DNA from: Rhizobium sp.
Lineage (GTDB): Bacteria; Pseudomonadota; Gammaproteobacteria; Burkholderiales; Thiobacillaceae
Assembly (NCBI GenBank): GCA_019459285.1
Contig: JAIBEL010000029.1
Location: 1 to 64,000 of the forward strand
Direction: 5' to 3'
Length of the DNA: 64,000 nucleotides
The position numbers were made by a program, and so were the translations under genes. Below, piece after piece: positions 1 through 64,000 of this stretch (positions within the stretch are counted from its first letter, which is position 1; each line of letters starts with the position of its first letter). The notes under the pieces are model-generated. The model was not told the origin of the DNA, searched no databases, and was given only the letters and a program-made list of their open reading frames with translations.

Positions 1-148
1 TTGTGTGGGGGAGTGGTGCGTGGGGAGGGGGGCGTGGTGAGTGGTTTGTGGTGAGGGGGGAGGGGTGAGTGGTGAGTGGGGAGTGTTGAGTGGGCAAGAT
101 TTTGTCCGCTTACCCTTACTACTTACTACTCACCATTCACGACTTACC
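1..148. repeat. Degenerate heptamer hairpin element (copy 1)
   Basis: The left part is a G-rich run of TGAGTGG-like units (about 40-93). After a short spacer comes a C-rich complementary run of ACTTACT/ACTCACC-like units (about 106-149), so the transcript can fold into a long imperfect hairpin. The right arm ends on the stop codon of the WYL gene. Similar elements lie at 41852-41946 and 43127-43201. I do not recognise it as a named repeat family. The left boundary may lie outside the window. Confidence 0.6.
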
Positions 149-1039
149 CTATGCAAACGCCCACGCCGCGAACGGCTCGATCTCGTCGCGGTTCAACAGC
201 ATCAACTGGTAGGCGTTCGGATTCATCGTGTGGCCCGGTGTGGTGTCGACGCCCAGCCGCTGCAGCACATAGCCGAGCAGGGCGCGCCGCACATTCACTT
301 CGATGACCTCGCCGCTCGCCCCGTAATCCAGCAGCAGACTCTCGCGCCTCGGCGCATCGAGCCCACTGTGCGGGGTAAGCTGCAGGCTCACCTGCTCCAC
401 CCAGTCGTCGTCGTATTGCTCGCCGGATTCGGCGGGCGCCTCCAGGCACTCGGCCGCCATCACGCGCGACAGCACGAAATCGCGAAAGTCGCAGGTGTCC
501 TCGCTATACGCCCGCACATGCCAGCGCAGCCCGGTATTGACCAGGGTGTGGGGTTCGAGCACCCGCTCCGCACCGCTCTCGCGCCGGGACAGGGAACGGT
601 AGCTGACGCGCAGCTTGCGCCGGCCGTAGATGGCACGGGTGATCTGCGCCAGGGTCTGCGGACCGGGCAAGCGGGCCGGCAAGGGCAGCGACGCGGTCGG
701 CAGGCCGTAGACCAGCTCGCCCCCGTACGGCCCGTTCGCCACCGCCAGGTTAGCGGCGATGATCGGCAGCACGGCGGCGGGCGTCAGCTCGGCGAACACC
801 GCGGCAAACCCCGCGCCCGGAACGAAGCCGAACACGCTGTGGTTGTAGACGAGGTTGCCGGGCGCCAGGTCACCGTAAAGCTTGAGGTCCTTGGTCGCGG
901 CCGGGTCGGACAGGCCAAAGGCGCGGGCGACGTCGCTGCGGGTCACCACCCCGGCATACCAGGCCATGATCTCGATGTACTGCAGCCGCTGGCGCGTTGC
1001 CCACTTCACGTCCAGACGCATTTTTTCCTTTGTAATCAT
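149..1039 (-). CDS. WYL-domain transcriptional regulator (CapW/BrxR/PafBC-like)
   Basis: The 296-residue protein has an N-terminal winged helix-turn-helix (about 10-80) with the pattern RQRLQYIE, FGLSDPAATKDL and LAPGNLVYN. This is typical of the standalone HTH-WYL regulators CapW and BrxR. A WYL ligand-binding domain (about 120-200) and a C-terminal extension follow. PafB/PafC, the mycobacterial DNA-damage regulators, share the HTH-WYL architecture. The ATG at 1039 follows GGAG at a good distance. The gene diverges from recA across about 190 bp that holds two dyads, so autoregulation and control of recA are plausible. No BREX or CBASS genes are nearby in the window. The ligand is unknown. 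Confidence 0.85.
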   Translation of the reverse strand: MITKEKMRLDVKWATRQRLQYIEIMAWYAGVVTRSDVARAFGLSDPAATKDLKLYGDLAPGNLVYNHSVFGFVPGAGFAAVFAELTPAAVLPIIAANLAVANGPYGGELVYGLPTASLPLPARLPGPQTLAQITRAIYGRRKLRVSYRSLSRRESGAERVLEPHTLVNTGLRWHVRAYSEDTCDFRDFVLSRVMAAECLEAPAESGEQYDDDWVEQVSLQLTPHSGLDAPRRESLLLDYGASGEVIEVNVRRALLGYVLQRLGVDTTPGHTMNPNAYQLMLLNRDEIEPFAAWAFA

Positions 1040-1095
1040 CTCGCTCGCTCCACTCGAGCCGGTTTGACCGGAATTATAGGGCGGCGCGCATCAAA

Positions 1096-1114
1096 TACAA
1101 TTCATTAAGTTGTA
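1096..1114. promoter_or_regulatory. Inverted repeat TACAA-N9-TTGTA, candidate WYL operator
   Basis: A 5-bp dyad with AT-rich spacer lies about 57 bp upstream of the WYL regulator start and just upstream of the recA promoter. HTH-WYL regulators are known to bind inverted repeats near their own promoters. That this is such a site is inference from position and symmetry. Confidence 0.35.
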
Positions 1115-1122
1115 CTTTTTAT

Positions 1123-1168
1123 GTAGGTGATATTTTATATTGACACTCAACAATATATCGCCTACATT
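1123..1168 (+). promoter_or_regulatory. recA promoter overlapped by a long imperfect palindrome
   Basis: A sigma-70 type promoter is visible: TTGACA at 1140-1145, a 17-bp spacer, and TACATT at 1163-1168, about 65 bp before the recA ATG. An imperfect palindrome embeds it: GTAGGTGATAT...ATATTG from 1123 pairs with CAATATATCGCCTAC ending at 1165. A protein bound there would cover the -35 and spacer. The usual betaproteobacterial LexA box CTGT-N8-ACAG is not apparent here. Confidence 0.6.
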
Positions 1169-1232
1169 ACAACCCATGCAGACGCCACGCCGCCTGCCTT
1201 TCACCCAAACCGATCATCAGGAGAGAGAAACC

Positions 1233-2265
<1,033 letters not shown>

Positions 2266-2282
<17 letters not shown>

Positions 2283-2709
2283 GCCGGGCGACCTGCGTGA
2301 GCGCGCGCTGCGCCTGCTGGCGCGGCGCGAGCACAGCCGCGCCGAACTCACGCGTAAGCTTGAGACAGCGGGGTTTGCCGGCGACGAGATTGCCTCGCTG
2401 CTGGACGACTTCGAAAAGCGGAGTTGGCTCTCGGATCAGCGCTTTGCTGAAAGCTACATCGCTGACCATCGCGCCCGCGCAGGAAGCATCAAGCTTGCTT
2501 ACGACCTACGGCAACGGGGGGTGCCAACGTCCATCGTCGATCAATTATTGAGCGACAACCAGGAAAGCGAACTCGAACGAGCCCGCGACGTATGGAAAAA
2601 GAAATTCGGCACGCCCCCCGGTAATACAACAGAAAAGGCCAAACACATGCGTTTCTTGCAAAGCCGCGGCTTCACAACGGCCGTTATACGAGAAATTATT
2701 GACTGTTAG
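2266..2709 (+). CDS. recX: RecX regulatory protein
   Basis: RecX binds RecA filaments and limits their extension. The 147-residue protein has the tandem three-helix pattern of the family ([20 protein letters not shown], then [17 protein letters not shown]). The ATG lies 17 bp before the end of recA in another frame, which is the classic recA-recX overlap. It faces the TPR membrane protein gene with only 15 bp between the stop codons. No terminator is obvious between them. Confidence 0.93.
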
Positions 2710-2724
2710 TACCCTGCCAAAACA

Positions 2725-4383
2725 TCATGGGGTCGGGTTCTCATGAGAAACAGATTGGGCGCGTGCAACAGCAGAAACCGCGCAGCCCATCATGTTTCCC
2801 AAAGCACAACTGATCTTTATCTGCTCTAACGCTGCAGATTCATTGTGTAGACGCTTAAATGAAATCCCCTTGGCATAGTAGGCCTGTGCATCCCTGGGGT
2901 TCAATTTGATCGCTTTGTTGAATGCACTGATTGCATCGTCATAACGCTTCAAGCCGTAATAAGCCGTGCCCAGATTCAGATAAGTCGGCTGAATATTCGG
3001 ATTGTTAGCAACTACATGGTTGTAGTCTGCTATGGCCCTGGCCCACTCTTTCCGGGCGAGTTCGGCATTTCCGCGGTTAAAGTAGATCCTGTCAGCACCA
3101 ACCTCATGCTTGTTAGCCAGCAACATGGCCGCATCGTTCCACAGCAGATAGGGATCGGAGAAGGTCAATAAGCGGTTCCAAGCAAGCGGGGTCAGCACGG
3201 TCACCATCGCAAGCATCACCATGGCCAATGGTTTGCGCGGCAATTGGATCGCCGTTAAAGCAATTAACAACATGATCCCCGGCATCCACAAGTAGCTGCG
3301 ATACAACACAAAGGGTTCCTGCACCCTGATTGAAGAAAACTCGACCAGGAACATCAGCCAGGGGTAGAGCATGGCAAAACCGACCAGCCCTCGCTTGTCA
3401 TGTCGCAGAAGCAGCCTGACTGCCAGCAATCCATAGGCCGCATAGGCAATGGCCGCTGCCCATGCGCGCCAATCCTTCACCGAGGACACAAATGCCACAC
3501 GCATGTCCACCGACATCCAGGCCGGATTGGGCCAGAGCCAGAGCAGCAAATACTTGAAGAAAAGCCCCGTCTGGGTAAGCATGCTCAGCACATGCATGAG
3601 CGCAGGCTGAATGCCGTCAAGTCCGGCCTGCGTAAAATAAGAATCAGCCCCAGCAACATCAGATACGGCTTCGTAGGGAACTCCAATCAAGCCTTTGACA
3701 CGCAGCACCCCATACAGGCCAATCGCGGCGAACGCTACCCACGTTGCCCCCAAGGAAATTTTGGAAACTTGTATTCGCGACCTCAGCAGAATGCTCAGCA
3801 TGACGGCAACAGCAGGGGCCATCACGCTATGTTCCTTGGAAAAAAACGCCATGAAATAAGCTGTCACCGACAATAACAGCCAGCGTTTATCGCCGCTGAG
3901 AAGCCCCCTGAGATAGGCGAGCAACATCACCAGCATGAACAGCGTTGCCATCAATATGCTGCGCTGCACCAGATAGCCCGTCGCGTAAATTGCTACCGGA
4001 CTGCAGACAAAAAACAATGCGCCGGCCCAGGCACCGCGGGTCGCCATGCGCCTCGATGCCTCGCCAGACGCCGAGTACAACATCAGCAATTGACGCAGGA
4101 AGTAAAACAGCAATACGCCGTTTGTTGCATGCAGGAATACATTTCCCAATCGGTATACAACTGGCGAGTCGACAAAGAAAGCCCAGGTCCACCCCAGGGT
4201 GGCATAGGGAAACCAGCGTAGATCGAGATGAAACGAAGAGGTCGCGAATTGGCTAATCTGGCTGGAGAAAAACGGCAGATCGTCAAAGACCAATGGATTG
4301 CCCACATAGGGCAGGTAAACCAGGCACGCCATACCAACCAGTGCAAGCACCCAGCCCCTGTCATGCTGGTGCAGATAGCGCAT
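2725..4383 (-). CDS. Polytopic membrane protein with C-terminal TPR repeats (TMTC/GT-C-like)
   Basis: About 550 residues. The first about 400 hold some ten hydrophobic segments. The first periplasmic loop carries NPLVFDD, resembling the acidic loop of GT-C glycosyltransferases and TMTC-type O-mannosyltransferases. The C-terminal about 120 residues hold TPR units (YFNRGNAELARKEW, YLNLGTAYYGLKRY, AYYAKGISFKRL). It lies directly downstream of pilA beyond that gene's terminator, so a role in pilin modification is possible but unproven. I chose the ATG at 4383. A TTG at 4416 in the same frame is an alternative. Confidence 0.7.
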   Translation of the reverse strand: MRYLHQHDRGWVLALVGMACLVYLPYVGNPLVFDDLPFFSSQISQFATSSFHLDLRWFPYATLGWTWAFFVDSPVVYRLGNVFLHATNGVLLFYFLRQLLMLYSASGEASRRMATRGAWAGALFFVCSPVAIYATGYLVQRSILMATLFMLVMLLAYLRGLLSGDKRWLLLSVTAYFMAFFSKEHSVMAPAVAVMLSILLRSRIQVSKISLGATWVAFAAIGLYGVLRVKGLIGVPYEAVSDVAGADSYFTQAGLDGIQPALMHVLSMLTQTGLFFKYLLLWLWPNPAWMSVDMRVAFVSSVKDWRAWAAAIAYAAYGLLAVRLLLRHDKRGLVGFAMLYPWLMFLVEFSSIRVQEPFVLYRSYLWMPGIMLLIALTAIQLPRKPLAMVMLAMVTVLTPLAWNRLLTFSDPYLLWNDAAMLLANKHEVGADRIYFNRGNAELARKEWARAIADYNHVVANNPNIQPTYLNLGTAYYGLKRYDDAISAFNKAIKLNPRDAQAYYAKGISFKRLHNESAALEQIKISCALGNMMGCAVSAVARAQSVSHENPTP

Positions 4384-4424
4384 CACGCTCGCTTTTACAC
4401 GCACAATTCGCTCCAATCAAAAAC

Positions 4425-4448
4425 AAAACCCCTCCTGAGAGGGGTTTT
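4425..4448 (-). terminator. Rho-independent terminator after pilA
   Basis: A perfect 10-bp stem AAAACCCCTC / GAGGGGTTTT with a CTGA loop is followed on the minus strand by a T-rich run. It lies about 85 bp beyond the pilA stop and just upstream of the TPR gene start, so it separates the two transcripts. Confidence 0.85.
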
Positions 4449-4533
4449 GTATTTCCGTATTGCCTGCTTGCTGGTTACCCGGCTGAGAACTTACGAACTC
4501 GACAGACAGCATCCATTCACAGGCTATATTTAC

Positions 4534-4980
4534 TTATGGGCAAGAAAACACTTTTTTCGTATTGGCATTAGCGAAGCTGCATGCTGTACCCCAAGTTATA
4601 TTGCTGCTATTGACCTGAGGCGTATAGGTAACCGTCGACCCATCATAGTTTGTACCCACACCCGCGATCGTAATTGAAAATACACCTGCAGCAGAAGGGG
4701 CGCTAACGGCGCTCAGAGAATCACTCTGTGCACTAACCGTAGGCGCTGCAGTCAGACCAAGTGATGTCCAGGTCGTTGGAACACTTCCAACACCCGCGTT
4801 TTCCTGAGCGTACTGTGCAATCGCCATTTTCAGCGGATCGGCTGCTGAAGCTGCTTTGGACAGCTTGGCACGGGTAACGTAGTCCTGATACTGTGGAATC
4901 GCCACAGCGGCCAGAATACCGATAATCGCGACGACGATCATCAGCTCGATAAGGGTAAAACCTTGCTGAAGTTTACGCAT
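4534..4980 (-). CDS. pilA: Type IV major pilin PilA
   Basis: The 148-residue prepilin has the short leader MRKLQQG followed by [18 protein letters not shown], the prepilin peptidase site and assembly helix. Glu5 of the mature protein is present. A C-terminal disulfide pair (TACSF...FSCP) is typical of major pilins. The frame extends upstream, but the ATG at 4980 follows AAGGAG and gives the class III leader. A sigma-54 promoter lies at 5043-5057, as usual for PilS/PilR-controlled pilins. It is followed by a strong terminator. Confidence 0.95.
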
Positions 4981-5042
4981 TCTAAAATCTCCTTGAGTTG
5001 GGCATGTCGAACACGGGATGGCCGCGTCTGGCAGATTAACGT

Positions 5043-5057
5043 GCAGAGGCCGTGCCA
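5043..5057 (-). promoter_or_regulatory. Sigma-54 promoter for pilA
   Basis: On the minus strand the sequence is TGGCACGGCCTCTGC. This has the invariant GG and GC of the -24/-12 boxes with exactly 10 bp between them. It lies about 65 bp upstream of the pilA ATG. Pilin genes are commonly RpoN-dependent. No activator gene for it is in the window. Confidence 0.75.
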
Positions 5058-5256
5058 ACTTTAGGGTATGGCTCCAAAAAACCCCAGCATTCGAGCGGAA
5101 AGCCGCGCCATGACTGGGTTTCAAGGAAATTAAATTAACCGTGGCAGGATATTTCAGACGGATCCTGCAGAGTTTGAGCAAGAATGATCTGACCAGCATG
5201 GGCATGAGGTGCCGCATTTTGTCACTTCAGGTTTGTCTTCCAAAACTACATGGCAT

Positions 5257-5284
5257 AAAAAAAGCCACGCTATGCATGGCTTTT
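5257..5284 (-). terminator. Terminator downstream of tRNA-Lys
   Basis: The stem AAAAGCCA / TGGCTTTT with a short loop is followed by a T run on the minus strand, directly after the tRNA 3' end. It would end the tRNA transcript. Confidence 0.8.
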
Positions 5285-5292
5285 GGTAAAAC

Positions 5293-5368
5293 TGGTGGGT
5301 CGGGCGAGATTCGAACTCGCGACCAACGGATTAAAAGTCCGCTGCTCTACCAGCTGAGCTACCGACCC
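5293..5368 (-). tRNA. tRNA-Lys (anticodon UUU)
   Basis: The minus strand reads GGGTCGGTAGCTCAGCTGG at the 5' end, an anticodon loop CTTTTAA carrying TTT, GTTCGAATC in the T arm, and an encoded CCA end. It is 76 nt long and the acceptor stem GGGTCGG / CCGACCC pairs perfectly. A hairpin terminator follows. Confidence 0.97.
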
Positions 5369-5446
5369 TTTTACCTGACAAGTGTCGTGTCCGGCAAAGC
5401 GCAAAATTATACTGGATTTTGAATTCGCGTCAAAGCCAAATGTGCT

Positions 5447-6709
5447 TTAAACCGCGTCCAGCTTGCGCATTCCGGCGGGCAGCAGCCGGAGGTCGGCCAG
5501 CGCGGTGATGAATGCCTTGAGGAAAGTTGCCTCGCTCTCGTACACCATCTTGTAGTACTGCACTTTCATCGTGATTGCGCTTCCGAGCACGATGGCGACG
5601 AAGGTGAGGATGGAACCCAGCGCCAGGGTGGAGAAGCCGGTGATGCCCTGGCCGATGGTGCAACCCATCGCCAGCACGCCGCCAAATCCCATCAGGATCG
5701 CGCCCACCAGGTGGTTGAAGAAGTCGCGAACGGAGGCGAACCACTCGATCCGGAAATTGCGAGAAATCAGCGACCACAGCAAGGAACCGGCGATCACACC
5801 CGCCAGCGCCATGATGCCGAAGGTAAGCAGCGTATGGTCGAAGCCGCTCGCCACGTAGCCGAGGGTTTGCCCCATGGGGTTGATGAAGGTGAAGGACTGT
5901 GCGGCGAGCGGGCCGGCTGCGGCGGGCCTGACCGCGTCGGCCGGCGCATACAGATCCCAGTCCTGGACGAAGGATTGCAGCGTGAGAATGTCGCCGCTGG
6001 CATCCACCCGGATGTTGCTGGTGACATACCAGGCGGCCAGTACTGCGAGGCCGACCACGAGGCCGCCGAGGATGTTGTCGAAACTGCTGCGGAAATCGGC
6101 CGACTTGAAGGCCCAGATCAGCAGCAGGCCGCCGATGACGGCCCCCATCACCATGCGGCCGGTGGCGACCTTGTCGCCAAAGAGCATCGCGCCGAGGTCC
6201 TGGTTGGTCGTCAATGCCACGGCGGTCGGGTTGGTCCATGGGTAGAACAGGGTGGAATAGAGTGTCTTGTCGCTGCCCGGGAAGGGATTGATCATGAAAT
6301 ACGCGATCAGAGCGATGACCAGTAACACCATGACCGACTTGAGATTGCCGCCACCGATACGGATCAACGTCTTGTTGCCGCAGCCGGAGGCAAGCGTCAT
6401 GCCGATTCCGAACAAGGCGCCGCCCAGCACGTTTTCAAGCCAGACGAAGTTGGTCTGGCGATAGGGCGGAAAGGTGCCGGTCACGTTTACCAGGCCGGCG
6501 GCTTCCAGGGCAGTCACGCCCAGTACGCCGACCGCAATGGCCAGTATCCAGGCGCGCATGCGGCCGGTGTCGCTCATGTTGACCCAGTCGGACACGGCAC
6601 CCATGGTGCAGAAATTGGTCTTATTGACCACGGCGCCCATGATCAGGGCGATCGCGAAGGTCGACCACAGAAAAATCGATTGCGCGCTAGCGAAATTGTC
6701 GTAGGTCAT
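5447..6709 (-). CDS. YeeE/YedE family sulfur transport protein
   Basis: The 420-residue inner-membrane protein is built from two DUF395 halves and about ten or more hydrophobic segments. The conserved cysteine-centred motifs are present: NKTNFCTMGAVSDW near residue 30, ASGCGNKTLIRIGGGN near 110, and AMGCTIGQGITG near 350. In TsuA these cysteines pass thiosulfate through the membrane. The substrate here could be thiosulfate or another sulfur compound. It stands alone between tRNA-Lys and queC, with no TusA-like partner. In a sulfur oxidiser, uptake of reduced sulfur is a sensible role. Confidence 0.88.
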   Translation of the reverse strand: MTYDNFASAQSIFLWSTFAIALIMGAVVNKTNFCTMGAVSDWVNMSDTGRMRAWILAIAVGVLGVTALEAAGLVNVTGTFPPYRQTNFVWLENVLGGALFGIGMTLASGCGNKTLIRIGGGNLKSVMVLLVIALIAYFMINPFPGSDKTLYSTLFYPWTNPTAVALTTNQDLGAMLFGDKVATGRMVMGAVIGGLLLIWAFKSADFRSSFDNILGGLVVGLAVLAAWYVTSNIRVDASGDILTLQSFVQDWDLYAPADAVRPAAAGPLAAQSFTFINPMGQTLGYVASGFDHTLLTFGIMALAGVIAGSLLWSLISRNFRIEWFASVRDFFNHLVGAILMGFGGVLAMGCTIGQGITGFSTLALGSILTFVAIVLGSAITMKVQYYKMVYESEATFLKAFITALADLRLLPAGMRKLDAV

Positions 6710-6885
6710 GAATCTATTCCTCTCACAGGAAAGGGAAAGTGCGGATTGCCGCCTTGCCCGGACAAATAGGCGGATTTTAATCCGGATGCGCGGAGCCGAA
6801 GCTGGATAATAAATACCATTGAGCGCCTCCGCGCAAGTCCGCCCCCAAGCGACAGCCGGGGGACAAGCAAGCGCCTGCTCGCCGG

Positions 6886-7566
6886 CTAACGCATTTCCTG
6901 TGCGTAGCGCGTTGGGTCGGGAATGCCCGCGGCGCGGAAGCCCTCGCGCCGCAGCCGGCAGGAATCACAGCGCCCGCAGGCCAGGCCTTCTGCATCGGCC
7001 TGGTAGCAGCTCACTGTCTGCGCGTAATCGACCCCGAGCGCGGTGCCCTGCCGGATGATGTCGGCCTTCGACAGGGTTTGCAGCGGTGCATGAATGCGCA
7101 ATTGTGCGCCCTCGACCCCGGACTTGGTCGCCAGGTTGGCCATGCGCTCGAATGCTTCGATGAACGCGGGGCGGCAGTCGGGATAGCCGGAATAATCGAC
7201 GGCATTGACGCCGATGAAGAGATCGCGCGCACCGAGCACTTCGGCCCAGGCGAGCGCCAGCGCCAGCATCACGGTATTGCGTGCGGGCACGTAAGTGACC
7301 GGAATGCCTTCGGTCGGGCTTTCGGGCACGGCAATGGAGGCGTCGGTCAGCGCCGAGCCGCCGATGTCACCCAATCCGAGGCACATCACCCGCTGTTCGA
7401 CGGCGCCCAAACTCCTGGCCACGCGCGCGGCGGCGGCAAGCTCGGCCGTATGGCGCTGGCCGTAATCCAGGCTCAGCGCGTAGCAGGCATAGCCCGCTTC
7501 ACGGGCAATCGCCAGCACAGTGGCGGAATCCAGGCCGCCGGAAAGCAGGATGACTGCGGGTTTCAT
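6886..7566 (-). CDS. queC: 7-cyano-7-deazaguanine synthase QueC
   Basis: QueC converts 7-carboxy-7-deazaguanine to preQ0 in queuosine synthesis. The 226-residue protein has the PP-loop SGGLDSAT at residue 8 and a C-terminal zinc cluster [10 protein letters not shown]. The start is the ATG at 7566, which overlaps the queE stop by the ATGA arrangement, so the two are coupled. Confidence 0.97.
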
Positions 7567-8261
7567 GTGCCTGGCGTGTTGCCCCACAGGATCTTGTGCA
7601 ACTGTACTTGCATACGCACCGGCAGGCGGTCTGCGAGGATCCACTCGGCCAACTGGGCGGGCGGCAGTTCACCCTGCACCGGGGAAAACAGGATGGGGCA
7701 CACCTGCGCAAGCTTCTGCGCCTGGATGACCTCGCGTGCCCATTCGTAATCGGCACGGTTGGCCAGAACGAACTTGATTTCGTCATGCGGCGTCAGGTGG
7801 GCGACATTCTCCCAGCGGTTGCGTGCCTCCTCGCCCGACGCCGGCGGCTTGATGTCGACGATGCGCGACACCCGCGAGTCCACTTTACTGACGTCGAGTG
7901 CACCACTGGTTTCCAGCGACACCGAATAACCCGCGTCGCACAGCGCGGTCAGCAGCGGCAGACAGTTTTTCTGTGCCAGCGGTTCGCCCCCCGTGACGCA
8001 GACGGTCGGCACACCATAGTCCGCCACCCGTGCCAACAGCGACGTCAGCGTGACGGTTTCGCCGCCCTGGAAACTGTAGGTCGTGTCGCACCAGCGGCAA
8101 CGCAACGGACAGCCCGTCAGGCGGACGAACACGGTCGGCAGGCCGGCTCGGCTGGTTTCGCCTTGCAGCGACAGAAATATCTCGGTCAGGCGGAGCGTGG
8201 TTGTTGCCGATTTATCGGCTTTAGTGCGTGGTTGTTGCCGACTTGTCGGCTCTACAACCAC
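7563..8261 (-). CDS. queE: 7-carboxy-7-deazaguanine synthase QueE (radical SAM)
   Basis: QueE rearranges 6-carboxytetrahydropterin to the 7-deazaguanine core. The radical SAM cluster motif [12 protein letters not shown] (CX3CX2C) and the N-terminal [11 protein letters not shown] are present, as is the downstream GGEPL. The start is uncertain. The frame stays open to a GTG at 8402, just after cpoB, but that would add about 65 atypical residues made from short DNA repeats. I list the GTG at 8261, which follows GGGGAGG very closely. Neither start has ideal spacing. Confidence 0.9.
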
Positions 8262-8323
8262 GGCCTCCCCTTTATGCCCTTCAGGGTGCTCACGGGGACA
8301 ACCACGGCCTACCCCTTGCGGGT
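8196..8323. repeat. Nested short direct and inverted repeats at the 5' end of queE
   Basis: CGTGGTTGTTGCCGA plus a TCGGCT tail occurs at 8196-8220 and again at 8227-8251, a 31-bp period. ACAACCACGGCCT occurs at 8254 and 8298, a 44-bp period, and is partly the reverse complement of the first unit, so hairpins are possible. The repeats occupy the space between cpoB and the conserved part of queE. Confidence 0.7.
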
Positions 8324-8407
8324 GGAGCGTGGCGGTCGGCGACTGCGGGTCATGACAGTCATGGCCGCCCTCCAGCGGCTGGAGCGTCAAGGACTCGGAC
8401 ACGGCGT

Positions 8408-9238
8408 TTACTTGATCGCAGCCAGCCGGCGCGCGGCAAGTTTGGCCGCCGGGGTGCCGGGGTGCTTGGCCACCAGGTCCTTGAGCGTCTTGCGCGCAGC
8501 GGTCATGTCATTCAGTTCGATCTGGTTGGTGGCGACATTGAGCAGCGCGTCGGGCACCTTGGGGCTGTCGGGATAGGTCGCCACGAGCTTTTGCTGATGC
8601 GCCAGCGAGGTCTTGTAATCCTTCAGCGCGTAATATGAATAACCGATCCAGTACTGCGCGTTGGCTGCCAGCGTGCTCCCCGGATAGGCCTTGAGGAAGT
8701 TCTTGAAACCGCCAATGGCGTCGGTGTACTTGGCGTCGCGGAACAAGGCGAGCGCGCCTTCGTAGCTGCGGGACTCGGCCAGCGGGTCGGGTTGCGCAGA
8801 TCCGTCTGCTGTTGGCTTGGCCACCGTTCCGGAAGCAGCCTGCGAGTCGGTAGCAGCCGGTTGCGCCGCATCAGCGGCCGGCACCGGCTTGGCCGCCTTG
8901 GCGAGCTCGACAATGCGCTGATCGAGATCGGCATACAAGTCGTTCTGCCGTTTGCCCAGCGTGTCCAGCTGATTCGCCTGGACCTCGGACTGGCCGCGCA
9001 GTCTGGCCACCTCGGCCTTGAGCGCTTCCACATCCTTCAGCATATCCAGCATGGACTGGTTTTGCTGTATCGACTGCTCCAGCTTGGCCAACCGCGCATC
9101 GAGCGCATCCACGCGCTGCTGTATTGCCTGCATCTGACGGGTCACTTCCTCGTCATTGCCGAACAGCGCCGCCCATGCCGGCTGCGCCAGCATGAGCATC
9201 GAAACGAGGATCAGCCCATTACGTCGAAGCAAGGTCAT
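8408..9238 (-). CDS. cpoB: Cell division coordinator CpoB (YbgF)
   Basis: The 276-residue periplasmic protein of the Tol-Pal system coordinates outer-membrane constriction with peptidoglycan synthesis. It has a signal peptide ending at AWA (residue 23), a trimerising coiled coil (about 30-90), a Pro/Ala/Gln linker, and C-terminal TPR repeats beginning near YEGALALFRDAKY. Its ATG overlaps the pal stop (ATGA). It closes the tol operon before queE. Confidence 0.94.
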   Translation of the reverse strand: MTLLRRNGLILVSMLMLAQPAWAALFGNDEEVTRQMQAIQQRVDALDARLAKLEQSIQQNQSMLDMLKDVEALKAEVARLRGQSEVQANQLDTLGKRQNDLYADLDQRIVELAKAAKPVPAADAAQPAATDSQAASGTVAKPTADGSAQPDPLAESRSYEGALALFRDAKYTDAIGGFKNFLKAYPGSTLAANAQYWIGYSYYALKDYKTSLAHQQKLVATYPDSPKVPDALLNVATNQIELNDMTAARKTLKDLVAKHPGTPAAKLAARRLAAIK

Positions 9239-9795
9239 TTCTCGTCGCTATACACCACGTCGGTACGACGGTTTTCGGCGTAGGCCTCATCCGTATGACC
9301 CTCGTTGCGCGGCTTTTCCTCGCCAAAGCTGATCGCTTCCATCTGCGCGTCGCTCACGCCCAGCACCGCCAGTGCCTTGCGCACGGCCTCGGCGCGCTTC
9401 TGTCCCAGGGCCAGGTTGTATTCGCGGCTGCCGCGCTCGTCGGCATTGCCCTGCAGGATCACATGCGCATCGCGCTTCGACATCAGGTAACCGGCGTGTG
9501 CCTCGAGCATCGGACGGTACTCGTCCTTCACCACGAAACTGTCGTAATCGAAGAAGACACTGCGCTTGGACAGGGGGCTGGCCGGGTTCTTGCGCGGATC
9601 GCCGGAATATTGGTCGCCCATCGCATTGCCTGCGACGCCGCTACCGCCCACACCCGTGGTTTCGGTGCCCTGGCCGGTACTTGTCGTGCCAGCCGTGCCG
9701 CCCGTGCGGTCTTCGACCGTCGCTTGCGTGCCGCCGGTCGTGCCACATGCAGACAAGGTCAACGCAACCAGAATGGGCCATAAAATCTTGTTCAT
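9235..9795 (-). CDS. pal: Peptidoglycan-associated lipoprotein Pal
   Basis: The 186-residue outer-membrane lipoprotein has the lipobox LSAC at residues 14-17, a Gly/Thr-rich linker, and an OmpA-like peptidoglycan-binding domain (about 75-180) with GNADERGSREYNLALGQKRA. It binds TolB and peptidoglycan. It lies in the tolQRAB-pal-cpoB order. The glycine/threonine-rich spacer is long but within the family range. Confidence 0.97.
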   Translation of the reverse strand: MNKILWPILVALTLSACGTTGGTQATVEDRTGGTAGTTSTGQGTETTGVGGSGVAGNAMGDQYSGDPRKNPASPLSKRSVFFDYDSFVVKDEYRPMLEAHAGYLMSKRDAHVILQGNADERGSREYNLALGQKRAEAVRKALAVLGVSDAQMEAISFGEEKPRNEGHTDEAYAENRRTDVVYSDEK

Positions 9796-9907
9796 CTATC
9801 TCTCCTTATGAATAAATACAATCTGAATGAATACAATCTGACATAAGCGGTCTTGTCTACTCCCTGCAACCGCCCAACCGACATCCAACATCAAAAAATG
9901 CGCGTTT

Positions 9908-11194
9908 TCACGGACCCCAGACCGGTTCGCGCGCATCCACGCCCGATTCCGACAGACGTGCGCGCGTTTTGCCGTCCAGGCTCACCGTGCCGAGTATTCC
10001 TTGTTCACCCTGCACCGTGGCATACAACACGGCTTGGCCATTCGGCGCGAAGCTGGGCGACTCGTCGCGTGCGGTATCGGTCAACACACGGGTCTGTCCC
10101 GAAGCCAATTCCTGCAAGGTCACGCTGAACCGCCCGCCATCGCGGCTGATGTAGGCCAGATACCGTCCATCCGGGCTGATCGCGGGGGAGACATTATAGC
10201 TGCCGTTGAAGGTCACCCGTTTGGCGTCGCCGCCGCTGGCCGCCATGCGATAGATTTGCGGGCTGCCACCCCGGTCCGAGGTGAAATACAGGGTTTGTCC
10301 GTCGGGGGAGAATACCGGTTCGGTGTCGATATTGCTGCCCCGCGTCAGACGCGTCAATCCACCGCCATCGGCATTGATCATATAAATCTGTGAAGCGCCG
10401 TCGCGCGTCAGCACGACAGCCAGCCGCCGGCCGTCCGGCGTCCATGCCGGAGCCGAGTTGGAGCCCTTGAATGCCGCGAGCTTGCGGCGATGGCCATCCC
10501 TGAGCGACTGCACATATACGACAGGCTTCTTGTCCTCGAACGACACATACACAATCTGGCTGCCGTCAGGCGAGAACATCGGCGAAATCACCGATTCGTT
10601 GGAACGCACCACCGTGCGCGGGTTTTGCCCATCCGCATCGGCCACCCGCAATTCATAGCGGCGGCCCTGCTTCTGTACGTAGGCGATGCGGGTGCTGAAC
10701 GCGCCGGGGATGCCGGTCAGCTTCGCGTAGATGAGGTCTGCAATCTGGTGCGCCGTGGCACGCCACTGGCCGGCCGTGATGGTGTAGCTGTAGGCCGCGA
10801 GCTGCGTCTGCTTGAGAACGTCCAGCAGATGGAAGCGAATCTCGAGACGTCCGCCCGGCTGCGCAGTGACCTGGCCAACCACCAGCGCGTCGGCTCCCTT
10901 GCCGCGCCAGACGCCATAATCAACCTGCGCGGGCACGACAGGCTGCTGCGCCCCGCCCACGTCCACTAGCCTGAACTGGCCGCTGCGGTTGAGGTCGTCC
11001 CCGGCGATCTGGGTCAGTGCAGGGTTGGGCTGGCCGGGCGCGGCCTGAAACGGCACCATAGCCACGGCAATCTTGTTGGCGGCGCCGCCAATGACCTGGA
11101 TTTCCATCGCAGCGCGCGCGGAAAACGGCGCGCACAGCAAGGTCAGACAGAACAGGGGAAACAACAGAACGGCACGCAGCATGGATACGGACAT
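9908..11194 (-). CDS. tolB: Tol-Pal system beta-propeller protein TolB
   Basis: A periplasmic protein of about 428 residues. It has a signal peptide ending SARA, an N-terminal domain (about 30-150) that contacts TolA, and a six-bladed propeller with repeats such as [24 protein letters not shown] and [12 protein letters not shown]. The start is uncertain: I use the ATG at 11194, but an upstream ATG at 11233 or GTG at 11242 is in frame. The gap to pal (112 bp) holds an AATACAATCTGA direct repeat of unknown meaning. Confidence 0.95.
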
Positions 11195-11274
11195 CGGGCT
11201 CACAAACGCTTTCTTGATGGGGCAGTCTAGCATAGGCTGCACGCGGCTCGAACCGCGTACCGGCCCGTCAAGGC

Positions 11275-12120
11275 CTACTCTTTGGGGCGGTGGACGAAGG
11301 AAAGTTCCGGGACAAAGGCGGCGCGCGCGTCGCGGTCTGTCGGCAAAGGCAATGGCGAAGACTTTTCGATGGCGCGTACCACTGCGTCGTCATACGCAGG
11401 ATTCCCGCTGGATTTCGTCACCCGCACGCTCTGGACCTCGCCAGTGGGTAGCAGCTTCACCAGGCAACGGACTTCGGGATTACCCTTCAGATTGTCGGGT
11501 AGCCGGGTGTTGCCCCGCACCTTGGCGCTGATCTGGTCGCGGTACTGTCCCACGACACTCGCCATCTCGGCCTGACGCTTGTTGGCTGCCGCCTGCGCCT
11601 GGGTCAGCCGGGTCAGACGGGCCTCGTTTGCAGCAGCCTCAGCCGCCACGCGCTGCTTCAGGTCCTCTTCTTCCATCTGCCGCAGCAATGCCTGCCGCTT
11701 CTGTTCGGCCTGTTGTTTCTCACGCAAGGCCTTGGCCGCTTCGGCCCGCGTCTTTTCTTCGGCCGCCTGTATGGCCTGCAGTTTTTTCAGACGTTCGGCC
11801 TCGGCCTTTTTCTTTTCCAGAGCAATGTCGGGCGTCTTCGGCGGCGGCGGTTCCTTTTCCACCGGTTTGGGGGTGGGTGCGACAGGCTCCGGCTTGGGCG
11901 CTTTCACGGGCGGCGGGCGAGACCTGGCCGGAGGCGGCGGGGGCGTGTCCGGCAAGGTTTCCCATAGATCGACCATGACTGCCTCAGGATGATGGGTCTG
12001 CCATGACACGCCGAACACCAGCATCAGAACGAATAGCACATGTACGCCCAGCGCCAGCGCGGCTGCCAGGAGGTTGGGAACGGGACGCGAGCCAGGCGGG
12101 GCGTCTGCCGTGAAATTCAT
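11275..12120 (-). CDS. tolA: TolA, energy-transducing envelope protein
   Basis: 281 residues. One N-terminal membrane helix (about 18-40) is followed by a proline-rich stretch, a long Ala/Glu/Lys/Arg helix (about 95-190), and a C-terminal domain III ending in the TonB-like [13 protein letters not shown]. It transmits the proton-motive force sensed by TolQR to Pal. The start overlaps the tolR stop (ATGA). Confidence 0.95.
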
Positions 12121-12527
12121 GGAGCCGGGCGGGCAAGCAGGCCGATACGCGTGATCCGGGCCTGTTGCAGGAGCGTCATCGTATGCATCACCTCCTCGTA
12201 GCGAACTTTCTTGTCCGCCGCGATCACCACCGGCTGGTCCGGCTGGGCGCGATGAAACGCGGCAATTTCATCAGGCAGGGCCGATTTCGCCACCACCCGT
12301 TCGCTGCCTCCGGATGCACGGTCGCGCAGCAGGTATTCGCCGGATTCCTTGATGATGATTTCGAGCGGCTTCTGCGGCGTCTGCGAGGTCTTGCCGACGC
12401 TCGGCAATTCGACCTGGGCCGGATTGATGAATGGCGCGGTGACCATGAAGATCACCAGCAGCACCAGCATCACGTCGATCATCGGCACGACGTTGATCTG
12501 GGCGACCTGTTTGCGGGTCCGTGCCAC
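12117..12527 (-). CDS. tolR: TolR biopolymer transport protein
   Basis: 136 residues: a short cytoplasmic N-terminus, one membrane helix with the essential Asp in VPMIDVMLVLLVIFM, and a periplasmic ExbD-like domain. It starts at a GTG three bases after the tolQ stop. It works with TolQ as the proton channel of the Tol system. Confidence 0.96.
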   Translation of the reverse strand: MARTRKQVAQINVVPMIDVMLVLLVIFMVTAPFINPAQVELPSVGKTSQTPQKPLEIIIKESGEYLLRDRASGGSERVVAKSALPDEIAAFHRAQPDQPVVIAADKKVRYEEVMHTMTLLQQARITRIGLLARPAP

Positions 12528-12530
12528 GGG

Positions 12531-13229
12531 CTATACCGATTTGGCCGTCACCTGCTGCCGCTGCAGGATGTTGGAGAATTCCTCCATGAAGCTTTCCATG
12601 CGGTTGGCCAGGCGATCGATGTCATGGGTGTAGCGGTTATAGCCAACGACCGCGGGAATCGCCGCAAACAGGCCCATGGCCGTTGCGATCAGCGCTTCGG
12701 CAATGCCGGGCGCGACCTGCGCCAGCGTGGCCTGCGCCACGCTCGACAGTCCCATGAAGGCGATCATGATGCCCCACACCGTGCCGAATAGGCCGACGTA
12801 GGGCGATACCGATCCAACGGTGGCGAGGAAGGCCAGATGCGACTCGAGGCCGTCGAGTTCGCGCTGGTAGGTCGCGCGCATCGCGCGTCGGGTGCCGTCG
12901 ATGATGACGTTGAGCGACAGTCCGGTCTGGTGCCGCAGTTTCATGAATTCACGAAACCCGGCTTCGAAGATGCGTTCCATTTCGCCCGCGCCCTCGCGCT
13001 CGCCGGCCACCCGCTGATAGATGGCGTTGATGTCGCCGCCACCCCAGAATTCGCGCTCGAAACTGTCGGTCACGCGCAGGGCCCGCTTGAGGGCGAACAT
13101 CTTGATGAAAATGTACCACCACGACATCAGCGAAGCGCCTAGCAACAGTGCCATCACAACCTGTACCGGCAGCGAGGCATGGAGGACGAGATGGAACAGC
13201 GAGAGGTCTTGACCGAGTTCAGGGTTCAC
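12531..13229 (-). CDS. tolQ: TolQ proton channel subunit
   Basis: The 232-residue ExbB/MotA-like protein has three membrane helices (about 20-42, 137-160, 172-195) and the conserved GLFGTVWGIM segment. Its GTG start overlaps the ybgC stop as GTGA. Confidence 0.96.
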   Translation of the reverse strand: MNPELGQDLSLFHLVLHASLPVQVVMALLLGASLMSWWYIFIKMFALKRALRVTDSFEREFWGGGDINAIYQRVAGEREGAGEMERIFEAGFREFMKLRHQTGLSLNVIIDGTRRAMRATYQRELDGLESHLAFLATVGSVSPYVGLFGTVWGIMIAFMGLSSVAQATLAQVAPGIAEALIATAMGLFAAIPAVVGYNRYTHDIDRLANRMESFMEEFSNILQRQQVTAKSV

Positions 13230-13626
13230 GTTGCGGGGGCCAATGCTTGAAGAATGGGCTCAGGTATTTTAACGGGTTTGAAACGTATCGCATCGACGCA
13301 TGCAAGCGTCACGACAGCTTCTGCCAGACGGGTGGACCCGTGCATAAGTTCCTGCCGCACGCTGAGGCTGGCACGTCCGGCTTCGTGCAGCACCACTGAC
13401 ACCCCGAGCTGCTCGTTGAAGCGCGCCGGCGACAGGTAATCGATTTCCACCCGCCGCACCACGAACACGACACCCGTCTCGTCGTGCAGGACATCCTGCT
13501 CGAAGCCGAATGCACGCAGCCATTCGCTGCGCGCGCGCTCCATGAACTTGAGGTAGTTGGCGTAATACACCACGCCGCCCGCGTCGGTATCCTCCCAGTA
13601 GACGCGCACCGGCCAGACAAACGCCA

Positions 13627-13627
<1 letters not shown>
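13226..13627 (-). CDS. ybgC: Tol-Pal associated acyl-CoA thioesterase YbgC
   Basis: The 133-residue hotdog-fold thioesterase has the signature WEDTDAGGVVYYANYLKF, including the catalytic Asp. The ATG overlaps the ruvB stop by one base (TGATG). A TTG directly before it is possible but unlikely. It is the usual first gene of the tol-pal operon. Confidence 0.95.
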
Positions 13628-14655
<1,028 letters not shown>

Positions 14656-14691
14656 GGAGCCGGAAGCGGCGTTACGGAATACAAGCGGATT

Positions 14692-16197
14692 CTACTCCGT
14701 GGCGTCTTCCCCTGGCGCAGCGTCCTGTGCCAGTTGGCCCCGCCCGTGCGCTTTCGCGCGATAAAGCGCCCGGTCGGCGCGGGCAAGCGCGGCGTTGAGC
14801 GTGTCGGTGGCGGCACTGCCCAGCCAGGTCTGCCCCGCGCTGAGACCCGTATCCAGTTCGAGGCCGAAACCATTCAGCTCGCTTCTGAAATGGTCGCTCA
14901 GGCGCTGGTACCAGGCGTTCACACCGGCGGCATCGAGCCCCGACAGGAGCACCGCAAACTCGTCGCCGGCCAGACGCGCGGCCAGATCGGCACGTCGGGT
15001 CAACGCTTTCAGCGACTGCGCCAGGGCAAGCAGGACCTGGTCGCCCACCCCATGCCCATAGCGATCGTTGACCCCTTTGAAATGATCGATGTCGAGCATG
15101 ACCAGAGCGACGGCGTGCTGCCGCTCCGCGAGCCCCTGTGCCAGGGGGAAACGGGTCTCGAAGGCGCGCCGGTTGGGCAGTCCCGTGAGCGGGTCGGTCA
15201 GGCTCAGATGCTCCAGCCGCGCACGCTGTTCCTGCACGTGCAGGGCGATCATGTTGATGTCGGCCGCCACCGTCTCGAACTCGATGTAGTGCGGCACGAT
15301 GGTGGGGACCGGTTCTTCATGCGCCAGAGCCGTCAGGGCGTCGACCGTGGACACGATGTCGCGCAGCATGGTGTGACGCAGCCGGATCATGGCGACGATT
15401 AGCACGCCCAACACGGCACCCAGGGTCAGCAAGCCCGCCACCACCTGCCGCCAGCCGCTGCGCGTCAGCCATTGCACCGGGGACTGCACGATCAACGTCC
15501 ACTCCGTGTCTGCCACGGGCAGACGGATTTCACGCACATGCCCGCTTATCTCGCCACGGCTGACGATCGTTTTCTCGCGCGCATCGACGAGCGCGGCGGC
15601 ATGGCCCGGCTGGATCGAATCATCGAGCACGCGCTGGAATTGCGTCAGGCGCACGCTCAAGAACACGCCGCCCAGCAGATCGCCCCGCGCGTCGCGCACG
15701 GGTGCGAGCAGGTCGACATGCTCAGCGCCGGTGATCTCGCGATGGACCCGCGGACGGCCGTTCGTCAACGCGCCCGCGCACTTCATGTCCTGGCGGCAGG
15801 CCGGGCTGATGCGCAAGGACCCCGCGTCGCCCAGTACATTGCCCTGTAAATCGACCAATGCCAAGCCCGATATCTCTGGCAGCAGCAGCTGGCGCGAGCG
15901 TGCCCACTGCTGCTTTGGCTCGATCGTGCCGTTGCGCATCAGGTCGACCAGCTCGGGCGCGCGCGCCGAGTTATCGAGCAGCTTGCGGTAATACTCCAGT
16001 TGCCGCATCAGGCTGGTACGCGTCTGTTCGGCCTCATGCTGGATAAAGCGCTGCTGATCCTCCCGGCTGGACTCCAGGCTGAACCACAGGCTGAGGCCGA
16101 TTCCCGCACCAAACATGCCCACCACGCTCAGCAGCAGCCATACCAGCTGGTGTTGCAGCGATGCCGACGGCCGAAGTCGTGGAGCGGGCTGCGTCAT
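14692..16197 (-). CDS. Membrane-bound diguanylate cyclase (GGDEF, periplasmic sensor)
   Basis: 501 residues. A first membrane helix (about 18-40) is followed by a periplasmic region of about 200 residues, probably a Cache-type sensor. A second helix (about 245-268, LLTLGAVLGVLIVAMI) leads into a GGDEF domain (about 335-490). The active loop reads AGDEF, a variant found in active enzymes. The RxxD inhibitory site RRAD lies five residues before it, so product feedback is likely. It makes cyclic di-GMP in response to an unknown periplasmic signal. It lies between ruvA and ruvB on the same strand, so it is probably co-transcribed with DNA repair genes. No Shine-Dalgarno sequence is evident at the ATG. 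Confidence 0.9.
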   Translation of the reverse strand: MTQPAPRLRPSASLQHQLVWLLLSVVGMFGAGIGLSLWFSLESSREDQQRFIQHEAEQTRTSLMRQLEYYRKLLDNSARAPELVDLMRNGTIEPKQQWARSRQLLLPEISGLALVDLQGNVLGDAGSLRISPACRQDMKCAGALTNGRPRVHREITGAEHVDLLAPVRDARGDLLGGVFLSVRLTQFQRVLDDSIQPGHAAALVDAREKTIVSRGEISGHVREIRLPVADTEWTLIVQSPVQWLTRSGWRQVVAGLLTLGAVLGVLIVAMIRLRHTMLRDIVSTVDALTALAHEEPVPTIVPHYIEFETVAADINMIALHVQEQRARLEHLSLTDPLTGLPNRRAFETRFPLAQGLAERQHAVALVMLDIDHFKGVNDRYGHGVGDQVLLALAQSLKALTRRADLAARLAGDEFAVLLSGLDAAGVNAWYQRLSDHFRSELNGFGLELDTGLSAGQTWLGSAATDTLNAALARADRALYRAKAHGRGQLAQDAAPGEDATE

Positions 16198-16205
16198 GAA
16201 GGAAT

Positions 16206-16781
16206 TCAGGTCTTGGACAAGGCCCGCAGCGCCTGCCGGATCGCCTCGCCCACCGGCAGGTCGGGCGGCAACTGGCGTACGGCCTCGGTGGTCTCGCGTT
16301 CGTTGTAGCCCAGTGCCAGCAGGGCCTGGCGCACATCGTCCGATACGCCGGGCGTTTCCGGACTGGCGATCGCGCCCGCGAATACCGGCTTGCCCCTGAG
16401 TTCGAGCAGCAGACGCTCGGCGGTTTTCTTGCCGATGCCCGGGACTTTGACGATGCGGCCGATTTCCTGCGCCGCGATCGCCGCCGACAGATCGTTGACC
16501 GACAGACCTGACAACACCGACAGCGCCGTCTTGGCGCCGATCCCCGAGACCTTCAACAGTTCGCGAAACGCCGCACGTTCGACTTCGCTGCCGAAGCCAT
16601 ACAGCAGATGCGCATCCTCGCGGATGGCCAGATGAGTGAGCAGGCTGATCTTCTCGCCGATCGCGGGCAGATTGTAGAACGTGCTCATCGGCACGTCGAT
16701 CTCGTAACCGACGCCGTTGACATCCACCAGCACCTGCGGCGGCTGTTTGGCGGCGAGGGTGCCGGTAATTCTGCCTATCAT
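16206..16781 (-). CDS. ruvA: Holliday junction binding protein RuvA
   Basis: 191 residues. The N-terminal OB fold starts MIGRITGTL. Helix-hairpin-helix motifs [10 protein letters not shown] and [12 protein letters not shown] bind the junction, and the C-terminal domain III contacts RuvB. The ATG at 16781 follows AAGGA. The upstream in-frame extension overlaps ruvC and is rejected. Confidence 0.98.
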
Positions 16782-16794
16782 GTGGAGTCCTTGC

Positions 16795-17310
16795 TCATAC
16801 CAGTCGCCCGCCCTTGACGCGGTAGCCTGCGGTGGAGTGTGTGCCCAATCGGCTGCCATGTGCATGGGTGATGGCACAGGCCAGCGCATCGGCCGCGTCG
16901 GCCGTCGGCGCGACAGGCAGGCTCAGCAGGCGCTTGACCATCTCCTGCACCTGTTCCTTGGCGGCCTTGCCGTGGCCAACCACCGCCTGCTTGATCTGCA
17001 ATGCAGTGTATTCCGCCACCAGCAATTCATTCGAGACCGCCGCGCAGATCGCCGCGCCGCGTGCCTGCCCGAGCAGCAGCGTCGACTGCGGGTTGACGTT
17101 GACGAAGACGATTTCCACCGCGCAGGTATCGGGCTGATAGGTGCCGATCACCTCGTTCAATCCGGCAAACAGCACGCCCAGCCGCTGCGGCAGGCTGCCC
17201 TCGCCGCTCTTGATCACGCCACTGGCAATATAGGCCAGCTTCTGGCCGGTCTGTTCGATCACGCCGAAGCCGGTGAGGCGCAGACCGGGATCAATGCCGA
17301 GGATGCGCAA
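16795..17310 (-). CDS. ruvC: Holliday junction resolvase RuvC
   Basis: The 171-residue RNase H-fold nuclease has catalytic acidic residues in [20 protein letters not shown] and ADALACAI. It starts at a TTG preceded by GGAG nine bases upstream. That Shine-Dalgarno sequence lies around the yebC stop codon, which suggests coupling to yebC. Confidence 0.97.
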
Positions 17311-17318
17311 TGGGTGGA

Positions 17319-18050
17319 TTACTCCGGCAAGACCGCGTTGGTGTAGACCTCCTGCACGTCGTCGAGGCTTTCGAGCGCGTCCAGGATTTTCTGCATCTTC
17401 ACCGCGTCGTCGCCCGCGAGTTCGGTCTCCGCTTCCGGGCGCATGGTGATCTCGGCGACCGCCGGCTTGAAGCCGGCCGTCTCCAGTGCCTCCTTCACTG
17501 CTTCGAAAGACTTGGGATCGGGCGAGGTCAACACTTCGATCGATCCATCCTCGTTGGGAATGATGTCGTCGGCACCGGCGTCGAGCGCGGCTTCCATCAC
17601 GGCTTCTTCACTCACGCCCGGCTCCAGGATGATCTGGCCGCAGTGCTTGAACTGGAATGCCACGCAGCCGTCGGTGCCCATGTTGCCGCCGTGCTTGACG
17701 AAGGCGTGGCGCACGTCGGCGACGGTGCGCACCTTGTTGTCGGTGAGACAGTCGACCATCACCGCGACGCCGCCGATGCCGTAGCCCTCGTAGCGCGCTT
17801 CCTCGTAGTTCACGCCCTCGAGCTGGCCGGTACCGCGCTTGATCGCGTTTTCAATGTTGTCCTTCGGCAACGACTCGGCCTTGCCCTTCTCGATCGCCAG
17901 CCGCAGGCGCGGGTTCATGGCGGGGTCGCCGCCGCCCATCTTGGCCGCCACGGTGATTTCCTTGATAAGCTTGGTGAAGATCTTGCCGCGCTTGGCATCC
18001 TGGCGTCCCTTGCGGTGCTGGATGTTGGCCCATTTCGAATGTCCTGCCAT
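17319..18050 (-). CDS. yebC: YebC/PmpR family protein (TACO1-like)
   Basis: 243 residues with the family start [15 protein letters not shown] and three-domain length. Members were described as transcriptional regulators (PmpR) and more recently as factors relieving ribosome stalls. It is the first gene of the ruv cluster, diverging from the ROK kinase gene with only 21 bp between start codons. Confidence 0.96.
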
Positions 18051-18071
18051 GTCGATTCCAACGCAAAAATA

Positions 18072-19082
18072 ATGCGCGATTTTAGCACCCCGGCCCCGTC
18101 CCTCCGCCTCGGCATCGACCTCGGCGGCACCAAAATCGAACTCATCGCGCTCGACGCCGGCGGCGGCGAAGTCCTGCGCCGCCGCGTGCCGACCCCGCAG
18201 AACGACTACCTGGCCACCGTGTCAGCCGTCGCCGCGCTGATCCATCAGGCCGAAAACGAACTGGGCCGACAGGGCAGCATCGGTATCGGCACCCCCGGCG
18301 CCATCTCGCCCGCCAGCGGCCTGATGAAGAACTGCAATTCGACCTGCCTCAACGGAAAACCCTTGCAGGAAGATCTCGAACGCGCCCTGAACCGCGAAGT
18401 GCGGCTCGCCAACGATGCCAACTGCTTTGCTCTGTCGGAAGCCATCGACGGCGCCGCAGCCGGCGCCGCCAGCGTGTTCGGCGTGATCCTCGGCACCGGC
18501 GTCGGCGGCGGCGTGGTAGTGCGCGGGCATCTGCTGCGCGGCGCCAATGCGATCGCGGGCGAATGGGGACATTCGCCGCTGCCCTGGTTCCAGTTCGCCC
18601 ATACCCAGGCCGATCGCGCCGGCACCGGCCAGCATCCGGCCACCGGCGAGGCGATCCTGCATCCGTGGCCGAACCCGCGCGAGCTCGACGCCGCGCCGGC
18701 CTGCTATTGCGGCAAGAAAGGCTGCATCGAAACCTGGCTGTCGGGCCGGGCGCTCACGGCCGACCACGTGCGCTATGGTGGCGAGGAATTGCCCGCACAC
18801 GAGATCGTGCAGCTGGCCAACGCGGGCTACGGCCCCTGCAGCGCCACGCTCGCGCGCTACGAGGAACGGCTGGCGCGTGCGCTGGCCGGCGTGATCAACC
18901 TGCTCGACCCCGACGTCATCGTGCTCGGCGGTGGGCTCTCCAACATCGCCCGCCTCTACGACACCGTGCCGCAGCTATGGCCGCGCTACGTATTTTCCGA
19001 TCGCGTCGACACCCAACTGGTACCGCCGAAATACGGCGACTCCAGCGGGGTGCGCGGCGCAGCATGGTTGTGGGATGACTAA
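18072..19082 (+). CDS. ROK family sugar kinase (fructokinase-like)
   Basis: The 336-residue cytoplasmic kinase has the N-terminal phosphate loop [19 protein letters not shown], the catalytic GEWGHSPL region and the ROK zinc motif [10 protein letters not shown]. It probably phosphorylates a hexose such as fructose, glucose or N-acetylglucosamine. The sequence does not decide which. The frame is open far upstream over yebC, but the ATG at 18072 gives the standard N-terminus. Its stop overlaps the stop of the convergent ndh gene. Confidence 0.9.
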
Positions 19083-20401
19083 TGCAGCTTGATGCGCGCC
19101 CGCGTCGGCGTGCTGATGAAATGGGCGTAGGTCGTGAGCGAGGTCTTGAACCAGCCATGCAGCGCAATCTGGTGCATCTTGTGCAGCGACCAGTAGACGA
19201 AGCGCGCCATCACGCCTTCGATCATGATGCTGCCGCCGGACAGTCCGCCCATCAGATTGCCGACCGTGGAGAAACGGCCCAGCGCGACCAGCGAGCCGTA
19301 GTCGCGATAGACATATTCGGGAAGCGACTTGCCGCGGAAACGCCGGCAGATCGATTTCACCAGCATCGAGGCCTGCTGGTGCGCGGCCTGCGCGCGCGGC
19401 GGGACGAAGCCCTTGCCGTCGGGCAGTGCGCACGCCGCACAGTCGCCGAAGGCGAAGATGTTGTCGTCGCGGGTGGTCTGTAGCGTGGGACGCACGATCA
19501 GCTGATTGCTGCGGTTGGTTTCCAGGCCGTCGATGTCCTTCAGGAAATCCGGCGCCTTGATGCCGGCCGACCACACCATCATGCTGGCCGGGATGAACTT
19601 GCCGTCGGCAGTCAGCATGCCGTCGGCACGCACTTCGACCACCCGCTCCCGGGTGTGCACCTCGACCCCCAGTTCGGCCAGGCGATCGGCCGCAGCGGCC
19701 GACAGGCGGGGCGGTAGCCCCGGCAGGATACGGTCGGATGCCTCGACAATCAGCAGTTTCAGGCTCTTGTCCGGCTCGATGTGGTCCATGCCGTAGGACG
19801 ACAGCTCGCGCGTGGTGTCGTGCAGTTCGGCCGCGAGTTCGACCCCGGTGGCGCCAGCACCGACGATGCCGACGGTCAACTGGCCGGGCGCAACGGCCTC
19901 GGTCTGGGTGTTGGCGCGCAGACAGGCGTTGATATGGCGGCGATGGAACTCGCGCGCCTGCTCCGGCGTGTCGAGCATGATGCAGTGTTCCTTCACGCCA
20001 GGCACGCCGAAGTCGTTGCCGACCGAGCCGACCGCAATGATCAGCGTGTCATAGCGGAAGCTGCGGCGCGGGATGATCTCGACCCCGTTCTCGTCCAATG
20101 TGGGTGCGACGCGGACTTCCTGGCGTTGCCGATCCAGTCCGTCCATGCGGCCGAGACGGAACGTGAAATGGTGCCAGTGTCCCTGCGCCAGATATTCCAG
20201 GCGCTCGGCATACGAATCGAGGCTGCCCGCTGCGACTTCGTAGAGCAACGGCTTCCACAGATGCGAAGGCGAGGCGTCGATCAGCGTGATATTCGCGCGC
20301 TTCTTGTTTCCCAGCTTGTCACCCAAGCGGGTCGCCAGCTCCAGCCCTCCGGCTCCACCGCCCACGATGACGATTTCATGCACCTGCTGTTCCATTGCCA
20401 C
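19079..20401 (-). CDS. ndh: Type II NADH:quinone oxidoreductase (Ndh)
   Basis: The 440-residue FAD protein oxidises NADH to reduce quinone without proton pumping. It has the FAD motif GGGAGGLELATRLG at the N-terminus, the NADH motif GIVGAGATGVELAAEL near 180, and a C-terminal amphipathic region for membrane attachment. I prefer the GTG at 20401, which lies 7 bases after AGGAGG. The ATGs at 20395 and 20422 are alternatives. It is convergent with the ROK kinase. Confidence 0.9.
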   Translation of the reverse strand: MAMEQQVHEIVIVGGGAGGLELATRLGDKLGNKKRANITLIDASPSHLWKPLLYEVAAGSLDSYAERLEYLAQGHWHHFTFRLGRMDGLDRQRQEVRVAPTLDENGVEIIPRRSFRYDTLIIAVGSVGNDFGVPGVKEHCIMLDTPEQAREFHRRHINACLRANTQTEAVAPGQLTVGIVGAGATGVELAAELHDTTRELSSYGMDHIEPDKSLKLLIVEASDRILPGLPPRLSAAAADRLAELGVEVHTRERVVEVRADGMLTADGKFIPASMMVWSAGIKAPDFLKDIDGLETNRSNQLIVRPTLQTTRDDNIFAFGDCAACALPDGKGFVPPRAQAAHQQASMLVKSICRRFRGKSLPEYVYRDYGSLVALGRFSTVGNLMGGLSGGSIMIEGVMARFVYWSLHKMHQIALHGWFKTSLTTYAHFISTPTRARIKLH

Positions 20402-20529
20402 AAACTTTCCTCCTGTTTTCATAATAGCGAGATGATACCCGGAGTATTAGCATTTACTTCTATTCTTTGCCCGGTACGCGTTGCCATCGAACTCGATAGA
20501 ATCCGCATATCGACACCCCAGGATGCACC

Positions 20530-22020
20530 ATGACCGAACCGTTGCTCGTCGCCCGGAACGCCACCACCGACCTCGTCCTGCTGCCGCAGATGGCCAACCG
20601 GCACGGCCTCATCACCGGCGCCACCGGCACCGGCAAGACTGTCACCCTGCAGACGCTGGCCGAACATTTCTCCAGCATAGGCGTGCCGTGCTTCATGTCC
20701 GACGTGAAAGGTGACCTGTCCGGCGTATCGCAGGCCGGCGGCGGCAACGCCAAGGTGGCCGAGCGGGTCGAATCGCTCAAGCTCGAAGGCTTTGCCTACC
20801 AGGGCTATCCGGTCACCCTGTGGGATCCCTTCGGCCAGGCCGGCCACCCGGTGCGCGCCACCGTGTCCGACATGGGCCCGCTGCTGCTGGGGCGCATGCT
20901 GGACCTCAACGACACGCAAAGCGGCGTACTCAACCTGGTGTTCAAGGTGGCCGACGACAACGGCCTGCTGCTGCTCGACCTGAAGGACCTGCGCGCGATG
21001 CTCGCCTTCGTCGGCGAGAAGGCCAAGCAATTCACCACCGAATACGGCAACGTCTCCTCCGCCTCCATCGGCGCCATCCAACGCGGATTGCTGACGCTGG
21101 AATCGCAGGGCGGCGAACAGATCTTCGGCGAGCCGATGCTGAACATCGCCGACCTGATCCAGACCGATCGCGGGCGCGGCGTCATCAACATCCTGGCGGC
21201 CGACAAGCTGATGCAGTCCCCCAAGCTGTATGCCACGCTGCTGTTGTGGCTGTTGTCTGAACTGTTCGAGCAGCTGCCCGAGGCCGGCGACCTCGACAAG
21301 CCGAAGCTGGTGTTCTTCTTCGACGAAGCCCACCTCCTGTTCAACGACGCGCCCGACGCGCTGGTGGAGAAAATCGAGCAGGTGGTGCGGCTGATCCGCT
21401 CCAAGGGTGTCGGCGTGTACTTCGTCACCCAGAACCCGGCCGACGTGCCCGACAAGGTGTTGTCGCAGCTCGGCAACCGCGTGCAGCATGCGCTGCGCGC
21501 CTTCTCGCCGCGCGACCAAAAGGCCGTGAAGGCCGCTGCCGAGACCATGCGCGACAACCCTGCGCTGGACGAAGCCGCCGCCATCACCGAACTCGGCGTG
21601 GGCGAGGCGCTGGTGTCGCTGCTCGACGCCAAGGGCCGGCCCGGCGTGGTCGAGCGCGCCTTCGTCGTCCCGCCGCAGGGCCAGATCGGCCCGATCACCG
21701 ACACCCAACGCGCACAGCTGATCCAGTCCTCGCTGGTCGCGGGCGTCTACGACAAGACCGTCGACCGCGAATCCGCCTACGAAACGCTGAAGGTGCGCGC
21801 GGAACAATCGGCGCAGGCGGCTCAGCAGGCCAAGACCACGGCGCAACCCGCAACGGGAGGCGGACTCGGCGGGGTATTGGGTGAGATCCTGACCGGGAAC
21901 GGTCGCCGCCAAGGTGCGGCCGAAGCGCTCGCCAAATCGGCCGCACGCGCCATCGGCAGTCAGGTCGGCCGCAGCCTCATACGTGGCGTGCTCGGCAGCC
22001 TGTTCGGCGGGAAGCGGTAA
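20530..22020 (+). CDS. HerA-like DUF853 ATPase (YjgR family)
   Basis: 496 residues. It has Walker A GATGTGKT near residue 35, LMSDVKGD-like switch residues, Walker [13 protein letters not shown] near 260, and a C-terminal low-complexity linker (Ala/Gln, then GGGLGG) before a helical tail. It belongs to the DUF853/HerA helicase group, close to E. coli YjgR. The biological role is not established. It has no partner nuclease (NurA) nearby, so it need not be a HerA-NurA resection system. It diverges from ndh across about 130 bp. Confidence 0.88.
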
Positions 22021-22369
22021 ATAGGGACTTTGCAGTTTCGCTGGCCGGGGGTAGCCCGGCAGCTAGCACCTTTCTTGCCTTGCCAAGAAAAGTGACCCCG
22101 ACAGCTCCGAATCCCCGAAAATCAAGCCAGCCGGACGGGCGATGAAGAACTTACCCCGCCTTGCTGTTTTTTTGATTTGGTTTGTTGAAGCCTCTTTTGA
22201 GGCGTCGGGAATCTTTACAATCCGAAATGTTAAAACCATAAGAATTGAGCTTGCACCAAGACAGGGAAATCTCTAACCAATTGAAATTAATGGGTTATGC
22301 GTTTTTCTGATTTACTCTGGCATAGGCGGTGCTTAATGCAGGCGCGTTATCAACAAAAATAGAGCCGCA
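22021..22369. other. Intergenic region before the HAF-repeat gene
   Basis: No gene is seen. An imperfect hairpin (CTTTCTTG...CAAGAAAAG) lies at about 22068-22094. The last about 200 bp are visibly AT-richer than the flanking DUF853 gene, marking the left edge of a composition change that continues to about 23750. No convincing sigma-70 promoter was identified. Confidence 0.5.
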
Positions 22370-23563
22370 ATGCAACTACATAACAAATTGTTTAAATCGC
22401 TGACGCTAACTGTGAGCCTTGTACTCGCTCCCCCTGCAGGCGCAACATCCTATTCCGTCTTGGCACTAGGTAACTGGTTTGGGGGATACAGTACCGCTTA
22501 TGGCATTAACGAAAGCGGACAAATAGCAGGAGATGCCATGACAGGTGCTTACTCGTCTATTGGCTTCATCTCCGGCCCTGATGGAGTAGGCACGATGGGC
22601 CTAGGCACTCTAGGCGGATATCAAAGCAACGCTAGAGGCATCAATCTCAGCGGGCAGGTAGTAGGGTGGGCTGGAACCAGCAGTGGCGATGCCCATGCCT
22701 TCATCACAGGCCCCAATGGAATGGGGATGACCGACCTGGGCACCTTAGGTGGACCTAACAGTTCCGCCATTAGTATCAATGATAGTGGGCAGGTGGCGGG
22801 GGGAGCCTACATAAACAGTACCGTAATTCATGCCTTCATCACTGGCCCCAATGGGATGGGGATGACCGACCTTGGCACTCTAGGTGGAGTTAGTAGCAGC
22901 GCGACTGGTATTAATGCACGTGGGCAGGTAGTGGGGAATTCCGCGACCGGCTCCGGCTCAGGTCATGCTTTTATTACTGGACCAAACGGAGTGGGCATGA
23001 ATGACCTCGGCACATTGGGTGGTGCGGGTAGTTACGCGAGAGGCATCAACGCGAACGGGCAGGTAGCAGGAGGAGCTATGATTTTGAATGGCTCTACTCA
23101 TGCCTTTCTCACTGGCCCGAATGGAACAGGCATGAATGACGTGGGTACCCTCCTAGGAGGCGGATGGAGCGATGCCTATGGCATCAACACGAGCGGGCAG
23201 GTGGTCGGGTGGGGAGGCTCAAGCACAGGCGTGTCGCATGCCTTCGTTACAGGTGTGAATGGGGAGGGAATAACCGATCTAAATGATTTAGCTTCGCTAC
23301 AAGGCGACTATTTCATGTGGGCTGGAGGCATTAATGATCAGGGGCAAATCATAGCCCAAAGCAGCTCTGGCCAAAGTTATCTGCTGACCCCCGTACCTGA
23401 GCCAGAGACCTTTGTACTAATGTTGGCAGGCTTAGGTTTGGTGAGATACGCTGCACGCAAAAAACAGAAATCTCAACGCAAGGTGGAAACCTTGGATAAA
23501 GAGTCAATAAGTGAAGCGCACTGTGCCGAATGGCGTCTCAACATACGCGCTCAAACCACTTAG
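22370..23563 (+). CDS. HAF-repeat extracellular protein with PEP-CTERM signal
   Basis: 397 residues. The signal peptide ends near PAGATS. About seven repeats follow, each with INxSGQVxG, HAFITGPNGxGM and DLGTLGG. A C-terminal PEP-CTERM sorting signal reads VPEPETFVLMLAGLGLV then RYAARKKQK. PEP-CTERM proteins are processed by exosortase and linked to exopolysaccharide export. Exosortase is not in the window. Oddly, about 30 further residues follow the basic cluster, where the signal normally ends the protein. Base composition is lower in GC than its neighbours, so recent acquisition is likely. Confidence 0.85.
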   Translation: MQLHNKLFKSLTLTVSLVLAPPAGATSYSVLALGNWFGGYSTAYGINESGQIAGDAMTGAYSSIGFISGPDGVGTMGLGTLGGYQSNARGINLSGQVVGWAGTSSGDAHAFITGPNGMGMTDLGTLGGPNSSAISINDSGQVAGGAYINSTVIHAFITGPNGMGMTDLGTLGGVSSSATGINARGQVVGNSATGSGSGHAFITGPNGVGMNDLGTLGGAGSYARGINANGQVAGGAMILNGSTHAFLTGPNGTGMNDVGTLLGGGWSDAYGINTSGQVVGWGGSSTGVSHAFVTGVNGEGITDLNDLASLQGDYFMWAGGINDQGQIIAQSSSGQSYLLTPVPEPETFVLMLAGLGLVRYAARKKQKSQRKVETLDKESISEAHCAEWRLNIRAQTT

Positions 23564-23690
23564 TCACCCCCGCCCTGTTTTTGACCTTTTCCCCTCACAG
23601 CCCCATCGAAAATTTCATTAGCCAAGCAAAAGCTGGGCGAGTTCTTAGCTGTCCTGCCGGCAAACTCAAATGTCGGGGCGCTTTTTCTTG

Positions 23691-23727
23691 AGTTATTTTC
23701 TTTGTCAATTCGACAAAGAAAATAACT
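23691..23727. terminator. 16-bp perfect inverted repeat, probable bidirectional terminator
   Basis: AGTTATTTTCTTTGTC and its exact complement are separated by a 5-base loop. It lies between the convergent HAF gene and trpC. The stem is AT-rich, so it may be weak as a terminator. It could also be a boundary remnant of the low-GC segment. Confidence 0.5.
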
Positions 23728-23756
23728 GGCTGCCCCCCCGACCAACGAAATGTTAA

Positions 23757-24548
23757 TTAGTCGGCAAATAGCCGCGCCAACTCCGCCCCCGGGTCAGCCG
23801 CGCGCATGAAGGCCTCGCCGACCAGGAAGCCGTTGACCTGGTGGCTGCGCATGGTCGCGACGTCGGCCGGCGCGAGGATGCCGGACTCGGTGATGACGAT
23901 GCGGTCGTTGCCGATTTTGGGCAACAGCGCCAGCGTGGTGTCGAGGCTGACCTCGAAGGTGCGCAGGTTGCGGTTGTTGATGCCCTGCAACGGCGTTTTC
24001 AATTGCAGCGCGGCATCGAGTTCATCGGCGTTGTGCGACTCCACCAGCACCGCCATTCCCAGCTCGAACGCCAGCGCTTCGAGGGCCTGCATCGCCGGCA
24101 GTTCCAGCGCAGCAACGATCAATAGAATGCAGTCCGCGCCCATCGCCCGCGCCTCGTAGACCTGATAGGGGTCGACGATGAAATCCTTGCGCAGCACCGG
24201 AAGCTGGCAGGCGGCACGTGCCGCCTGCAGGTAGTCTGCGCTGCCCTGGAAGTAGTCGCGGTCGGTCAGCACCGACAGGCACGCGGCCCCGCCCGCTTGA
24301 TAGCTGGCCGCGATCTCGGCAGGCCGGAAGTCGGGGCGGATCACGCCCTTGGACGGGCTGGCCTTCTTGATTTCGGCGATCACTGCCGGCTGCCCGGCGG
24401 CCAGCTTCGCGCGCAGGGCGCCGACGAAATCGCGCGGCGGCGCGGCGGCTTCGGCACGTGCGCGCATCTCGGCCAGCGGTACGCCGGCAAGTCCGGCGGC
24501 GATTTCGGTACGCTTGGTGGCGAGGATCTTTTCGAGGATGTCAGACAT
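23757..24548 (-). CDS. trpC: Indole-3-glycerol phosphate synthase TrpC
   Basis: The 263-residue TIM-barrel enzyme of tryptophan synthesis has [10 protein letters not shown] near residue 60 and [12 protein letters not shown]. It starts at the ATG at 24548, five bases after the trpD stop, and is last in trpG-trpD-trpC. It is monofunctional, with no TrpF domain. Confidence 0.97.
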
Positions 24549-24553
24549 CGTGC

Positions 24554-25585
24554 TTACGCCCCCGTGGTGCGCTGGGAAAACGCCACCAACTGCCGCAGTT
24601 TTTCGCGTGCCGCGCCGCTGCGGATGACCTCGCGCGCCATTTCGATGCCCTCGCCCAGGGTATCGGCACGGTCAGCCACGTAGATGGCAGCACCGGCATT
24701 GAGCAACACGATGTCGCACGCCGGCCCCGGCAATCCATCGAGCACGGACAGCAACATGTCCTTGGCCTGTGTCGCGTCCCACACCTTCAGCACCTCGCTG
24801 CCGCTGGTCTCCAGCCCGAACTCGCCCGGACGGATCGTGTATTCGCTGACTTCTCCGTCCTTCAGTTCGCCGATCAGGGTCTCGCCACTCAGGGTGATCT
24901 CGTCCATGCCGTCGGAACCGTGCACGACCATGACGTGGCGACTGCCGAGCCGCTGCAGCACGCGTACCAGGATGCCGACCAGGTCGGGATGGAACACACC
25001 CAGCAACTGGTGCGGCGCGCCGGCCGGGTTGGTGAGCGGGCCGAGGATGTTGAACAGCGTGCGCACACCCAGTTCGCGACGCACCGGGGCGGCGTGTTTC
25101 ATCGCGCCATGGAATTTCGGCGCGAACATGAAGCCGATGCCGATGGCGTCGATGCTCTCGGCCACCTGCTCGGGCGTGAGGTCGAGGTTCACGCCCAGCG
25201 CCTCCAGCACGTCGGCACTGCCGCTGGTCGACGAGACCGAGCGCCCGCCGTGCTTGGCGACGCGCGCCCCGGCTGCGGCAGCAACGAAGGCAGCGGTGGT
25301 CGAAATGTTGAAGGTGTGCGCGGCGTCGCCGCCGGTGCCGCAGGTGTCGACCAGGTGCGTGTCGTTCTGCGCCGGCACCTTGGCAGCGAATTCGCGCATC
25401 ACCTGCGCCGCGGCGGCGATCTCGCCGACGGTTTCCTTCTTTACCCTGAGGCCCGTGATGATGCCGGCGATCTGCACCGGCGTGAGCTCGCCGCGCATGA
25501 TCTGGCGCATCAGCGACAGCATCTCGTCGTGGAAGATTTCGCGCTGCTCGACCAGCCGGGCGAGCGCCTGCTGCGGCGTGATCAT
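24554..25585 (-). CDS. trpD: Anthranilate phosphoribosyltransferase TrpD
   Basis: 343 residues with the PRPP loop [17 protein letters not shown] near residue 80 and KHGGRSVSS. It transfers phosphoribose to anthranilate. The ATG overlaps the trpG stop (ATGA). Confidence 0.97.
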
Positions 25586-26151
25586 CGCGTCCCTTTCAGG
25601 AAATTCGCCAGCATGGCGTGCCCGTGTTCGGTCAGGATGGATTCGGGATGGAACTGCACTCCCTCGACCGCCAGCGTCTTGTGGCGGACCCCCATGATCT
25701 CGCCGTCGTCGGTCCAGGCGGTGATATCCAGGCAGTCGGGCAGCGACTCGCGTTCGATCACCAGCGAATGGTAGCGGGTGGCGCGGAAGGGATTGGGCAG
25801 CCCCTTGAACACGCCCACATCCAGGTGGTGGATCATCGAGGTCTTGCCGTGCATCAGTTCCTTCGCGCGCACGATCTTGCCGCCGAACGCCTGGCCGATG
25901 CTCTGGTGGCCGAGGCAGACGCCGAGGATGGGCACCTTGCCGGCGAACTCCTTGATCAGCGGCACCGATACGCCCGCTTCGTTGGGCGTGCAGGGGCCGG
26001 GTGAGACGACGATGTGGTCGGGTTTCAGCGCCGCGATGCCGGCGAGGTCGATTTCGTCGTTGCGGATCACCTTGACGTCTTCGCCCAGTTCACCGAAATA
26101 CTGCACGAGGTTGTAGGTGAAGCTGTCGTAGTTGTCGATCATCAGCAGCAT
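25582..26151 (-). CDS. trpG: Anthranilate synthase glutaminase component TrpG
   Basis: The 189-residue class I glutamine amidotransferase has [11 protein letters not shown], the nucleophile loop [10 protein letters not shown] and the FHPESI histidine. It supplies ammonia to TrpE, whose gene lies 13.4 kb away on the same strand. It could also serve PabB. It now starts a transcript after a strong terminator, so it must have its own promoter. Confidence 0.96.
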
Positions 26152-26374
26152 ATCGCGGCCATCCTATTGATTTGCATAGCCCCTGCTGCTTCGTCTGGAG
26201 AGGGATACCCGGCCGATCGTCCGGTTATTCTGTCGCTGCCGGGGAGGGCATCATTGAAAGGGGACATTATCCCCTGCCCGCGCATACCGCGACAAGTTCA
26301 GGACGGGTACTCTGGCTTGCCGGACGCCCTGATTCTCATATGGCCATCCCCCATGCCGGCCCGCCGCTGGCCTG

Positions 26375-26414
26375 CCATGAAAAAGGCCAACCACACAGTT
26401 GGCCTTTTTCATGG
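26375..26414 (-). terminator. 17-bp perfect hairpin terminator
   Basis: CCATGAAAAAGGCCAAC pairs perfectly with GTTGGCCTTTTTCATGG around a 6-base loop. The stem has T runs on both sides, so it can work in both directions. It lies about 60 bp after the c-type cytochrome stop and about 220 bp before the trpG start, so it isolates trpGDC from upstream transcription. No trp leader peptide was found between it and trpG. Confidence 0.85.
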
Positions 26415-26475
26415 CGCCATTTCGTCACACTGGAAGCATGCAAACGGCGTGCGACACACACGCCCACAACGACCG

Positions 26476-27120
26476 CTAGTTGGGCGAGATCCCCTGCAGG
26501 TAAGTCGTCACCGCCACCAAATCCAAGGACGTCAGGCCATGAACCAGGGGCTTCATCATCGCGCCTGCGGGACGCTGGTTGGTCTCCGACAGGATATGCA
26601 GCTGCTTCATCATGTAGTTGGCATGCTGGCCCGCCAGGCGCGGGAAAGTGTCCTTGCCCATGCCCATCGCACCATGGCAGCCCGCGCAGGCGGCCACCCC
26701 CTTGTCAGGGATGCCGTTCTCGAAAATCGCCTTTCCGGCTGCAACCGTTGCGGGATCACCTGCGACATTGGGTGCATCTTTCTGCTGCGAGAAATAGCGG
26801 GCCAGCCCCGCAATCTGCTCGTCGGTCAATTTCCGGGTAATACCCCACATATATTCCGAACCCGCAGGATCGATACGGTCATGCCCGCGGAAGAATTTGA
26901 GCTGGGCGATCAAATATGCTTCCTGCTGCCCGGCCAGCTTGGGAAAAGCGGGCGAAGTCGAATTGCCGTCCACACCGTGGCAGCTCGAGCAGACCTGCAA
27001 CGCCAGTGTCCGGCCCGATACATTCGGATTGCCGATATCGCGCGAGCGTTCCAGATTGACGCATCCGCTCCCCAGGCTCGCGATAGCCAGCGCCAACATC
27101 GTGTACACGGCTGTCTTCAT
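26476..27120 (-). CDS. Di-heme c4-type cytochrome lipoprotein
   Basis: 214 residues with lipobox LGSGC (Cys20). The two heme c sites are CSSCH (44-48) and CAGCH (145-149), in two homologous halves, each with FP(K/R)LAGQ as in cytochrome c4. It is probably anchored to a membrane on the periplasmic side as an electron carrier. It lies 44 bp after the porin-cytochrome gene and in line with sqr, so it may accept electrons from, or pass them to, that partner. Confidence 0.88.
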   Translation of the reverse strand: MKTAVYTMLALAIASLGSGCVNLERSRDIGNPNVSGRTLALQVCSSCHGVDGNSTSPAFPKLAGQQEAYLIAQLKFFRGHDRIDPAGSEYMWGITRKLTDEQIAGLARYFSQQKDAPNVAGDPATVAAGKAIFENGIPDKGVAACAGCHGAMGMGKDTFPRLAGQHANYMMKQLHILSETNQRPAGAMMKPLVHGLTSLDLVAVTTYLQGISPN

Positions 27121-27164
27121 ATTGGAATCCCTTCAGGTCAGAAAAGTGCGTTGCCAGGCCTGCT

Positions 27165-28538
27165 TTAGTAGGCGCCCCATACATAAACGAACAGCGTGTC
27201 GTTGTCGCTGGCACTGCGGCCAAAGCCATCGTAGTTGCTGCGGCTGCCACTGAATTTCGTGTAATGCCAGTATTGCGCGCCGATGCGAAGGTACTGGACG
27301 GGCGTCCAGAACACCTCGGGAATCCAGGCGGTCGTATCCGGGCTTCCGCTCAAATTGCCCGTGATGTCCGCCGGCCCGCCGAAAAATCCGGCATCGGTCG
27401 AGCCGGTAGTTTGCTGGTAGGCCAGACTGGCGCCATACGTGGCGTTGTAGACGTAGGCCCCCTTGATCTTGAGTTCCTTCAGGGTATCGCTCGCATTGTC
27501 GTAGCCGAGTGCCAGCGGGTCGCCCCACTTCACGTTTTCGTGGATGTAACTGATGTGGGCCGTGACCGTGTGCGGGTCGAGGATGTACTGGTATTGCGCA
27601 TCCAGCCCGTAATCCCGGTAGCGGTCGGTCGGCTGGTTGACGTCGTTGTTCTCGTGGATCTCGGCGACCAGGCCCGAGGTGCCGATCATCAGGTCATGCG
27701 GCCCGAACGCCTTGGTGTAGGCAAGTCGCCAGTAGGGCGCGCCGTCCTTGATCCTCGCGATGCCGGAGTTGTCCCCCGGGTGCAGGAGTCCGAAGGGGCC
27801 GTTGGCCGTCTTGTAGAGCGCGAGTTCGCCATAGAGGCTTCTGTTCCAGTAGGCATAGACGCCGGCACCCACCGCGTCTTGCCCAAGTCCGCCGTCGAGC
27901 AGGGGCGATGCGGGTGCGCCGAGCGCGAACGTCGGCCCGACATAGGGATAGCTCCAGGCCGGCGCACTGTTCCACACATCCTGCATGCTCGGGTTGTTGT
28001 TGGCGAACGCGCCGACGATGAGATCGCTGCCCGGCGAGATGAAGCGATCGGCATAGCGAAATTCCGTGTTGTCCGGACTCAGGTGGCCCACCCAGTCGCC
28101 GTTGTCCTGCTGGTGGTCATAGTTCGCGTAGGTCGCTTGCGCGAACAGGCCGAGGTTGTCGGTAATCTTGCCCGCCAGGAAAACGCTGCCGACGTCGAAT
28201 ATCGCCGTGCCCTGCTTGTGGAAATCCACGGTGTCCTTCACCCCGGTGGAGTCCTTGGGGTTGCGGACCCGGGTGTAGTCGAGGACCGCCATCACCGAGA
28301 GGGGCATGGCGCGGGCACCCATCGTATAGCCGGTGAGCTTGAACAGCCGCCCGTATGGGGTCAGTTCCGGAAACTGGCCGCCGGCGTGGCAGGCCAGGCA
28401 GTTTTGCCCTGTCTGCCGGGCAAAAGCCGGAAGCGCATAGCTGGGAAAGGACCACATCCCCAGCAAGACAAGAGCGAGCAAGGCCGGGAGAACGCCCTGC
28501 ACCCTCAAAACATGGCGCCAAGCTGATTTGGTTATCAA
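27165..28538 (-). CDS. Monoheme cytochrome-porin fusion (Cyc2-like)
   Basis: 457 residues. A signal peptide ends near SYA (34). A single heme site NCLACH (47-51) follows in FARQTGQNCLACH, then FPELTPYGRLFKLTGYT, and about 380 residues of alternating amphipathic strands ending in aromatic WGAY, as in outer-membrane beta-barrels. This layout matches the fused cytochrome-porin group that includes the iron oxidase Cyc2. The start is a TTG at 28538 preceded by GGGGAG at 7 bases. Upstream in-frame codons give no sensible leader. It is followed by the c4-like cytochrome. The substrate could be iron, sulfide, polysulfide or something else. Confidence 0.78.
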   Translation of the reverse strand: MITKSAWRHVLRVQGVLPALLALVLLGMWSFPSYALPAFARQTGQNCLACHAGGQFPELTPYGRLFKLTGYTMGARAMPLSVMAVLDYTRVRNPKDSTGVKDTVDFHKQGTAIFDVGSVFLAGKITDNLGLFAQATYANYDHQQDNGDWVGHLSPDNTEFRYADRFISPGSDLIVGAFANNNPSMQDVWNSAPAWSYPYVGPTFALGAPASPLLDGGLGQDAVGAGVYAYWNRSLYGELALYKTANGPFGLLHPGDNSGIARIKDGAPYWRLAYTKAFGPHDLMIGTSGLVAEIHENNDVNQPTDRYRDYGLDAQYQYILDPHTVTAHISYIHENVKWGDPLALGYDNASDTLKELKIKGAYVYNATYGASLAYQQTTGSTDAGFFGGPADITGNLSGSPDTTAWIPEVFWTPVQYLRIGAQYWHYTKFSGSRSNYDGFGRSASDNDTLFVYVWGAY

Positions 28539-28772
28539 GTGCGTTCTCCCCAAAAAATCGACATTGGAAACAGCCTGCTTATTCCAGCACTGGCACGGCG
28601 CCTCGTGCGTTGCAAAAAACATCAGCGTTGCATGGATAAAAAACAAAAACCAAATGTGTTGCATAAAAGAACAGTTTAATTAATAGGACACGCTTATCCG
28701 TTGTTCAAGGGCGCCCCATAAAATTAAACAGGGCCGGTCATCGCCGCATCGCCATACATGGCGCACACCCAT

Positions 28773-28796
28773 AAAAAAAGCGCCCGAAGGCGCTTT
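28773..28796 (-). terminator. Terminator after sqr
   Basis: AAAGCGCC / GGCGCTTT around a TTCG loop is followed by a run of T on the minus strand, 20 bp after the sqr stop. It separates sqr from the porin-cytochrome gene, though read-through cannot be excluded. Confidence 0.9.
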
Positions 28797-28816
28797 GATG
28801 CCAGGCATCGAGGGGA

Positions 28817-30085
28817 TTATTTGAGCTTCTTGATCCCCATCAGGCCCAGCACATATTTCTCGTACAGCGGCTCGGTCGAGCCTTTTTTCATTTTGCGCAT
28901 GAAGTATTTCTCGAACGCCACCTTGGCCAGGTGAACCCACTTGCCTTCCTTGAACCAGTTGACGTTGCGCGGCGGGATTTGCGGCAGCGCGACGAAGGCC
29001 GCGCCAGTGTCGCCGAAATCGGCCAGGCAGATGGCATTCCAGGAGGCTTTCTCGGTGGGCTCGCGACCATCGAGCACCGCACGGATGTTGTGTGCCGTGG
29101 CCGTGACCATGGACTCGATCATGTAGCCGGTCTTGGGCGTGCCGGTGGGCACCGGCGTGGGCTCGACCGGCGGAATGGCGACGCACACGCCGACCGAATA
29201 GATGTTCGGGAACTTGGGATTGCGCTGATAGGGGTCGATGACGATGAAACCGCGCGGGTTGGTGAGCCCCTCGATGCCGAACACGGCGTCGATGCCCTTG
29301 AACGCCGGCAGCATCATGGAGTAGGCGAACGGCAGTTCATGCTCCTTGATCACCTCGCCTTTTTCGTTGTGCTCGGAGACGAACATCTTGCCGGCCTCGA
29401 CCTTGGTGACCTTGGCATTGCAGATCCACTTGATGTGGCGGTCGCGCATCACGGACTCCATCATGCCCTTGGAGTCGCCGACGCCGCCCAGGCCCAGGTG
29501 GCCGATATAGGGCTCGGCAGTGACGTAGGTCATCGGCACCTTGTCGCGAATCTTGCGCTTGCGCAGATCGGTGTCCATGATCATCGCGAACTCGTACGCC
29601 GGGCCGTAGCACGAGGCGCCCTGCACCGCGCCGACCACGACGGGCCCCGGAGCCTGCACGAAATCGTCCCACACCTTGCCTGCCGCCACGGCGTGCTCGA
29701 CCTGGCAGATCGACTGGGTATGCCCTTCCGGCCCCAGTCCGGGCACCTCATCGAAAGCCAGCTTGGGGCCGGTCGCGATGACGAGGAAATCGTAGTCCAC
29801 GATCTGGCCGTCGGTGAGCTCGAGCTGGTTCTTCTCGGGGTGCACGCGCGCCGCGCCGACCGCGATGAAATCGATGTTCTTCTTGTTCAGGTACGGCGCG
29901 GCGGGAATCGTGACGTCGTCGCGCTTGCGCCAGTTCACTGCCACCCAGGGATTGGACGGCGTGAACTGGAAATACGGCAGATTCGAAATCACCGTGATCT
30001 TGTCTTCCGTCCGCGCCGATTCGCGCATTTCATAGGCCATGGTCATGCCACCCACGCCTGCACCCAGAATAACGATATGTGCCAT
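28817..30085 (-). CDS. sqr: Sulfide:quinone oxidoreductase, type I
   Basis: The 422-residue FAD protein oxidises sulfide to sulfane sulfur and reduces quinone. It has the N-terminal FAD motif ILGAGVGGMT. The three redox cysteines fall at C127 (SICQVEH), C159 (GASCYGPAYE) and C353 (NAICLADFGD), the same numbering as the well-studied type I enzymes. The PTPVPTGTPKTGYMIE quinone region and the amphipathic C-terminus FEKYFMRKMKK are present. The ATG at 30085 follows AAGGAGG. It is driven by a sigma-54 promoter and diverges from a FisR-type activator. Confidence 0.95.
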   Translation of the reverse strand: MAHIVILGAGVGGMTMAYEMRESARTEDKITVISNLPYFQFTPSNPWVAVNWRKRDDVTIPAAPYLNKKNIDFIAVGAARVHPEKNQLELTDGQIVDYDFLVIATGPKLAFDEVPGLGPEGHTQSICQVEHAVAAGKVWDDFVQAPGPVVVGAVQGASCYGPAYEFAMIMDTDLRKRKIRDKVPMTYVTAEPYIGHLGLGGVGDSKGMMESVMRDRHIKWICNAKVTKVEAGKMFVSEHNEKGEVIKEHELPFAYSMMLPAFKGIDAVFGIEGLTNPRGFIVIDPYQRNPKFPNIYSVGVCVAIPPVEPTPVPTGTPKTGYMIESMVTATAHNIRAVLDGREPTEKASWNAICLADFGDTGAAFVALPQIPPRNVNWFKEGKWVHLAKVAFEKYFMRKMKKGSTEPLYEKYVLGLMGIKKLK

Positions 30086-30103
30086 GCAGTCCTCCTTGTT
30101 TGA

Positions 30104-30127
30104 TGTTGGCCAGTATTGCGGCCAACA
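30104..30127. promoter_or_regulatory. Inverted repeat at the sqr transcription start
   Basis: TGTTGGCC and GGCCAACA are separated by 8 bp, just downstream of the -12 box. In RNA this would form a hairpin in the leader. In DNA it could be an operator for a second regulator. Its role is not known. Confidence 0.45.
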
Positions 30128-30131
30128 CCAT

Positions 30132-30147
30132 TGCAACAGGCATGCCA
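30132..30147 (-). promoter_or_regulatory. Sigma-54 promoter for sqr
   Basis: The minus strand reads TGGCATGCCTGTTGCA, matching the -24 TGGCAY and -12 TTGCA boxes with GG-N10-GC spacing. The -12 box is about 48 bp from the sqr ATG. The divergent FisR-like activator fits this dependence. Confidence 0.8.
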
Positions 30148-30250
30148 CCCCGAAAAAGTGTCCTGCATGCGGGCTGCCGGGGAGAAACGGATTTGACATG
30201 GCCATTGCGTCATGCCATTTTCCACTCTTGTCATGACGAGAGTGTCAGAT

Positions 30251-31549
30251 ATGGACATCGAACTTCAAGGCCTGATCGACACGCACGAACAGCCGTTCGT
30301 GGTAATCGACCGCAGCTACCGCATCGTCGCCGCCAATCAGCGCTACTGCGACACCTACGGGATGACGCCCGCCGCCATCGTCGGCCAGCACTGCCACGCG
30401 GTATCCCACCACTCGCAGCGACCCTGCCACGAAAACGGCGAACATTGCCCGCACCAGGCGTTGTTCGCCCAGGGCGAAACGGTAGAAGTCCTGCACACCC
30501 ATTACCACGCCGACAACCAGCCCGAACGCACCCGCATCCGCGGACACCGCTTGCGCGGCGCGGATGGCGAGCTCTATCTGGGCGAGCAGCTGTTCCCGCT
30601 GGAGGCCGAGGCGGGCAGCGAATGCGACGCCATGCAGATGATCGGGCAGTCGCCCGCCTTTCTCGCCTGCGTCGACAACCTTGCACGCGTGGCCGAGAGC
30701 GAGGCCTCGATCCTGCTATACGGCGAGAGCGGCGTCGGCAAGGAACTTGCCGCACGCTTCATCCATGCGCGCTCCAGCCGCGCAGGCACGGCATTCATCG
30801 TCATCAATTGCGCAGCCGTGCCGGAAAGCCTGTTCGAGAGCGAACTCTTCGGCCACGAACGCGGTGCGTTTTCCGGCAGCAACGGCCTGAAAAAAGGCCT
30901 GTTCGAACTCGCCGACAACGGCACCCTCTTCCTCGACGAAGTAGGCGAGATCCCGCTGGCCATGCAGGCCAAGCTGCTGCGCGTACTGGAAACCGGCGAA
31001 TTCCGCCGCGTCGGCGGCACGCAGACGCTGACTGCCGACGTGCGCGTGGTGTCGGCCACCAACCGCAGGCTGCTCGATGAAGTCGATGCCAAGCGTTTCC
31101 GGCTCGACCTCTATTACCGCCTGGCCGGCATCGACGTCACCCTGCCGCCGCTGCGCGAGCGCGCCGCCGACCTGCCCGACCTGGCGAACTTCCTGCTGAA
31201 GCGGCTGACCGGCGGACAAAGCCCCTGCCGCCTCGCACCGGACGCCGTCTCGGCATTGCAGGCCTACGACTTCCCCGGCAATGTGCGCGAACTGCGCAAC
31301 CTCCTGCAGCATGCCGTGCTCAGCTGCCGCGACGGCACCATCCGCGCAGCCGACCTGCGATTGCCGCCGCGCGTCGCGCACACACGCCCCGACGCCGCCA
31401 GCGCCTCGCTGCGCGACATGGAACGCGCGCACCTGCAATCCCTGCTCGACGCGCACCAGGGCCATCGCGCCCGCGTCGCCGCCGCGCTGGGCGTCACCGA
31501 GCGCACGCTGTACCGCAAGCTCAAGCAACACGGGTTGGGGAAGAACTGA
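30251..31549 (+). CDS. fisR: FisR-type sigma-54 activator sensing sulfane sulfur
   Basis: The 432-residue protein has an N-terminal PAS-like sensing domain (about 5-110), a sigma-54 AAA+ domain (about 130-360; Walker A GESGVGKE, GTLFLDEVGEI) and a C-terminal Fis helix-turn-helix (RVAAALGVTERTLYRKL). C48, C59 and C66 have the same 11/7 spacing as the three cysteines by which FisR of Cupriavidus senses polysulfide. The loop that contacts sigma-54 reads GAFSGS rather than GAFTGA. The ATG at 30251 is chosen because the PAS domain begins there. It is divergent from sqr. Confidence 0.88.
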   Translation: MDIELQGLIDTHEQPFVVIDRSYRIVAANQRYCDTYGMTPAAIVGQHCHAVSHHSQRPCHENGEHCPHQALFAQGETVEVLHTHYHADNQPERTRIRGHRLRGADGELYLGEQLFPLEAEAGSECDAMQMIGQSPAFLACVDNLARVAESEASILLYGESGVGKELAARFIHARSSRAGTAFIVINCAAVPESLFESELFGHERGAFSGSNGLKKGLFELADNGTLFLDEVGEIPLAMQAKLLRVLETGEFRRVGGTQTLTADVRVVSATNRRLLDEVDAKRFRLDLYYRLAGIDVTLPPLRERAADLPDLANFLLKRLTGGQSPCRLAPDAVSALQAYDFPGNVRELRNLLQHAVLSCRDGTIRAADLRLPPRVAHTRPDAASASLRDMERAHLQSLLDAHQGHRARVAAALGVTERTLYRKLKQHGLGKN

Positions 31550-31908
31550 ATCCGTTCCCGGCTTCCCCCCAAGAAGCCGCTCAAAATGTGCAGCCATACT
31601 GGCGACGAGTGAAGCGACATAGAGGCGGATGATGATGGCGGGGAAAAACACTGAAAGGAGGCTTAGCAAGAAATGCCGTCTCTGCGTGATCGCTATTCCG
31701 GCCAAAGCCGACGGTGAGAATGCAGAGACGGAATCGTCCGCTCCCCGACTCAGTCCGGTTAATGCATCTCACGTAGGTGCGATGGCAGCCCAACTTAATG
31801 GCCCGACCGTGAGTGCCAATCAACCTGCCGGCAAGTCATCGACCAGCGAATAGCAACCAAGTGCCGGTCAGGCTACTTGCTTGAAGCGCAATACGTGTAG
31901 CCCTCCTA
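31550..31908. other. Intergenic segment with possible remnant sequence
   Basis: Only short open frames are present on either strand (for example a 74-codon frame at 31629-31853). None matches a family I recognise. An internal AAAGGAGG occurs without a following convincing gene. This spacer marks a shift to visibly lower GC that continues through the aldehyde dehydrogenase module, so it may be a worn junction of acquired DNA. Confidence 0.35.
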
Positions 31909-32289
31909 TCAGATATCCACCTCATTTATCGCGTGACTCAACTCCGACCTCTCTTCATCAGTGAAGAGTCTGGACCGCGTCAAAAAAGCTTTTCCTTCCG
32001 GTCCTTCGAGCGAGAAAGTTCCGCCTCCATAGCCATCGATGACGTCGATGATCAGCTGAGTGTGCTTCCAGTATTCATATTGCGATTTACTGATATAAAA
32101 CGGGCAGCCGCCGATATCGCCCAGATAGTCATCGCCGGCACCAATGGTGATCTCACCTGGCAGAAAACAGTTGGCGGCGCTGTTGTCGCAACAACCTCCC
32201 GACTGGTGAAACATCAGTGGACCGTGTTTCTTCTTCAAGAACTCGATCAGTTCAACTGCAGCGGGTGTGGCGATGACTTTTTCAACCAT
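31909..32289 (-). CDS. DUF779 family protein
   Basis: 126 residues starting MVEKVIATPAAVELIEFL, with the family core HGPLMFHQSGGCCDNSAANC and FYISKSQYEYW. The vicinal cysteines suggest metal or redox binding, but function is unknown. DUF779 genes regularly follow NAD-dependent aldehyde dehydrogenases, as here (69 bp downstream). The start at 32289 follows GAGGAG. Confidence 0.9.
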   Translation of the reverse strand: MVEKVIATPAAVELIEFLKKKHGPLMFHQSGGCCDNSAANCFLPGEITIGAGDDYLGDIGGCPFYISKSQYEYWKHTQLIIDVIDGYGGGTFSLEGPEGKAFLTRSRLFTDEERSELSHAINEVDI

Positions 32290-32358
32290 CCACGGCTCCT
32301 CGACAAGAAAGAGGCAGTTGCTCACCCCGGTTGGATTTGCTGGACAGATTTTATTCGG

Positions 32359-33879
32359 TCAGAAGAAGCCGAGCTTCTGTTCAGCGTAGCTGACCAGAAG
32401 GTTCTTAGTCTGCTGGTAGTGATCGAGCATGACTTTGTGAGTCTCGCGGCCAATGCCCGATTCCTTGTAGCCACCGAAAGCTGCGTGTGCCGGATAGGCA
32501 TGGTAGCAGTTGGTCCACACCCGTCCAGCCTTGATGGCGCGGCCCATGCGGTAGGCGACATTGCCGTTGCGACTCCACACACCGGCGCCGAGACCGTAAA
32601 GGGTGTCGTTGGCGATAGCCAGGGCTTCGGATTCATCCTTGAAAGTGGTCACGGCCAATACAGGTCCAAAAATCTCTTCCTGGAAGATGCGCATCTTGTT
32701 GTGGCCTTTGAACAAGGTCGGCTGCACGTAATAACCGCCATTCAGTTCGCTGCCGACATCGGCCTGGGCGCCGCCGATCAGCACATTAGCGCCTTCCTGC
32801 TTGCCAAGATCAAGGTAGGACAGGATCTTGGCAAGTTGCTCCTTCGAAGCCTGGGCACCAACCATAGTATCGGTATCCAGCGGATTGCCTTGCTTGATCG
32901 CCTTGACGCGAGCCAAGCAGCGTTCCATGAATTTGTCGTAGATGGATTCCTGGATCAGGGCGCGCGAGGGGCAGGTGCATACTTCGCCCTGGTTGAACGC
33001 GAACAGCACCAAGCCTTCAATGGCCTTGTCGAGGAAGCTGTCGTCAGCCGCCATCACGTCTTCGAAAAAGATATTGGGTGACTTGCCGCCAAGTTCCAGT
33101 GTGGCCGGGATCAGGTTGTTGGCGGCTGCCTGGGCGATAACGCGGCCGGTGGTAGTAGAGCCGGTAAATGCAATCTTGGCGATACGCTTGCTAGTGGCGA
33201 GCGGCATACCCGCTTCGCGGCCAAAACCGTTGACGATGTTGAGCACGCCCGGCGGGATGATGTCGGCGATCAATTCTGCAACGATGAGGATGCTCACCGG
33301 TGTCGATTCGGCCGGCTTCAGAACCACGCAGTTGCCGGCAGCCAGGGCTGGCGCCAGCTTCCAAACGGCCATCAGGATGGGAAAGTTCCAGGGGATGATC
33401 TGGCCGACCACGCCCAGCGGTTCATGGAAATGGTAGGCGACGGTGTTCTCGTCGATCTCGCCAATGCTGCCCTCTTGAGCGCGCACGCAACCGGCGAAAT
33501 AGCGAAAGTGGTCGATGGCCAGAGGGATGTCTGCGTTGAGGGTTTCGCGGATCGGTTTGCCGTTGTCCACCGTCTCGACATAGGCCAGTAATTCGAGGTT
33601 GGCTTCCATGCGGTCGGCGATCTTAAGCAGTATGTTGGCGCGCTCACCGACCGAGGTTTTGCCCCATTTGTCGGCGGCCGCGTGAGCGGCATCCAGAGCC
33701 AATTCGACATCATCGGCACCGGAGCGGGCTGCCTTGGTGTAAGACTTGCCGTTGATCGGGGTGATCACGTCAAAGTATTCGCCTTTGACCGGGGCCACCC
33801 ACTTGCCGCCGATGAAATTGTCATACTGTGTTTTGAATTTGACGTTGGCATCAACATTGCCCGGTGGCGCATAAATCAT
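32359..33879 (-). CDS. NAD-dependent aldehyde dehydrogenase (ExaC/AcoD type)
   Basis: 506 residues with the ExaC-like start [15 protein letters not shown], the nucleotide loop FTGSTTTG, the catalytic Glu262 in LELGGKSPN and Cys301 in GEVCTCPS. It oxidises acetaldehyde or similar aldehydes to the acid. The ATG at 33879 follows AAGGAGA. It has a sigma-54 promoter, a divergent AcoR-like activator and a DUF779 partner. GC is visibly lower than the surrounding housekeeping genes. Confidence 0.94.
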
Positions 33880-33949
33880 TTTGTCTCCTTCGAAGGTTTG
33901 GTGTAGCTGGTTATGATCGAGCGTGACGCAGCAATCGATGGCCATATCC

Positions 33950-33964
33950 GCAAAGACTATGCCA
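33950..33964 (-). promoter_or_regulatory. Sigma-54 promoter for the aldehyde dehydrogenase
   Basis: The minus strand reads TGGCATAGTCTTTGC, with GG and GC exactly 10 bp apart, about 70 bp upstream of the dehydrogenase ATG. The activator-site cluster at 34032-34087 lies about 70-125 bp further upstream, the normal enhancer distance. Confidence 0.8.
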
Positions 33965-34031
33965 GTGGTCGAATAGTGGGCTAAATCAAGCCAAGTCATT
34001 AATCGGATTCAGACTTGTGGCCTGGCATCGA

Positions 34032-34087
34032 CCTGTAATACAGGCGCCTGACACGTGTCAGGCTGACACGCTGCGCCAAATTGACAC
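34032..34087. promoter_or_regulatory. Candidate enhancer sites for the AcoR-like activator
   Basis: A perfect palindrome CCTGACACGTGTCAGG spans 34047-34062. Two further TGACAC half-sites follow at 34064 and 34082, and a second palindrome CCTGTAATACAGG precedes it at 34032. AcoR/MimR-class regulators bind TGACAC-type dyads. Binding here is inferred from position and sequence. Confidence 0.7.
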
Positions 34088-34173
34088 ACCTCCAGATCCT
34101 AATTGGCAGCGGGTTTTGCGACGTCAGAGCGAAGCCGTATAGTAAGGAACGTTTTAGTTGGGAGGTCGTCAGC

Positions 34174-36120
34174 ATGCTCAGTCCGACACCGAGAAGACCC
34201 GCCGCCGCCTTGCGTCAGGCGCGCAACCAGTTACTGGAAAGCGGCCAGTTGCCCTACGACAACCTGGTTGGCCCGGTAATCGCCCGCTCATGGGCACGCA
34301 GCCAGCAAGCCGGCCTGGCACCGGTCGGCCGGCTACCGGAGGTGCAATATCTAAACGCTTCGCAATTGACGCGCCTGATCGCCCACCAACAGGAACTCAT
34401 CGGCCACGCCCGGCCCATCATGGAGTATCTCTACAGCCAGTCGCGGGACAGCGGAAGCGTGGTGATCCTGGCCGATGATCATGGCGTTCTACTGCAAGCC
34501 GTGGGCGACGCCGATTTTCTTGATCGGGCCGAGCGTGTAGCCCTGACGCCAGGGGCTTCCTGGAACGAGTGCCATCGCGGCACCAACGCCATCGGAACGG
34601 CCCTGGCCGAGGCAGCGCCGGTGGTCATCAATGGCGCTGAACACTTTTTGGAGCGCAACAGTTTTCTGACCTGCGCCGCCGCCACAGTTGCGGCTCCCGA
34701 CGGTCGGCTATTGGGCGTACTGGACATCTCCGGCGACCAGCGACGCCGTCATCCACATACCTTCTGTTTGGTGCGAACTGCCGCGCAAATGATCGAGAAC
34801 CGGCTGTTCGAGGTTTACCACAGCGGCGATGTGCATCTGCGCTTTCACACGCTGGCGGAAGGCATCGGCACTCTGACGGAAGGCGTGCTGGCCCTTTCCC
34901 GAGAGGGATTGATCGCTGGTGCCAATCCAGCCGCCATTCGTCAACTGGGGCTGCACAGCGCAGACCTGGGCAGCCTGCCACTGGAAAGCGTCTTCCATTT
35001 ACGTCTATCCGAATTGCTCGATTGGGGCTATCGCCGGGGCCACGAACCGATGCTGGTTGAGCATACAGCCAGGCCAGGTCGAGCCAGCATCAGTCGCCTG
35101 TTCGTGCGGGTTGAAACCAGCCGCGTGGTGCGTCAAGTGGCGGTGTCACAGCCCACTCCACCAACACCCAGGACTGATGCGCTGGCCGCCCTGGACATTG
35201 GCTGCGACCTCATCACGACAGCCATCGGCAAGGCTCGCAAGGTACTCGACAAGCCCATCCCGGTGTTGTTGCAAGGCGAATCGGGAGTCGGCAAGGAGGT
35301 ATTTGCCAATGCCATGCATAACTCGGGTCCGCGCCGCAAACATCCCTTCATCGCCGTAGATTGCTCGGCTTTGCCGGAAAACCTCATTGAGGCTGAACTG
35401 TTCGGTTATTCGCCCGGCGCTTTCACCGGAGCACGCCGGGAAGGCTCGCCGGGCCGCATCCGCGAAGCGCAAGGCGGCACCCTGTTCCTGGATGAGATCG
35501 GAGACATGCCGCTGGTCATGCAAACTCGGCTGCTGCGCGTTTTGCAGCAACGTCAGGTGACGCCGTTGGGAGGCAGCAAACCGGTGGCAGTGGATTTCGC
35601 ACTGATCAGCGCAACCCACCGCAATTTGCGGATGGAAATGGAAGCCGGCCGCTTCCGCGCCGACCTGTACTACCGCATTAACGGCATGACTCTGATGCTG
35701 CCAGCACTACGCGAGCGCAAGGATTTCCCAGCCTTACTCAATCATCTGCTCGAAGATTTGTTACCCGGCCGGAGAGTCGCCTTCGATGCCAGCATTTCCG
35801 CCGCCTTCGCTGATTTCTCCTGGCCCGGCAACTTGCGCCAGCTGGTCAACGCCTTGCGCACCGCTTGTGCCTTGATCGAAAGCGATGAATGCCACATTGG
35901 GTGGCAACACCTGCCGGATGATCTGGTCGAAGAGTTGCGCCGACACGGTTCGCGTAGGATTGTGCCGACGGAAGTCACGGAAAATCTTCAGGACGTTTCG
36001 GCCACTATCATCAGCCGGGCCATCAGCCTGAGTGGCGGAAACATGTCGGAAGCGGCTCGTCGTCTGGGCATCAGCCGCAATACGCTTTATCGGCGCTTGA
36101 AGAAAATAGGGAGATCCTGA
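34174..36120 (+). CDS. AcoR-like sigma-54 activator (GAF-AAA+-Fis)
   Basis: 648 residues. A GAF sensor region (about 60-230) precedes a sigma-54 interaction domain (about 335-555) with Walker A GESGVGKE, an intact GAFTGA loop and GTLFLDEIGDM. A Fis-type HTH (NMSEAARRLGISRNTLYRRL) ends the protein. The architecture is that of AcoR/ExaE-like regulators of acetoin, ethanol or aldehyde metabolism. The ATG at 34174 follows GGGAGG. Divergent placement argues that it controls the aldehyde dehydrogenase-DUF779 pair. Confidence 0.9.
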   Translation: MLSPTPRRPAAALRQARNQLLESGQLPYDNLVGPVIARSWARSQQAGLAPVGRLPEVQYLNASQLTRLIAHQQELIGHARPIMEYLYSQSRDSGSVVILADDHGVLLQAVGDADFLDRAERVALTPGASWNECHRGTNAIGTALAEAAPVVINGAEHFLERNSFLTCAAATVAAPDGRLLGVLDISGDQRRRHPHTFCLVRTAAQMIENRLFEVYHSGDVHLRFHTLAEGIGTLTEGVLALSREGLIAGANPAAIRQLGLHSADLGSLPLESVFHLRLSELLDWGYRRGHEPMLVEHTARPGRASISRLFVRVETSRVVRQVAVSQPTPPTPRTDALAALDIGCDLITTAIGKARKVLDKPIPVLLQGESGVGKEVFANAMHNSGPRRKHPFIAVDCSALPENLIEAELFGYSPGAFTGARREGSPGRIREAQGGTLFLDEIGDMPLVMQTRLLRVLQQRQVTPLGGSKPVAVDFALISATHRNLRMEMEAGRFRADLYYRINGMTLMLPALRERKDFPALLNHLLEDLLPGRRVAFDASISAAFADFSWPGNLRQLVNALRTACALIESDECHIGWQHLPDDLVEELRRHGSRRIVPTEVTENLQDVSATIISRAISLSGGNMSEAARRLGISRNTLYRRLKKIGRS

Positions 36121-36252
36121 CTTGGCTTCCATGATGCCTGAACTCAAAGGACCACATTCAAAACCTCCGCATACTTGGCGTCTGACGGTCCGTTCCGACA
36201 CCACCGCCATTCAAAAAATCGGCAGCTGAAGACGACCATCGTCCGCATCATC

Positions 36253-36837
36253 ATGCCCAACCGCCCCCGCTGCACCTGGTGCGGCACCGATCCGCTCTAC
36301 TGCGCCTACCACGACGAGGAATGGGGCGTGCCGCTGCACGACGAGCGCGCGCTGTTCGAATTCCTGATCCTGGAAGGCGCGCAGGCGGGGTTGTCGTGGT
36401 TCACCATCCTGAAGAAGCGTGAAGGCTACCGGCGCGCGTTCGACCATTTCGACGTCGAGCGCATCGCGCGCTACGGCGAGGCGGACGTGGCGCGGCTGAT
36501 GGCGGATGCGGGCATCGTGCGCAACCGGCTGAAGATCGAATCGACGATCACCAATGCGCGCGCGACGCTGGCGCTGCGCGAGACGGGCGGGCTGGACGCC
36601 TACTTCTGGAATTTCGTGGACGGCCGCCCCATCGACAACGCGAGGAAAAACATCGGTCAGGTGCCGGCCAGCACGCTCCTGTCCGACGCGATCAGCAAGG
36701 ATCTGAAAAAGCGCGGCTTCAAGTTCGTCGGCTCGACCATCGTGTATGCGCACATGCAGGCCACGGGCATGGTCAACGACCATACGGTGGATTGCTTCCG
36801 CCATCGCGAGGTGGCCGCCGCGGCTCAGCGGAAGTAG
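36253..36837 (+). CDS. tag: DNA-3-methyladenine glycosylase I
   Basis: 194 residues starting MPNRPRCTWCG, with the Tag signature cysteines and histidines (CTWCG, CAYHDEEWGVP, and H plus C in the C-terminal DHTVDCFRH) that bind zinc. It excises 3-methyladenine from alkylated DNA. The 3' end overlaps the convergent AraC regulator gene by 13 bp. Confidence 0.95.
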   Translation: MPNRPRCTWCGTDPLYCAYHDEEWGVPLHDERALFEFLILEGAQAGLSWFTILKKREGYRRAFDHFDVERIARYGEADVARLMADAGIVRNRLKIESTITNARATLALRETGGLDAYFWNFVDGRPIDNARKNIGQVPASTLLSDAISKDLKKRGFKFVGSTIVYAHMQATGMVNDHTVDCFRHREVAAAAQRK

Positions 36838-37595
36838 CCGCTGGGCGACGCGCCGAACTGGCGTTTGAACATGGTGGCGAAGGCGCTCGGGCTGTTGTAG
36901 CCCAGGTTGAGCGCGACGTCGACGACCTTCACGCCCGCGGCCAGTTGTTCCAGGGCGGTGAGCAGGCGCGCCTGCTGGCGCCACTGGCCGAAGGTCATGC
37001 CGGTCTGGCGGGCGAAGCGGCGCTGGATGGTCTTGGCGTCGACGCCCAGGCGGCCGGCCCAGTCGGTGAGAGTGGAGGCGTCGTCGGGCGTATCGGTCAG
37101 GACGCGGCAGATGGTCAGCAAATCCGGATCGTTAGGCTGCGGCAGATGCAACGGCAGGCTGGGCAGCACCGCCACCTCGTCGAGCAGCAACTGCATCAGG
37201 CGGCCGTCGCGCGCAGCCGGATCGTAGGGCTGCACCACCTCGATAGCCGCCAGAATCAGTTCGCGCAGCAGCGGCGAGATGCCGACCACCTGGCAGTCGG
37301 CCGGCAGGTTCGGGCTGGCGTCGGGGCGGATGTAGACGGTGCGGACCTGGACGTCGCCGACCATGCGGATGCCGTGCGGTTCGCGCGCCGGCACCCAGAG
37401 CCCGCGCGTGGGCGGCACCACCCATTGGTCGCCCCGGGCAGCGACCACCATGACGCCCTGGACGGCATGGATGAGTTGGGCGGTAGGGTGACTGTGGCTG
37501 GGTACCACGTGGCCGGTGGGATAGTCGATGGCCTTGCCGGTCACGGGCATGTAGCCCTGGTCCCGATCCAGGCCGCTGTGCAGGTGAATGTCCAT
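36825..37595 (-). CDS. AraC family regulator with N-terminal cupin
   Basis: 256 residues. The N-terminal cupin (about 20-110) has HVVPSHSHPTAQLIH and WVPAREPHGI. The C-terminal double HTH (about 155-256) has LGVDAKTIQRRF and ALNLGYNSPSAFATMFKRQFG. This subgroup often regulates a neighbouring exporter. The divergent MFS gene begins 87 bp away. Confidence 0.9.
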   Translation of the reverse strand: MDIHLHSGLDRDQGYMPVTGKAIDYPTGHVVPSHSHPTAQLIHAVQGVMVVAARGDQWVVPPTRGLWVPAREPHGIRMVGDVQVRTVYIRPDASPNLPADCQVVGISPLLRELILAAIEVVQPYDPAARDGRLMQLLLDEVAVLPSLPLHLPQPNDPDLLTICRVLTDTPDDASTLTDWAGRLGVDAKTIQRRFARQTGMTFGQWRQQARLLTALEQLAAGVKVVDVALNLGYNSPSAFATMFKRQFGASPSGYFR

Positions 37596-37682
37596 TTCGA
37601 AAAGGTCGATGCCTTAATTCAGCGAGACGGACAAGCATCTTAGCCCTAAATTGGTGCCTCGCATTCTTTCGAGCCTGCCGCC

Positions 37683-38915
37683 ATGACGACCGCGCATTCC
37701 GACGCCGACCGCACCGCCTTCAAGGTACTGGGCGCGATCAGCTTCTCGCATTTTCTCAACGACACCATGCAGTCGCTGCTGATCGCGAGCTACCCGCTGT
37801 TCAAGAGCGGGCTCCATCTCAGCTTCGCGCAGATCGGGCTGATCACGCTGGCCTTCCAGTTCACCGCCTCGCTGCTGCAGCCGCTGGTGGGCATCTATAC
37901 CGACCGCCATCCGAAGCCGTTCTCGCTGGCGCTGGGCATGGGCTTCACCCTTGCCGGCCTGCTCCTGCTGTCGCAGGCGACCACGTTTCCGCTGCTGCTA
38001 GCCGCAGCCGCACTGGTCGGCAGCGGCTCGTCAATCTTCCACCCGGAAGCGTCGCGGGTGGCACGCATGGCCTCGGGCGGCCGGCACGGACTGGCCCAGT
38101 CGATCTTCCAGGTAGGCGGCAATGCCGGGGCGGCCTTCGGCCCGTTGCTCGCGGCCTGGGTCGTGCTGCCGCACGGCCAGAAAAGCCTGGCCGTGTTTTC
38201 GCTCTTCGCGCTGCTGGCGATGATCGTGCTGGCGGGCGTCGGCATCTGGTACCGCGACCAGCACCGCAAGCCGAAAAAGGCCGCGTCCGCCGCCGGCCAC
38301 GATCTGCCGCGCGGCCGCGTGCTGCGCACGCTGGCGGTGCTGATGGCGCTGATGTTCTCCAAGTTCTTCTACCTGGCCAGCATCAGCAGTTATCTGATCT
38401 TCTATCTGATGCAGCACTACGGCATCGACGCGCAGGAAGCGCAGTACCACCTGTTCTACTTCCTGTTCGCGGTGGCGGCGGGCACGCTGCTGGGCGGGCC
38501 CATCGGCGACCGCATCGGCCGCAAGCGGGTGATCTGGCTGTCCATCCTGGGCGTGGCACCGTTCACGCTGGCACTGCCCTACGTGGGCCTGGCCGCGTCG
38601 GCGGGGCTGACGCTGATCATCGGCTTCATGCTGGCCTCGGCCTTCCCGGCCATGGTGGTCTACGCGCAGGAACTGATGCCGGGCAAGGTCGGCACGGTGT
38701 CGGGGCTGTTCTTCGGACTGGCTTTCGGCCTGGCCGGTATTGGCGCCGCTGTGCTGGGCGGGCTGGCCGACCACTGGGGCATCGAAACGGTCTACCTGCT
38801 GTGTTCGTTCTTGCCGCTGATCGGCCTGCTGGCGGTGTTTCTGCCAGATCTGCGCAGTCAGGTCGGCGCGGTGCGGGCGAACCCCATGCCGTCCGCCACG
38901 ATTCCGGTCAAATGA
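37683..38915 (+). CDS. MFS exporter, fosmidomycin-resistance (Fsr) family
   Basis: 410 residues with about twelve hydrophobic segments. It has the Fsr start FSHFLNDTMQSLLIASYPL, GSGSSIFHPEASRVAR in the first half and DRIGRKRVIW between halves. It is an inner-membrane drug/proton antiporter of uncertain substrate. It is divergent from the AraC regulator, which probably controls it. Confidence 0.92.
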   Translation: MTTAHSDADRTAFKVLGAISFSHFLNDTMQSLLIASYPLFKSGLHLSFAQIGLITLAFQFTASLLQPLVGIYTDRHPKPFSLALGMGFTLAGLLLLSQATTFPLLLAAAALVGSGSSIFHPEASRVARMASGGRHGLAQSIFQVGGNAGAAFGPLLAAWVVLPHGQKSLAVFSLFALLAMIVLAGVGIWYRDQHRKPKKAASAAGHDLPRGRVLRTLAVLMALMFSKFFYLASISSYLIFYLMQHYGIDAQEAQYHLFYFLFAVAAGTLLGGPIGDRIGRKRVIWLSILGVAPFTLALPYVGLAASAGLTLIIGFMLASAFPAMVVYAQELMPGKVGTVSGLFFGLAFGLAGIGAAVLGGLADHWGIETVYLLCSFLPLIGLLAVFLPDLRSQVGAVRANPMPSATIPVK

Positions 38916-38975
38916 CGCAGGCCAGCTCTCCTCTCATCCCGGAAAAACCGGTACGACTGACGGTCCTAGCCGGCG

Positions 38976-39515
38976 CTAGGCGGCGCGTGCCATCTCCCCG
39001 AGTTTGCGCACGGTGTTCCAGTTGCGGCTGGTCATCGGCACGCCCAGCAGACGTTCCAGGGCAGCAGCGAGTCTGGATCGGCCGATGCCGTCCGGCGCAT
39101 GCAGGTAGAGCACGTCGCCCGCCAGCTGAAAACGTTCGCTCGCGGCCCGGAGTTTTTCCAGGCCATCGAGATTGGGCTGGGGCGGAACGCTTGCGAGGAA
39201 ATTCACGTACAGGGTACCGGGCACGGCCTCCGCTTCGGGATAGGGATTGCCCCTGATCACCTGTTCCAGCGTTGGCATATCGAGCAGCCGTACCCATGGT
39301 TCGAAGCCGTGGCTTTTGCCGATGACGGCACCGATCCTTTTCGACAGAAGCGCGGGATTGACTGGCTTGCCCTGGAACACCACGTTGCCACTCTGAATGT
39401 AGGTCTCGACACTTCGCAGGCCGATCCCTTCCAGCACCGCCGCCAGTTCTTTCATCGGCAGCTTGTTGTTCCCGCCAACGTTGATGCCTCGAAAGAGTGC
39501 AATATACGTTTTCAC
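38976..39515 (-). CDS. DUF1697 family protein
   Basis: 179 residues with the family start YIALFRGINVGGNNKLPMKEL and the C-terminal NWNTVRKLGEMA. These small cytoplasmic proteins are common and uncharacterised. It lies just downstream of trpE on the same strand (41-bp gap), in the position where trpG would be expected. Confidence 0.9.
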   Translation of the reverse strand: MKTYIALFRGINVGGNNKLPMKELAAVLEGIGLRSVETYIQSGNVVFQGKPVNPALLSKRIGAVIGKSHGFEPWVRLLDMPTLEQVIRGNPYPEAEAVPGTLYVNFLASVPPQPNLDGLEKLRAASERFQLAGDVLYLHAPDGIGRSRLAAALERLLGVPMTSRNWNTVRKLGEMARAA

Positions 39516-39556
39516 CGCGTTGTCTCACCCGAGCGCCCGGCCGGGCCGGGTTCGCG

Positions 39557-41053
39557 CTAGTCGACCGCTGCGCCGCCGAAGCGCGCCTGGGCAAGCTCGG
39601 CAGCACGCACGACGGCGCGCGCCTTGTTGAGCGTTTCCATCCATTCGTTGTCGGGCACCGAATCGGCGACGATACCGGCACCGGCCTGCGCGTACAGCAT
39701 GCCGTCCTTGACCACCGCGGTGCGGATCGCGATCGCCAGGTCCATGTCGCCGTTGAAGCCGAGATAGCCCACCGCGCCGGCGTAGATGCCGCGCTTGCTC
39801 GGCTCGAGTTCGTCGATGATTTCCATCGCCCGCACCTTGGGTGCGCCCGACACGGTACCGGCCGGGAAGCTGGCGCGCAGCACGTCGAGCGCGGTGAGGC
39901 CGGGCTTCAGCTTGCCTTCAACGTTGGAGACGATGTGCATGACGTGCGAGTAGCGCTCGATCTGCATGTTCTCGGTGACCTTGACGCTGCCGGTGACGGC
40001 GACGCGCCCGGTGTCGTTGCGCCCGAGGTCGAGCAGCTGCAGATGCTCGGCGCATTCCTTGGGGTCGGCCAGCAGTTCTTCGGACAGGCGCTGGTCGTCC
40101 TCGCGCGTCAGGCCGCGCGGTCGGGTGCCGGCGATGGGGCGCAACGTGACGAGGTCGCTTTCGAGCCGCACCAGGATTTCCGGCGACGAACCGACGACGT
40201 GGAACCCGCCGAGATCGTAGAAGAACATGTAGGGCGAGGGATTCAGGCTGCGCAGCGCGCGGTACAACGAAAGCGGCGACGCGGCGAACGGACGCGCCAT
40301 GCGCTGCGACAGTACCACCTGCATGACGTCGCCGGCAGCGATGTAATCCTTGGCCTTCTGCACCGCCGCCTTGAATTCGGTCTCGCCGAATTCCGAACTC
40401 GGCTCTGCCGTATCCGTAACCGGTTCGGCCGGCAGTATCACCGGTGCACTCAGTTTGTCGGTCAGCTCGGCCAGGCGCAGATGTCCTTGCGCATACGCAT
40501 CTGCCTGCATCGGGTCGGCATGCGTGACAAGATAGAGTTTGCCGGCAAGGTTATCGAACACAGCCAGCTCCTCGGTCAGCATCAGAAGAATGTCCGGCGT
40601 GTGCAACACATCGTCCTTGCGTGTCCGATTCTGATTAAATTCCGGCGCCAGGCGTTTCTCGATGTAGCGGATGGTGTCGTAGCCGAAATAGCCGGCCAGT
40701 CCACCGGTAAAACGCGGCAGCCCCGCCACCGGCGCGGCCTTGAAGCGCGCCTGGAACTCGGCGACGAAAGCCAGCGGATCGGACAGGTTGTATTCCTCGA
40801 TCACCTTGCCGTCGGTTTCTACCGTCAGCAGATGGGCGCGCACCCGGATCACGGTGCGCGCCGGCAGGCCGATGAAGGAATAGCGCCCGAAGCGCTCGCC
40901 GCCCACCACCGATTCGAGCAGATAGGTGTAGGGCGCGTTGGCCAGCTTGAGATATACCGACAGCGGCGTTTCCAGGTCGCCGGGCAGTTCGCGCACCAGC
41001 GGAATGCGGTTGTAGCCCTGACGGGCGAGGTCGAAAAAGTCTTGTTCAGTCAT
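39557..41053 (-). CDS. trpE: Anthranilate synthase component I TrpE
   Basis: 498 residues. The N-terminal regulatory region has [18 protein letters not shown] with the tryptophan-binding LLES motif. The C-terminal chorismate-binding domain has PFMYFYDLGG-like residues, GTRPRG, DLGRND and [20 protein letters not shown]. The ATG at 41053 gives the usual start MTEQDFF. It has no Shine-Dalgarno sequence and is preceded within four bases by the arm of a repeat hairpin. Its partner trpG lies 13.4 kb away. Confidence 0.97.
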
Positions 41054-41170
41054 TTTTGGCTAGGGGCTAGGATTTAGGAATTAGAGGTCAGGGAACGGCA
41101 TGTAACCGTCACCATCGCGCGCCAGCGGCGCGCCCCCTAGATCCTAGATCCAATATCCTAGCCCCTAGCC
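41054..41170. repeat. Degenerate TAGGATC-type hairpin between gph and trpE
   Basis: The left arm GGCTAGGGGCTAGGAT (from 41057) and right arm ATCCTAGCCCCTAGCC (ending 41170) are exact complements. Further imperfect TAGG/CCTA units continue inward around a GC-rich centre. The element fills the whole gap from the trpE start codon to the gph stop codon. It differs in unit sequence from the TGAGTGG-type elements but has the same design. Confidence 0.8.
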
Positions 41171-41851
41171 TCACGCCTTCACCACCATCTTGGCTGCTTC
41201 GGCCAGGCTCGGCACCACGGCATCCAGGTCGAGTTCGGTCACCGGACGGCCGCGATTGTAGCCATAGGGTACGCAGAACACTGCGCTGCCGGCGGCACGC
41301 GCGGCCTGGGTGTCGTTGAGCGAGTCGCCGATCAGCAGCAGATCGGTCGGCTTGATCTTGAACACCTCGCAGGCATGCAGCAAGGGCAGTGGGTCGGGCT
41401 TGCGCTTCGGCAGCGTGTCGCCGGACAGGATCAGCTCGAAATAATCGAACAGGCCGGTGTCCTTCAGCAGCGGATGGGTGAACGCTTCGGCCTTGTTGGT
41501 GATGCAGGCCACGCGCAACCCCATCGCCTTGAGCGCCTGCAGGCCTTCGACCACGCCGGGGAAGGGGCGCGAGTGCAGGGACACGTGGGCGCTGTAATGC
41601 TTGTTGTACGAAGCGATGGCTTTCTCGAACAGCGCCGCATCCGGCTCGGCGTCCATGTCGCCGGTCAGCACGCGCTTGACCAGCCGCGACACGCCGTTGC
41701 CGATGTAGGTGACGATCGTGTCCTGCGACGGACACGACAGGCCGAGTTCGGTCATCATCAGTTCGGCGGCGTAGGCCAGGTCGGGCGCGGTATCGAGAAG
41801 GGTGCCGTCGAGATCGATGACGACGGCTTTGATTTTGAGTGGGAAATTCAT
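41171..41851 (-). CDS. gph: Phosphoglycolate phosphatase
   Basis: The 226-residue HAD-family hydrolase has the nucleophile motif VIDLDGTLLDTAPDL, a helical cap, CITNK (motif II) and IGDSLNDTQAA (motif IV). It removes phosphoglycolate, which suits a Calvin-cycle autotroph. The ATG at 41851 is chosen by family length. Upstream codons fall in the repeat element. No Shine-Dalgarno sequence is visible. Confidence 0.95.
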   Translation of the reverse strand: MNFPLKIKAVVIDLDGTLLDTAPDLAYAAELMMTELGLSCPSQDTIVTYIGNGVSRLVKRVLTGDMDAEPDAALFEKAIASYNKHYSAHVSLHSRPFPGVVEGLQALKAMGLRVACITNKAEAFTHPLLKDTGLFDYFELILSGDTLPKRKPDPLPLLHACEVFKIKPTDLLLIGDSLNDTQAARAAGSAVFCVPYGYNRGRPVTELDLDAVVPSLAEAAKMVVKA

Positions 41852-41946
41852 TTTGGGTAAGTAGTGAGTGGTGAGCAGTGAGTGGTGAACGGTGGCTTGA
41901 GCGGCTTTTCCACTCACGACTCACGACTCACTGCTCACCGCTTACC
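41852..41946. repeat. Degenerate heptamer hairpin element (copy 2)
   Basis: The left arm from 41856 is GGTAAGTAGTGAGTGGTGAG and onward. The right arm, C-rich and ending CTTACC near 41945, is its imperfect complement. The best exact core is ACTCACTGCTCACC against GGTGAGCAGTGAGT. It fills the gph-rpe gap and abuts the gph start codon. Confidence 0.8.
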
Positions 41947-41951
41947 GATTT

Positions 41952-42635
41952 TCAGACCTTCGCCAACTCGGCGCGCATCGCAGCGATGATGCTGTTGTAG
42001 CGTTGCGGGTCGCTGTCCTTGGCGGCGCCGAACACGGCCGAACCGGCAACGAAGGTGTCGACACCGGCGCGCGCGACTTCGGCGATGTTGGCGGGGCCGA
42101 CGCCGCCGTCGATCTCGATGTTCACCTTGAGGCCGCGGTCGTCGATCATCTTGCGCACGGCGCGCGCCTTGTCGAGCACGTAGGGGATGAACTTCTGCCC
42201 GCCGAAGCCGGGGTTGACCGACATCAGCAGCACCATGTCAAGCTTGTCCAGCGTGTATTCCAGCACGTCGAGCGGGGTGGCGGGGTTGAACACCAGGCCG
42301 GCCTTGCAACCGTTTTCCTTGATCAGGCCGATGGTGCGGTCGATGTGCTCGGACGCTTCCGGATGAAAGGTGATGTAGGTGGCCCCGGCTTTTGCAAAAT
42401 CAGGAATGATGCGGTCGACCGGCTTGACCATCAGGTGCACGTCGATCGGGGCGGTGACGCCATGCTTGCGCAGGGCCTCGCACACCAGCGGGCCGATGGT
42501 GAGATTGGGGACATAGTGGTTGTCCATTACGTCGAAATGGACGATGTCGGCGCCGGAGGCAAGTACGTTGTCGACTTCCTCGCCCAGCTTGGCAAAGTTG
42601 GCGGACAGGATGGACGGGGCGATGCGGTACGTCAT
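41952..42635 (-). CDS. rpe: Ribulose-phosphate 3-epimerase
   Basis: The 227-residue TIM-barrel enzyme has [35 protein letters not shown] and EIDGGVG. It interconverts ribulose 5-phosphate and xylulose 5-phosphate in the pentose phosphate and Calvin cycles. It leads the rpe-gph-trpE cluster and diverges from apaG. Confidence 0.97.
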
Positions 42636-42743
42636 GGGAAGGGCTCCTGGGATTTCTGCGGATTTTCGGGAAACCCGGCCATTTTACCAGCCCGTCACGT
42701 CATTGCGTTACACTCGACGCATTCCATCCCGTTGAGCGAACCC

Positions 42744-43127
42744 GTGGCAGAAGGTAAGAAATATCAAATCAGCATCAGCGTCAACACCGCGTATCTGGCC
42801 GACCAGAGCGATCCGTCCGCCGACCGCTACGTGTTCGCCTACACCATCACCATCGCCAACAGCGGGACGGTAGCGGCGCAGCTAATCTCCCGCCACTGGA
42901 TCATCACCGACGCGGAAAACGTCACGCAGGAAGTCAAGGGGCTCGGCGTGGTGGGTGAGCAACCGCTGCTGCGGCCGGGCGAGAGTTTCGAGTACACCAG
43001 CGGCACCGCGATGGCGACGCCGGTCGGCACGATGCGCGGCACCTATCAGATGGTTGCGGAAGACGGCAACAAGTTCGAAGCGGAAATCCCCCCGTTCACC
43101 CTGTCGATGCCACGGGTATTGCATTAG
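42744..43127 (+). CDS. apaG: ApaG (CorD) family protein
   Basis: 127 residues forming a fibronectin-III-like beta-sandwich. It has YVFAYTITIANSGTVAAQL, SRHWIITD, GVVGEQPLL and GTMRGTYQM. The start is inferred as the GTG at 42744, which gives AEGKKYQISISV at the N-terminus as in relatives. A TTG at 42732 is the alternative. Its function is uncertain: it is linked to magnesium/cobalt resistance, and in eukaryotic relatives to protein binding. The stop codon touches a repeat element. Confidence 0.93.
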   Translation: MAEGKKYQISISVNTAYLADQSDPSADRYVFAYTITIANSGTVAAQLISRHWIITDAENVTQEVKGLGVVGEQPLLRPGESFEYTSGTAMATPVGTMRGTYQMVAEDGNKFEAEIPPFTLSMPRVLH

Positions 43128-43201
43128 GGTGAGCGGTAAGCAGGGAGCAGCAAGCGGTCTATCCCACTCACCGCTCACTGCTCACCGTTTCCTGCTTACC
43201 C
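43127..43201. repeat. Degenerate heptamer hairpin element (copy 3)
   Basis: The left arm GGGTGAGCGGTAAGCAGGGA and the right arm CACTCACCGCTCACTGCTCA...TTACCC pair imperfectly around a short TCTATCC centre. It starts on the apaG stop codon and ends five bases before the stop of a convergent small ORF. It may act as a terminator for both. Confidence 0.75.
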
Positions 43202-43205
43202 ATTC

Positions 43206-43298
43206 TCACTTCTTCATCGTCCACCACACGATGAATGCCAGCAATCCCGCCGCAATGGCAGCTTCCAGTATCAACCAGCCCAGTCCTTGGGTTTCCAT
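43206..43298 (-). CDS. 30-residue single-span membrane peptide
   Basis: The ATG at 43298 is preceded by AAGGGAG at 11 bases. The peptide starts METQGLGW, has one hydrophobic helix (about residues 8-26, LILEAAIAAGLLAFIVWW) and ends TMKK. Spacing, ribosome site and the clean helix argue that it is real. It lies convergent with apaG and divergent from mltA. I do not recognise a characterised family. Confidence 0.6.
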   Translation of the reverse strand: METQGLGWLILEAAIAAGLLAFIVWWTMKK

Positions 43299-43361
43299 TT
43301 AGCGCGATGCTCCCTTGATATACTCGACAGGTGTTTTCGTTGTGGGCCATCTTCACCCGTG

Positions 43362-44627
43362 ATGCCGTTACGCGCAAGTCCGTGGCTGTTCGTTCTGTTG
43401 CTGTCCGCCTGTGCGGTATCGCCTCCCACGGCGCCCCCGGTGCCCAGTCCGATTCCCCGTCCGGCACCGGAGCCGGCACCGGTGGCGGCACCGGTGCCGC
43501 CTGCAGCACCCATCCCCACGCCGGCCGTCACCTATCCCACACTCAAGCCGGTGAGCTGGTCGTCGGTCGGTCTGGGGAAGGATGAGCAGATCGGCGAAGC
43601 CTGGATCGCTTTCCTGCGCAGCTGCGCCACGCTCGTCAAGCAAAGCGGCTGGCAGGCGGTATGCAGCGAGGCGATGTCCATGCCTCCGCCCGATGACAAG
43701 GCTGCGCGCGCCTTTTTCGAGCAGCGGTTCCAGCCCTATCAGGCCACGCAGGAAGACGGCAGCACCGACGGCATGATCACCGGCTACTACGAGCCCCTGT
43801 TAAAAGGCGATCGCGTGCGCACCGAACGCGCGCGCTATCCGCTCTATGCCGCGCCGGACGATCTCATCACGGTCGATCTGGCGAGCATCTATCCCGAACT
43901 GAAGAGCCTGCGCCTGCGCGGTCGCCTGGTCGGCAACAAGGTCGTGCCCTACCTCACCCGCAAGGAAATCGAGCAGTCTTCTGCCAACGGCAACGGCGCC
44001 AGCTTCAAGGGCAAGCCCATCGCCTGGGCCGAGGATCCGGTCGACCTGTTCTTCCTGCAGATACAGGGATCGGGCCGCATCGAGCTCCCCGACGGTTCGC
44101 ATATGCGGGTCGGCTATGCGGACCAGAACGGCTATCCCTATCTGTCGATCGGAAAACTGCTGGTCGAACGCGGCGAACTCAAGCTCGAACAGGCTTCGAT
44201 GCAAGGCATCAAGGACTGGGGCGCGAAGCACCCGGGCAAGCTGCCCGAACTGCTTGCCAGCAACCCGAGCTTCGTCTTTTTCCGCGAACTGCCCGACGGC
44301 CTGCCCGGCCCGCTCGGTTCGCTGGGCGTGCCCCTCACCGGCGGCCGCTCGATCGCTGTCGACCCGAAGTTCATTCCGCTGGGTGCGCCGGTCTTCCTGG
44401 CCACCACTCGGCCCAATTCGAGCCAGCCGATGAACCGGTTGGTGATGGCGCAGGACAGCGGCGGTGCGATCAAGGGCGGCGTCCGTGCCGATTTCTTCTG
44501 GGGCTTTGGCGACGAAGCCGGTGAGCTCGCCGGCCGCATGAAACAGCGCGGCCGCATGTGGGTGCTGTTACCCAAGGCCTTGTCCGGCATCGTCGCGAAA
44601 CAGACCCCGCAGAATTCTAAAAACTGA
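43362..44627 (+). CDS. mltA: Membrane-bound lytic transglycosylase A
   Basis: 421 residues with lipobox LLSAC, a proline/alanine-rich linker (about 25-65), the MltA domain (ITGYYEPLLKG...) and the C-terminal 3D domain with the catalytic Asp in GGAIKGGVRADFFWG. It cleaves peptidoglycan at the outer membrane. No ribosome site is evident at the chosen ATG. An upstream alternative would spoil the lipoprotein signal. Confidence 0.95.
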   Translation: MPLRASPWLFVLLLSACAVSPPTAPPVPSPIPRPAPEPAPVAAPVPPAAPIPTPAVTYPTLKPVSWSSVGLGKDEQIGEAWIAFLRSCATLVKQSGWQAVCSEAMSMPPPDDKAARAFFEQRFQPYQATQEDGSTDGMITGYYEPLLKGDRVRTERARYPLYAAPDDLITVDLASIYPELKSLRLRGRLVGNKVVPYLTRKEIEQSSANGNGASFKGKPIAWAEDPVDLFFLQIQGSGRIELPDGSHMRVGYADQNGYPYLSIGKLLVERGELKLEQASMQGIKDWGAKHPGKLPELLASNPSFVFFRELPDGLPGPLGSLGVPLTGGRSIAVDPKFIPLGAPVFLATTRPNSSQPMNRLVMAQDSGGAIKGGVRADFFWGFGDEAGELAGRMKQRGRMWVLLPKALSGIVAKQTPQNSKN

Positions 44628-44655
44628 GGCACGCCCCCAGCCAGAGAATTTACAT

Positions 44656-45234
44656 TTAGTGCAGCAAGTCCGACAGTTCGTCGGCGTGCTCTTCCTCGAT
44701 CGCCAGGATGCCTTCCAGCATGGCGCGTGTCGTCGGATCATACTGCGCAAAATACCGCACCATTTCCCGATAGCTCTCGATTGCAATTCGTTCGGCCACG
44801 AGATTTTCGCGGATCATCGCTTCCAGCGTGTCGCAGGTTCGGTATTCGGCATGCGACAACTGCGCAAGCCTGTCGGGATTGAATTCCGGCGCACCCCCCA
44901 ACTGCACGATCCGTTTGGCAATCAGGTCGGCATGGGCCAACTCTTCGTTGGCGTGCACCAGAAATTCCCGCGCGATCGGCTCGGAATTGATCCCCTTGGC
45001 GACGAAGGAATGCTGGCGATACCGTAGAGTGCAGACCAGCTCGGTCGCCAGCGCATCGTTCAGTATTTTGACCGCGGTCTTCGCGTTCATGCCGTAGTCG
45101 TCGGTCACGGCGCCTTCCTCGATATGCTTGCGGGCTCGGGCCCTGAGTGTTTCTACATCGGACAGGAAACCTGCCGGATCGGACGTTTCGCCGGACCGGC
45201 TCTGCCGGCTCGCCTGAGGGGATGCGTTGCGCAT
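44656..45234 (-). CDS. Ferritin-like di-iron protein (bacterioferritin family)
   Basis: 192 residues with a four-helix bundle and iron-ligand pattern ATELVCTLRYRQHSF, ANEELAHADLIAKRI, ENLVAERIAIESYREMV and IEEEHADELSDLL. It resembles bacterioferritin-like proteins without a clear heme-ligand Met. It may store or detoxify iron, or remove peroxide. The ATG at 45234 follows AGGAG. It is downstream of the entericidin gene on the same strand. Confidence 0.88.
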   Translation of the reverse strand: MRNASPQASRQSRSGETSDPAGFLSDVETLRARARKHIEEGAVTDDYGMNAKTAVKILNDALATELVCTLRYRQHSFVAKGINSEPIAREFLVHANEELAHADLIAKRIVQLGGAPEFNPDRLAQLSHAEYRTCDTLEAMIRENLVAERIAIESYREMVRYFAQYDPTTRAMLEGILAIEEEHADELSDLLH

Positions 45235-45271
45235 GGATGAACTCCTGTGGGAAAGCAATAGGGACCGACCC

Positions 45272-45415
45272 TTACATCTTGTTTTGAACGTCCTTCGCCG
45301 TATCCTGGACTTTTTCGCCGCCCCGCTCCATATCCTTGCCAGCGCCCGCCACGGTATTGCAACCTGCCAGGACGACAAATACCGAAGACATTAAAAATGC
45401 AAAAAGTGTTTTCAT
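45272..45415 (-). CDS. Entericidin A/B family lipoprotein
   Basis: The 47-residue protein starts MKTLFAFLMSS, has the lipobox LAGC (Cys19) and continues NTVAGAGKDMERGG and a Lys/Asp/Gln helix. This is the entericidin pattern. The ATG follows GGGAG. Such small lipoproteins are typically stress- or stationary-phase induced. It shares an upstream region with the divergent histidine kinase. Confidence 0.9.
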   Translation of the reverse strand: MKTLFAFLMSSVFVVLAGCNTVAGAGKDMERGGEKVQDTAKDVQNKM

Positions 45416-45521
45416 GGTGTTCTCCCGAAGTCAAGAAACGGGCCGTAGCCCTCGCAATCCGTCGCGCTCCGTCTTGTCGCCGGATTGTGGAAACATCATA
45501 TGACGCGGTGACAGGACGATT

Positions 45522-45553
45522 CTGTCGGATGGAACGGATTGACCTGTCGGATG
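45522..45553. promoter_or_regulatory. Direct repeat CTGTCGGATG, two copies 22 bp apart
   Basis: Identical 10-mers start at 45522 and 45544, two helical turns apart, in the divergent region between entericidin and the histidine kinase. A TGACAG just upstream gives a partial dyad with the first copy. It could be a response-regulator binding site, which is inference from position. Confidence 0.45.
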
Positions 45554-45602
45554 ATTCCTGCAATAAACAAACGCATATCATGAGCGCGAGCGAAACCTGA
45601 TC

Positions 45603-46985
45603 ATGCCGAATACGTCTACCCTCCCCGCCCACTTGAATCAAGGGCCGTTACCCGACGATGGATTGCGGCGCAGCACCCACCTCTCCCTGGCAGTCGGCAT
45701 GGCGCTTCTGATCGGCCTGTTGGTGGCGAGCTACATGCAGGCCTCGGCAGGCCTCGACGCCCTGAAAGAGTTCGGCTTGATGAATCAGCGGGCCGATCAC
45801 CTGGACCGTTTGAGTCAGCTTCTGGTCGAGGCGCAATCCTCGGTTCGCGGCTACGCACTCACCCACGACCAGGCCTATTTCGATGCCTACAAGACCGTCC
45901 GCCCAAAAATCCACGACACGCTGGAAACCATCAAGCGGGACGAGCAGGACGGTCCGCAGGCAGGCAATGTCGACCAGCTCGTCAAACGGGCGGAAAACCT
46001 CGCGGCTCGCATGGAACTCACCGCCCGTCATGTGGAAGGCGGGATATCGCTGGACACCAACTGGTTTGATCAGGACTCGCTGGCGATGGACGCCTACCGG
46101 CAACAACAAGCCACGATAAAAGTTTCCCTGCTCACGAAAAACCTGCAAAACGTCAAACAATCCACCAGCGGTTTCGAGAATGCCCGCCTCAGCGCGATCG
46201 TCCTGGCCGGCGCTTCGCTCTTGCTGTTGATGCTGGTCGTCTCGCAGCAGCAGAAGAAACAGGATCTGCGGGAAAGGATCCATCGCATGCTGGCGCAGGA
46301 AAACGAACGGCTCGAAAACGAAGTGCGTAGCCGTACCGAAGAATTGACCAATCTTGCCACCTACCTGACTACGATACGGGAGAGGGAGAAACTGGATCTG
46401 GCACGCGAGATGCACGACGAGCTCGGCGCGCTGCTGACTGCGGCCAAGCTCGACGCAGACTGGATCGAACGCAAACTCCCCCCCGACGCGCAGGCGCTGG
46501 TGGCGCAACGTCTGGTACGTCTCCGCCAGAGCCTGGCCAGCGGCATCACGCTCAAGCGCCGCATCACCAACAATCTGCGGCCCGCCCTGCTATACGACCT
46601 TGGGCTCATCGAGGCGCTGAAGGCGCTGATCGAGGAATTCCGGCAGGGCGAGGAGAAGATCGACGTCGACGTGGCATTGCCGGAGTACGAGCCTGAACTC
46701 TCCGAGGACGTCTCGCTGAGCCTGTTCCGTATCGTCCAGGAGGCGTTCACCAATATCCGCAAGTATGCCCAGGCCCGCCATGTCAGGGTGTCGCTGCGCG
46801 TGACCCCGGAAGCCATCGAACTGGTGGTCGAGGACGACGGCGTCGGATTCGATTCCAACTCACCCAAGCTCGCCCGGCATGGGCTGGCAGGCATCAAGCA
46901 CCGCGTTTTCACGCACGGAGGACAGCTCGACATCCGCTCCGCGCCGGATGCAGGCGTCACGATCCGGGTGACCCTTCCCGCCTGA
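45603..46985 (+). CDS. Membrane histidine kinase, CHASE3 and HisKA_3 (NarL-partner type)
   Basis: 460 residues: TM1 (about 28-48), a CHASE3-like periplasmic helical domain (about 50-195), TM2 (about 198-215), a coiled coil, HisKA_3 dimerisation domain with phosphorylatable His in LAREMHDELGALL, and an ATPase domain with VEDDGVGFD and GLAGIKHR. Kinases of this class pair with LuxR-type regulators. One lies convergent next door (47443-48078). Confidence 0.92.
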   Translation: MPNTSTLPAHLNQGPLPDDGLRRSTHLSLAVGMALLIGLLVASYMQASAGLDALKEFGLMNQRADHLDRLSQLLVEAQSSVRGYALTHDQAYFDAYKTVRPKIHDTLETIKRDEQDGPQAGNVDQLVKRAENLAARMELTARHVEGGISLDTNWFDQDSLAMDAYRQQQATIKVSLLTKNLQNVKQSTSGFENARLSAIVLAGASLLLLMLVVSQQQKKQDLRERIHRMLAQENERLENEVRSRTEELTNLATYLTTIREREKLDLAREMHDELGALLTAAKLDADWIERKLPPDAQALVAQRLVRLRQSLASGITLKRRITNNLRPALLYDLGLIEALKALIEEFRQGEEKIDVDVALPEYEPELSEDVSLSLFRIVQEAFTNIRKYAQARHVRVSLRVTPEAIELVVEDDGVGFDSNSPKLARHGLAGIKHRVFTHGGQLDIRSAPDAGVTIRVTLPA

Positions 46986-47003
46986 GGCGCAGGCGCGTTC
47001 GGG

Positions 47004-47441
47004 TCAGGACGAAGATCGCTTCCGTGCCGCAGCTTCGTTGACGTAATCGATCAACTGGTTGATCTGCATGGATTTGTCGAAGAAGGCATCCATCCCGAAA
47101 CGGTCGCAGCGCTGGCGCATGGTGGCGTGCGCGTAGTTGGTCAGCACCACCTTGCGTGGTGCGCCATACAGGCCAGAATCCGTCTGCAGCGCGTCCAGCA
47201 CGCCGATACCGCTGCCCTGCTTGAGCTCGATGTCGATAATCACCAGATCGACCGGCGTGTCGGCCAACCGGCGCAAAGCCTCGGTTTCGCCTTCTGCATG
47301 ACCGCAGAACTCCACCCCGTCGAGTTCGCTCAACATATCGCCGAGCAACTCCTGCAACAAGGGCGAATCCTCGATCAGAAAAACTTTCAACATGGAAGTT
47401 TGGGAAAGCATGCGATGGACACCCGCCCCGGGAGACGCCAT
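47004..47441 (-). CDS. Single-domain response regulator (receiver only)
   Basis: About 145 residues. A CheY-like receiver is present with acidic pocket IEDS, phospho-acceptor Asp in DLVIIDIELKQG, and Thr/Lys in VVLTN and FFDKS. There is no output domain, so it may relay phosphate or act by protein contact. The start is uncertain. The ATG at 47441 lies two bases after the stop of the upstream LuxR regulator, while an ATG at 47393 lies nearer the domain start. Confidence 0.85.
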   Translation of the reverse strand: MASPGAGVHRMLSQTSMLKVFLIEDSPLLQELLGDMLSELDGVEFCGHAEGETEALRRLADTPVDLVIIDIELKQGSGIGVLDALQTDSGLYGAPRKVVLTNYAHATMRQRCDRFGMDAFFDKSMQINQLIDYVNEAAARKRSSS

Positions 47442-47442
47442 C

Positions 47443-48078
47443 TTATTGAGTAATGAGTCCGTGTCGTAGTGCATAGGTTGCCAATTCGGCATTACTGTTG
47501 ACATTAAGCTTCTCTGTCAGCCGCGAACGATAGGTACTGATGGTCTTGACGCTGAGATGCAGCTGTTCGGCAATATCGGACACCGATTCGCCACGCGCCA
47601 GGCGCAAAAAAACCTGCAACTCGCGATCGGACAGGACTTCATGCAGTTCACCGCTGCGCCCGCCGCTCATTTCGTCTGCAAGCAATTCCGCAGTGCGGGG
47701 CGATACGTAGCGGCGTCCGAGCGATACCGTATGAATCGCTTTCAACAACTCCTCCTGCTCGCAGTCCTTGCACAAATAGCCGTTGGCGCCATTCTTGATC
47801 ATGGCCAACGCATAGCTTTCCTCGGGGAAGCCGCTCAGAATCAGCACTTTGAGATCGGGGTGGCGCTGCCGTACGGTACGCAACACGTCCACCCCGCTCT
47901 TGCCAGGCAATGAAATGTCAAGCAGCAGCACGTCGCATGGCGTGGTGCGCAAGCTTGCAAGCGCATCGTCGCCGTTCGCCGCCTCGAAACTGATGCTGAT
48001 CGCAGAATCCTCGTTCAGCAGTTCGCGGAAGCCGGTCCGAACAATCTGGTGATCATCCACGATGGCGACCTGGATCAT
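47443..48078 (-). CDS. NarL/FixJ family response regulator
   Basis: 211 residues: a receiver with Asp in DVLLLDISLPGKSG and a LuxR HTH (LSDRELQVFLRLARGESVSD, then LHLSVKTISTYRSRL). It probably receives phosphate from the HisKA_3 kinase at 45603-46985. It is followed in the same transcript by the receiver-only protein. Confidence 0.93.
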   Translation of the reverse strand: MIQVAIVDDHQIVRTGFRELLNEDSAISISFEAANGDDALASLRTTPCDVLLLDISLPGKSGVDVLRTVRQRHPDLKVLILSGFPEESYALAMIKNGANGYLCKDCEQEELLKAIHTVSLGRRYVSPRTAELLADEMSGGRSGELHEVLSDRELQVFLRLARGESVSDIAEQLHLSVKTISTYRSRLTEKLNVNSNAELATYALRHGLITQ

Positions 48079-48126
48079 GCCTTGCTCCTGCTCTGTAGGA
48101 CTTCCGCCGATCTGGACCCGGTCATG

Positions 48127-48291
48127 TCAACGACCCCGCATGAGATTGACCACGAAGGTGGCGAGCGCCATCACCAGGAACACGATGAACAGAATCTTGG
48201 CGATGCCGGCCGCACCGGCCGCCAGCCCGGAAAATCCGAACACGGCAGCAACGATGGCGATAATAAAAAATACCAGCGCGTAATACAACAT
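48127..48291 (-). CDS. DUF1328 small membrane protein
   Basis: 54 residues, two membrane helices, starting [20 protein letters not shown] with [14 protein letters not shown] between helices, as in DUF1328 (YtjA). The ATG at 48291 lies 7 bases after AGGAG. The two ATGs just upstream are too close to it. Members are stress-associated and of unknown function. Confidence 0.9.
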
Positions 48292-48459
48292 GAGCATTCT
48301 CCTGAATTTTTCCACACGGGAAATGGAAAGGACGTAACAGGACGGGATTCCCCGTAGTGGTTACTTACCAGCTTAAGCTGAGCCCCAGCCTGTACCATCG
48401 GCCTCCACTGAAAGGCCTGTCAGATAACGCTGACACACAGGCGTAATCGACAGGCATGC

Positions 48460-48633
48460 TTACTTGAGTGCCCGTGCTGCGAACACCCCCAGTAGCAGAA
48501 ACACGACGAAAAGAACGACCGCGATGTAGAACAGGATCTTGGCCGCGGCGGCAGCGCCCGCGGCAATACCAGTGAATCCGAACAGACCGGCAATCAGCGA
48601 CACGATGAAAAATAACAGCGCCCATTTAAGCAT
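48460..48633 (-). CDS. Second DUF1328 small membrane protein
   Basis: 57 residues starting [20 protein letters not shown], with [18 protein letters not shown] and a basic end ARALK. It follows GGAG at the proper distance. It is a paralogue of the protein at 48127-48291, upstream on the same strand, so the pair is a tandem duplication. Confidence 0.9.
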
Positions 48634-49126
48634 GGTGATCTCTCCTCACAGGATATTGCGGTAAAAAAACGCAGGCACAGCGCCGGCGCAGGACAAGCGC
48701 TTTCGGCAGGGAGGCTGCGAAGGCACAAGAACAGTGGCCCCAGCCCGACCTTCCCTACGGCCCCCCCAGAGGGATGAAGGGAGCGTGGTCGCGACCCGGG
48801 TGAAGATCGACAGCATCGACATGTTTTTTCCAGGTGGTGTCGTTACGGCGATGCTTCATCCTGGACCGGCGGACAGGAAGCGTCTGTCGGAGAACGCCCC
48901 CACGCATCCCGGCAAACGGTGCATCCCCCCGTAAGCGTCGTCCGACACCACACAGCCTGCGGCAGTCCGTCGGAGGTCGCCTACAAGCGATCAAAGCATT
49001 GACGGACAAGGGGCTGCGGCATACGCCCATTCGAATCCCTCCTGCCGGGGCTTACGATCACTTCAGGCCTGCAATCAGATGCTGGCTCACATTTTTCTTT
49101 CCCACGTTTATTAAAGGAACGCTTCC
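48634..49126. other. Intergenic region with no recognised gene
   Basis: About 490 bp between the divergent DUF1328 and DUF883 genes. No convincing coding frame is present. Several short GTCGG/CCGAC words occur on both strands, and the last part is AT-richer just before the ribosome site of the DUF883 gene. It probably holds promoters for both stress genes. Confidence 0.4.
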
Positions 49127-49435
49127 ATGGAACCGACAAATCTCAATCCCAAGACCCCGACTTCGCAGAACGACACCGGCAACAACACAGCAAAAGAGCA
49201 CGTTCACCGCTCGCTGGACGAGGCACAGGCGGGGGCCGCCGAAGTTGCCGCCCAAGGCAAGGAAATTCTTCGCGACAGCGCTGCGCAAGTCCGCGAAGCC
49301 GTCAGCCACACGACCGACCAGGCCGCCCAATATGTGCAGGCCCAGCCCCTTAAGTCCCTGTTGATGGCGGCCGCGGCGGGCGCTGCGATCGCCATGCTCG
49401 CAGGTACGGTCGGCAAGCGTCACGGACATTCGTGA
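49127..49435 (+). CDS. DUF883 family protein (YqjD/ElaB-like)
   Basis: 102 residues: a polar N-terminus, an amphipathic Ala/Gln/Glu helix (about 28-75) and a C-terminal membrane helix (SLLMAAAAGAAIAMLAG) ending in basic residues. E. coli YqjD and ElaB share this layout and tether ribosomes to the membrane in stationary phase. It leads a YqjD-YqjE-YqjK-like trio. Confidence 0.87.
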   Translation: MEPTNLNPKTPTSQNDTGNNTAKEHVHRSLDEAQAGAAEVAAQGKEILRDSAAQVREAVSHTTDQAAQYVQAQPLKSLLMAAAAGAAIAMLAGTVGKRHGHS

Positions 49436-49467
49436 TGGATCTGCGCCACGGGAAGGGACGCTGAAGG

Positions 49468-49842
49468 ATGTGGCCGCCTTTGCTCAGGATATTGCTGGAC
49501 GAGCCGGCCCTCTTGGCCGAGCATGCTGCCGCCTATTCCGCGCTCATTCGGCAGGACGCGATGCGCTTGCAGGCGCGCCTGCTCCGGCGCCTGGGTTATT
49601 TGTTACTGCTGGGTGCGGGCGTCCTGCTAGCCGTGATTTTTGCAGGCATCGCACTGATGCTGCATGCGGCTGACGAAGGCTTGTACTGGCTGCTGTGGAC
49701 AGTGCCCCTCATTCCCTTGGTCGTCGCCGCGATCGCCGCCTGGCGCCTGAAGGGCGACACGCCGGGATGCCCGGCGTTTTCGCGCGTGCGCACCCAAGTC
49801 GCGGACGACATGCAATTGACTGGCTGGAAGAAACCGCAATGA
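49468..49842 (+). CDS. YqjE-like (phage holin family) membrane protein
   Basis: 124 residues, amphipathic N-terminus, two membrane helices (about 42-67 and 72-93). It lies between a YqjD-like and a YqjK-like gene, as in E. coli. Its stop overlaps the next start (ATGA). Function is unknown and it need not be phage-derived. Confidence 0.82.
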   Translation: MWPPLLRILLDEPALLAEHAAAYSALIRQDAMRLQARLLRRLGYLLLLGAGVLLAVIFAGIALMLHAADEGLYWLLWTVPLIPLVVAAIAAWRLKGDTPGCPAFSRVRTQVADDMQLTGWKKPQ

Positions 49843-50252
49843 CGACTCCTGCACCTGGAATCCCAACGAACCTTCCCACCGACCCGGAGGATCGGCTGGC
49901 GCTCAACCGCGCCATCCTGCGACAACGGCTCACCCGCATGCAGGCTCATCGCGCACCCGGCGCGCTGGATGCGCTCGATCAACTTGCCCGAACCGCTCTC
50001 CCATTTGCACGCCGGGTGGTGGCAGAAAACCCGTATGCCAGTCTCGGCGGGGGGATGCTGGCAGGCATGATACTGATGTACTGGAAACCCTGGCGCAGTT
50101 TGAGTGGATCGGTACTGGTCGGCTTGCTTGCGCGGCAGGCACTTGCCCTTGTGCCATCGCCCGGCGCTCACGCTTTCAACTGGTTGATGGCGGCAGCCCG
50201 CGCCGGCCGTAAACCGATCAATCCCGCTCACGCGAGCGGATCCGGAAAATGA
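49839..50252 (+). CDS. YqjK-like/hypothetical protein in the yqjDE cluster
   Basis: 137 residues. Basic helices (ALNRAILRQRLTRMQAHR) precede a short hydrophobic segment (SLGGGMLAGMILMYW) and another (LSGSVLVGLLARQALAL). The ATG at 49839 overlaps the previous stop. Position suggests the third member of the stress trio. Sequence similarity alone would not identify it. Confidence 0.7.
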   Translation: MTTPAPGIPTNLPTDPEDRLALNRAILRQRLTRMQAHRAPGALDALDQLARTALPFARRVVAENPYASLGGGMLAGMILMYWKPWRSLSGSVLVGLLARQALALVPSPGAHAFNWLMAAARAGRKPINPAHASGSGK

Positions 50253-50255
50253 AAC

Positions 50256-51683
50256 ATGCGGAGATTGCATTCATCCGCGGTTGGCCTTTCCCGAATCCTG
50301 CGCTTTCCGGGCCTGTTCCAATGCTTGGCCCTACTCGCCATCGCCTCGCTTTCAGCCTGCGCCACGTCGCCTCAGACGGTGCATCCGATACCCGAAGCCG
50401 AGCCCGTGGCATTTGAAAGCGCTCACGGCCCGGTTTCGACGCAAAGAAGCGAGCAGATCATCGATACCCTGGAAGACGCCTCAGGCGATAACGCCATTCT
50501 GAAAAAACATCTCGCCGTCGAGGAAGCGCTGAACCAGGACAGTCCGCTGGTTCTGGGCAACAAACTCAGGCTGCTGCAGGACGGACCTGCCACCTATGCC
50601 GCCATGTTTGCGGCCCTCCGTGCCGCCAGGCATTCCATCAACCTGGAAACCTATATCTTCGATGATGGCAGGATCGGTAACGAATTTGCCGACCTGCTGC
50701 TGGCCAAACAGGCGTCGGGGGTCCAGGTCAACGTGATCTACGATAGCGTAGGCTGCCTGGATACCCCTGCGGAATTCTTCGATCGTCTGCGCGATGGCGG
50801 CATCCGGATTCTTGAGTTCAACCCGGTCAATCCGGCGAACGCACACAAGCGAAAATGGCGGCTCAACAACCGCGACCATCGCAAGCTGCTCGTGGTGGAT
50901 GGGCGGATCGCCTTTCTGGGCGGGATCAATATCAGCGAGACCTATTCAAGTGGTTCCTTCTCGCGATCGAGGAAGAAGGGTGGATCATCCGAGGCCGGGT
51001 GGCGCGACACGCAACTGCAGCTCGAAGGGCCGGTAGTGGCCGAGCTCCAGAAAGATTTCCTGGACACCTGGACACGGCAAAAGGGCCCGCCCCTGCCCGA
51101 GAAGCACTATTTCCCGAAGCTCGTCACCGTGGGCAATGAAATTGTACGAGCCATCGCGAGCGAATCGGACGACCCTGCCAGCCCGATTTATCTCACCCTG
51201 TTGTCCGCCATCGACCACGCGGAGCGTTTCGTTCATCTGACCAATGCCTATTTCGTGCCGGATCCTCAGCTGGTTCGCGCCCTGGTCGGCGCGGCACGCC
51301 GCGGAGTGGACGTGCAACTCATCCTGCCCGGAAAAAGCGATTCATGGCTGGTCTTCCAGGCCGGGCGATCGCATTACACCGAGCTGCTACGCGCCGGCAT
51401 CCGGATCTACGAGCGTCGCGATACCGTCCTGCATGCCAAGACGGCGTCGATTGACGGTGTATGGGCCACGATCGGTTCGACCAATCTCGACTGGCGAAGC
51501 TATTTGCACAACGACGAAATCAATGCCGTGATTCTGGGAACCCATTTCTCACGTCAGATGGAAGCCATGTTCGACCAGGATCGGGCGGCATCCACCCTGA
51601 TCGAACCCGCCCGTTGGCAACGGCGCTCTCCCTTGCTGCATCTGGAGGAATGGGTCGCACGACGGTTCGAATACTGGCTGTAG
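50256..51683 (+). CDS. Phospholipase D family lipoprotein (ClsC/cardiolipin synthase-like)
   Basis: 475 residues with lipobox LSAC (about residue 35) and two HKD motifs, DHRKLLVVDG and LHAKTASIDG, each followed by the usual GG/GS residues (FLGGINIS, IGSTNLD). It is likely to transfer phosphatidyl groups to make cardiolipin. A lipid-anchored form is unusual for ClsC, so another phospholipid substrate is possible. It starts three bases after the preceding gene, in the envelope-stress run. Confidence 0.88.
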   Translation: MRRLHSSAVGLSRILRFPGLFQCLALLAIASLSACATSPQTVHPIPEAEPVAFESAHGPVSTQRSEQIIDTLEDASGDNAILKKHLAVEEALNQDSPLVLGNKLRLLQDGPATYAAMFAALRAARHSINLETYIFDDGRIGNEFADLLLAKQASGVQVNVIYDSVGCLDTPAEFFDRLRDGGIRILEFNPVNPANAHKRKWRLNNRDHRKLLVVDGRIAFLGGINISETYSSGSFSRSRKKGGSSEAGWRDTQLQLEGPVVAELQKDFLDTWTRQKGPPLPEKHYFPKLVTVGNEIVRAIASESDDPASPIYLTLLSAIDHAERFVHLTNAYFVPDPQLVRALVGAARRGVDVQLILPGKSDSWLVFQAGRSHYTELLRAGIRIYERRDTVLHAKTASIDGVWATIGSTNLDWRSYLHNDEINAVILGTHFSRQMEAMFDQDRAASTLIEPARWQRRSPLLHLEEWVARRFEYWL

Positions 51684-51728
51684 CCCGCTTCCGCCATTTC
51701 ATTCCCGCAACCATAGAAGGAGCTTGTG

Positions 51729-52274
51729 ATGACTACATTGATCGTCGGCCGTTTCCAGCAGCTATCCAGCGCAGATTCCGCCGTACGCGACTTGGGGCGG
51801 GTCGGATTCCACAAGCCTGAGATGTGCCTGGTGTACGTCAGTCCTCACGGCCAGCACGCCATCCACCCGGTGGGCGGCGATGCGGACGAATCCCCGGGCA
51901 CGCATGAAGCCGGGGCCGGCGCGATGACGGGTGCAGCCGGCGGGCTGGGAGCCGGTACGCTGGTCGGCGTGGCGACACTTCCCGCGCTCGGACCCGTGGG
52001 TCCCTTGCTGGGAGCCGCAGTCGGCGCCTATGCCGGCGCCTTGGTGGGCGCGCTGAAAAGCATGGACGAAAACGAGACGCAGGAGCCGGGCAGTCCGCCG
52101 CCCCGCGAACCCGGTATGCTGCTGGCGGTTGCGGCCGATGCGCCGGCCCGGCGGGAAAGCGCGATCGAGATCCTGAGCGAATATGCAGACGAGGTGGAGG
52201 AAATCGATGGCACCTTGCGCGATGGCGACTGGGTGGACTTCGACCCGCTCCAGTCGGGCAAAACCATCGGGTAA
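51729..52274 (+). CDS. Glycine-rich stress protein (YflT/GsiB-region type)
   Basis: 181 residues. The N-terminal alpha/beta part (TLIVGRFQQLSSADSAVRDL) resembles general stress protein 17M. A Gly/Ala-rich hydrophobic segment (about 60-105) is long enough for one or two membrane passes. The acidic C-terminus is EIDGTLRDGDWVDFDP. The ATG at 51729 follows AAGGAG. A similar architecture occurs at 59487-60038. Function is unknown. Confidence 0.75.
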   Translation: MTTLIVGRFQQLSSADSAVRDLGRVGFHKPEMCLVYVSPHGQHAIHPVGGDADESPGTHEAGAGAMTGAAGGLGAGTLVGVATLPALGPVGPLLGAAVGAYAGALVGALKSMDENETQEPGSPPPREPGMLLAVAADAPARRESAIEILSEYADEVEEIDGTLRDGDWVDFDPLQSGKTIG

Positions 52275-52437
52275 GGCCCGTAATTGCCGGCCTGCAACGC
52301 TCCCGAAACCGTATCCCGGCATCCCGCGGAGGCGCTGCCGTCAGACATGTCCTACCGCGTGCCTGACGCTAGACTGACTGCAGGCTCCCCGGCGTTCCTC
52401 TATGCTGTCTACTCGGCCAACCAATGGGAGCCCCTCC

Positions 52438-53184
52438 ATGCCACTGTCGTTCATCGTTGCCTGGATGCCGGGATCAAGGAATCGCGTTCTGCCTCGCCCT
52501 CCGCACCTGCCCGCGCGCGCCACAGATTTCCGCTCCCTGCTCGCAGGCGTCGTGTCGATTGCCTGGGGCGCGACAGGTGCGTCGCTGGCGCACGCCGATC
52601 GACTTGCCGGCGCCACGCTTGCACAGCAAGGCGGCGGGGGTGCCCCTGCCTGCATGACCTGTCATGGCGCCACAGGAGAAGGCCAGGCAGCGGCCGGGTT
52701 TCCGCGACTCGCAGGACAGGGCCAGGCCTATCTGTTGAAGCAGCTCCAGGCATTTGCCGACGGAACGCGCAAGAATCCCCAGATGGCGCCGATCGCCCGT
52801 TCGCTCAGCGCCGCACAGATGCGTGATGCCGCCGACTACTATGCCAGCCTCCCCGGCTGGAAGCAGGCGGGCGCGCCGCATACCCCTTCGGCTCAATACA
52901 CACAGGGGCTGAAAATCGTCACGGAGGGCGACTGGTCCAAGGAAATGCCCGCCTGTTTCGCCTGCCACGGCATCGCGGGCGAAGGGGTTCCCCCGCATTT
53001 CCCCGCCCTCGCCGGCCAGCCCACGGCCTACACCCAGACCCAGCTGAGCGCCTGGAGAGCGGCCCAGCGAACCAATGATCCGCTGGGCCTGATGCAGGCT
53101 GTCGCCGAGAAAATGAGCGACGCGGAAATCGCCGCCGTCAGCCGGTATCTCGAAAACCCGTCGCGCGCAGGGAAGGAAAAATAA
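52438..53184 (+). CDS. tsdB: TsdB, di-heme cytochrome partner of thiosulfate dehydrogenase
   Basis: 248 residues with c4-like halves, heme sites CMTCH (72-76) and CFACH (173-177) and FPRLAGQ/FPALAGQ motifs. The signal peptide is near residues 30-53. TsdB is the electron acceptor of TsdA and is encoded directly upstream of it in other bacteria, as here. The stop overlaps the tsdA ATG by one base. The start at 52438 follows GGGAG but gives a long pre-signal region, so a later start is possible. Confidence 0.85.
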   Translation: MPLSFIVAWMPGSRNRVLPRPPHLPARATDFRSLLAGVVSIAWGATGASLAHADRLAGATLAQQGGGGAPACMTCHGATGEGQAAAGFPRLAGQGQAYLLKQLQAFADGTRKNPQMAPIARSLSAAQMRDAADYYASLPGWKQAGAPHTPSAQYTQGLKIVTEGDWSKEMPACFACHGIAGEGVPPHFPALAGQPTAYTQTQLSAWRAAQRTNDPLGLMQAVAEKMSDAEIAAVSRYLENPSRAGKEK

Positions 53185-54158
53185 TGTCATTCAGAACCTG
53201 GTATAAAAGCCAGAAGCAGACGCGCAAATTCCATCCCGGCTGGATCGTGATAGCCGTCGGCGGAGTACTCGTCGTGGCTGGCATCATCGCGATACCGGCC
53301 ACCCTCGTTGCCGAGACCGCTCCACCGCCCGCGGCGGCCGCGTCACCGCCAGCTGCCTCGGGCCATGGCAAGGCGCCCGGCGCGGCCATGCCCAAAGTGA
53401 TCGAGCAAACGCCCGGCCCTGCCAGACTGCGCAACGCAAAAACAATCCAGGTCGATTTTTCGCCTCCGCCCGACGAGGCCATGCCCACCGACGAATTCGG
53501 CAAGGCCGTCCGTTTGGGCAAGGACATCTTCACCGACACCCAGACCTATGCGCGCCAATATGTCGGCAACAAGCTCAATTGCGTGAACTGTCATCTGGGT
53601 GCGGGACGCAAGGCGGATTCGGCCCCCTTGTGGGCCGCGTATGGCATGTTTCCGGCCTATCGCGACAAGAACAAGCACGTCAACACCTATGAAGAGCGTC
53701 TCGCCGGATGCTTCCGCTTCAGCATGAACGGAAAAGCGCCGGCCCCCGACAGCAAGGAAATGGTGGCGCTGGTCAGCTACAGCTACTGGCTGGCCAAGGG
53801 CGCGCCGCTCGGCGTCGAGCTCAAGGGCCGCGGCTATCCCCAGCTTGCCGAACCGTCGCAGAAGCCGGATGCGGTACGCGGGAAGCAGGTGTTCGAGGCC
53901 AACTGCGCCCTCTGTCATGGCGTCGACGGACAGGGAACGGAAATGAGCGGTCGCTACGTATTCCCGCCGCTGTGGGGAAAAAATTCGTTCAACGGCGGGG
54001 CCGGCATGTCCAAGGTCAAGAATGCCGCCGCATTCGTCCACGCGAACATGCCCCTTGGCAAAGGCAACTCGCTGAGCGAGCAGGAAGCCTGGGATGTGGC
54101 CCAATACCTGGATAGCAAGCCGCGCCCGCCAGACCCGCGAAAGGGAAAATCCTCCTAG
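53184..54158 (+). CDS. tsdA: Thiosulfate dehydrogenase TsdA (tetrathionate-forming)
   Basis: 324 residues with a membrane anchor (about 19-42), a Pro/Ala linker and two heme c domains. Heme 1 is CVNCH (133-137). The unusual axial cysteine is C176 in AGCFRFSMNG. Heme 2 is CALCH (241-245), with M289 as a likely distal ligand. It couples two thiosulfates to tetrathionate and passes electrons to TsdB. Known TsdA enzymes are usually soluble and periplasmic, so the retained N-terminal helix is notable. Confidence 0.9.
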   Translation: MSFRTWYKSQKQTRKFHPGWIVIAVGGVLVVAGIIAIPATLVAETAPPPAAAASPPAASGHGKAPGAAMPKVIEQTPGPARLRNAKTIQVDFSPPPDEAMPTDEFGKAVRLGKDIFTDTQTYARQYVGNKLNCVNCHLGAGRKADSAPLWAAYGMFPAYRDKNKHVNTYEERLAGCFRFSMNGKAPAPDSKEMVALVSYSYWLAKGAPLGVELKGRGYPQLAEPSQKPDAVRGKQVFEANCALCHGVDGQGTEMSGRYVFPPLWGKNSFNGGAGMSKVKNAAAFVHANMPLGKGNSLSEQEAWDVAQYLDSKPRPPDPRKGKSS

Positions 54159-54696
54159 CGAGACTGGTGGCTTCCAGCGTGGTCGACAATAAATAGAAGC
54201 ACCCATCAGCGGCAACCGAAGTATTGTCGGCACTCGGCCCTTTGACCATTTGACTAAGTACAAATGGCCTGATCGATTCGTGCAAAACACGCTCTACGTA
54301 TTCGTAGCAATTCCTTCGAAGTTTCGCGCACCTGAGGCGCCCACTTTGGTTTTTTTCTTATGACGCCTTATGCCCGTCTCCCATTAATGACCTACACGGC
54401 TGCCTTGGCATGTTTAGTGCAGAGCATATGCAGTTGCCTCGTATTCGTAGTGAAACAACGATACTGGCGGGTCAAGACATGATCGCCGAGGGCATTGAGA
54501 AACTGTTTGAGCCAGCGGGAATTAAACACAAAAACCCGCCTTGAACAGGCGGGCTGTAAAGTGTTCGTGCTTGACTCGGTCAGCTAATGGATACCTTGAT
54601 TCTTTCCGAATGTGTGAACCGAGGGGACATACACACTCTCACTTGAGTTTTACAGCCCCGGAAGCGGGACACCCCGCTCCCGGCGCCCGTCAGGGC
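54159..54696. other. AT-richer intergenic region
   Basis: No convincing gene is present. A 38-codon frame at about 54428-54544 lacks a ribosome site. Composition is clearly lower in GC than tsdA, suggesting decayed or acquired sequence. A terminator for the minus-strand gene lies at 54531-54553. Confidence 0.4.
54531..54553 (-). terminator. Terminator downstream of the repeat-rich stress protein
   Basis: GCCCGCCTGTTCAAGGCGGG on the minus strand is followed by TTTTTG. The 7-bp GC stem and T run are typical. It lies about 145 bp after the gene's stop. A second GC-rich stem (GCGGG/CCCGC) lies between. Confidence 0.7.
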
Positions 54697-55545
54697 TTAG
54701 CGACGATTTTGCCATCCGCGGCGTGCCGCTTCGGCATGTCCTTGTGCATCGCCATACCAGCCTCGGTCATCGCCTCCCGAGCGGGACCGACCTTGATCGT
54801 CCTCGTCATATCGCCGCGATGAGCCGGAAGATTCGCGGTGCCGCCATCCTTCCTCGGCCGCCCGAGCGTGGCCTTCATGGTCACCGAACCAGCCGCCATG
54901 ACCACGCCCACCGGACGAACCACGCGAACCTGAATCATAGTCATCCTCCCCCCGCGAGGAATACGACGACCCACGTCCCTGATACCGCTCTTCTGCTGCA
55001 CGTGCATGTCCTTCCGAATCGCCAAACCAACCGCCGTGACCTCGGCGGCCCGATGAACCCCGCATATTGCGATCATCGGCGTCGCTCATGAAACGCCCGT
55101 GTTCGTCGCGTTCGCGACCGGACGAACCGCGGGAGGACGAGCGATAGCCGTAGTCGTCATCGCGATACGAACGCCCGGAATGTTGCTGGTATCCACTGTT
55201 ATCGCCAACGAATCGTCCGTGTTCATCACGTTCGCGGTCGTACGATTGTGAGTGACGATAATCATCGCCACGACCATCGTCGTCATTCGTATAGCGGCCT
55301 TGCTCATCTCGGGCACGTCCGGACGACCTGCCGGAAGACCAGCGATCATCTTCGTCGCCTCGATGGGATCCTTGTGAAGAATAGTGGCGGCCGGATTTAC
55401 CGTCGTCGTCGCCTACGAATCTTCCGTGGTCGTCCCGGTCGCGACCGCTGGATTGGTAGCGGCTACGGCCGCCACTGTGGTAGTTGTCATCATCATGGGT
55501 AAAACGGCCGTGCTCGTCCCGTTCTTGTTCATACTGTCGTGGCAT
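54697..55545 (-). CDS. Repeat-rich hydrophilic stress protein (internal start)
   Basis: 282 residues starting MPRQYEQERDEHGRF. Five units of RDEHGRFVGDDD type occur in the first half, and three units of GGWFGDxEGHARAAEE type in the second, ending RRGW. Free-standing proteins with this layout are known in proteobacteria and start with MPR. The ATG at 55545 has its own AGGAG eight bases upstream. The frame is nevertheless continuous with the preceding hemerythrin gene. The protein is highly charged and likely disordered, and may protect against desiccation or other stress. Confidence 0.75.
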   Translation of the reverse strand: MPRQYEQERDEHGRFTHDDDNYHSGGRSRYQSSGRDRDDHGRFVGDDDGKSGRHYSSQGSHRGDEDDRWSSGRSSGRARDEQGRYTNDDDGRGDDYRHSQSYDRERDEHGRFVGDNSGYQQHSGRSYRDDDYGYRSSSRGSSGRERDEHGRFMSDADDRNMRGSSGRRGHGGWFGDSEGHARAAEERYQGRGSSYSSRGEDDYDSGSRGSSGGRGHGGWFGDHEGHARAAEEGWRHRESSGSSRRYDEDDQGRSRSGGDDRGWYGDAQGHAEAARRGWQNRR

Positions 55546-56124
55546 AGTTGAAATCTCCTGTCGATTAGAGTGAATGAAACAAAGTTCGAGCGATGGGAGC
55601 TCGATAGACGTGGAACCGAAGTCCTCACGCTGTTCCATGAGCTCCTTTTTGCGCGCCAGCAAACGCTTCCCCAGCGCGTTCATGTCGAGCTTTGCAGCTC
55701 GGGCTTTGGCGAAGATTCCATCGCTCGATTTCTCCTCTTCGCCAACATGATGTTTAACGTATTCGCTCAGCACCGAAACCTTGGCATCGTAATAAGGGCT
55801 GTCGGGTTGTTGTTGCAAGATTTCGCCGATAAGAAGTTTGACGCCGTCATGTTCGACCTGCGCCTCATCGAGTACGCTCGCTTCCACTTTGTTCTCGCGG
55901 CAGGAGGGGTAAAAAATTTCTTCCTCCAATCGGGAATGCACGATGAGTTCTGTGCATACCTGTTTCGCTATTTGCATCTTTTCTTCGGAAGTACCGGCGT
56001 CCTCATACTGTTTGAACAATCGTTCGACCGTACGATGATCGGTCTGCAATAACGTGATCGCATCCGACTGGCCAATGTCGGTGTCGGTGTCTGTGCCTTT
56101 CTTGCCCGAATTTTTTTCGCTCAT
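54697..56124 (-). CDS. Hemerythrin-domain protein, open frame continuing into the repeat protein
   Basis: The first about 170 residues are a four-helix hemerythrin/HHE domain (TDHRTVERLFKQYE, HSRLEEEIFYP, HHVGEEEKSSDG), similar to the protein at 56545-57027. That relative ends soon after ARKEELMADAG. Here ARKKELMEQR is followed by about 28 residues that look like translated spacer and then by the repeat protein, with no stop. The product could be a 475-residue fusion or two proteins. The ATG at 56124 follows GGAGAG. Confidence 0.75.
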   Translation of the reverse strand: MSEKNSGKKGTDTDTDIGQSDAITLLQTDHRTVERLFKQYEDAGTSEEKMQIAKQVCTELIVHSRLEEEIFYPSCRENKVEASVLDEAQVEHDGVKLLIGEILQQQPDSPYYDAKVSVLSEYVKHHVGEEEKSSDGIFAKARAAKLDMNALGKRLLARKKELMEQREDFGSTSIELPSLELCFIHSNRQEISTMPRQYEQERDEHGRFTHDDDNYHSGGRSRYQSSGRDRDDHGRFVGDDDGKSGRHYSSQGSHRGDEDDRWSSGRSSGRARDEQGRYTNDDDGRGDDYRHSQSYDRERDEHGRFVGDNSGYQQHSGRSYRDDDYGYRSSSRGSSGRERDEHGRFMSDADDRNMRGSSGRRGHGGWFGDSEGHARAAEERYQGRGSSYSSRGEDDYDSGSRGSSGGRGHGGWFGDHEGHARAAEEGWRHRESSGSSRRYDEDDQGRSRSGGDDRGWYGDAQGHAEAARRGWQNRR

Positions 56125-56544
56125 GTGACTCTCCAATGTCTCGTTGGAAAACAGTGCAATGGTTTGGCATCAACGCCTCGACAAGCTCCGCGGGGCGTAC
56201 TCATTTACCCTTCCATATCATTTCGATAACCGAGATTGCATTCTGGCGAACGTGCCTGAGCGCCACATTCGGAAAGGGCCGAGAGATAAGTGGGAAAGCG
56301 ATGGGAAACGCGTCGGAAGAGACTGATGAACTCGTGGTTCGCGGCGGACACCGCCGAGCCATACAATCAAATGGCTTTTCTAGAGCTGTCCGGCCAACCG
56401 TGCCAATACTGTGAGGGTTTATCTGACACGAAGTTAGGCGAAAGGCGCTAGTGCACGAAGGGGAACGCGCCGTTTAATACGAAACACCTCGCAGGACACT
56501 TGTCAGGAGGTTCGTTTGTTCATCCCTTTTCCGGAGGAAAAATA
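56125..56544. other. Divergent region between two hemerythrin genes
   Basis: About 420 bp with no convincing gene. AT-richer stretches near both starts probably hold the two promoters. A good ribosome site (GGAGG) precedes the right-hand gene. Confidence 0.45.
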
Positions 56545-57027
56545 ATGGCTACCACCAAGCAGAAAGATGCGTGCGATTTCCTTGACGCCGACCACAAGGC
56601 CGTCAAGAAGATGTTTGCCGAATACGAGGAATTGGCCGAAGCGCGTGGCAGTTCCCGGGAAAAGAAACGTCAGCTGGCGGAAAAAATCTGCCGCGAAATC
56701 ACGGTGCACGCGCAGCTGGAGGAAGAAATCTTCTACCCCGCGGTGCGCAAGGCGATCAAGGAAGATCTCATGATGGACGAAGCCGGCGTCGAGCACGCCA
56801 GCGCCAAGGATCTGATTGCCCAGATCCAGGAAATGACGCCGGGCGACACGCTCTATGACGCCAAAGTGACGGTACTGGGCGAGTACATCGACCACCACGT
56901 CAAGGAAGAGCGCAACGAAATGTTTCCGAAAGCCCGTGCGTCGAAAGTGGACCTGGTGAAAATGCGTGACGCCCTGCAAGCCCGCAAGGAAGAATTGATG
57001 GCGGATGCGGGGGCGTTGGCTGGCTGA
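56545..57027 (+). CDS. Hemerythrin-domain (HHE) protein
   Basis: 160 residues with metal-ligand pattern DHKAVKKMFAEYEE, HAQLEEEIFYPAV, EHASAKDLI and HHVKEERNEMFP, as in bacterial di-iron hemerythrins. It may bind oxygen or nitric oxide or sense iron. The ATG at 56545 follows GGAGG. It is a divergent paralogue of the N-terminal part of the gene at 54697-56124. Confidence 0.92.
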   Translation: MATTKQKDACDFLDADHKAVKKMFAEYEELAEARGSSREKKRQLAEKICREITVHAQLEEEIFYPAVRKAIKEDLMMDEAGVEHASAKDLIAQIQEMTPGDTLYDAKVTVLGEYIDHHVKEERNEMFPKARASKVDLVKMRDALQARKEELMADAGALAG

Positions 57028-57151
57028 GGTGGTCGGGCCGGTCCAGCGAAAACCGGATCATCACTAAAGGGGTCAGGGGTGGGCTCGAATGGCGCCTCAT
57101 CCGGCGCTCGCCTGGCCCGATTTTCCCACGCCCTTTCCTACGGGCGCTGCT

Positions 57152-58054
57152 TCAACGGCTGACGCGAGCCGCACCTCCTGCCGCCCGCTGGTGGATCCGA
57201 TGCAGGCGATACAACTGGTGGGTGATCTCCGCCCCGTAGAGCATGATCAGCGAAACGTAATAGACCCACAGCAGGATCACCACCAGCGAACCGGCCGCCC
57301 CGAACGTGCTCATGACCGCGCCACGCCCCAGATACAGCCCGATTCCCCATTTGCCCCCCTCGAACAGCACCGCGGATATCGCGGCGCCCGTCAGCAAAAT
57401 GCGGCGCGGCATCCGCACCGGTATGAGCAGGCGGTAGAGCAGCAGCACCAGGGCAGTCATGGAGGCCAGCGAGACCAGGGCCTGGAACACACCGGCCAGC
57501 CCGAGCCAGGTACCGAAGCCGCGGGTCAGATAGCTACCCAATGCAATGGTCGCGGTACTCGCGAGCAGCGAGACGATGAGCAGAAAGCCGACGCCGATGA
57601 TGATGGCCAGTCCGCGCAGGCGATCCATCAGCAGCACTGCCAACACGTGACGGTACTCGCGTTTCGCATCGAAGATCCGTTCGAAAGCCGCGCTCATTTC
57701 AACGAACAGCCCCGTGGCGCCCATCAGCATGCCGGCGAGACCGAGCAAGACCGCGATGCCGCCCTGGTCGGACAGATAGCTCGCTTCCACTAATCTCTGC
57801 ACCAGACTGGCGCCGGCGTGGCCCAGCAAGCCTTCCATCTGGACCACGATCCGTCCCTCGACGGCATCCCGGCCAAAAAACAGGCCCGAGATCGACACAG
57901 CGATGACGAGTATGGGCGAGAGTGCGAAGACGGCGTAATAGGCCAGTGCTGCGCCATGCGTCGTCAGGCGGTGAGCCGCCCAGCTCCGGCCGGCACGGAT
58001 GGGAACCAGCAAATAAGGGACCCACCCCCGACTCCGACTATTTGTTCCGGCCAT
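57152..58054 (-). CDS. YihY/BrkB family membrane protein
   Basis: 300 residues with about six hydrophobic segments. It has HGAALAYYAVFALSPILVIAV, WGIGLYLGRGAVMSTFGAAGS and WVYYVSLIMLYGAEITHQ, which are hallmarks of the YihY/BrkB family. These were once called ribonuclease BN; the function remains unsettled. The ATG at 58054 follows AGAGGA, and upstream in-frame codons are rejected. Confidence 0.9.
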   Translation of the reverse strand: MAGTNSRSRGWVPYLLVPIRAGRSWAAHRLTTHGAALAYYAVFALSPILVIAVSISGLFFGRDAVEGRIVVQMEGLLGHAGASLVQRLVEASYLSDQGGIAVLLGLAGMLMGATGLFVEMSAAFERIFDAKREYRHVLAVLLMDRLRGLAIIIGVGFLLIVSLLASTATIALGSYLTRGFGTWLGLAGVFQALVSLASMTALVLLLYRLLIPVRMPRRILLTGAAISAVLFEGGKWGIGLYLGRGAVMSTFGAAGSLVVILLWVYYVSLIMLYGAEITHQLYRLHRIHQRAAGGAARVSR

Positions 58055-58366
58055 GCGTAGGCGTCCTCTTTGTATGTGCTGATTCGGGTACAGCCCCATG
58101 TCGACTTTCACCGCGCAAATGTGCATGCAGGGGCTCCCCACGTTCTATCGGGATGCGCCCACACGCGCATAAGAATTCTCCTGCAAGATGTTCAGCGGTG
58201 GCGGGTAGTGGGGACACATCTTTCTCCCTAACATATCGGCACGATGTGCGAAAACGCGCAAAAGGACCGTAATGAGACACAGCCCGGGACATAAATCAGC
58301 CACGCAACATGGCGACAAGGAAATCGTGGGCGCCGGGTGCGGTGTGCGTCTCCTCCGTAAAGCAGG
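58055..58366. other. Divergent intergenic region
   Basis: About 310 bp between yihY and the iron-permease family gene. No gene, RNA or clear repeat is recognised. A minus-strand open frame crossing it also covers the iron-permease gene in antisense and is not credible. Confidence 0.4.
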
Positions 58367-58789
58367 ATGAGTGCGCTCAACAACGGCAGCCGGTTTTCGC
58401 GGTTCGCCCAGACTGCAGCCCGCATGATGGGGGCCCCCCGTACGTTTATGATTGCCTTGTGCATCGTCGTTGTCTGGGGGCTGAGCGGGCCCCTGTTCGA
58501 TTTCAACGATACTTGGCAACTTGTCATCAATACTGGCACCACCATCATCACGTTCCTGATGGTGTTCCTCATCCAGAACACGCAAAATCGTGACGCCGAA
58601 GCGATGCAGATCAAGCTCGACGAGCTGATTCGCGCGGCGCACGACGCGCAGAACTCCCTGCTCGACCTGGAAGAGCTCGAGCCGGAGGATCTGGAACGCA
58701 TCCGGGCCCGTTACACGGACCTGGCGAAACAGGCACGGCATGAATTGCGCAGCACGCCCCACCCCGGCCCGCACCGCGACGAGACGTAA
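58367..58789 (+). CDS. Low-affinity iron permease family protein
   Basis: 140 residues with two membrane helices (about 25-45 and 55-75). It has FDFNDTWQLVINTGTTIITF and FLIQNTQNRDAEAMQIKLDELI, diagnostic of the iron_permease family, and an acidic C-terminal helix. Bacterial members are short and their transport role is not proven. Confidence 0.9.
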   Translation: MSALNNGSRFSRFAQTAARMMGAPRTFMIALCIVVVWGLSGPLFDFNDTWQLVINTGTTIITFLMVFLIQNTQNRDAEAMQIKLDELIRAAHDAQNSLLDLEELEPEDLERIRARYTDLAKQARHELRSTPHPGPHRDET

Positions 58790-58935
58790 CCGCACCACGC
58801 AGGATTTGAAAATCAGAAGATCCTCGCAGCCTGCATTCGGACTCAGCAAAAGGTGGTTGTCTCAAACCGTCACGCTATCGAAGCGCTACGTAACAGTTTG
58901 GTAAATTCAGAACGTGTGACGTAAGCCGCCTCGAC

Positions 58936-59421
58936 TCAGGTGGACGCACGTATGACGCTGATTAGCCCATCACCTTCCAGATAGCATTGACTGACTTCCG
59001 CCAACTCCCGTTCGCGGATACCGTGTTCACGCAACTTCGCCATCAGTTCTTCTTCCCGAATCAGTTCGCGTTTCATGTTTTGCCTGAGCAGGCGGCCATT
59101 CTTGACCAAGAGAAGCGGAGCAGGACGAAGGAAGCGCTCGACGCAGGCAAACCGGTAACCGAGCCAGTCCAGAATGAAGTCCCAGAACGCGATCGTCGCC
59201 ACCAGTACCAGTCCCTCGGTGATCGACTTGTACTCGCTGGCCATGGCGTTTTGTGAAGCATCGGCGACAAGCACCACTACCAGCAGATCGGAAATCCCCA
59301 TGCCTCCCGTCTCGCGCCGCGAGATCCGAAGCATGAAAAAGAGAAAAAGATAAATCACCGTACCGCGAAGGATGATCTCCAGCAGCGGAACAGTGGGAAC
59401 GAAAACCGAACGCCAGTCCAT
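58936..59421 (-). CDS. DUF421 (YetF-like) membrane protein
   Basis: 161 residues. Membrane segments at the N-terminus include IILRGTVIYLFLFFMLRI, and a cytoplasmic domain has PLLLVKNGRLLRQNMKRE and ELMAKLREHGI. This matches DUF421/YetF, linked to spore or general stress in Bacillus. Function in proteobacteria is unknown. Confidence 0.9.
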   Translation of the reverse strand: MDWRSVFVPTVPLLEIILRGTVIYLFLFFMLRISRRETGGMGISDLLVVVLVADASQNAMASEYKSITEGLVLVATIAFWDFILDWLGYRFACVERFLRPAPLLLVKNGRLLRQNMKRELIREEELMAKLREHGIRERELAEVSQCYLEGDGLISVIRAST

Positions 59422-59486
59422 GCCTTTTCTCTCTCACATTCTCCGCGCCCGCGCCTGATGCGAACATGGGGCCGTGTAGACTGCCT

Positions 59487-60038
59487 TCACAGGCTGCGCA
59501 CGACACGATAGCTGCGTCCACGGAGTTCGCTCACGGCCCGGTCGATCTGGGCTTGCGTCACGGGATGGATGACGACGGCCCAGCGGCCCTTGCGAATGGC
59601 CCGCCGCACGGACGCGATCACGAGGACATGATCGGGGCGCGCCGTCAATAAACCGCCCACCAGAAGCCCCAACACGCCACCGAAGAAAACAAAGACCGCG
59701 AAGCTCATGCCGGCCGTACTCGCGACGGCGGCATTGCCGGCAACGATGAAACCCAGATAAAGCAGGATGCCGGCTGCCACGCCCGCGGCGCCCGACACCA
59801 GGTGCGCTCTCACGAGCGTACGCCAGATGCCCGCCTGCTCGGGTTCCAGCTTGCTGGAAAATGCGGGACTGCCCGGGGCATCTCCATCGGGCGGCCCCAC
59901 CAGATTCACCTGAGCATCGTCGAGACCCACCGTGCGTTTCACCTGCTGGGCGGCATCTTCCGCTCCGCTCCGGTTCATGAAGAGGCCAGCCACCTTGGTC
60001 AGCGACCGTTCGCCAAATATCACATGCTTGATTTTCAT
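59487..60038 (-). CDS. Glycine-rich membrane stress protein
   Basis: 183 residues. An N-terminal stretch with VAGLFMNRSGAEDAAQQV is followed by two hydrophobic helices (about 85-135, with GMSFAVFVFFGGVLGLLVGG) and a C-terminal domain VLVIASVRRAIRKGRWAVVI. The layout resembles the protein at 51729-52274. The ATG at 60038 follows AAGGAG. Function is unknown. Confidence 0.75.
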   Translation of the reverse strand: MKIKHVIFGERSLTKVAGLFMNRSGAEDAAQQVKRTVGLDDAQVNLVGPPDGDAPGSPAFSSKLEPEQAGIWRTLVRAHLVSGAAGVAAGILLYLGFIVAGNAAVASTAGMSFAVFVFFGGVLGLLVGGLLTARPDHVLVIASVRRAIRKGRWAVVIHPVTQAQIDRAVSELRGRSYRVVRSL

Positions 60039-60118
60039 ATCGCTCCTTTCCCGGATACCGATCCGACAGTGCGGCGAAACCTGTGAGGCTGCACTCGCTG
60101 ATACAGAATCCGCCGTAT

Positions 60119-61201
60119 CTATTTGGGACGGGGGTTGCGCCCGACCTGGCGGTGCGACGCCCATTGCCCTGCACGCAATGCGGTCACCGCATGCACGACC
60201 GCGCGGCCGACGTTGCCGGCTTCTTCCTGCACGGCTGCGTCCCGGTCCAGCGTGTCATGGCTGACGGCATAAGGTTCGTAATAACCGATATAGCGATCGA
60301 GACGCGCCTGCGGACCGGCATCGACCAAGCCCATCCAGTCGAGCCAGTCGGACAGCGCGCGGCGCGAACTTTCTATCCCGGCCACGTCGCCATGCACCAA
60401 CAGCCCATACACCCGTCCGGCCAGATGCTTGGGATAGTCCCATCCAGCCATTTCCAGGTCCTTGGCCCGCGCAGGATCCTTGCCGGCCGTGCGCGTGGGA
60501 TCGGGGTTTCCCCCGTCCGCGCACACCAGACGGTCGATCATCAATTTGAGCGGGCTCGGACTCTGGTACCAGTAAACCGGGGTGACGATGACGATGGCAT
60601 GGGCAGCCGTCCAGCGCTCGTAGATCTCAGCCATCCAGTCGTTCGTCTGGTTCAGTCCGTGGTTCGGATAGCAGGAACAGGGCCAGTGACACAACGGCAT
60701 GGCGGTCGACACGCAGCCTTTGCACGGGTGGATGTGGCGGCCATATTCGGATGCCAGGAGACTGAGGTCGAGCACGTCGGTCTCCGCCCCGTCCTGTATG
60801 ACGATTTCCCGAATGCGGCTGAGCAGGCGAAACGTCTTCGACATCTCGCCGGGACAGGTCCCGTCGTTCCGGGCCGCACCGCAAACCAGCAGGACGCGTG
60901 TGGGCGTCTCCTGGCAGCTCCATTTCTCCTGGGCCTGCAACAGACGGCGCCGGGTAGCCAGCCATTCGCTCGACAGTTCGAAATCGGGGTTCTCGAAATC
61001 CGCACCGGCACGCTCGGTGCGGGGCGATTTCCTGCCTGCGACATACGCCTGCCAGGCGACTTCCTCGACGCGTTCGAGTGCGTCGGCAACCTTCTCGTAC
61101 AAGGGATCGGCATAGGCCATACGAAATCGCTGGCCGAAGGTCTGGCGATCCAGCATCGCTGGCGCCTGGCCTGTGCGGATCGTGATCATGGGCGTCAACA
61201 T
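60119..61201 (-). CDS. Flavodoxin-like NAD(P)H-dependent FMN reductase family protein
   Basis: 360 residues. An N-terminal helical extension (about 1-95) precedes an FMN-binding flavodoxin-like domain (about 100-330) with LLVCGAARNDGTCPG, VIVTPVYWYQSPSPLKLMIDRL and GLLVHGDVAG. A cysteine group CKGCVSTAMPLCHWPCSCYP in the middle could hold metal or an iron-sulfur centre. The start is uncertain between ATGs at 61201 and 61189. Confidence 0.82.
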   Translation of the reverse strand: MLTPMITIRTGQAPAMLDRQTFGQRFRMAYADPLYEKVADALERVEEVAWQAYVAGRKSPRTERAGADFENPDFELSSEWLATRRRLLQAQEKWSCQETPTRVLLVCGAARNDGTCPGEMSKTFRLLSRIREIVIQDGAETDVLDLSLLASEYGRHIHPCKGCVSTAMPLCHWPCSCYPNHGLNQTNDWMAEIYERWTAAHAIVIVTPVYWYQSPSPLKLMIDRLVCADGGNPDPTRTAGKDPARAKDLEMAGWDYPKHLAGRVYGLLVHGDVAGIESSRRALSDWLDWMGLVDAGPQARLDRYIGYYEPYAVSHDTLDRDAAVQEEAGNVGRAVVHAVTALRAGQWASHRQVGRNPRPK

Positions 61202-61280
61202 GCGGCAACGCGACGGGAGTACTCCGACATCGAGCCGATCCCGCCTGCCTGCCGTTTCTATGGAAACCGCCGATGGACGA

Positions 61281-61496
61281 TCAATGGAACCAGTCGTCCT
61301 TGGCCTTGCTTTGCCATTCCTTGACCTGCTTCTCGGCGTCATCGCGGGTCACGCCATAGCGTTCCTGGATCTTTCCGGTGAGCTGATCGCGACGGCCCTC
61401 GATGGCGTCGAAATCGTCGTCGGTGAGCTTGCCCCACTGTTCCTTGAACTTGCCTTTCACCTGCTTCCAGTTGCCTTCGATAATGTCCCAATTCAT
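61281..61496 (-). CDS. CsbD family stress protein
   Basis: 71 residues starting [20 protein letters not shown], the CsbD signature, and ending KAKDDWFH. These are abundant general-stress proteins of unknown mechanism. The ATG follows AAAAGGAGAG. Confidence 0.95.
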
Positions 61497-61561
61497 GGTT
61501 CTCTCCTTTTCAACACGCACTGCACAATCGCGCACCAAGGGATTTGGCGCGCACCCACTGC

Positions 61562-61873
61562 TTACGGCTTGACGACGATGTCGTTCTTGACCGCTTTCAC
61601 GTTTGGCACCTTGCGGGCAATCGATTCGGCCGTATCCCGTTCCGTCGCATTCTTGGCAAAGCCGGAAAGCTGGACGGTCCCGTTCAGCGTTTCAACGTTG
61701 ATCGCCATGGCGCTGACCACGGGGCTTTCCGCAAACCGGGCCTTGACCTGGGTCGTGATCGTCGAATCGTCCACATACTGTCCGACGGTCGACTGCTCAC
61801 GCGTCACCGCACATCCACCCATCGTCACGATGCTGACGGCGAGCATGGCTGCAAATAATTTGCTGGCATTCAT
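61562..61873 (-). CDS. BON-domain lipoprotein (OsmY-like)
   Basis: 103 residues: signal peptide with lipobox MGGC (Cys21) and one BON domain (about 35-103, [32 protein letters not shown]). BON proteins bind phospholipid surfaces and are osmotically induced. It is next to CsbD, consistent with joint stress control. Confidence 0.92.
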
Positions 61874-61980
61874 GATGGTTTCCTTTTTGCTGGTTAATGG
61901 ATGCGGGGCCGACCGGGTCGACCGCTTTTTCGGCCGATCCTCAGCCAATCAATCGGCTTCCGGCCTTGCATCCCGTGATA

Positions 61981-62673
61981 TCAACTGCGGCGACGCCTGA
62001 TCTTCCAGCCGATCAAACCAAGCCCGGCCAGCATCATGGCGCTGACCTGCGCTTCGGGAACGGGCGTCACCGCGGCCGTGGTAGCCGTCAAGCCACCATA
62101 TTTCTTGTCCACGTAGGCCAGTGACGACGCCGCGCTCGTCGACGCCACGAGAAGATTCTGGAACGACACGTTCACGGTCCGGGTTCCGGTCCACCCGGAC
62201 AGATCGGTGGAAGCAGAAGCGGTCCACGGGTGCGTGTTGTCCCCCGTCTGATCCATGGCTGCATCGGGCGCTATGCTGGTCGTGATGTCCTTGGCAGGAT
62301 CGAGCACGTCATAGACCCGTACCTGGCCTGCGACGTCAGCCGTACTGCCGCCGCCCAGCAGCATGTAATCGCCCCGTTCGGCAAGATCGATGCTCAAGAA
62401 CGAATAGCCGTTGTGGGCCGTCATCTGGATGTTGGCGGTGTTGGCGGCAAGCGTATAACCCGCGCCGTTGGTCGACGACGTCTGGAAATCAACCGGCGTG
62501 AAGGACAGGGTGTCGCCGCTCAGAACGGGCTGGCCAAAGAGCCCCATCAGCGTATCGTCGAACGTGAAATCGACGCTATCGCCACTGAGGGTGACCGACG
62601 CGGCAAAAGCTGCGCCGGAGAATGCCTGGGCCAGCAAAAAGACGCCTGCCGCCATATGATTCATTCGCTTCAT
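61981..62673 (-). CDS. PEP-CTERM-type exported protein
   Basis: 230 residues. The signal peptide ends GAAFA (residue 24). The middle is a beta-rich, Thr/Ser/Asp-rich region. The C-terminus reads VPEAQVSAMMLAGLGLIGW then KIRRRRS, a PEP-CTERM variant with PEA in place of PEP. The ATG at 62673 follows AAGGAG. It is the second such protein in the window. Function of the exported domain is unknown. Confidence 0.85.
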   Translation of the reverse strand: MKRMNHMAAGVFLLAQAFSGAAFAASVTLSGDSVDFTFDDTLMGLFGQPVLSGDTLSFTPVDFQTSSTNGAGYTLAANTANIQMTAHNGYSFLSIDLAERGDYMLLGGGSTADVAGQVRVYDVLDPAKDITTSIAPDAAMDQTGDNTHPWTASASTDLSGWTGTRTVNVSFQNLLVASTSAASSLAYVDKKYGGLTATTAAVTPVPEAQVSAMMLAGLGLIGWKIRRRRS

Positions 62674-63055
62674 GTGTTGCTCCTTCCCGGTTGCCATGGA
62701 ATCGAAATAAAAAAACCCGCTTTCCAATAACGTTTTCAAGTTCAAGAAAAATCCGGATGGCGCTGTATGCCTTCCGCCGTGGTGTAGCTATCTGTCCGCT
62801 CGGCGGAAATCCTCGCCACGGCCGTGGAGACCCGTACTGGAGGGCAGGATCCTTTCGTCAAGACCGATCCGTGGATGCGGTTGACGACAGCAGATAGCTA
62901 CAGGTCCACTCTAAGCACGGGCCGGGGCTACAGGTATAAGAAGGAAACGCTTCCGTATGTAGGAATGAAGGAAGCGCGTGTCGGATGAGCTTGACCGCGT
63001 GCGGACGCGGTGCAGAAAAGGCGGTACGGCAGGTGGGCAGGCCCCTGCGGAAGCC
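62674..63055. other. Intergenic region with no recognised gene
   Basis: About 380 bp between two minus-strand genes. It likely holds the PEP-CTERM gene promoter in the AT-rich part near 62700-62750. I see no coding sequence or strong terminator. Confidence 0.4.
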
Positions 63056-64000
63056 TTAGCCCGCCATGAATTCGCCGACGGATTTGAATTCCTCGACGCG
63101 ATCGCACACCGACTTGATGACCATCATGATCGGCATGCCGAGGAAGAGTCCCCACGCGCCCCACAACCACCCCCAGAACAACACACCGACGAAAACCACC
63201 ACGGGATTCATGCGGCTGGCCCGGCCGGTGAGCCACGGCGTCAGCAAATTTCCTTCCAGACCGTGGATGGTGAGCGAAATCGCAGCGACCGTCAGCGCCA
63301 TGCCCATGCTCTCGAATTGCAGAAAACCCACCAGCGCCGTCCCGCCGATGATGATGATCGCGCCCAGGTAGGGAACGAGGTTGAGGATGGCCGCTGCAAT
63401 GCCCCATACGGCAGCATGCTCCAGCCCGATCCAGAGAAAGGCGAGCCAGCTCGTGATCCCGACAAGAACGCTGGTGAAGACCTGAACCAGCAGGTAACGC
63501 TGAATTTGGGCGCTGATCTCGTCCAGCATCTGGACGGTGATCTTTTTCCTGCTGAGGGTTGGGCCCGAGAGCTTGACGAGCTTGCGCCGGAACGTGTCGC
63601 CCGAAAGCATCAGAAAGTAGGCCAGGAACAACACCATCACGGCGAGGCTCAGGAAGGACAGCGCGCCTCGGGTGCCATTCCACAGATAGTCCCGAATATT
63701 GAGTTTGGGCTGCTCGATCTGGACGCGGGTCACTCCGCGCGGCGTCGGCGACGCCGCCGCAGCCGTCTCGCTCGCGGCGTGTTCGATCTGATCTGCCGCT
63801 TTTTGTACATTATCAATCGCGTCCTTGGAGCCGCGCCATTCCCGATTCAGGGTATGGCGAAATTTCTGCGCCGCCTCGGGCAGGGTTTCAATCATGCTTG
63901 CCGTTTCATCCTGCAGCGAATACGCCATGAAGCCGCTACCGCCCATGATCATGAGCAATAACACCGCGGCTCCGGCCGCGCGCGGCACATGCCATTTCTG
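63056..64000 (-). CDS. AI-2E family transporter (5' end beyond the window)
   Basis: At least 315 residues; the frame is open to the window edge, so the N-terminus is missing. Membrane segments, a long periplasmic/helical loop (about 30-80), LNLVPYLGAIIIIGGTALVGFL and the C-terminal FVGVLFWGWLWGAWGLFLGMPIMMV match the AI-2E/PerM/TqsA family. Substrates vary and the name does not imply autoinducer transport. Confidence 0.9.
   Translation of the reverse strand, partial: QKWHVPRAAGAAVLLLMIMGGSGFMAYSLQDETASMIETLPEAAQKFRHTLNREWRGSKDAIDNVQKAADQIEHAASETAAAASPTPRGVTRVQIEQPKLNIRDYLWNGTRGALSFLSLAVMVLFLAYFLMLSGDTFRRKLVKLSGPTLSRKKITVQMLDEISAQIQRYLLVQVFTSVLVGITSWLAFLWIGLEHAAVWGIAAAILNLVPYLGAIIIIGGTALVGFLQFESMGMALTVAAISLTIHGLEGNLLTPWLTGRASRMNPVVVFVGVLFWGWLWGAWGLFLGMPIMMVIKSVCDRVEEFKSVGEFMAG

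Follow-up and report, generated by a model that had tools for sequence, protein, structure and literature searches.

We present here a pair of genes for a Cyc2-type porin-cytochrome and a diheme c4-type cytochrome, located as a cassette between sqr and trpG in a 64,000-nucleotide stretch of DNA (referred to as the window) from a member of the Thiobacillaceae. The pair is probably a self-contained Cyc2-Cyc1-like unit that would serve a sulfur oxidizer as a facultative electron inlet for Fe(II). The main novelty is that a single site carries the cassette in some members of a genus and lacks it in others, the model strain of this genus reportedly being without Cyc2; the FNR-like boxes found upstream of cyc2 in other Burkholderiales are also new.

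Positions 26476-28538 comprise two genes, each on the minus strand. The cyc2-type gene (27165..28538) encodes 457 amino acids and probably starts with the TTG at 28538, ahead of which a GGGGAG block is kept in 8/8 aligned loci; the open-frame list puts the frame start at an upstream ATG, 28664. Cyc2 has been defined by a signal peptide, one CxxCH preceded by AxPxFAR[Q/K][T/Y] and followed by PxL, a length of at least 365 residues, and a barrel of 16 strands (PMC8406198). The window protein contains an N-terminal signal-like stretch (judged by eye) with its one heme c site, CLACH, just behind (residues 47-51; 28386..28400, minus strand), the signature ALPAFARQT (residues 35-43; 28410..28436, minus strand), and PEL five residues past CLACH. 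CxxCH is present in 38/38 proteins selected by BLAST, the window protein included. AlphaFold2, run on a 60-sequence alignment, predicted 16 strands with a mean pLDDT of 84.9 and a pTM of 0.86, the heme region (mature residues 1-20) having a pLDDT of <50. Foldseek and VIA-align matched the barrel to the general porins OmpC, OmpF, and PorB (Z ~22), and the solved structures matching it include 5o78, reported as the closest solved fold of Acidithiobacillus Cyc2 (PMC10654088). No family in Pfam or NCBIfam scored above cut-off for the porin-cytochrome, PHROGs gave nothing useful, and one sequence search of the PDB returned two matches only (E values of 0.046 and 0.48) and another none. In the barrel, D156, R271, and D313 are nearly always retained, also in the presumed Zetaproteobacteria rows described below; the rows used for the tree and for residue conservation were chosen by a heme-motif regex, which makes motif conservation among them circular. 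Met83 was considered as the distal heme ligand across all Cyc2 and is present in 126/135 rows; this was dropped, as Val stands there in 14/18 cluster-1-like rows and Arg in 7/7 cluster-3-like rows. By every feature open to testing, in sequence and in model, the predicted porin-cytochrome is a member of the Cyc2 family. An earlier note on this DNA had proposed this from the layout of one N-terminal heme c and a barrel, and had named a non-barrel fold, or clustering with unrelated porins and an unconserved heme site, as outcomes that would speak against it; neither occurred.

The second gene (26476..27120, minus strand) follows cyc2 after 44 bp. Its product is a diheme c4-type cytochrome with Pfam Cytochrom_C in two stretches, two CxxCH motifs, and a lipobox-like GSGC at residues 17-20, and with its two heme domains it matches the solved c4 structures 1etp (E value of 5.8e-34) and 1h1o (E value of 1.9e-31), the latter of which we take to be a c4 of the A. 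ferrooxidans type. A c4 gene lies after cyc2, on the same strand and within 1,500 bp, in 107/121 loci, many of them in heterotrophs, and in 78 of the 80 named loci among the matches listed, two of which duplicate unnamed loci. The 14/121 loci in which no c4 was found are 12 of the unnamed set plus L173, whose contig leaves no room for the gene, and L190, where room is present. Among the 72 partners recognized by the gene caller, to which the lipobox reading is limited, 51 have a lipobox-like pattern, 8 have a cysteine there without the pattern, and 13 have neither. Residue +2 of the site in the window is Val, which under the Lol rule of E. coli would place the lipoprotein on the outer membrane's inner face. 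The c4-like partner claimed in the earlier note is thus supported, and its lipid anchor is probable. Between c4 and trpG, a hairpin with A/T runs (26380..26409) is the probable terminator of the pair, and similar hairpins were seen by eye after c4 in L048, L056, L111, L113, and L114. Close downstream genes beyond c4 were found in 38 cases, 19 of which were scanned, giving HiPIP in L162, L070, and L073 and YceI in L050; in alignments of 12 of the 38, nine resemble the L050 YceI protein at 59-86% and two at only 23-25%, one of these two being a response regulator.

Homologues of the Cyc2-type protein were found in 14/60 genomes of a first draw (own genome counted), 71/399 genomes of the order (E value of ≤1e-15), and 21/274 genomes of the class (E value of 1e-10), and a profile search of the phylum matched 85/349 genomes at 1e-5. 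Of these 85 genomes, 65 come from one family of another class (f237), whose matches cover mainly the N-terminal part. We take f237 to be presumably Zetaproteobacteria because of its motifs (AIPAFARQTG and A[IL]PVFARKYG) and because some of its genomes hold both types; Zetaproteobacteria genomes with both Cyc2 clusters 1 and 3 are reported (PMC7029218). A scan of named genomes gave at least 595 stretches, at least 566 of them relatives, from which 80 loci were kept. Among the matches listed, the closest is the Thiobacillus denitrificans metagenome-assembled genome (MAG) UBA2410 (98%), followed by MAGs labeled only Proteobacteria or Hydrogenophilales (75-82%) and by Trinickia, Rugamonas, Collimonas, Ramlibacter, Polaromonas, Sulfuricella, Pseudomonas fluorescens, Ralstonia pickettii, and others (40-55%).

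A tree was built from 108 of 160 distinct frames, kept from 177 that bear the motif, in a quick IQ-TREE run that gave SH-aLRT supports only and a long-branch warning, with the root put on cluster-3-like rows. The window protein and seven Thiobacillus-type rows form one clade (SH-aLRT of 100), nested in a 45-row set (95) with a Ferrovum MAG. A 60-row clade (99), nearly all Burkholderiales, contains the window protein, the Ferrovum MAG, and Sulfuricella rows. Outside it, on the same side relative to the presumed Zetaproteobacteria rows (88), is the row L108/L249, which has a rus-like operon; by eye, this consists of cyc2, a blue-copper-like frame, cox-like frames, and a second blue-copper-like frame, and the rusticyanin model matches it below its cut-off. 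With the cluster labels that we inferred for the reference rows, the placement of the window protein is in keeping with Cyc2 cluster 2, described as Acidithiobacillus, Ferrovum, and Thiomonas (PMC12285272). Since a similarity network already ties homologues from Burkholderiales and Nitrosomonadales to Acidithiobacillus Cyc2 and Cyc1 (PMC10654088), this kind of protein is known. Two loci of the same genus, L053 and L055, carry a different Cyc2-like protein, ~35% identical and on another branch, and no c4 was found behind that gene.

Among described systems, the Cyc2/rus operon of Acidithiobacillus resembles the pair in its one CxxCH, AxPxFARQ-type signature, 16-strand barrel, and adjoining gene for a c4-type diheme cytochrome. 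The window unit differs in having no cox, rusticyanin, or cup, in the lipobox-like site of its c4, and in its trp locus; instead of the set cyc2-cyc1-cup-cox-rus, its neighbors are sqr and trp genes. The Cyc2-Cyc1 pairs of Sulfuriferula and Sulfuricella, sulfur-oxidizing betaproteobacteria, show the same order of cyc2 then c4 at ~46% identity (L050, L140, and L144) but are followed by a YceI-type gene in all three loci and have no sqr within the fetched stretches. Zetaproteobacteria Cyc2 (cluster 1, Cyc2PV-1) shares the signature and overall layout, whereas the profile aligns over only about the N-terminal third of the presumed rows, and these branch apart from the window's Cyc2 in the tree.

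The next gene upstream of cyc2, 278 bp off, is sqr (28817..30085, minus strand), which encodes a sulfide:quinone reductase of the 3kpk type (E value of 5.9e-164). An intrinsic terminator directly after sqr (28777..28796, minus strand) is kept in 8/8 aligned loci; the scan of the region found 6 such sites against 3.7 expected. The order FisR-like regulator, sqr, cyc2, c4 occurs in 8/8 loci of the window (Thiobacillus) type. A search with sqr matched 43/45 genomes in the family; of 30 loci retrieved, 26 have no cyc2 in the fetched stretch, a few of these stretches stopping soon after sqr. In 15 of these 26, with L268 scored on gene order, sqr is followed directly by trpG, the right border of the site (25582..26151 in the window, minus strand, from comparison of empty and occupied sites). 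The printed sqr-trpG gaps of the empty sites contain a terminator-like hairpin, and the regulator stands beside sqr in 23 of the 26 loci, once as a fragment. Because the empty sites run from sqr through such a hairpin to trpG, the cyc2-c4 cassette sits between the sqr terminator and trpG. Some genomes without cyc2 at this site have a distant Cyc2-like gene elsewhere (e.g., G028, G029, G123, and G164). On the sqr tree, cassette-bearing genomes are scattered and four changes are needed, at least three of them forced by well-supported branches. Since the cyc2 genes nevertheless make up a single clade and share their site, the best-fitting histories are an early acquisition followed by several losses or an exchange of this region among lineages. 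The whole trpG-trpE interval (26152-39556) is a variable site that holds regulator-sqr in many relatives and cyc2-c4 in some, and here also an aldehyde dehydrogenase and other genes; L049, L112, and L113 have other inserts between c4 and trpG.

Divergent from sqr and beside it is a sigma54 activator (30212..31549, plus strand) with the PAS, sigma54 AAA, and Fis helix-turn-helix domains of a FisR-like regulator and cysteines at 61, 72, and 79 in the arrangement C-x10-C-x6-C, the last of which presumably matches the third cysteine of FisR. This cysteine spacing is found in 29/29 regulators recognized across 34 loci, five loci having none in their stretch. The first spacing, 11, is that of the linked Cys53-Cys64 of Cupriavidus FisR (PMC9495516); in Acinetobacter, FisR likewise acts divergently on its sqr operon, and those cysteines are not kept there (PMC7315123). 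Divergent placement beside sqr is shared with these operons; the regulator of the window faces sqr, and a reach to cyc2 is without support here. A sigma54-like site, TGGCATGCCTGTTGCA, lies upstream of sqr (30132..30147, minus strand) with 1 mismatch, its GG and TTGC conserved across the eight aligned loci; the pattern is uninformative alone, with 12 matches in the window against 15.4 expected. The same 8-locus alignment reveals a conserved block upstream of cyc2 (28655..28690, minus strand), which we read as a putative promoter or regulator region of cyc2's own. Upstream of 99 other cyc2 genes, words of this block seldom occur (0 to 3 times for the longer words). A sigma54 site upstream of cyc2 was rejected, one pattern giving 0/107 upstream regions.

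With the terminator kept in 8/8 loci and cyc2 apparently having its own upstream block, co-transcription of sqr and cyc2 was rejected as the main mode, and pairing with sqr as a general trait of the family was rejected as well, since sqr is near cyc2 in at least 9/121 loci, one of them on the other strand, with flanks of differing length. The first upstream neighbors of cyc2 (68/90 scanned) have no common family, at most three sharing a Pfam family. Because of the conserved terminator and block, the empty sites, and the scatter of the cassette on the sqr tree, any functional link between cyc2 and sqr would be weak, and the adjacency looks positional rather than the sign of a shared job. The earlier note had placed the gene directly downstream of sqr; the position stands at 278 bp, and the functional tie drawn from it is weak, given the terminator, the sigma54-like site and cysteine-bearing regulator on the sqr side, and the 15/26 empty sites.

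The host genome contains a single match to the Cyc2 protein, four SQR-like genes, and, over cut-off, two dsrA and two ccoN. It gave no MtrB/PioB match, no match to the rusticyanin model at an E value of 0.001, and none to the SoxB model TIGR04486, which is under cut-off in all 14 control genomes too; four SQR-like genes and two dsrA without a SoxB model match are unexpected for Thiobacillus. The two dsrA and four SQR-like genes point to a sulfur oxidizer; electron entry at its outer membrane, the general proposal of the earlier note, is likely. Elsewhere in the window (22370-23563), a protein with GTLGG repeats had no Pfam match at 1e-5; we take the repeats to be HAF-like and its end to be PEP-CTERM-like. 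In the portions of the literature on Thiobacillus cyc2 and on the heterotroph genera that were available, we found no report of this cyc2-c4 locus.

In the scheme that we infer, from substrate and direction of electron flow to heme position, anchoring, and downstream partners, Fe(II), probably dissolved, would enter the 16-strand outer-membrane barrel and pass one electron to the sole heme c, located in the N-terminal domain of ~40 residues. The next recipient would be the diheme c4 protein, probably tethered by lipid to the outer membrane's inner face; carriers in the periplasm would then deliver the electron to a cbb3 oxidase or some other acceptor. Placed as a cassette between sqr and trpG, the pair would add a facultative donor route. 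In favor of Fe(II), the published Cyc2 signature and fold are present where they could be tested, and the c4 pairing repeats the cyc2-cyc1 layout at the head of rus operons (PMC10654088). The tree position in a clade with a Ferrovum MAG, the match of the partner to solved c4 proteins, and a genome with two ccoN and no MtrB/PioB match count on the same side. In the sulfur oxidizer Sulfuriferula, whose Cyc2 comes closest to cluster 2 and is joined by a Cyc1, growth on ferrous iron was reported for the strains under study (PMC12285272). The donors suggested earlier (an insoluble donor, mineral sulfide, elemental sulfur, or an electrode) are unsupported by these findings; since it has been argued for single-heme Cyc2 that Fe2+ has to enter the pore (PMC8406198), dissolved Fe(II) is favored. 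Against the Fe(II) reading, no oxidase or blue copper gene adjoins the pair, no c4 was found in 14/121 loci, the heme region is modeled at low confidence, and the barrel matches ordinary porins. Many of the named carriers are heterotrophs, to our knowledge not known to live on iron. T. denitrificans oxidizes Fe(II), and its model strain is stated to lack Cyc2 (PMC11963766 and PMC3753534); authors working on Gallionellaceae would not conclude iron oxidation from a cluster 2 Cyc2 that stands alone and lacks context (PMC10734462).

The carriers also bear on a different reading, in which the unit would be an auxiliary or protective electron inlet at low oxygen that removes or senses external Fe(II) or small reductants, in heterotrophs and Thiobacillus alike, rather than a means of growth on iron. 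Collimonas, Rugamonas, Ramlibacter, Paraburkholderia, Ralstonia, and Pseudomonas among the carriers are consistent with it, as are FNR/ANR-like boxes (TTGAT-N4-ATCAA) ahead of cyc2 in L057, L058, L064, L076, L117, L160, L162, L182, and others. Outside the window's group, 37/99 cyc2 loci have such a box upstream with at most 1 mismatch, against 52/968 control genes (exact boxes, 19/99 and 19/968), counts that are inflated by kinship and refer to a motif chosen post hoc from the same data. The window's own group (8 loci) has no FNR box upstream of cyc2: a candidate there was rejected, as the matches in 6/8 loci fall in the last codons of sqr. We consider this reading unlikely.

Less probable still is a route across the outer membrane that would serve sulfide, sulfur, or a mineral sulfide and operate jointly with the adjoining SQR. 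Here sqr is adjacent on the same strand in all eight window-type loci, at cyc2 identities down to ~75%, FeS would yield both sulfide and Fe(II), and in L063, a separate neighborhood in another lineage, a 68% identical sqr comes next after cyc2-c4 on the opposite strand. These points are outweighed by the kept terminator, by the 15/26 loci in which sqr meets trpG directly, by the small number of loci with sqr near cyc2 overall (at least 9/121), and by the varied upstream neighbors. The resemblance of the barrel to general porins could suggest a porin that takes no part in electron transfer and whose heme domain is vestigial, a reading that we hold to be very improbable: the heme domain is strongly conserved (CxxCH in all 38 BLAST-selected proteins), the diheme partner is kept, and so, with few exceptions, are D156, R271, and D313, presumed Zetaproteobacteria rows included.

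The family itself is known; what deserves a note is its scattered occurrence in Thiobacillus and its consistent pairing with c4. The function of cluster 2 Cyc2s is said to hinge on supporting context (PMC10734462), and the conserved c4 partner and the FNR-like boxes supply such context. A wider picture, which we put forward with considerable doubt, is that Cyc2 with a lipid-anchored c4 may form a unit for electron intake at low oxygen that is mobile and widespread among Burkholderiales (and in some Pseudomonas), that would let ordinary heterotrophs and sulfur oxidizers use external Fe(II), and that Thiobacillus lineages would gain and lose at one chromosomal site. T. denitrificans serves as a model organism in work on nitrate-dependent iron oxidation, yet is stated to be without Cyc2 (PMC11963766 and PMC3753534); close relatives with and without the cassette at one site offer a natural comparison for what Cyc2 contributes to a sulfur oxidizer.
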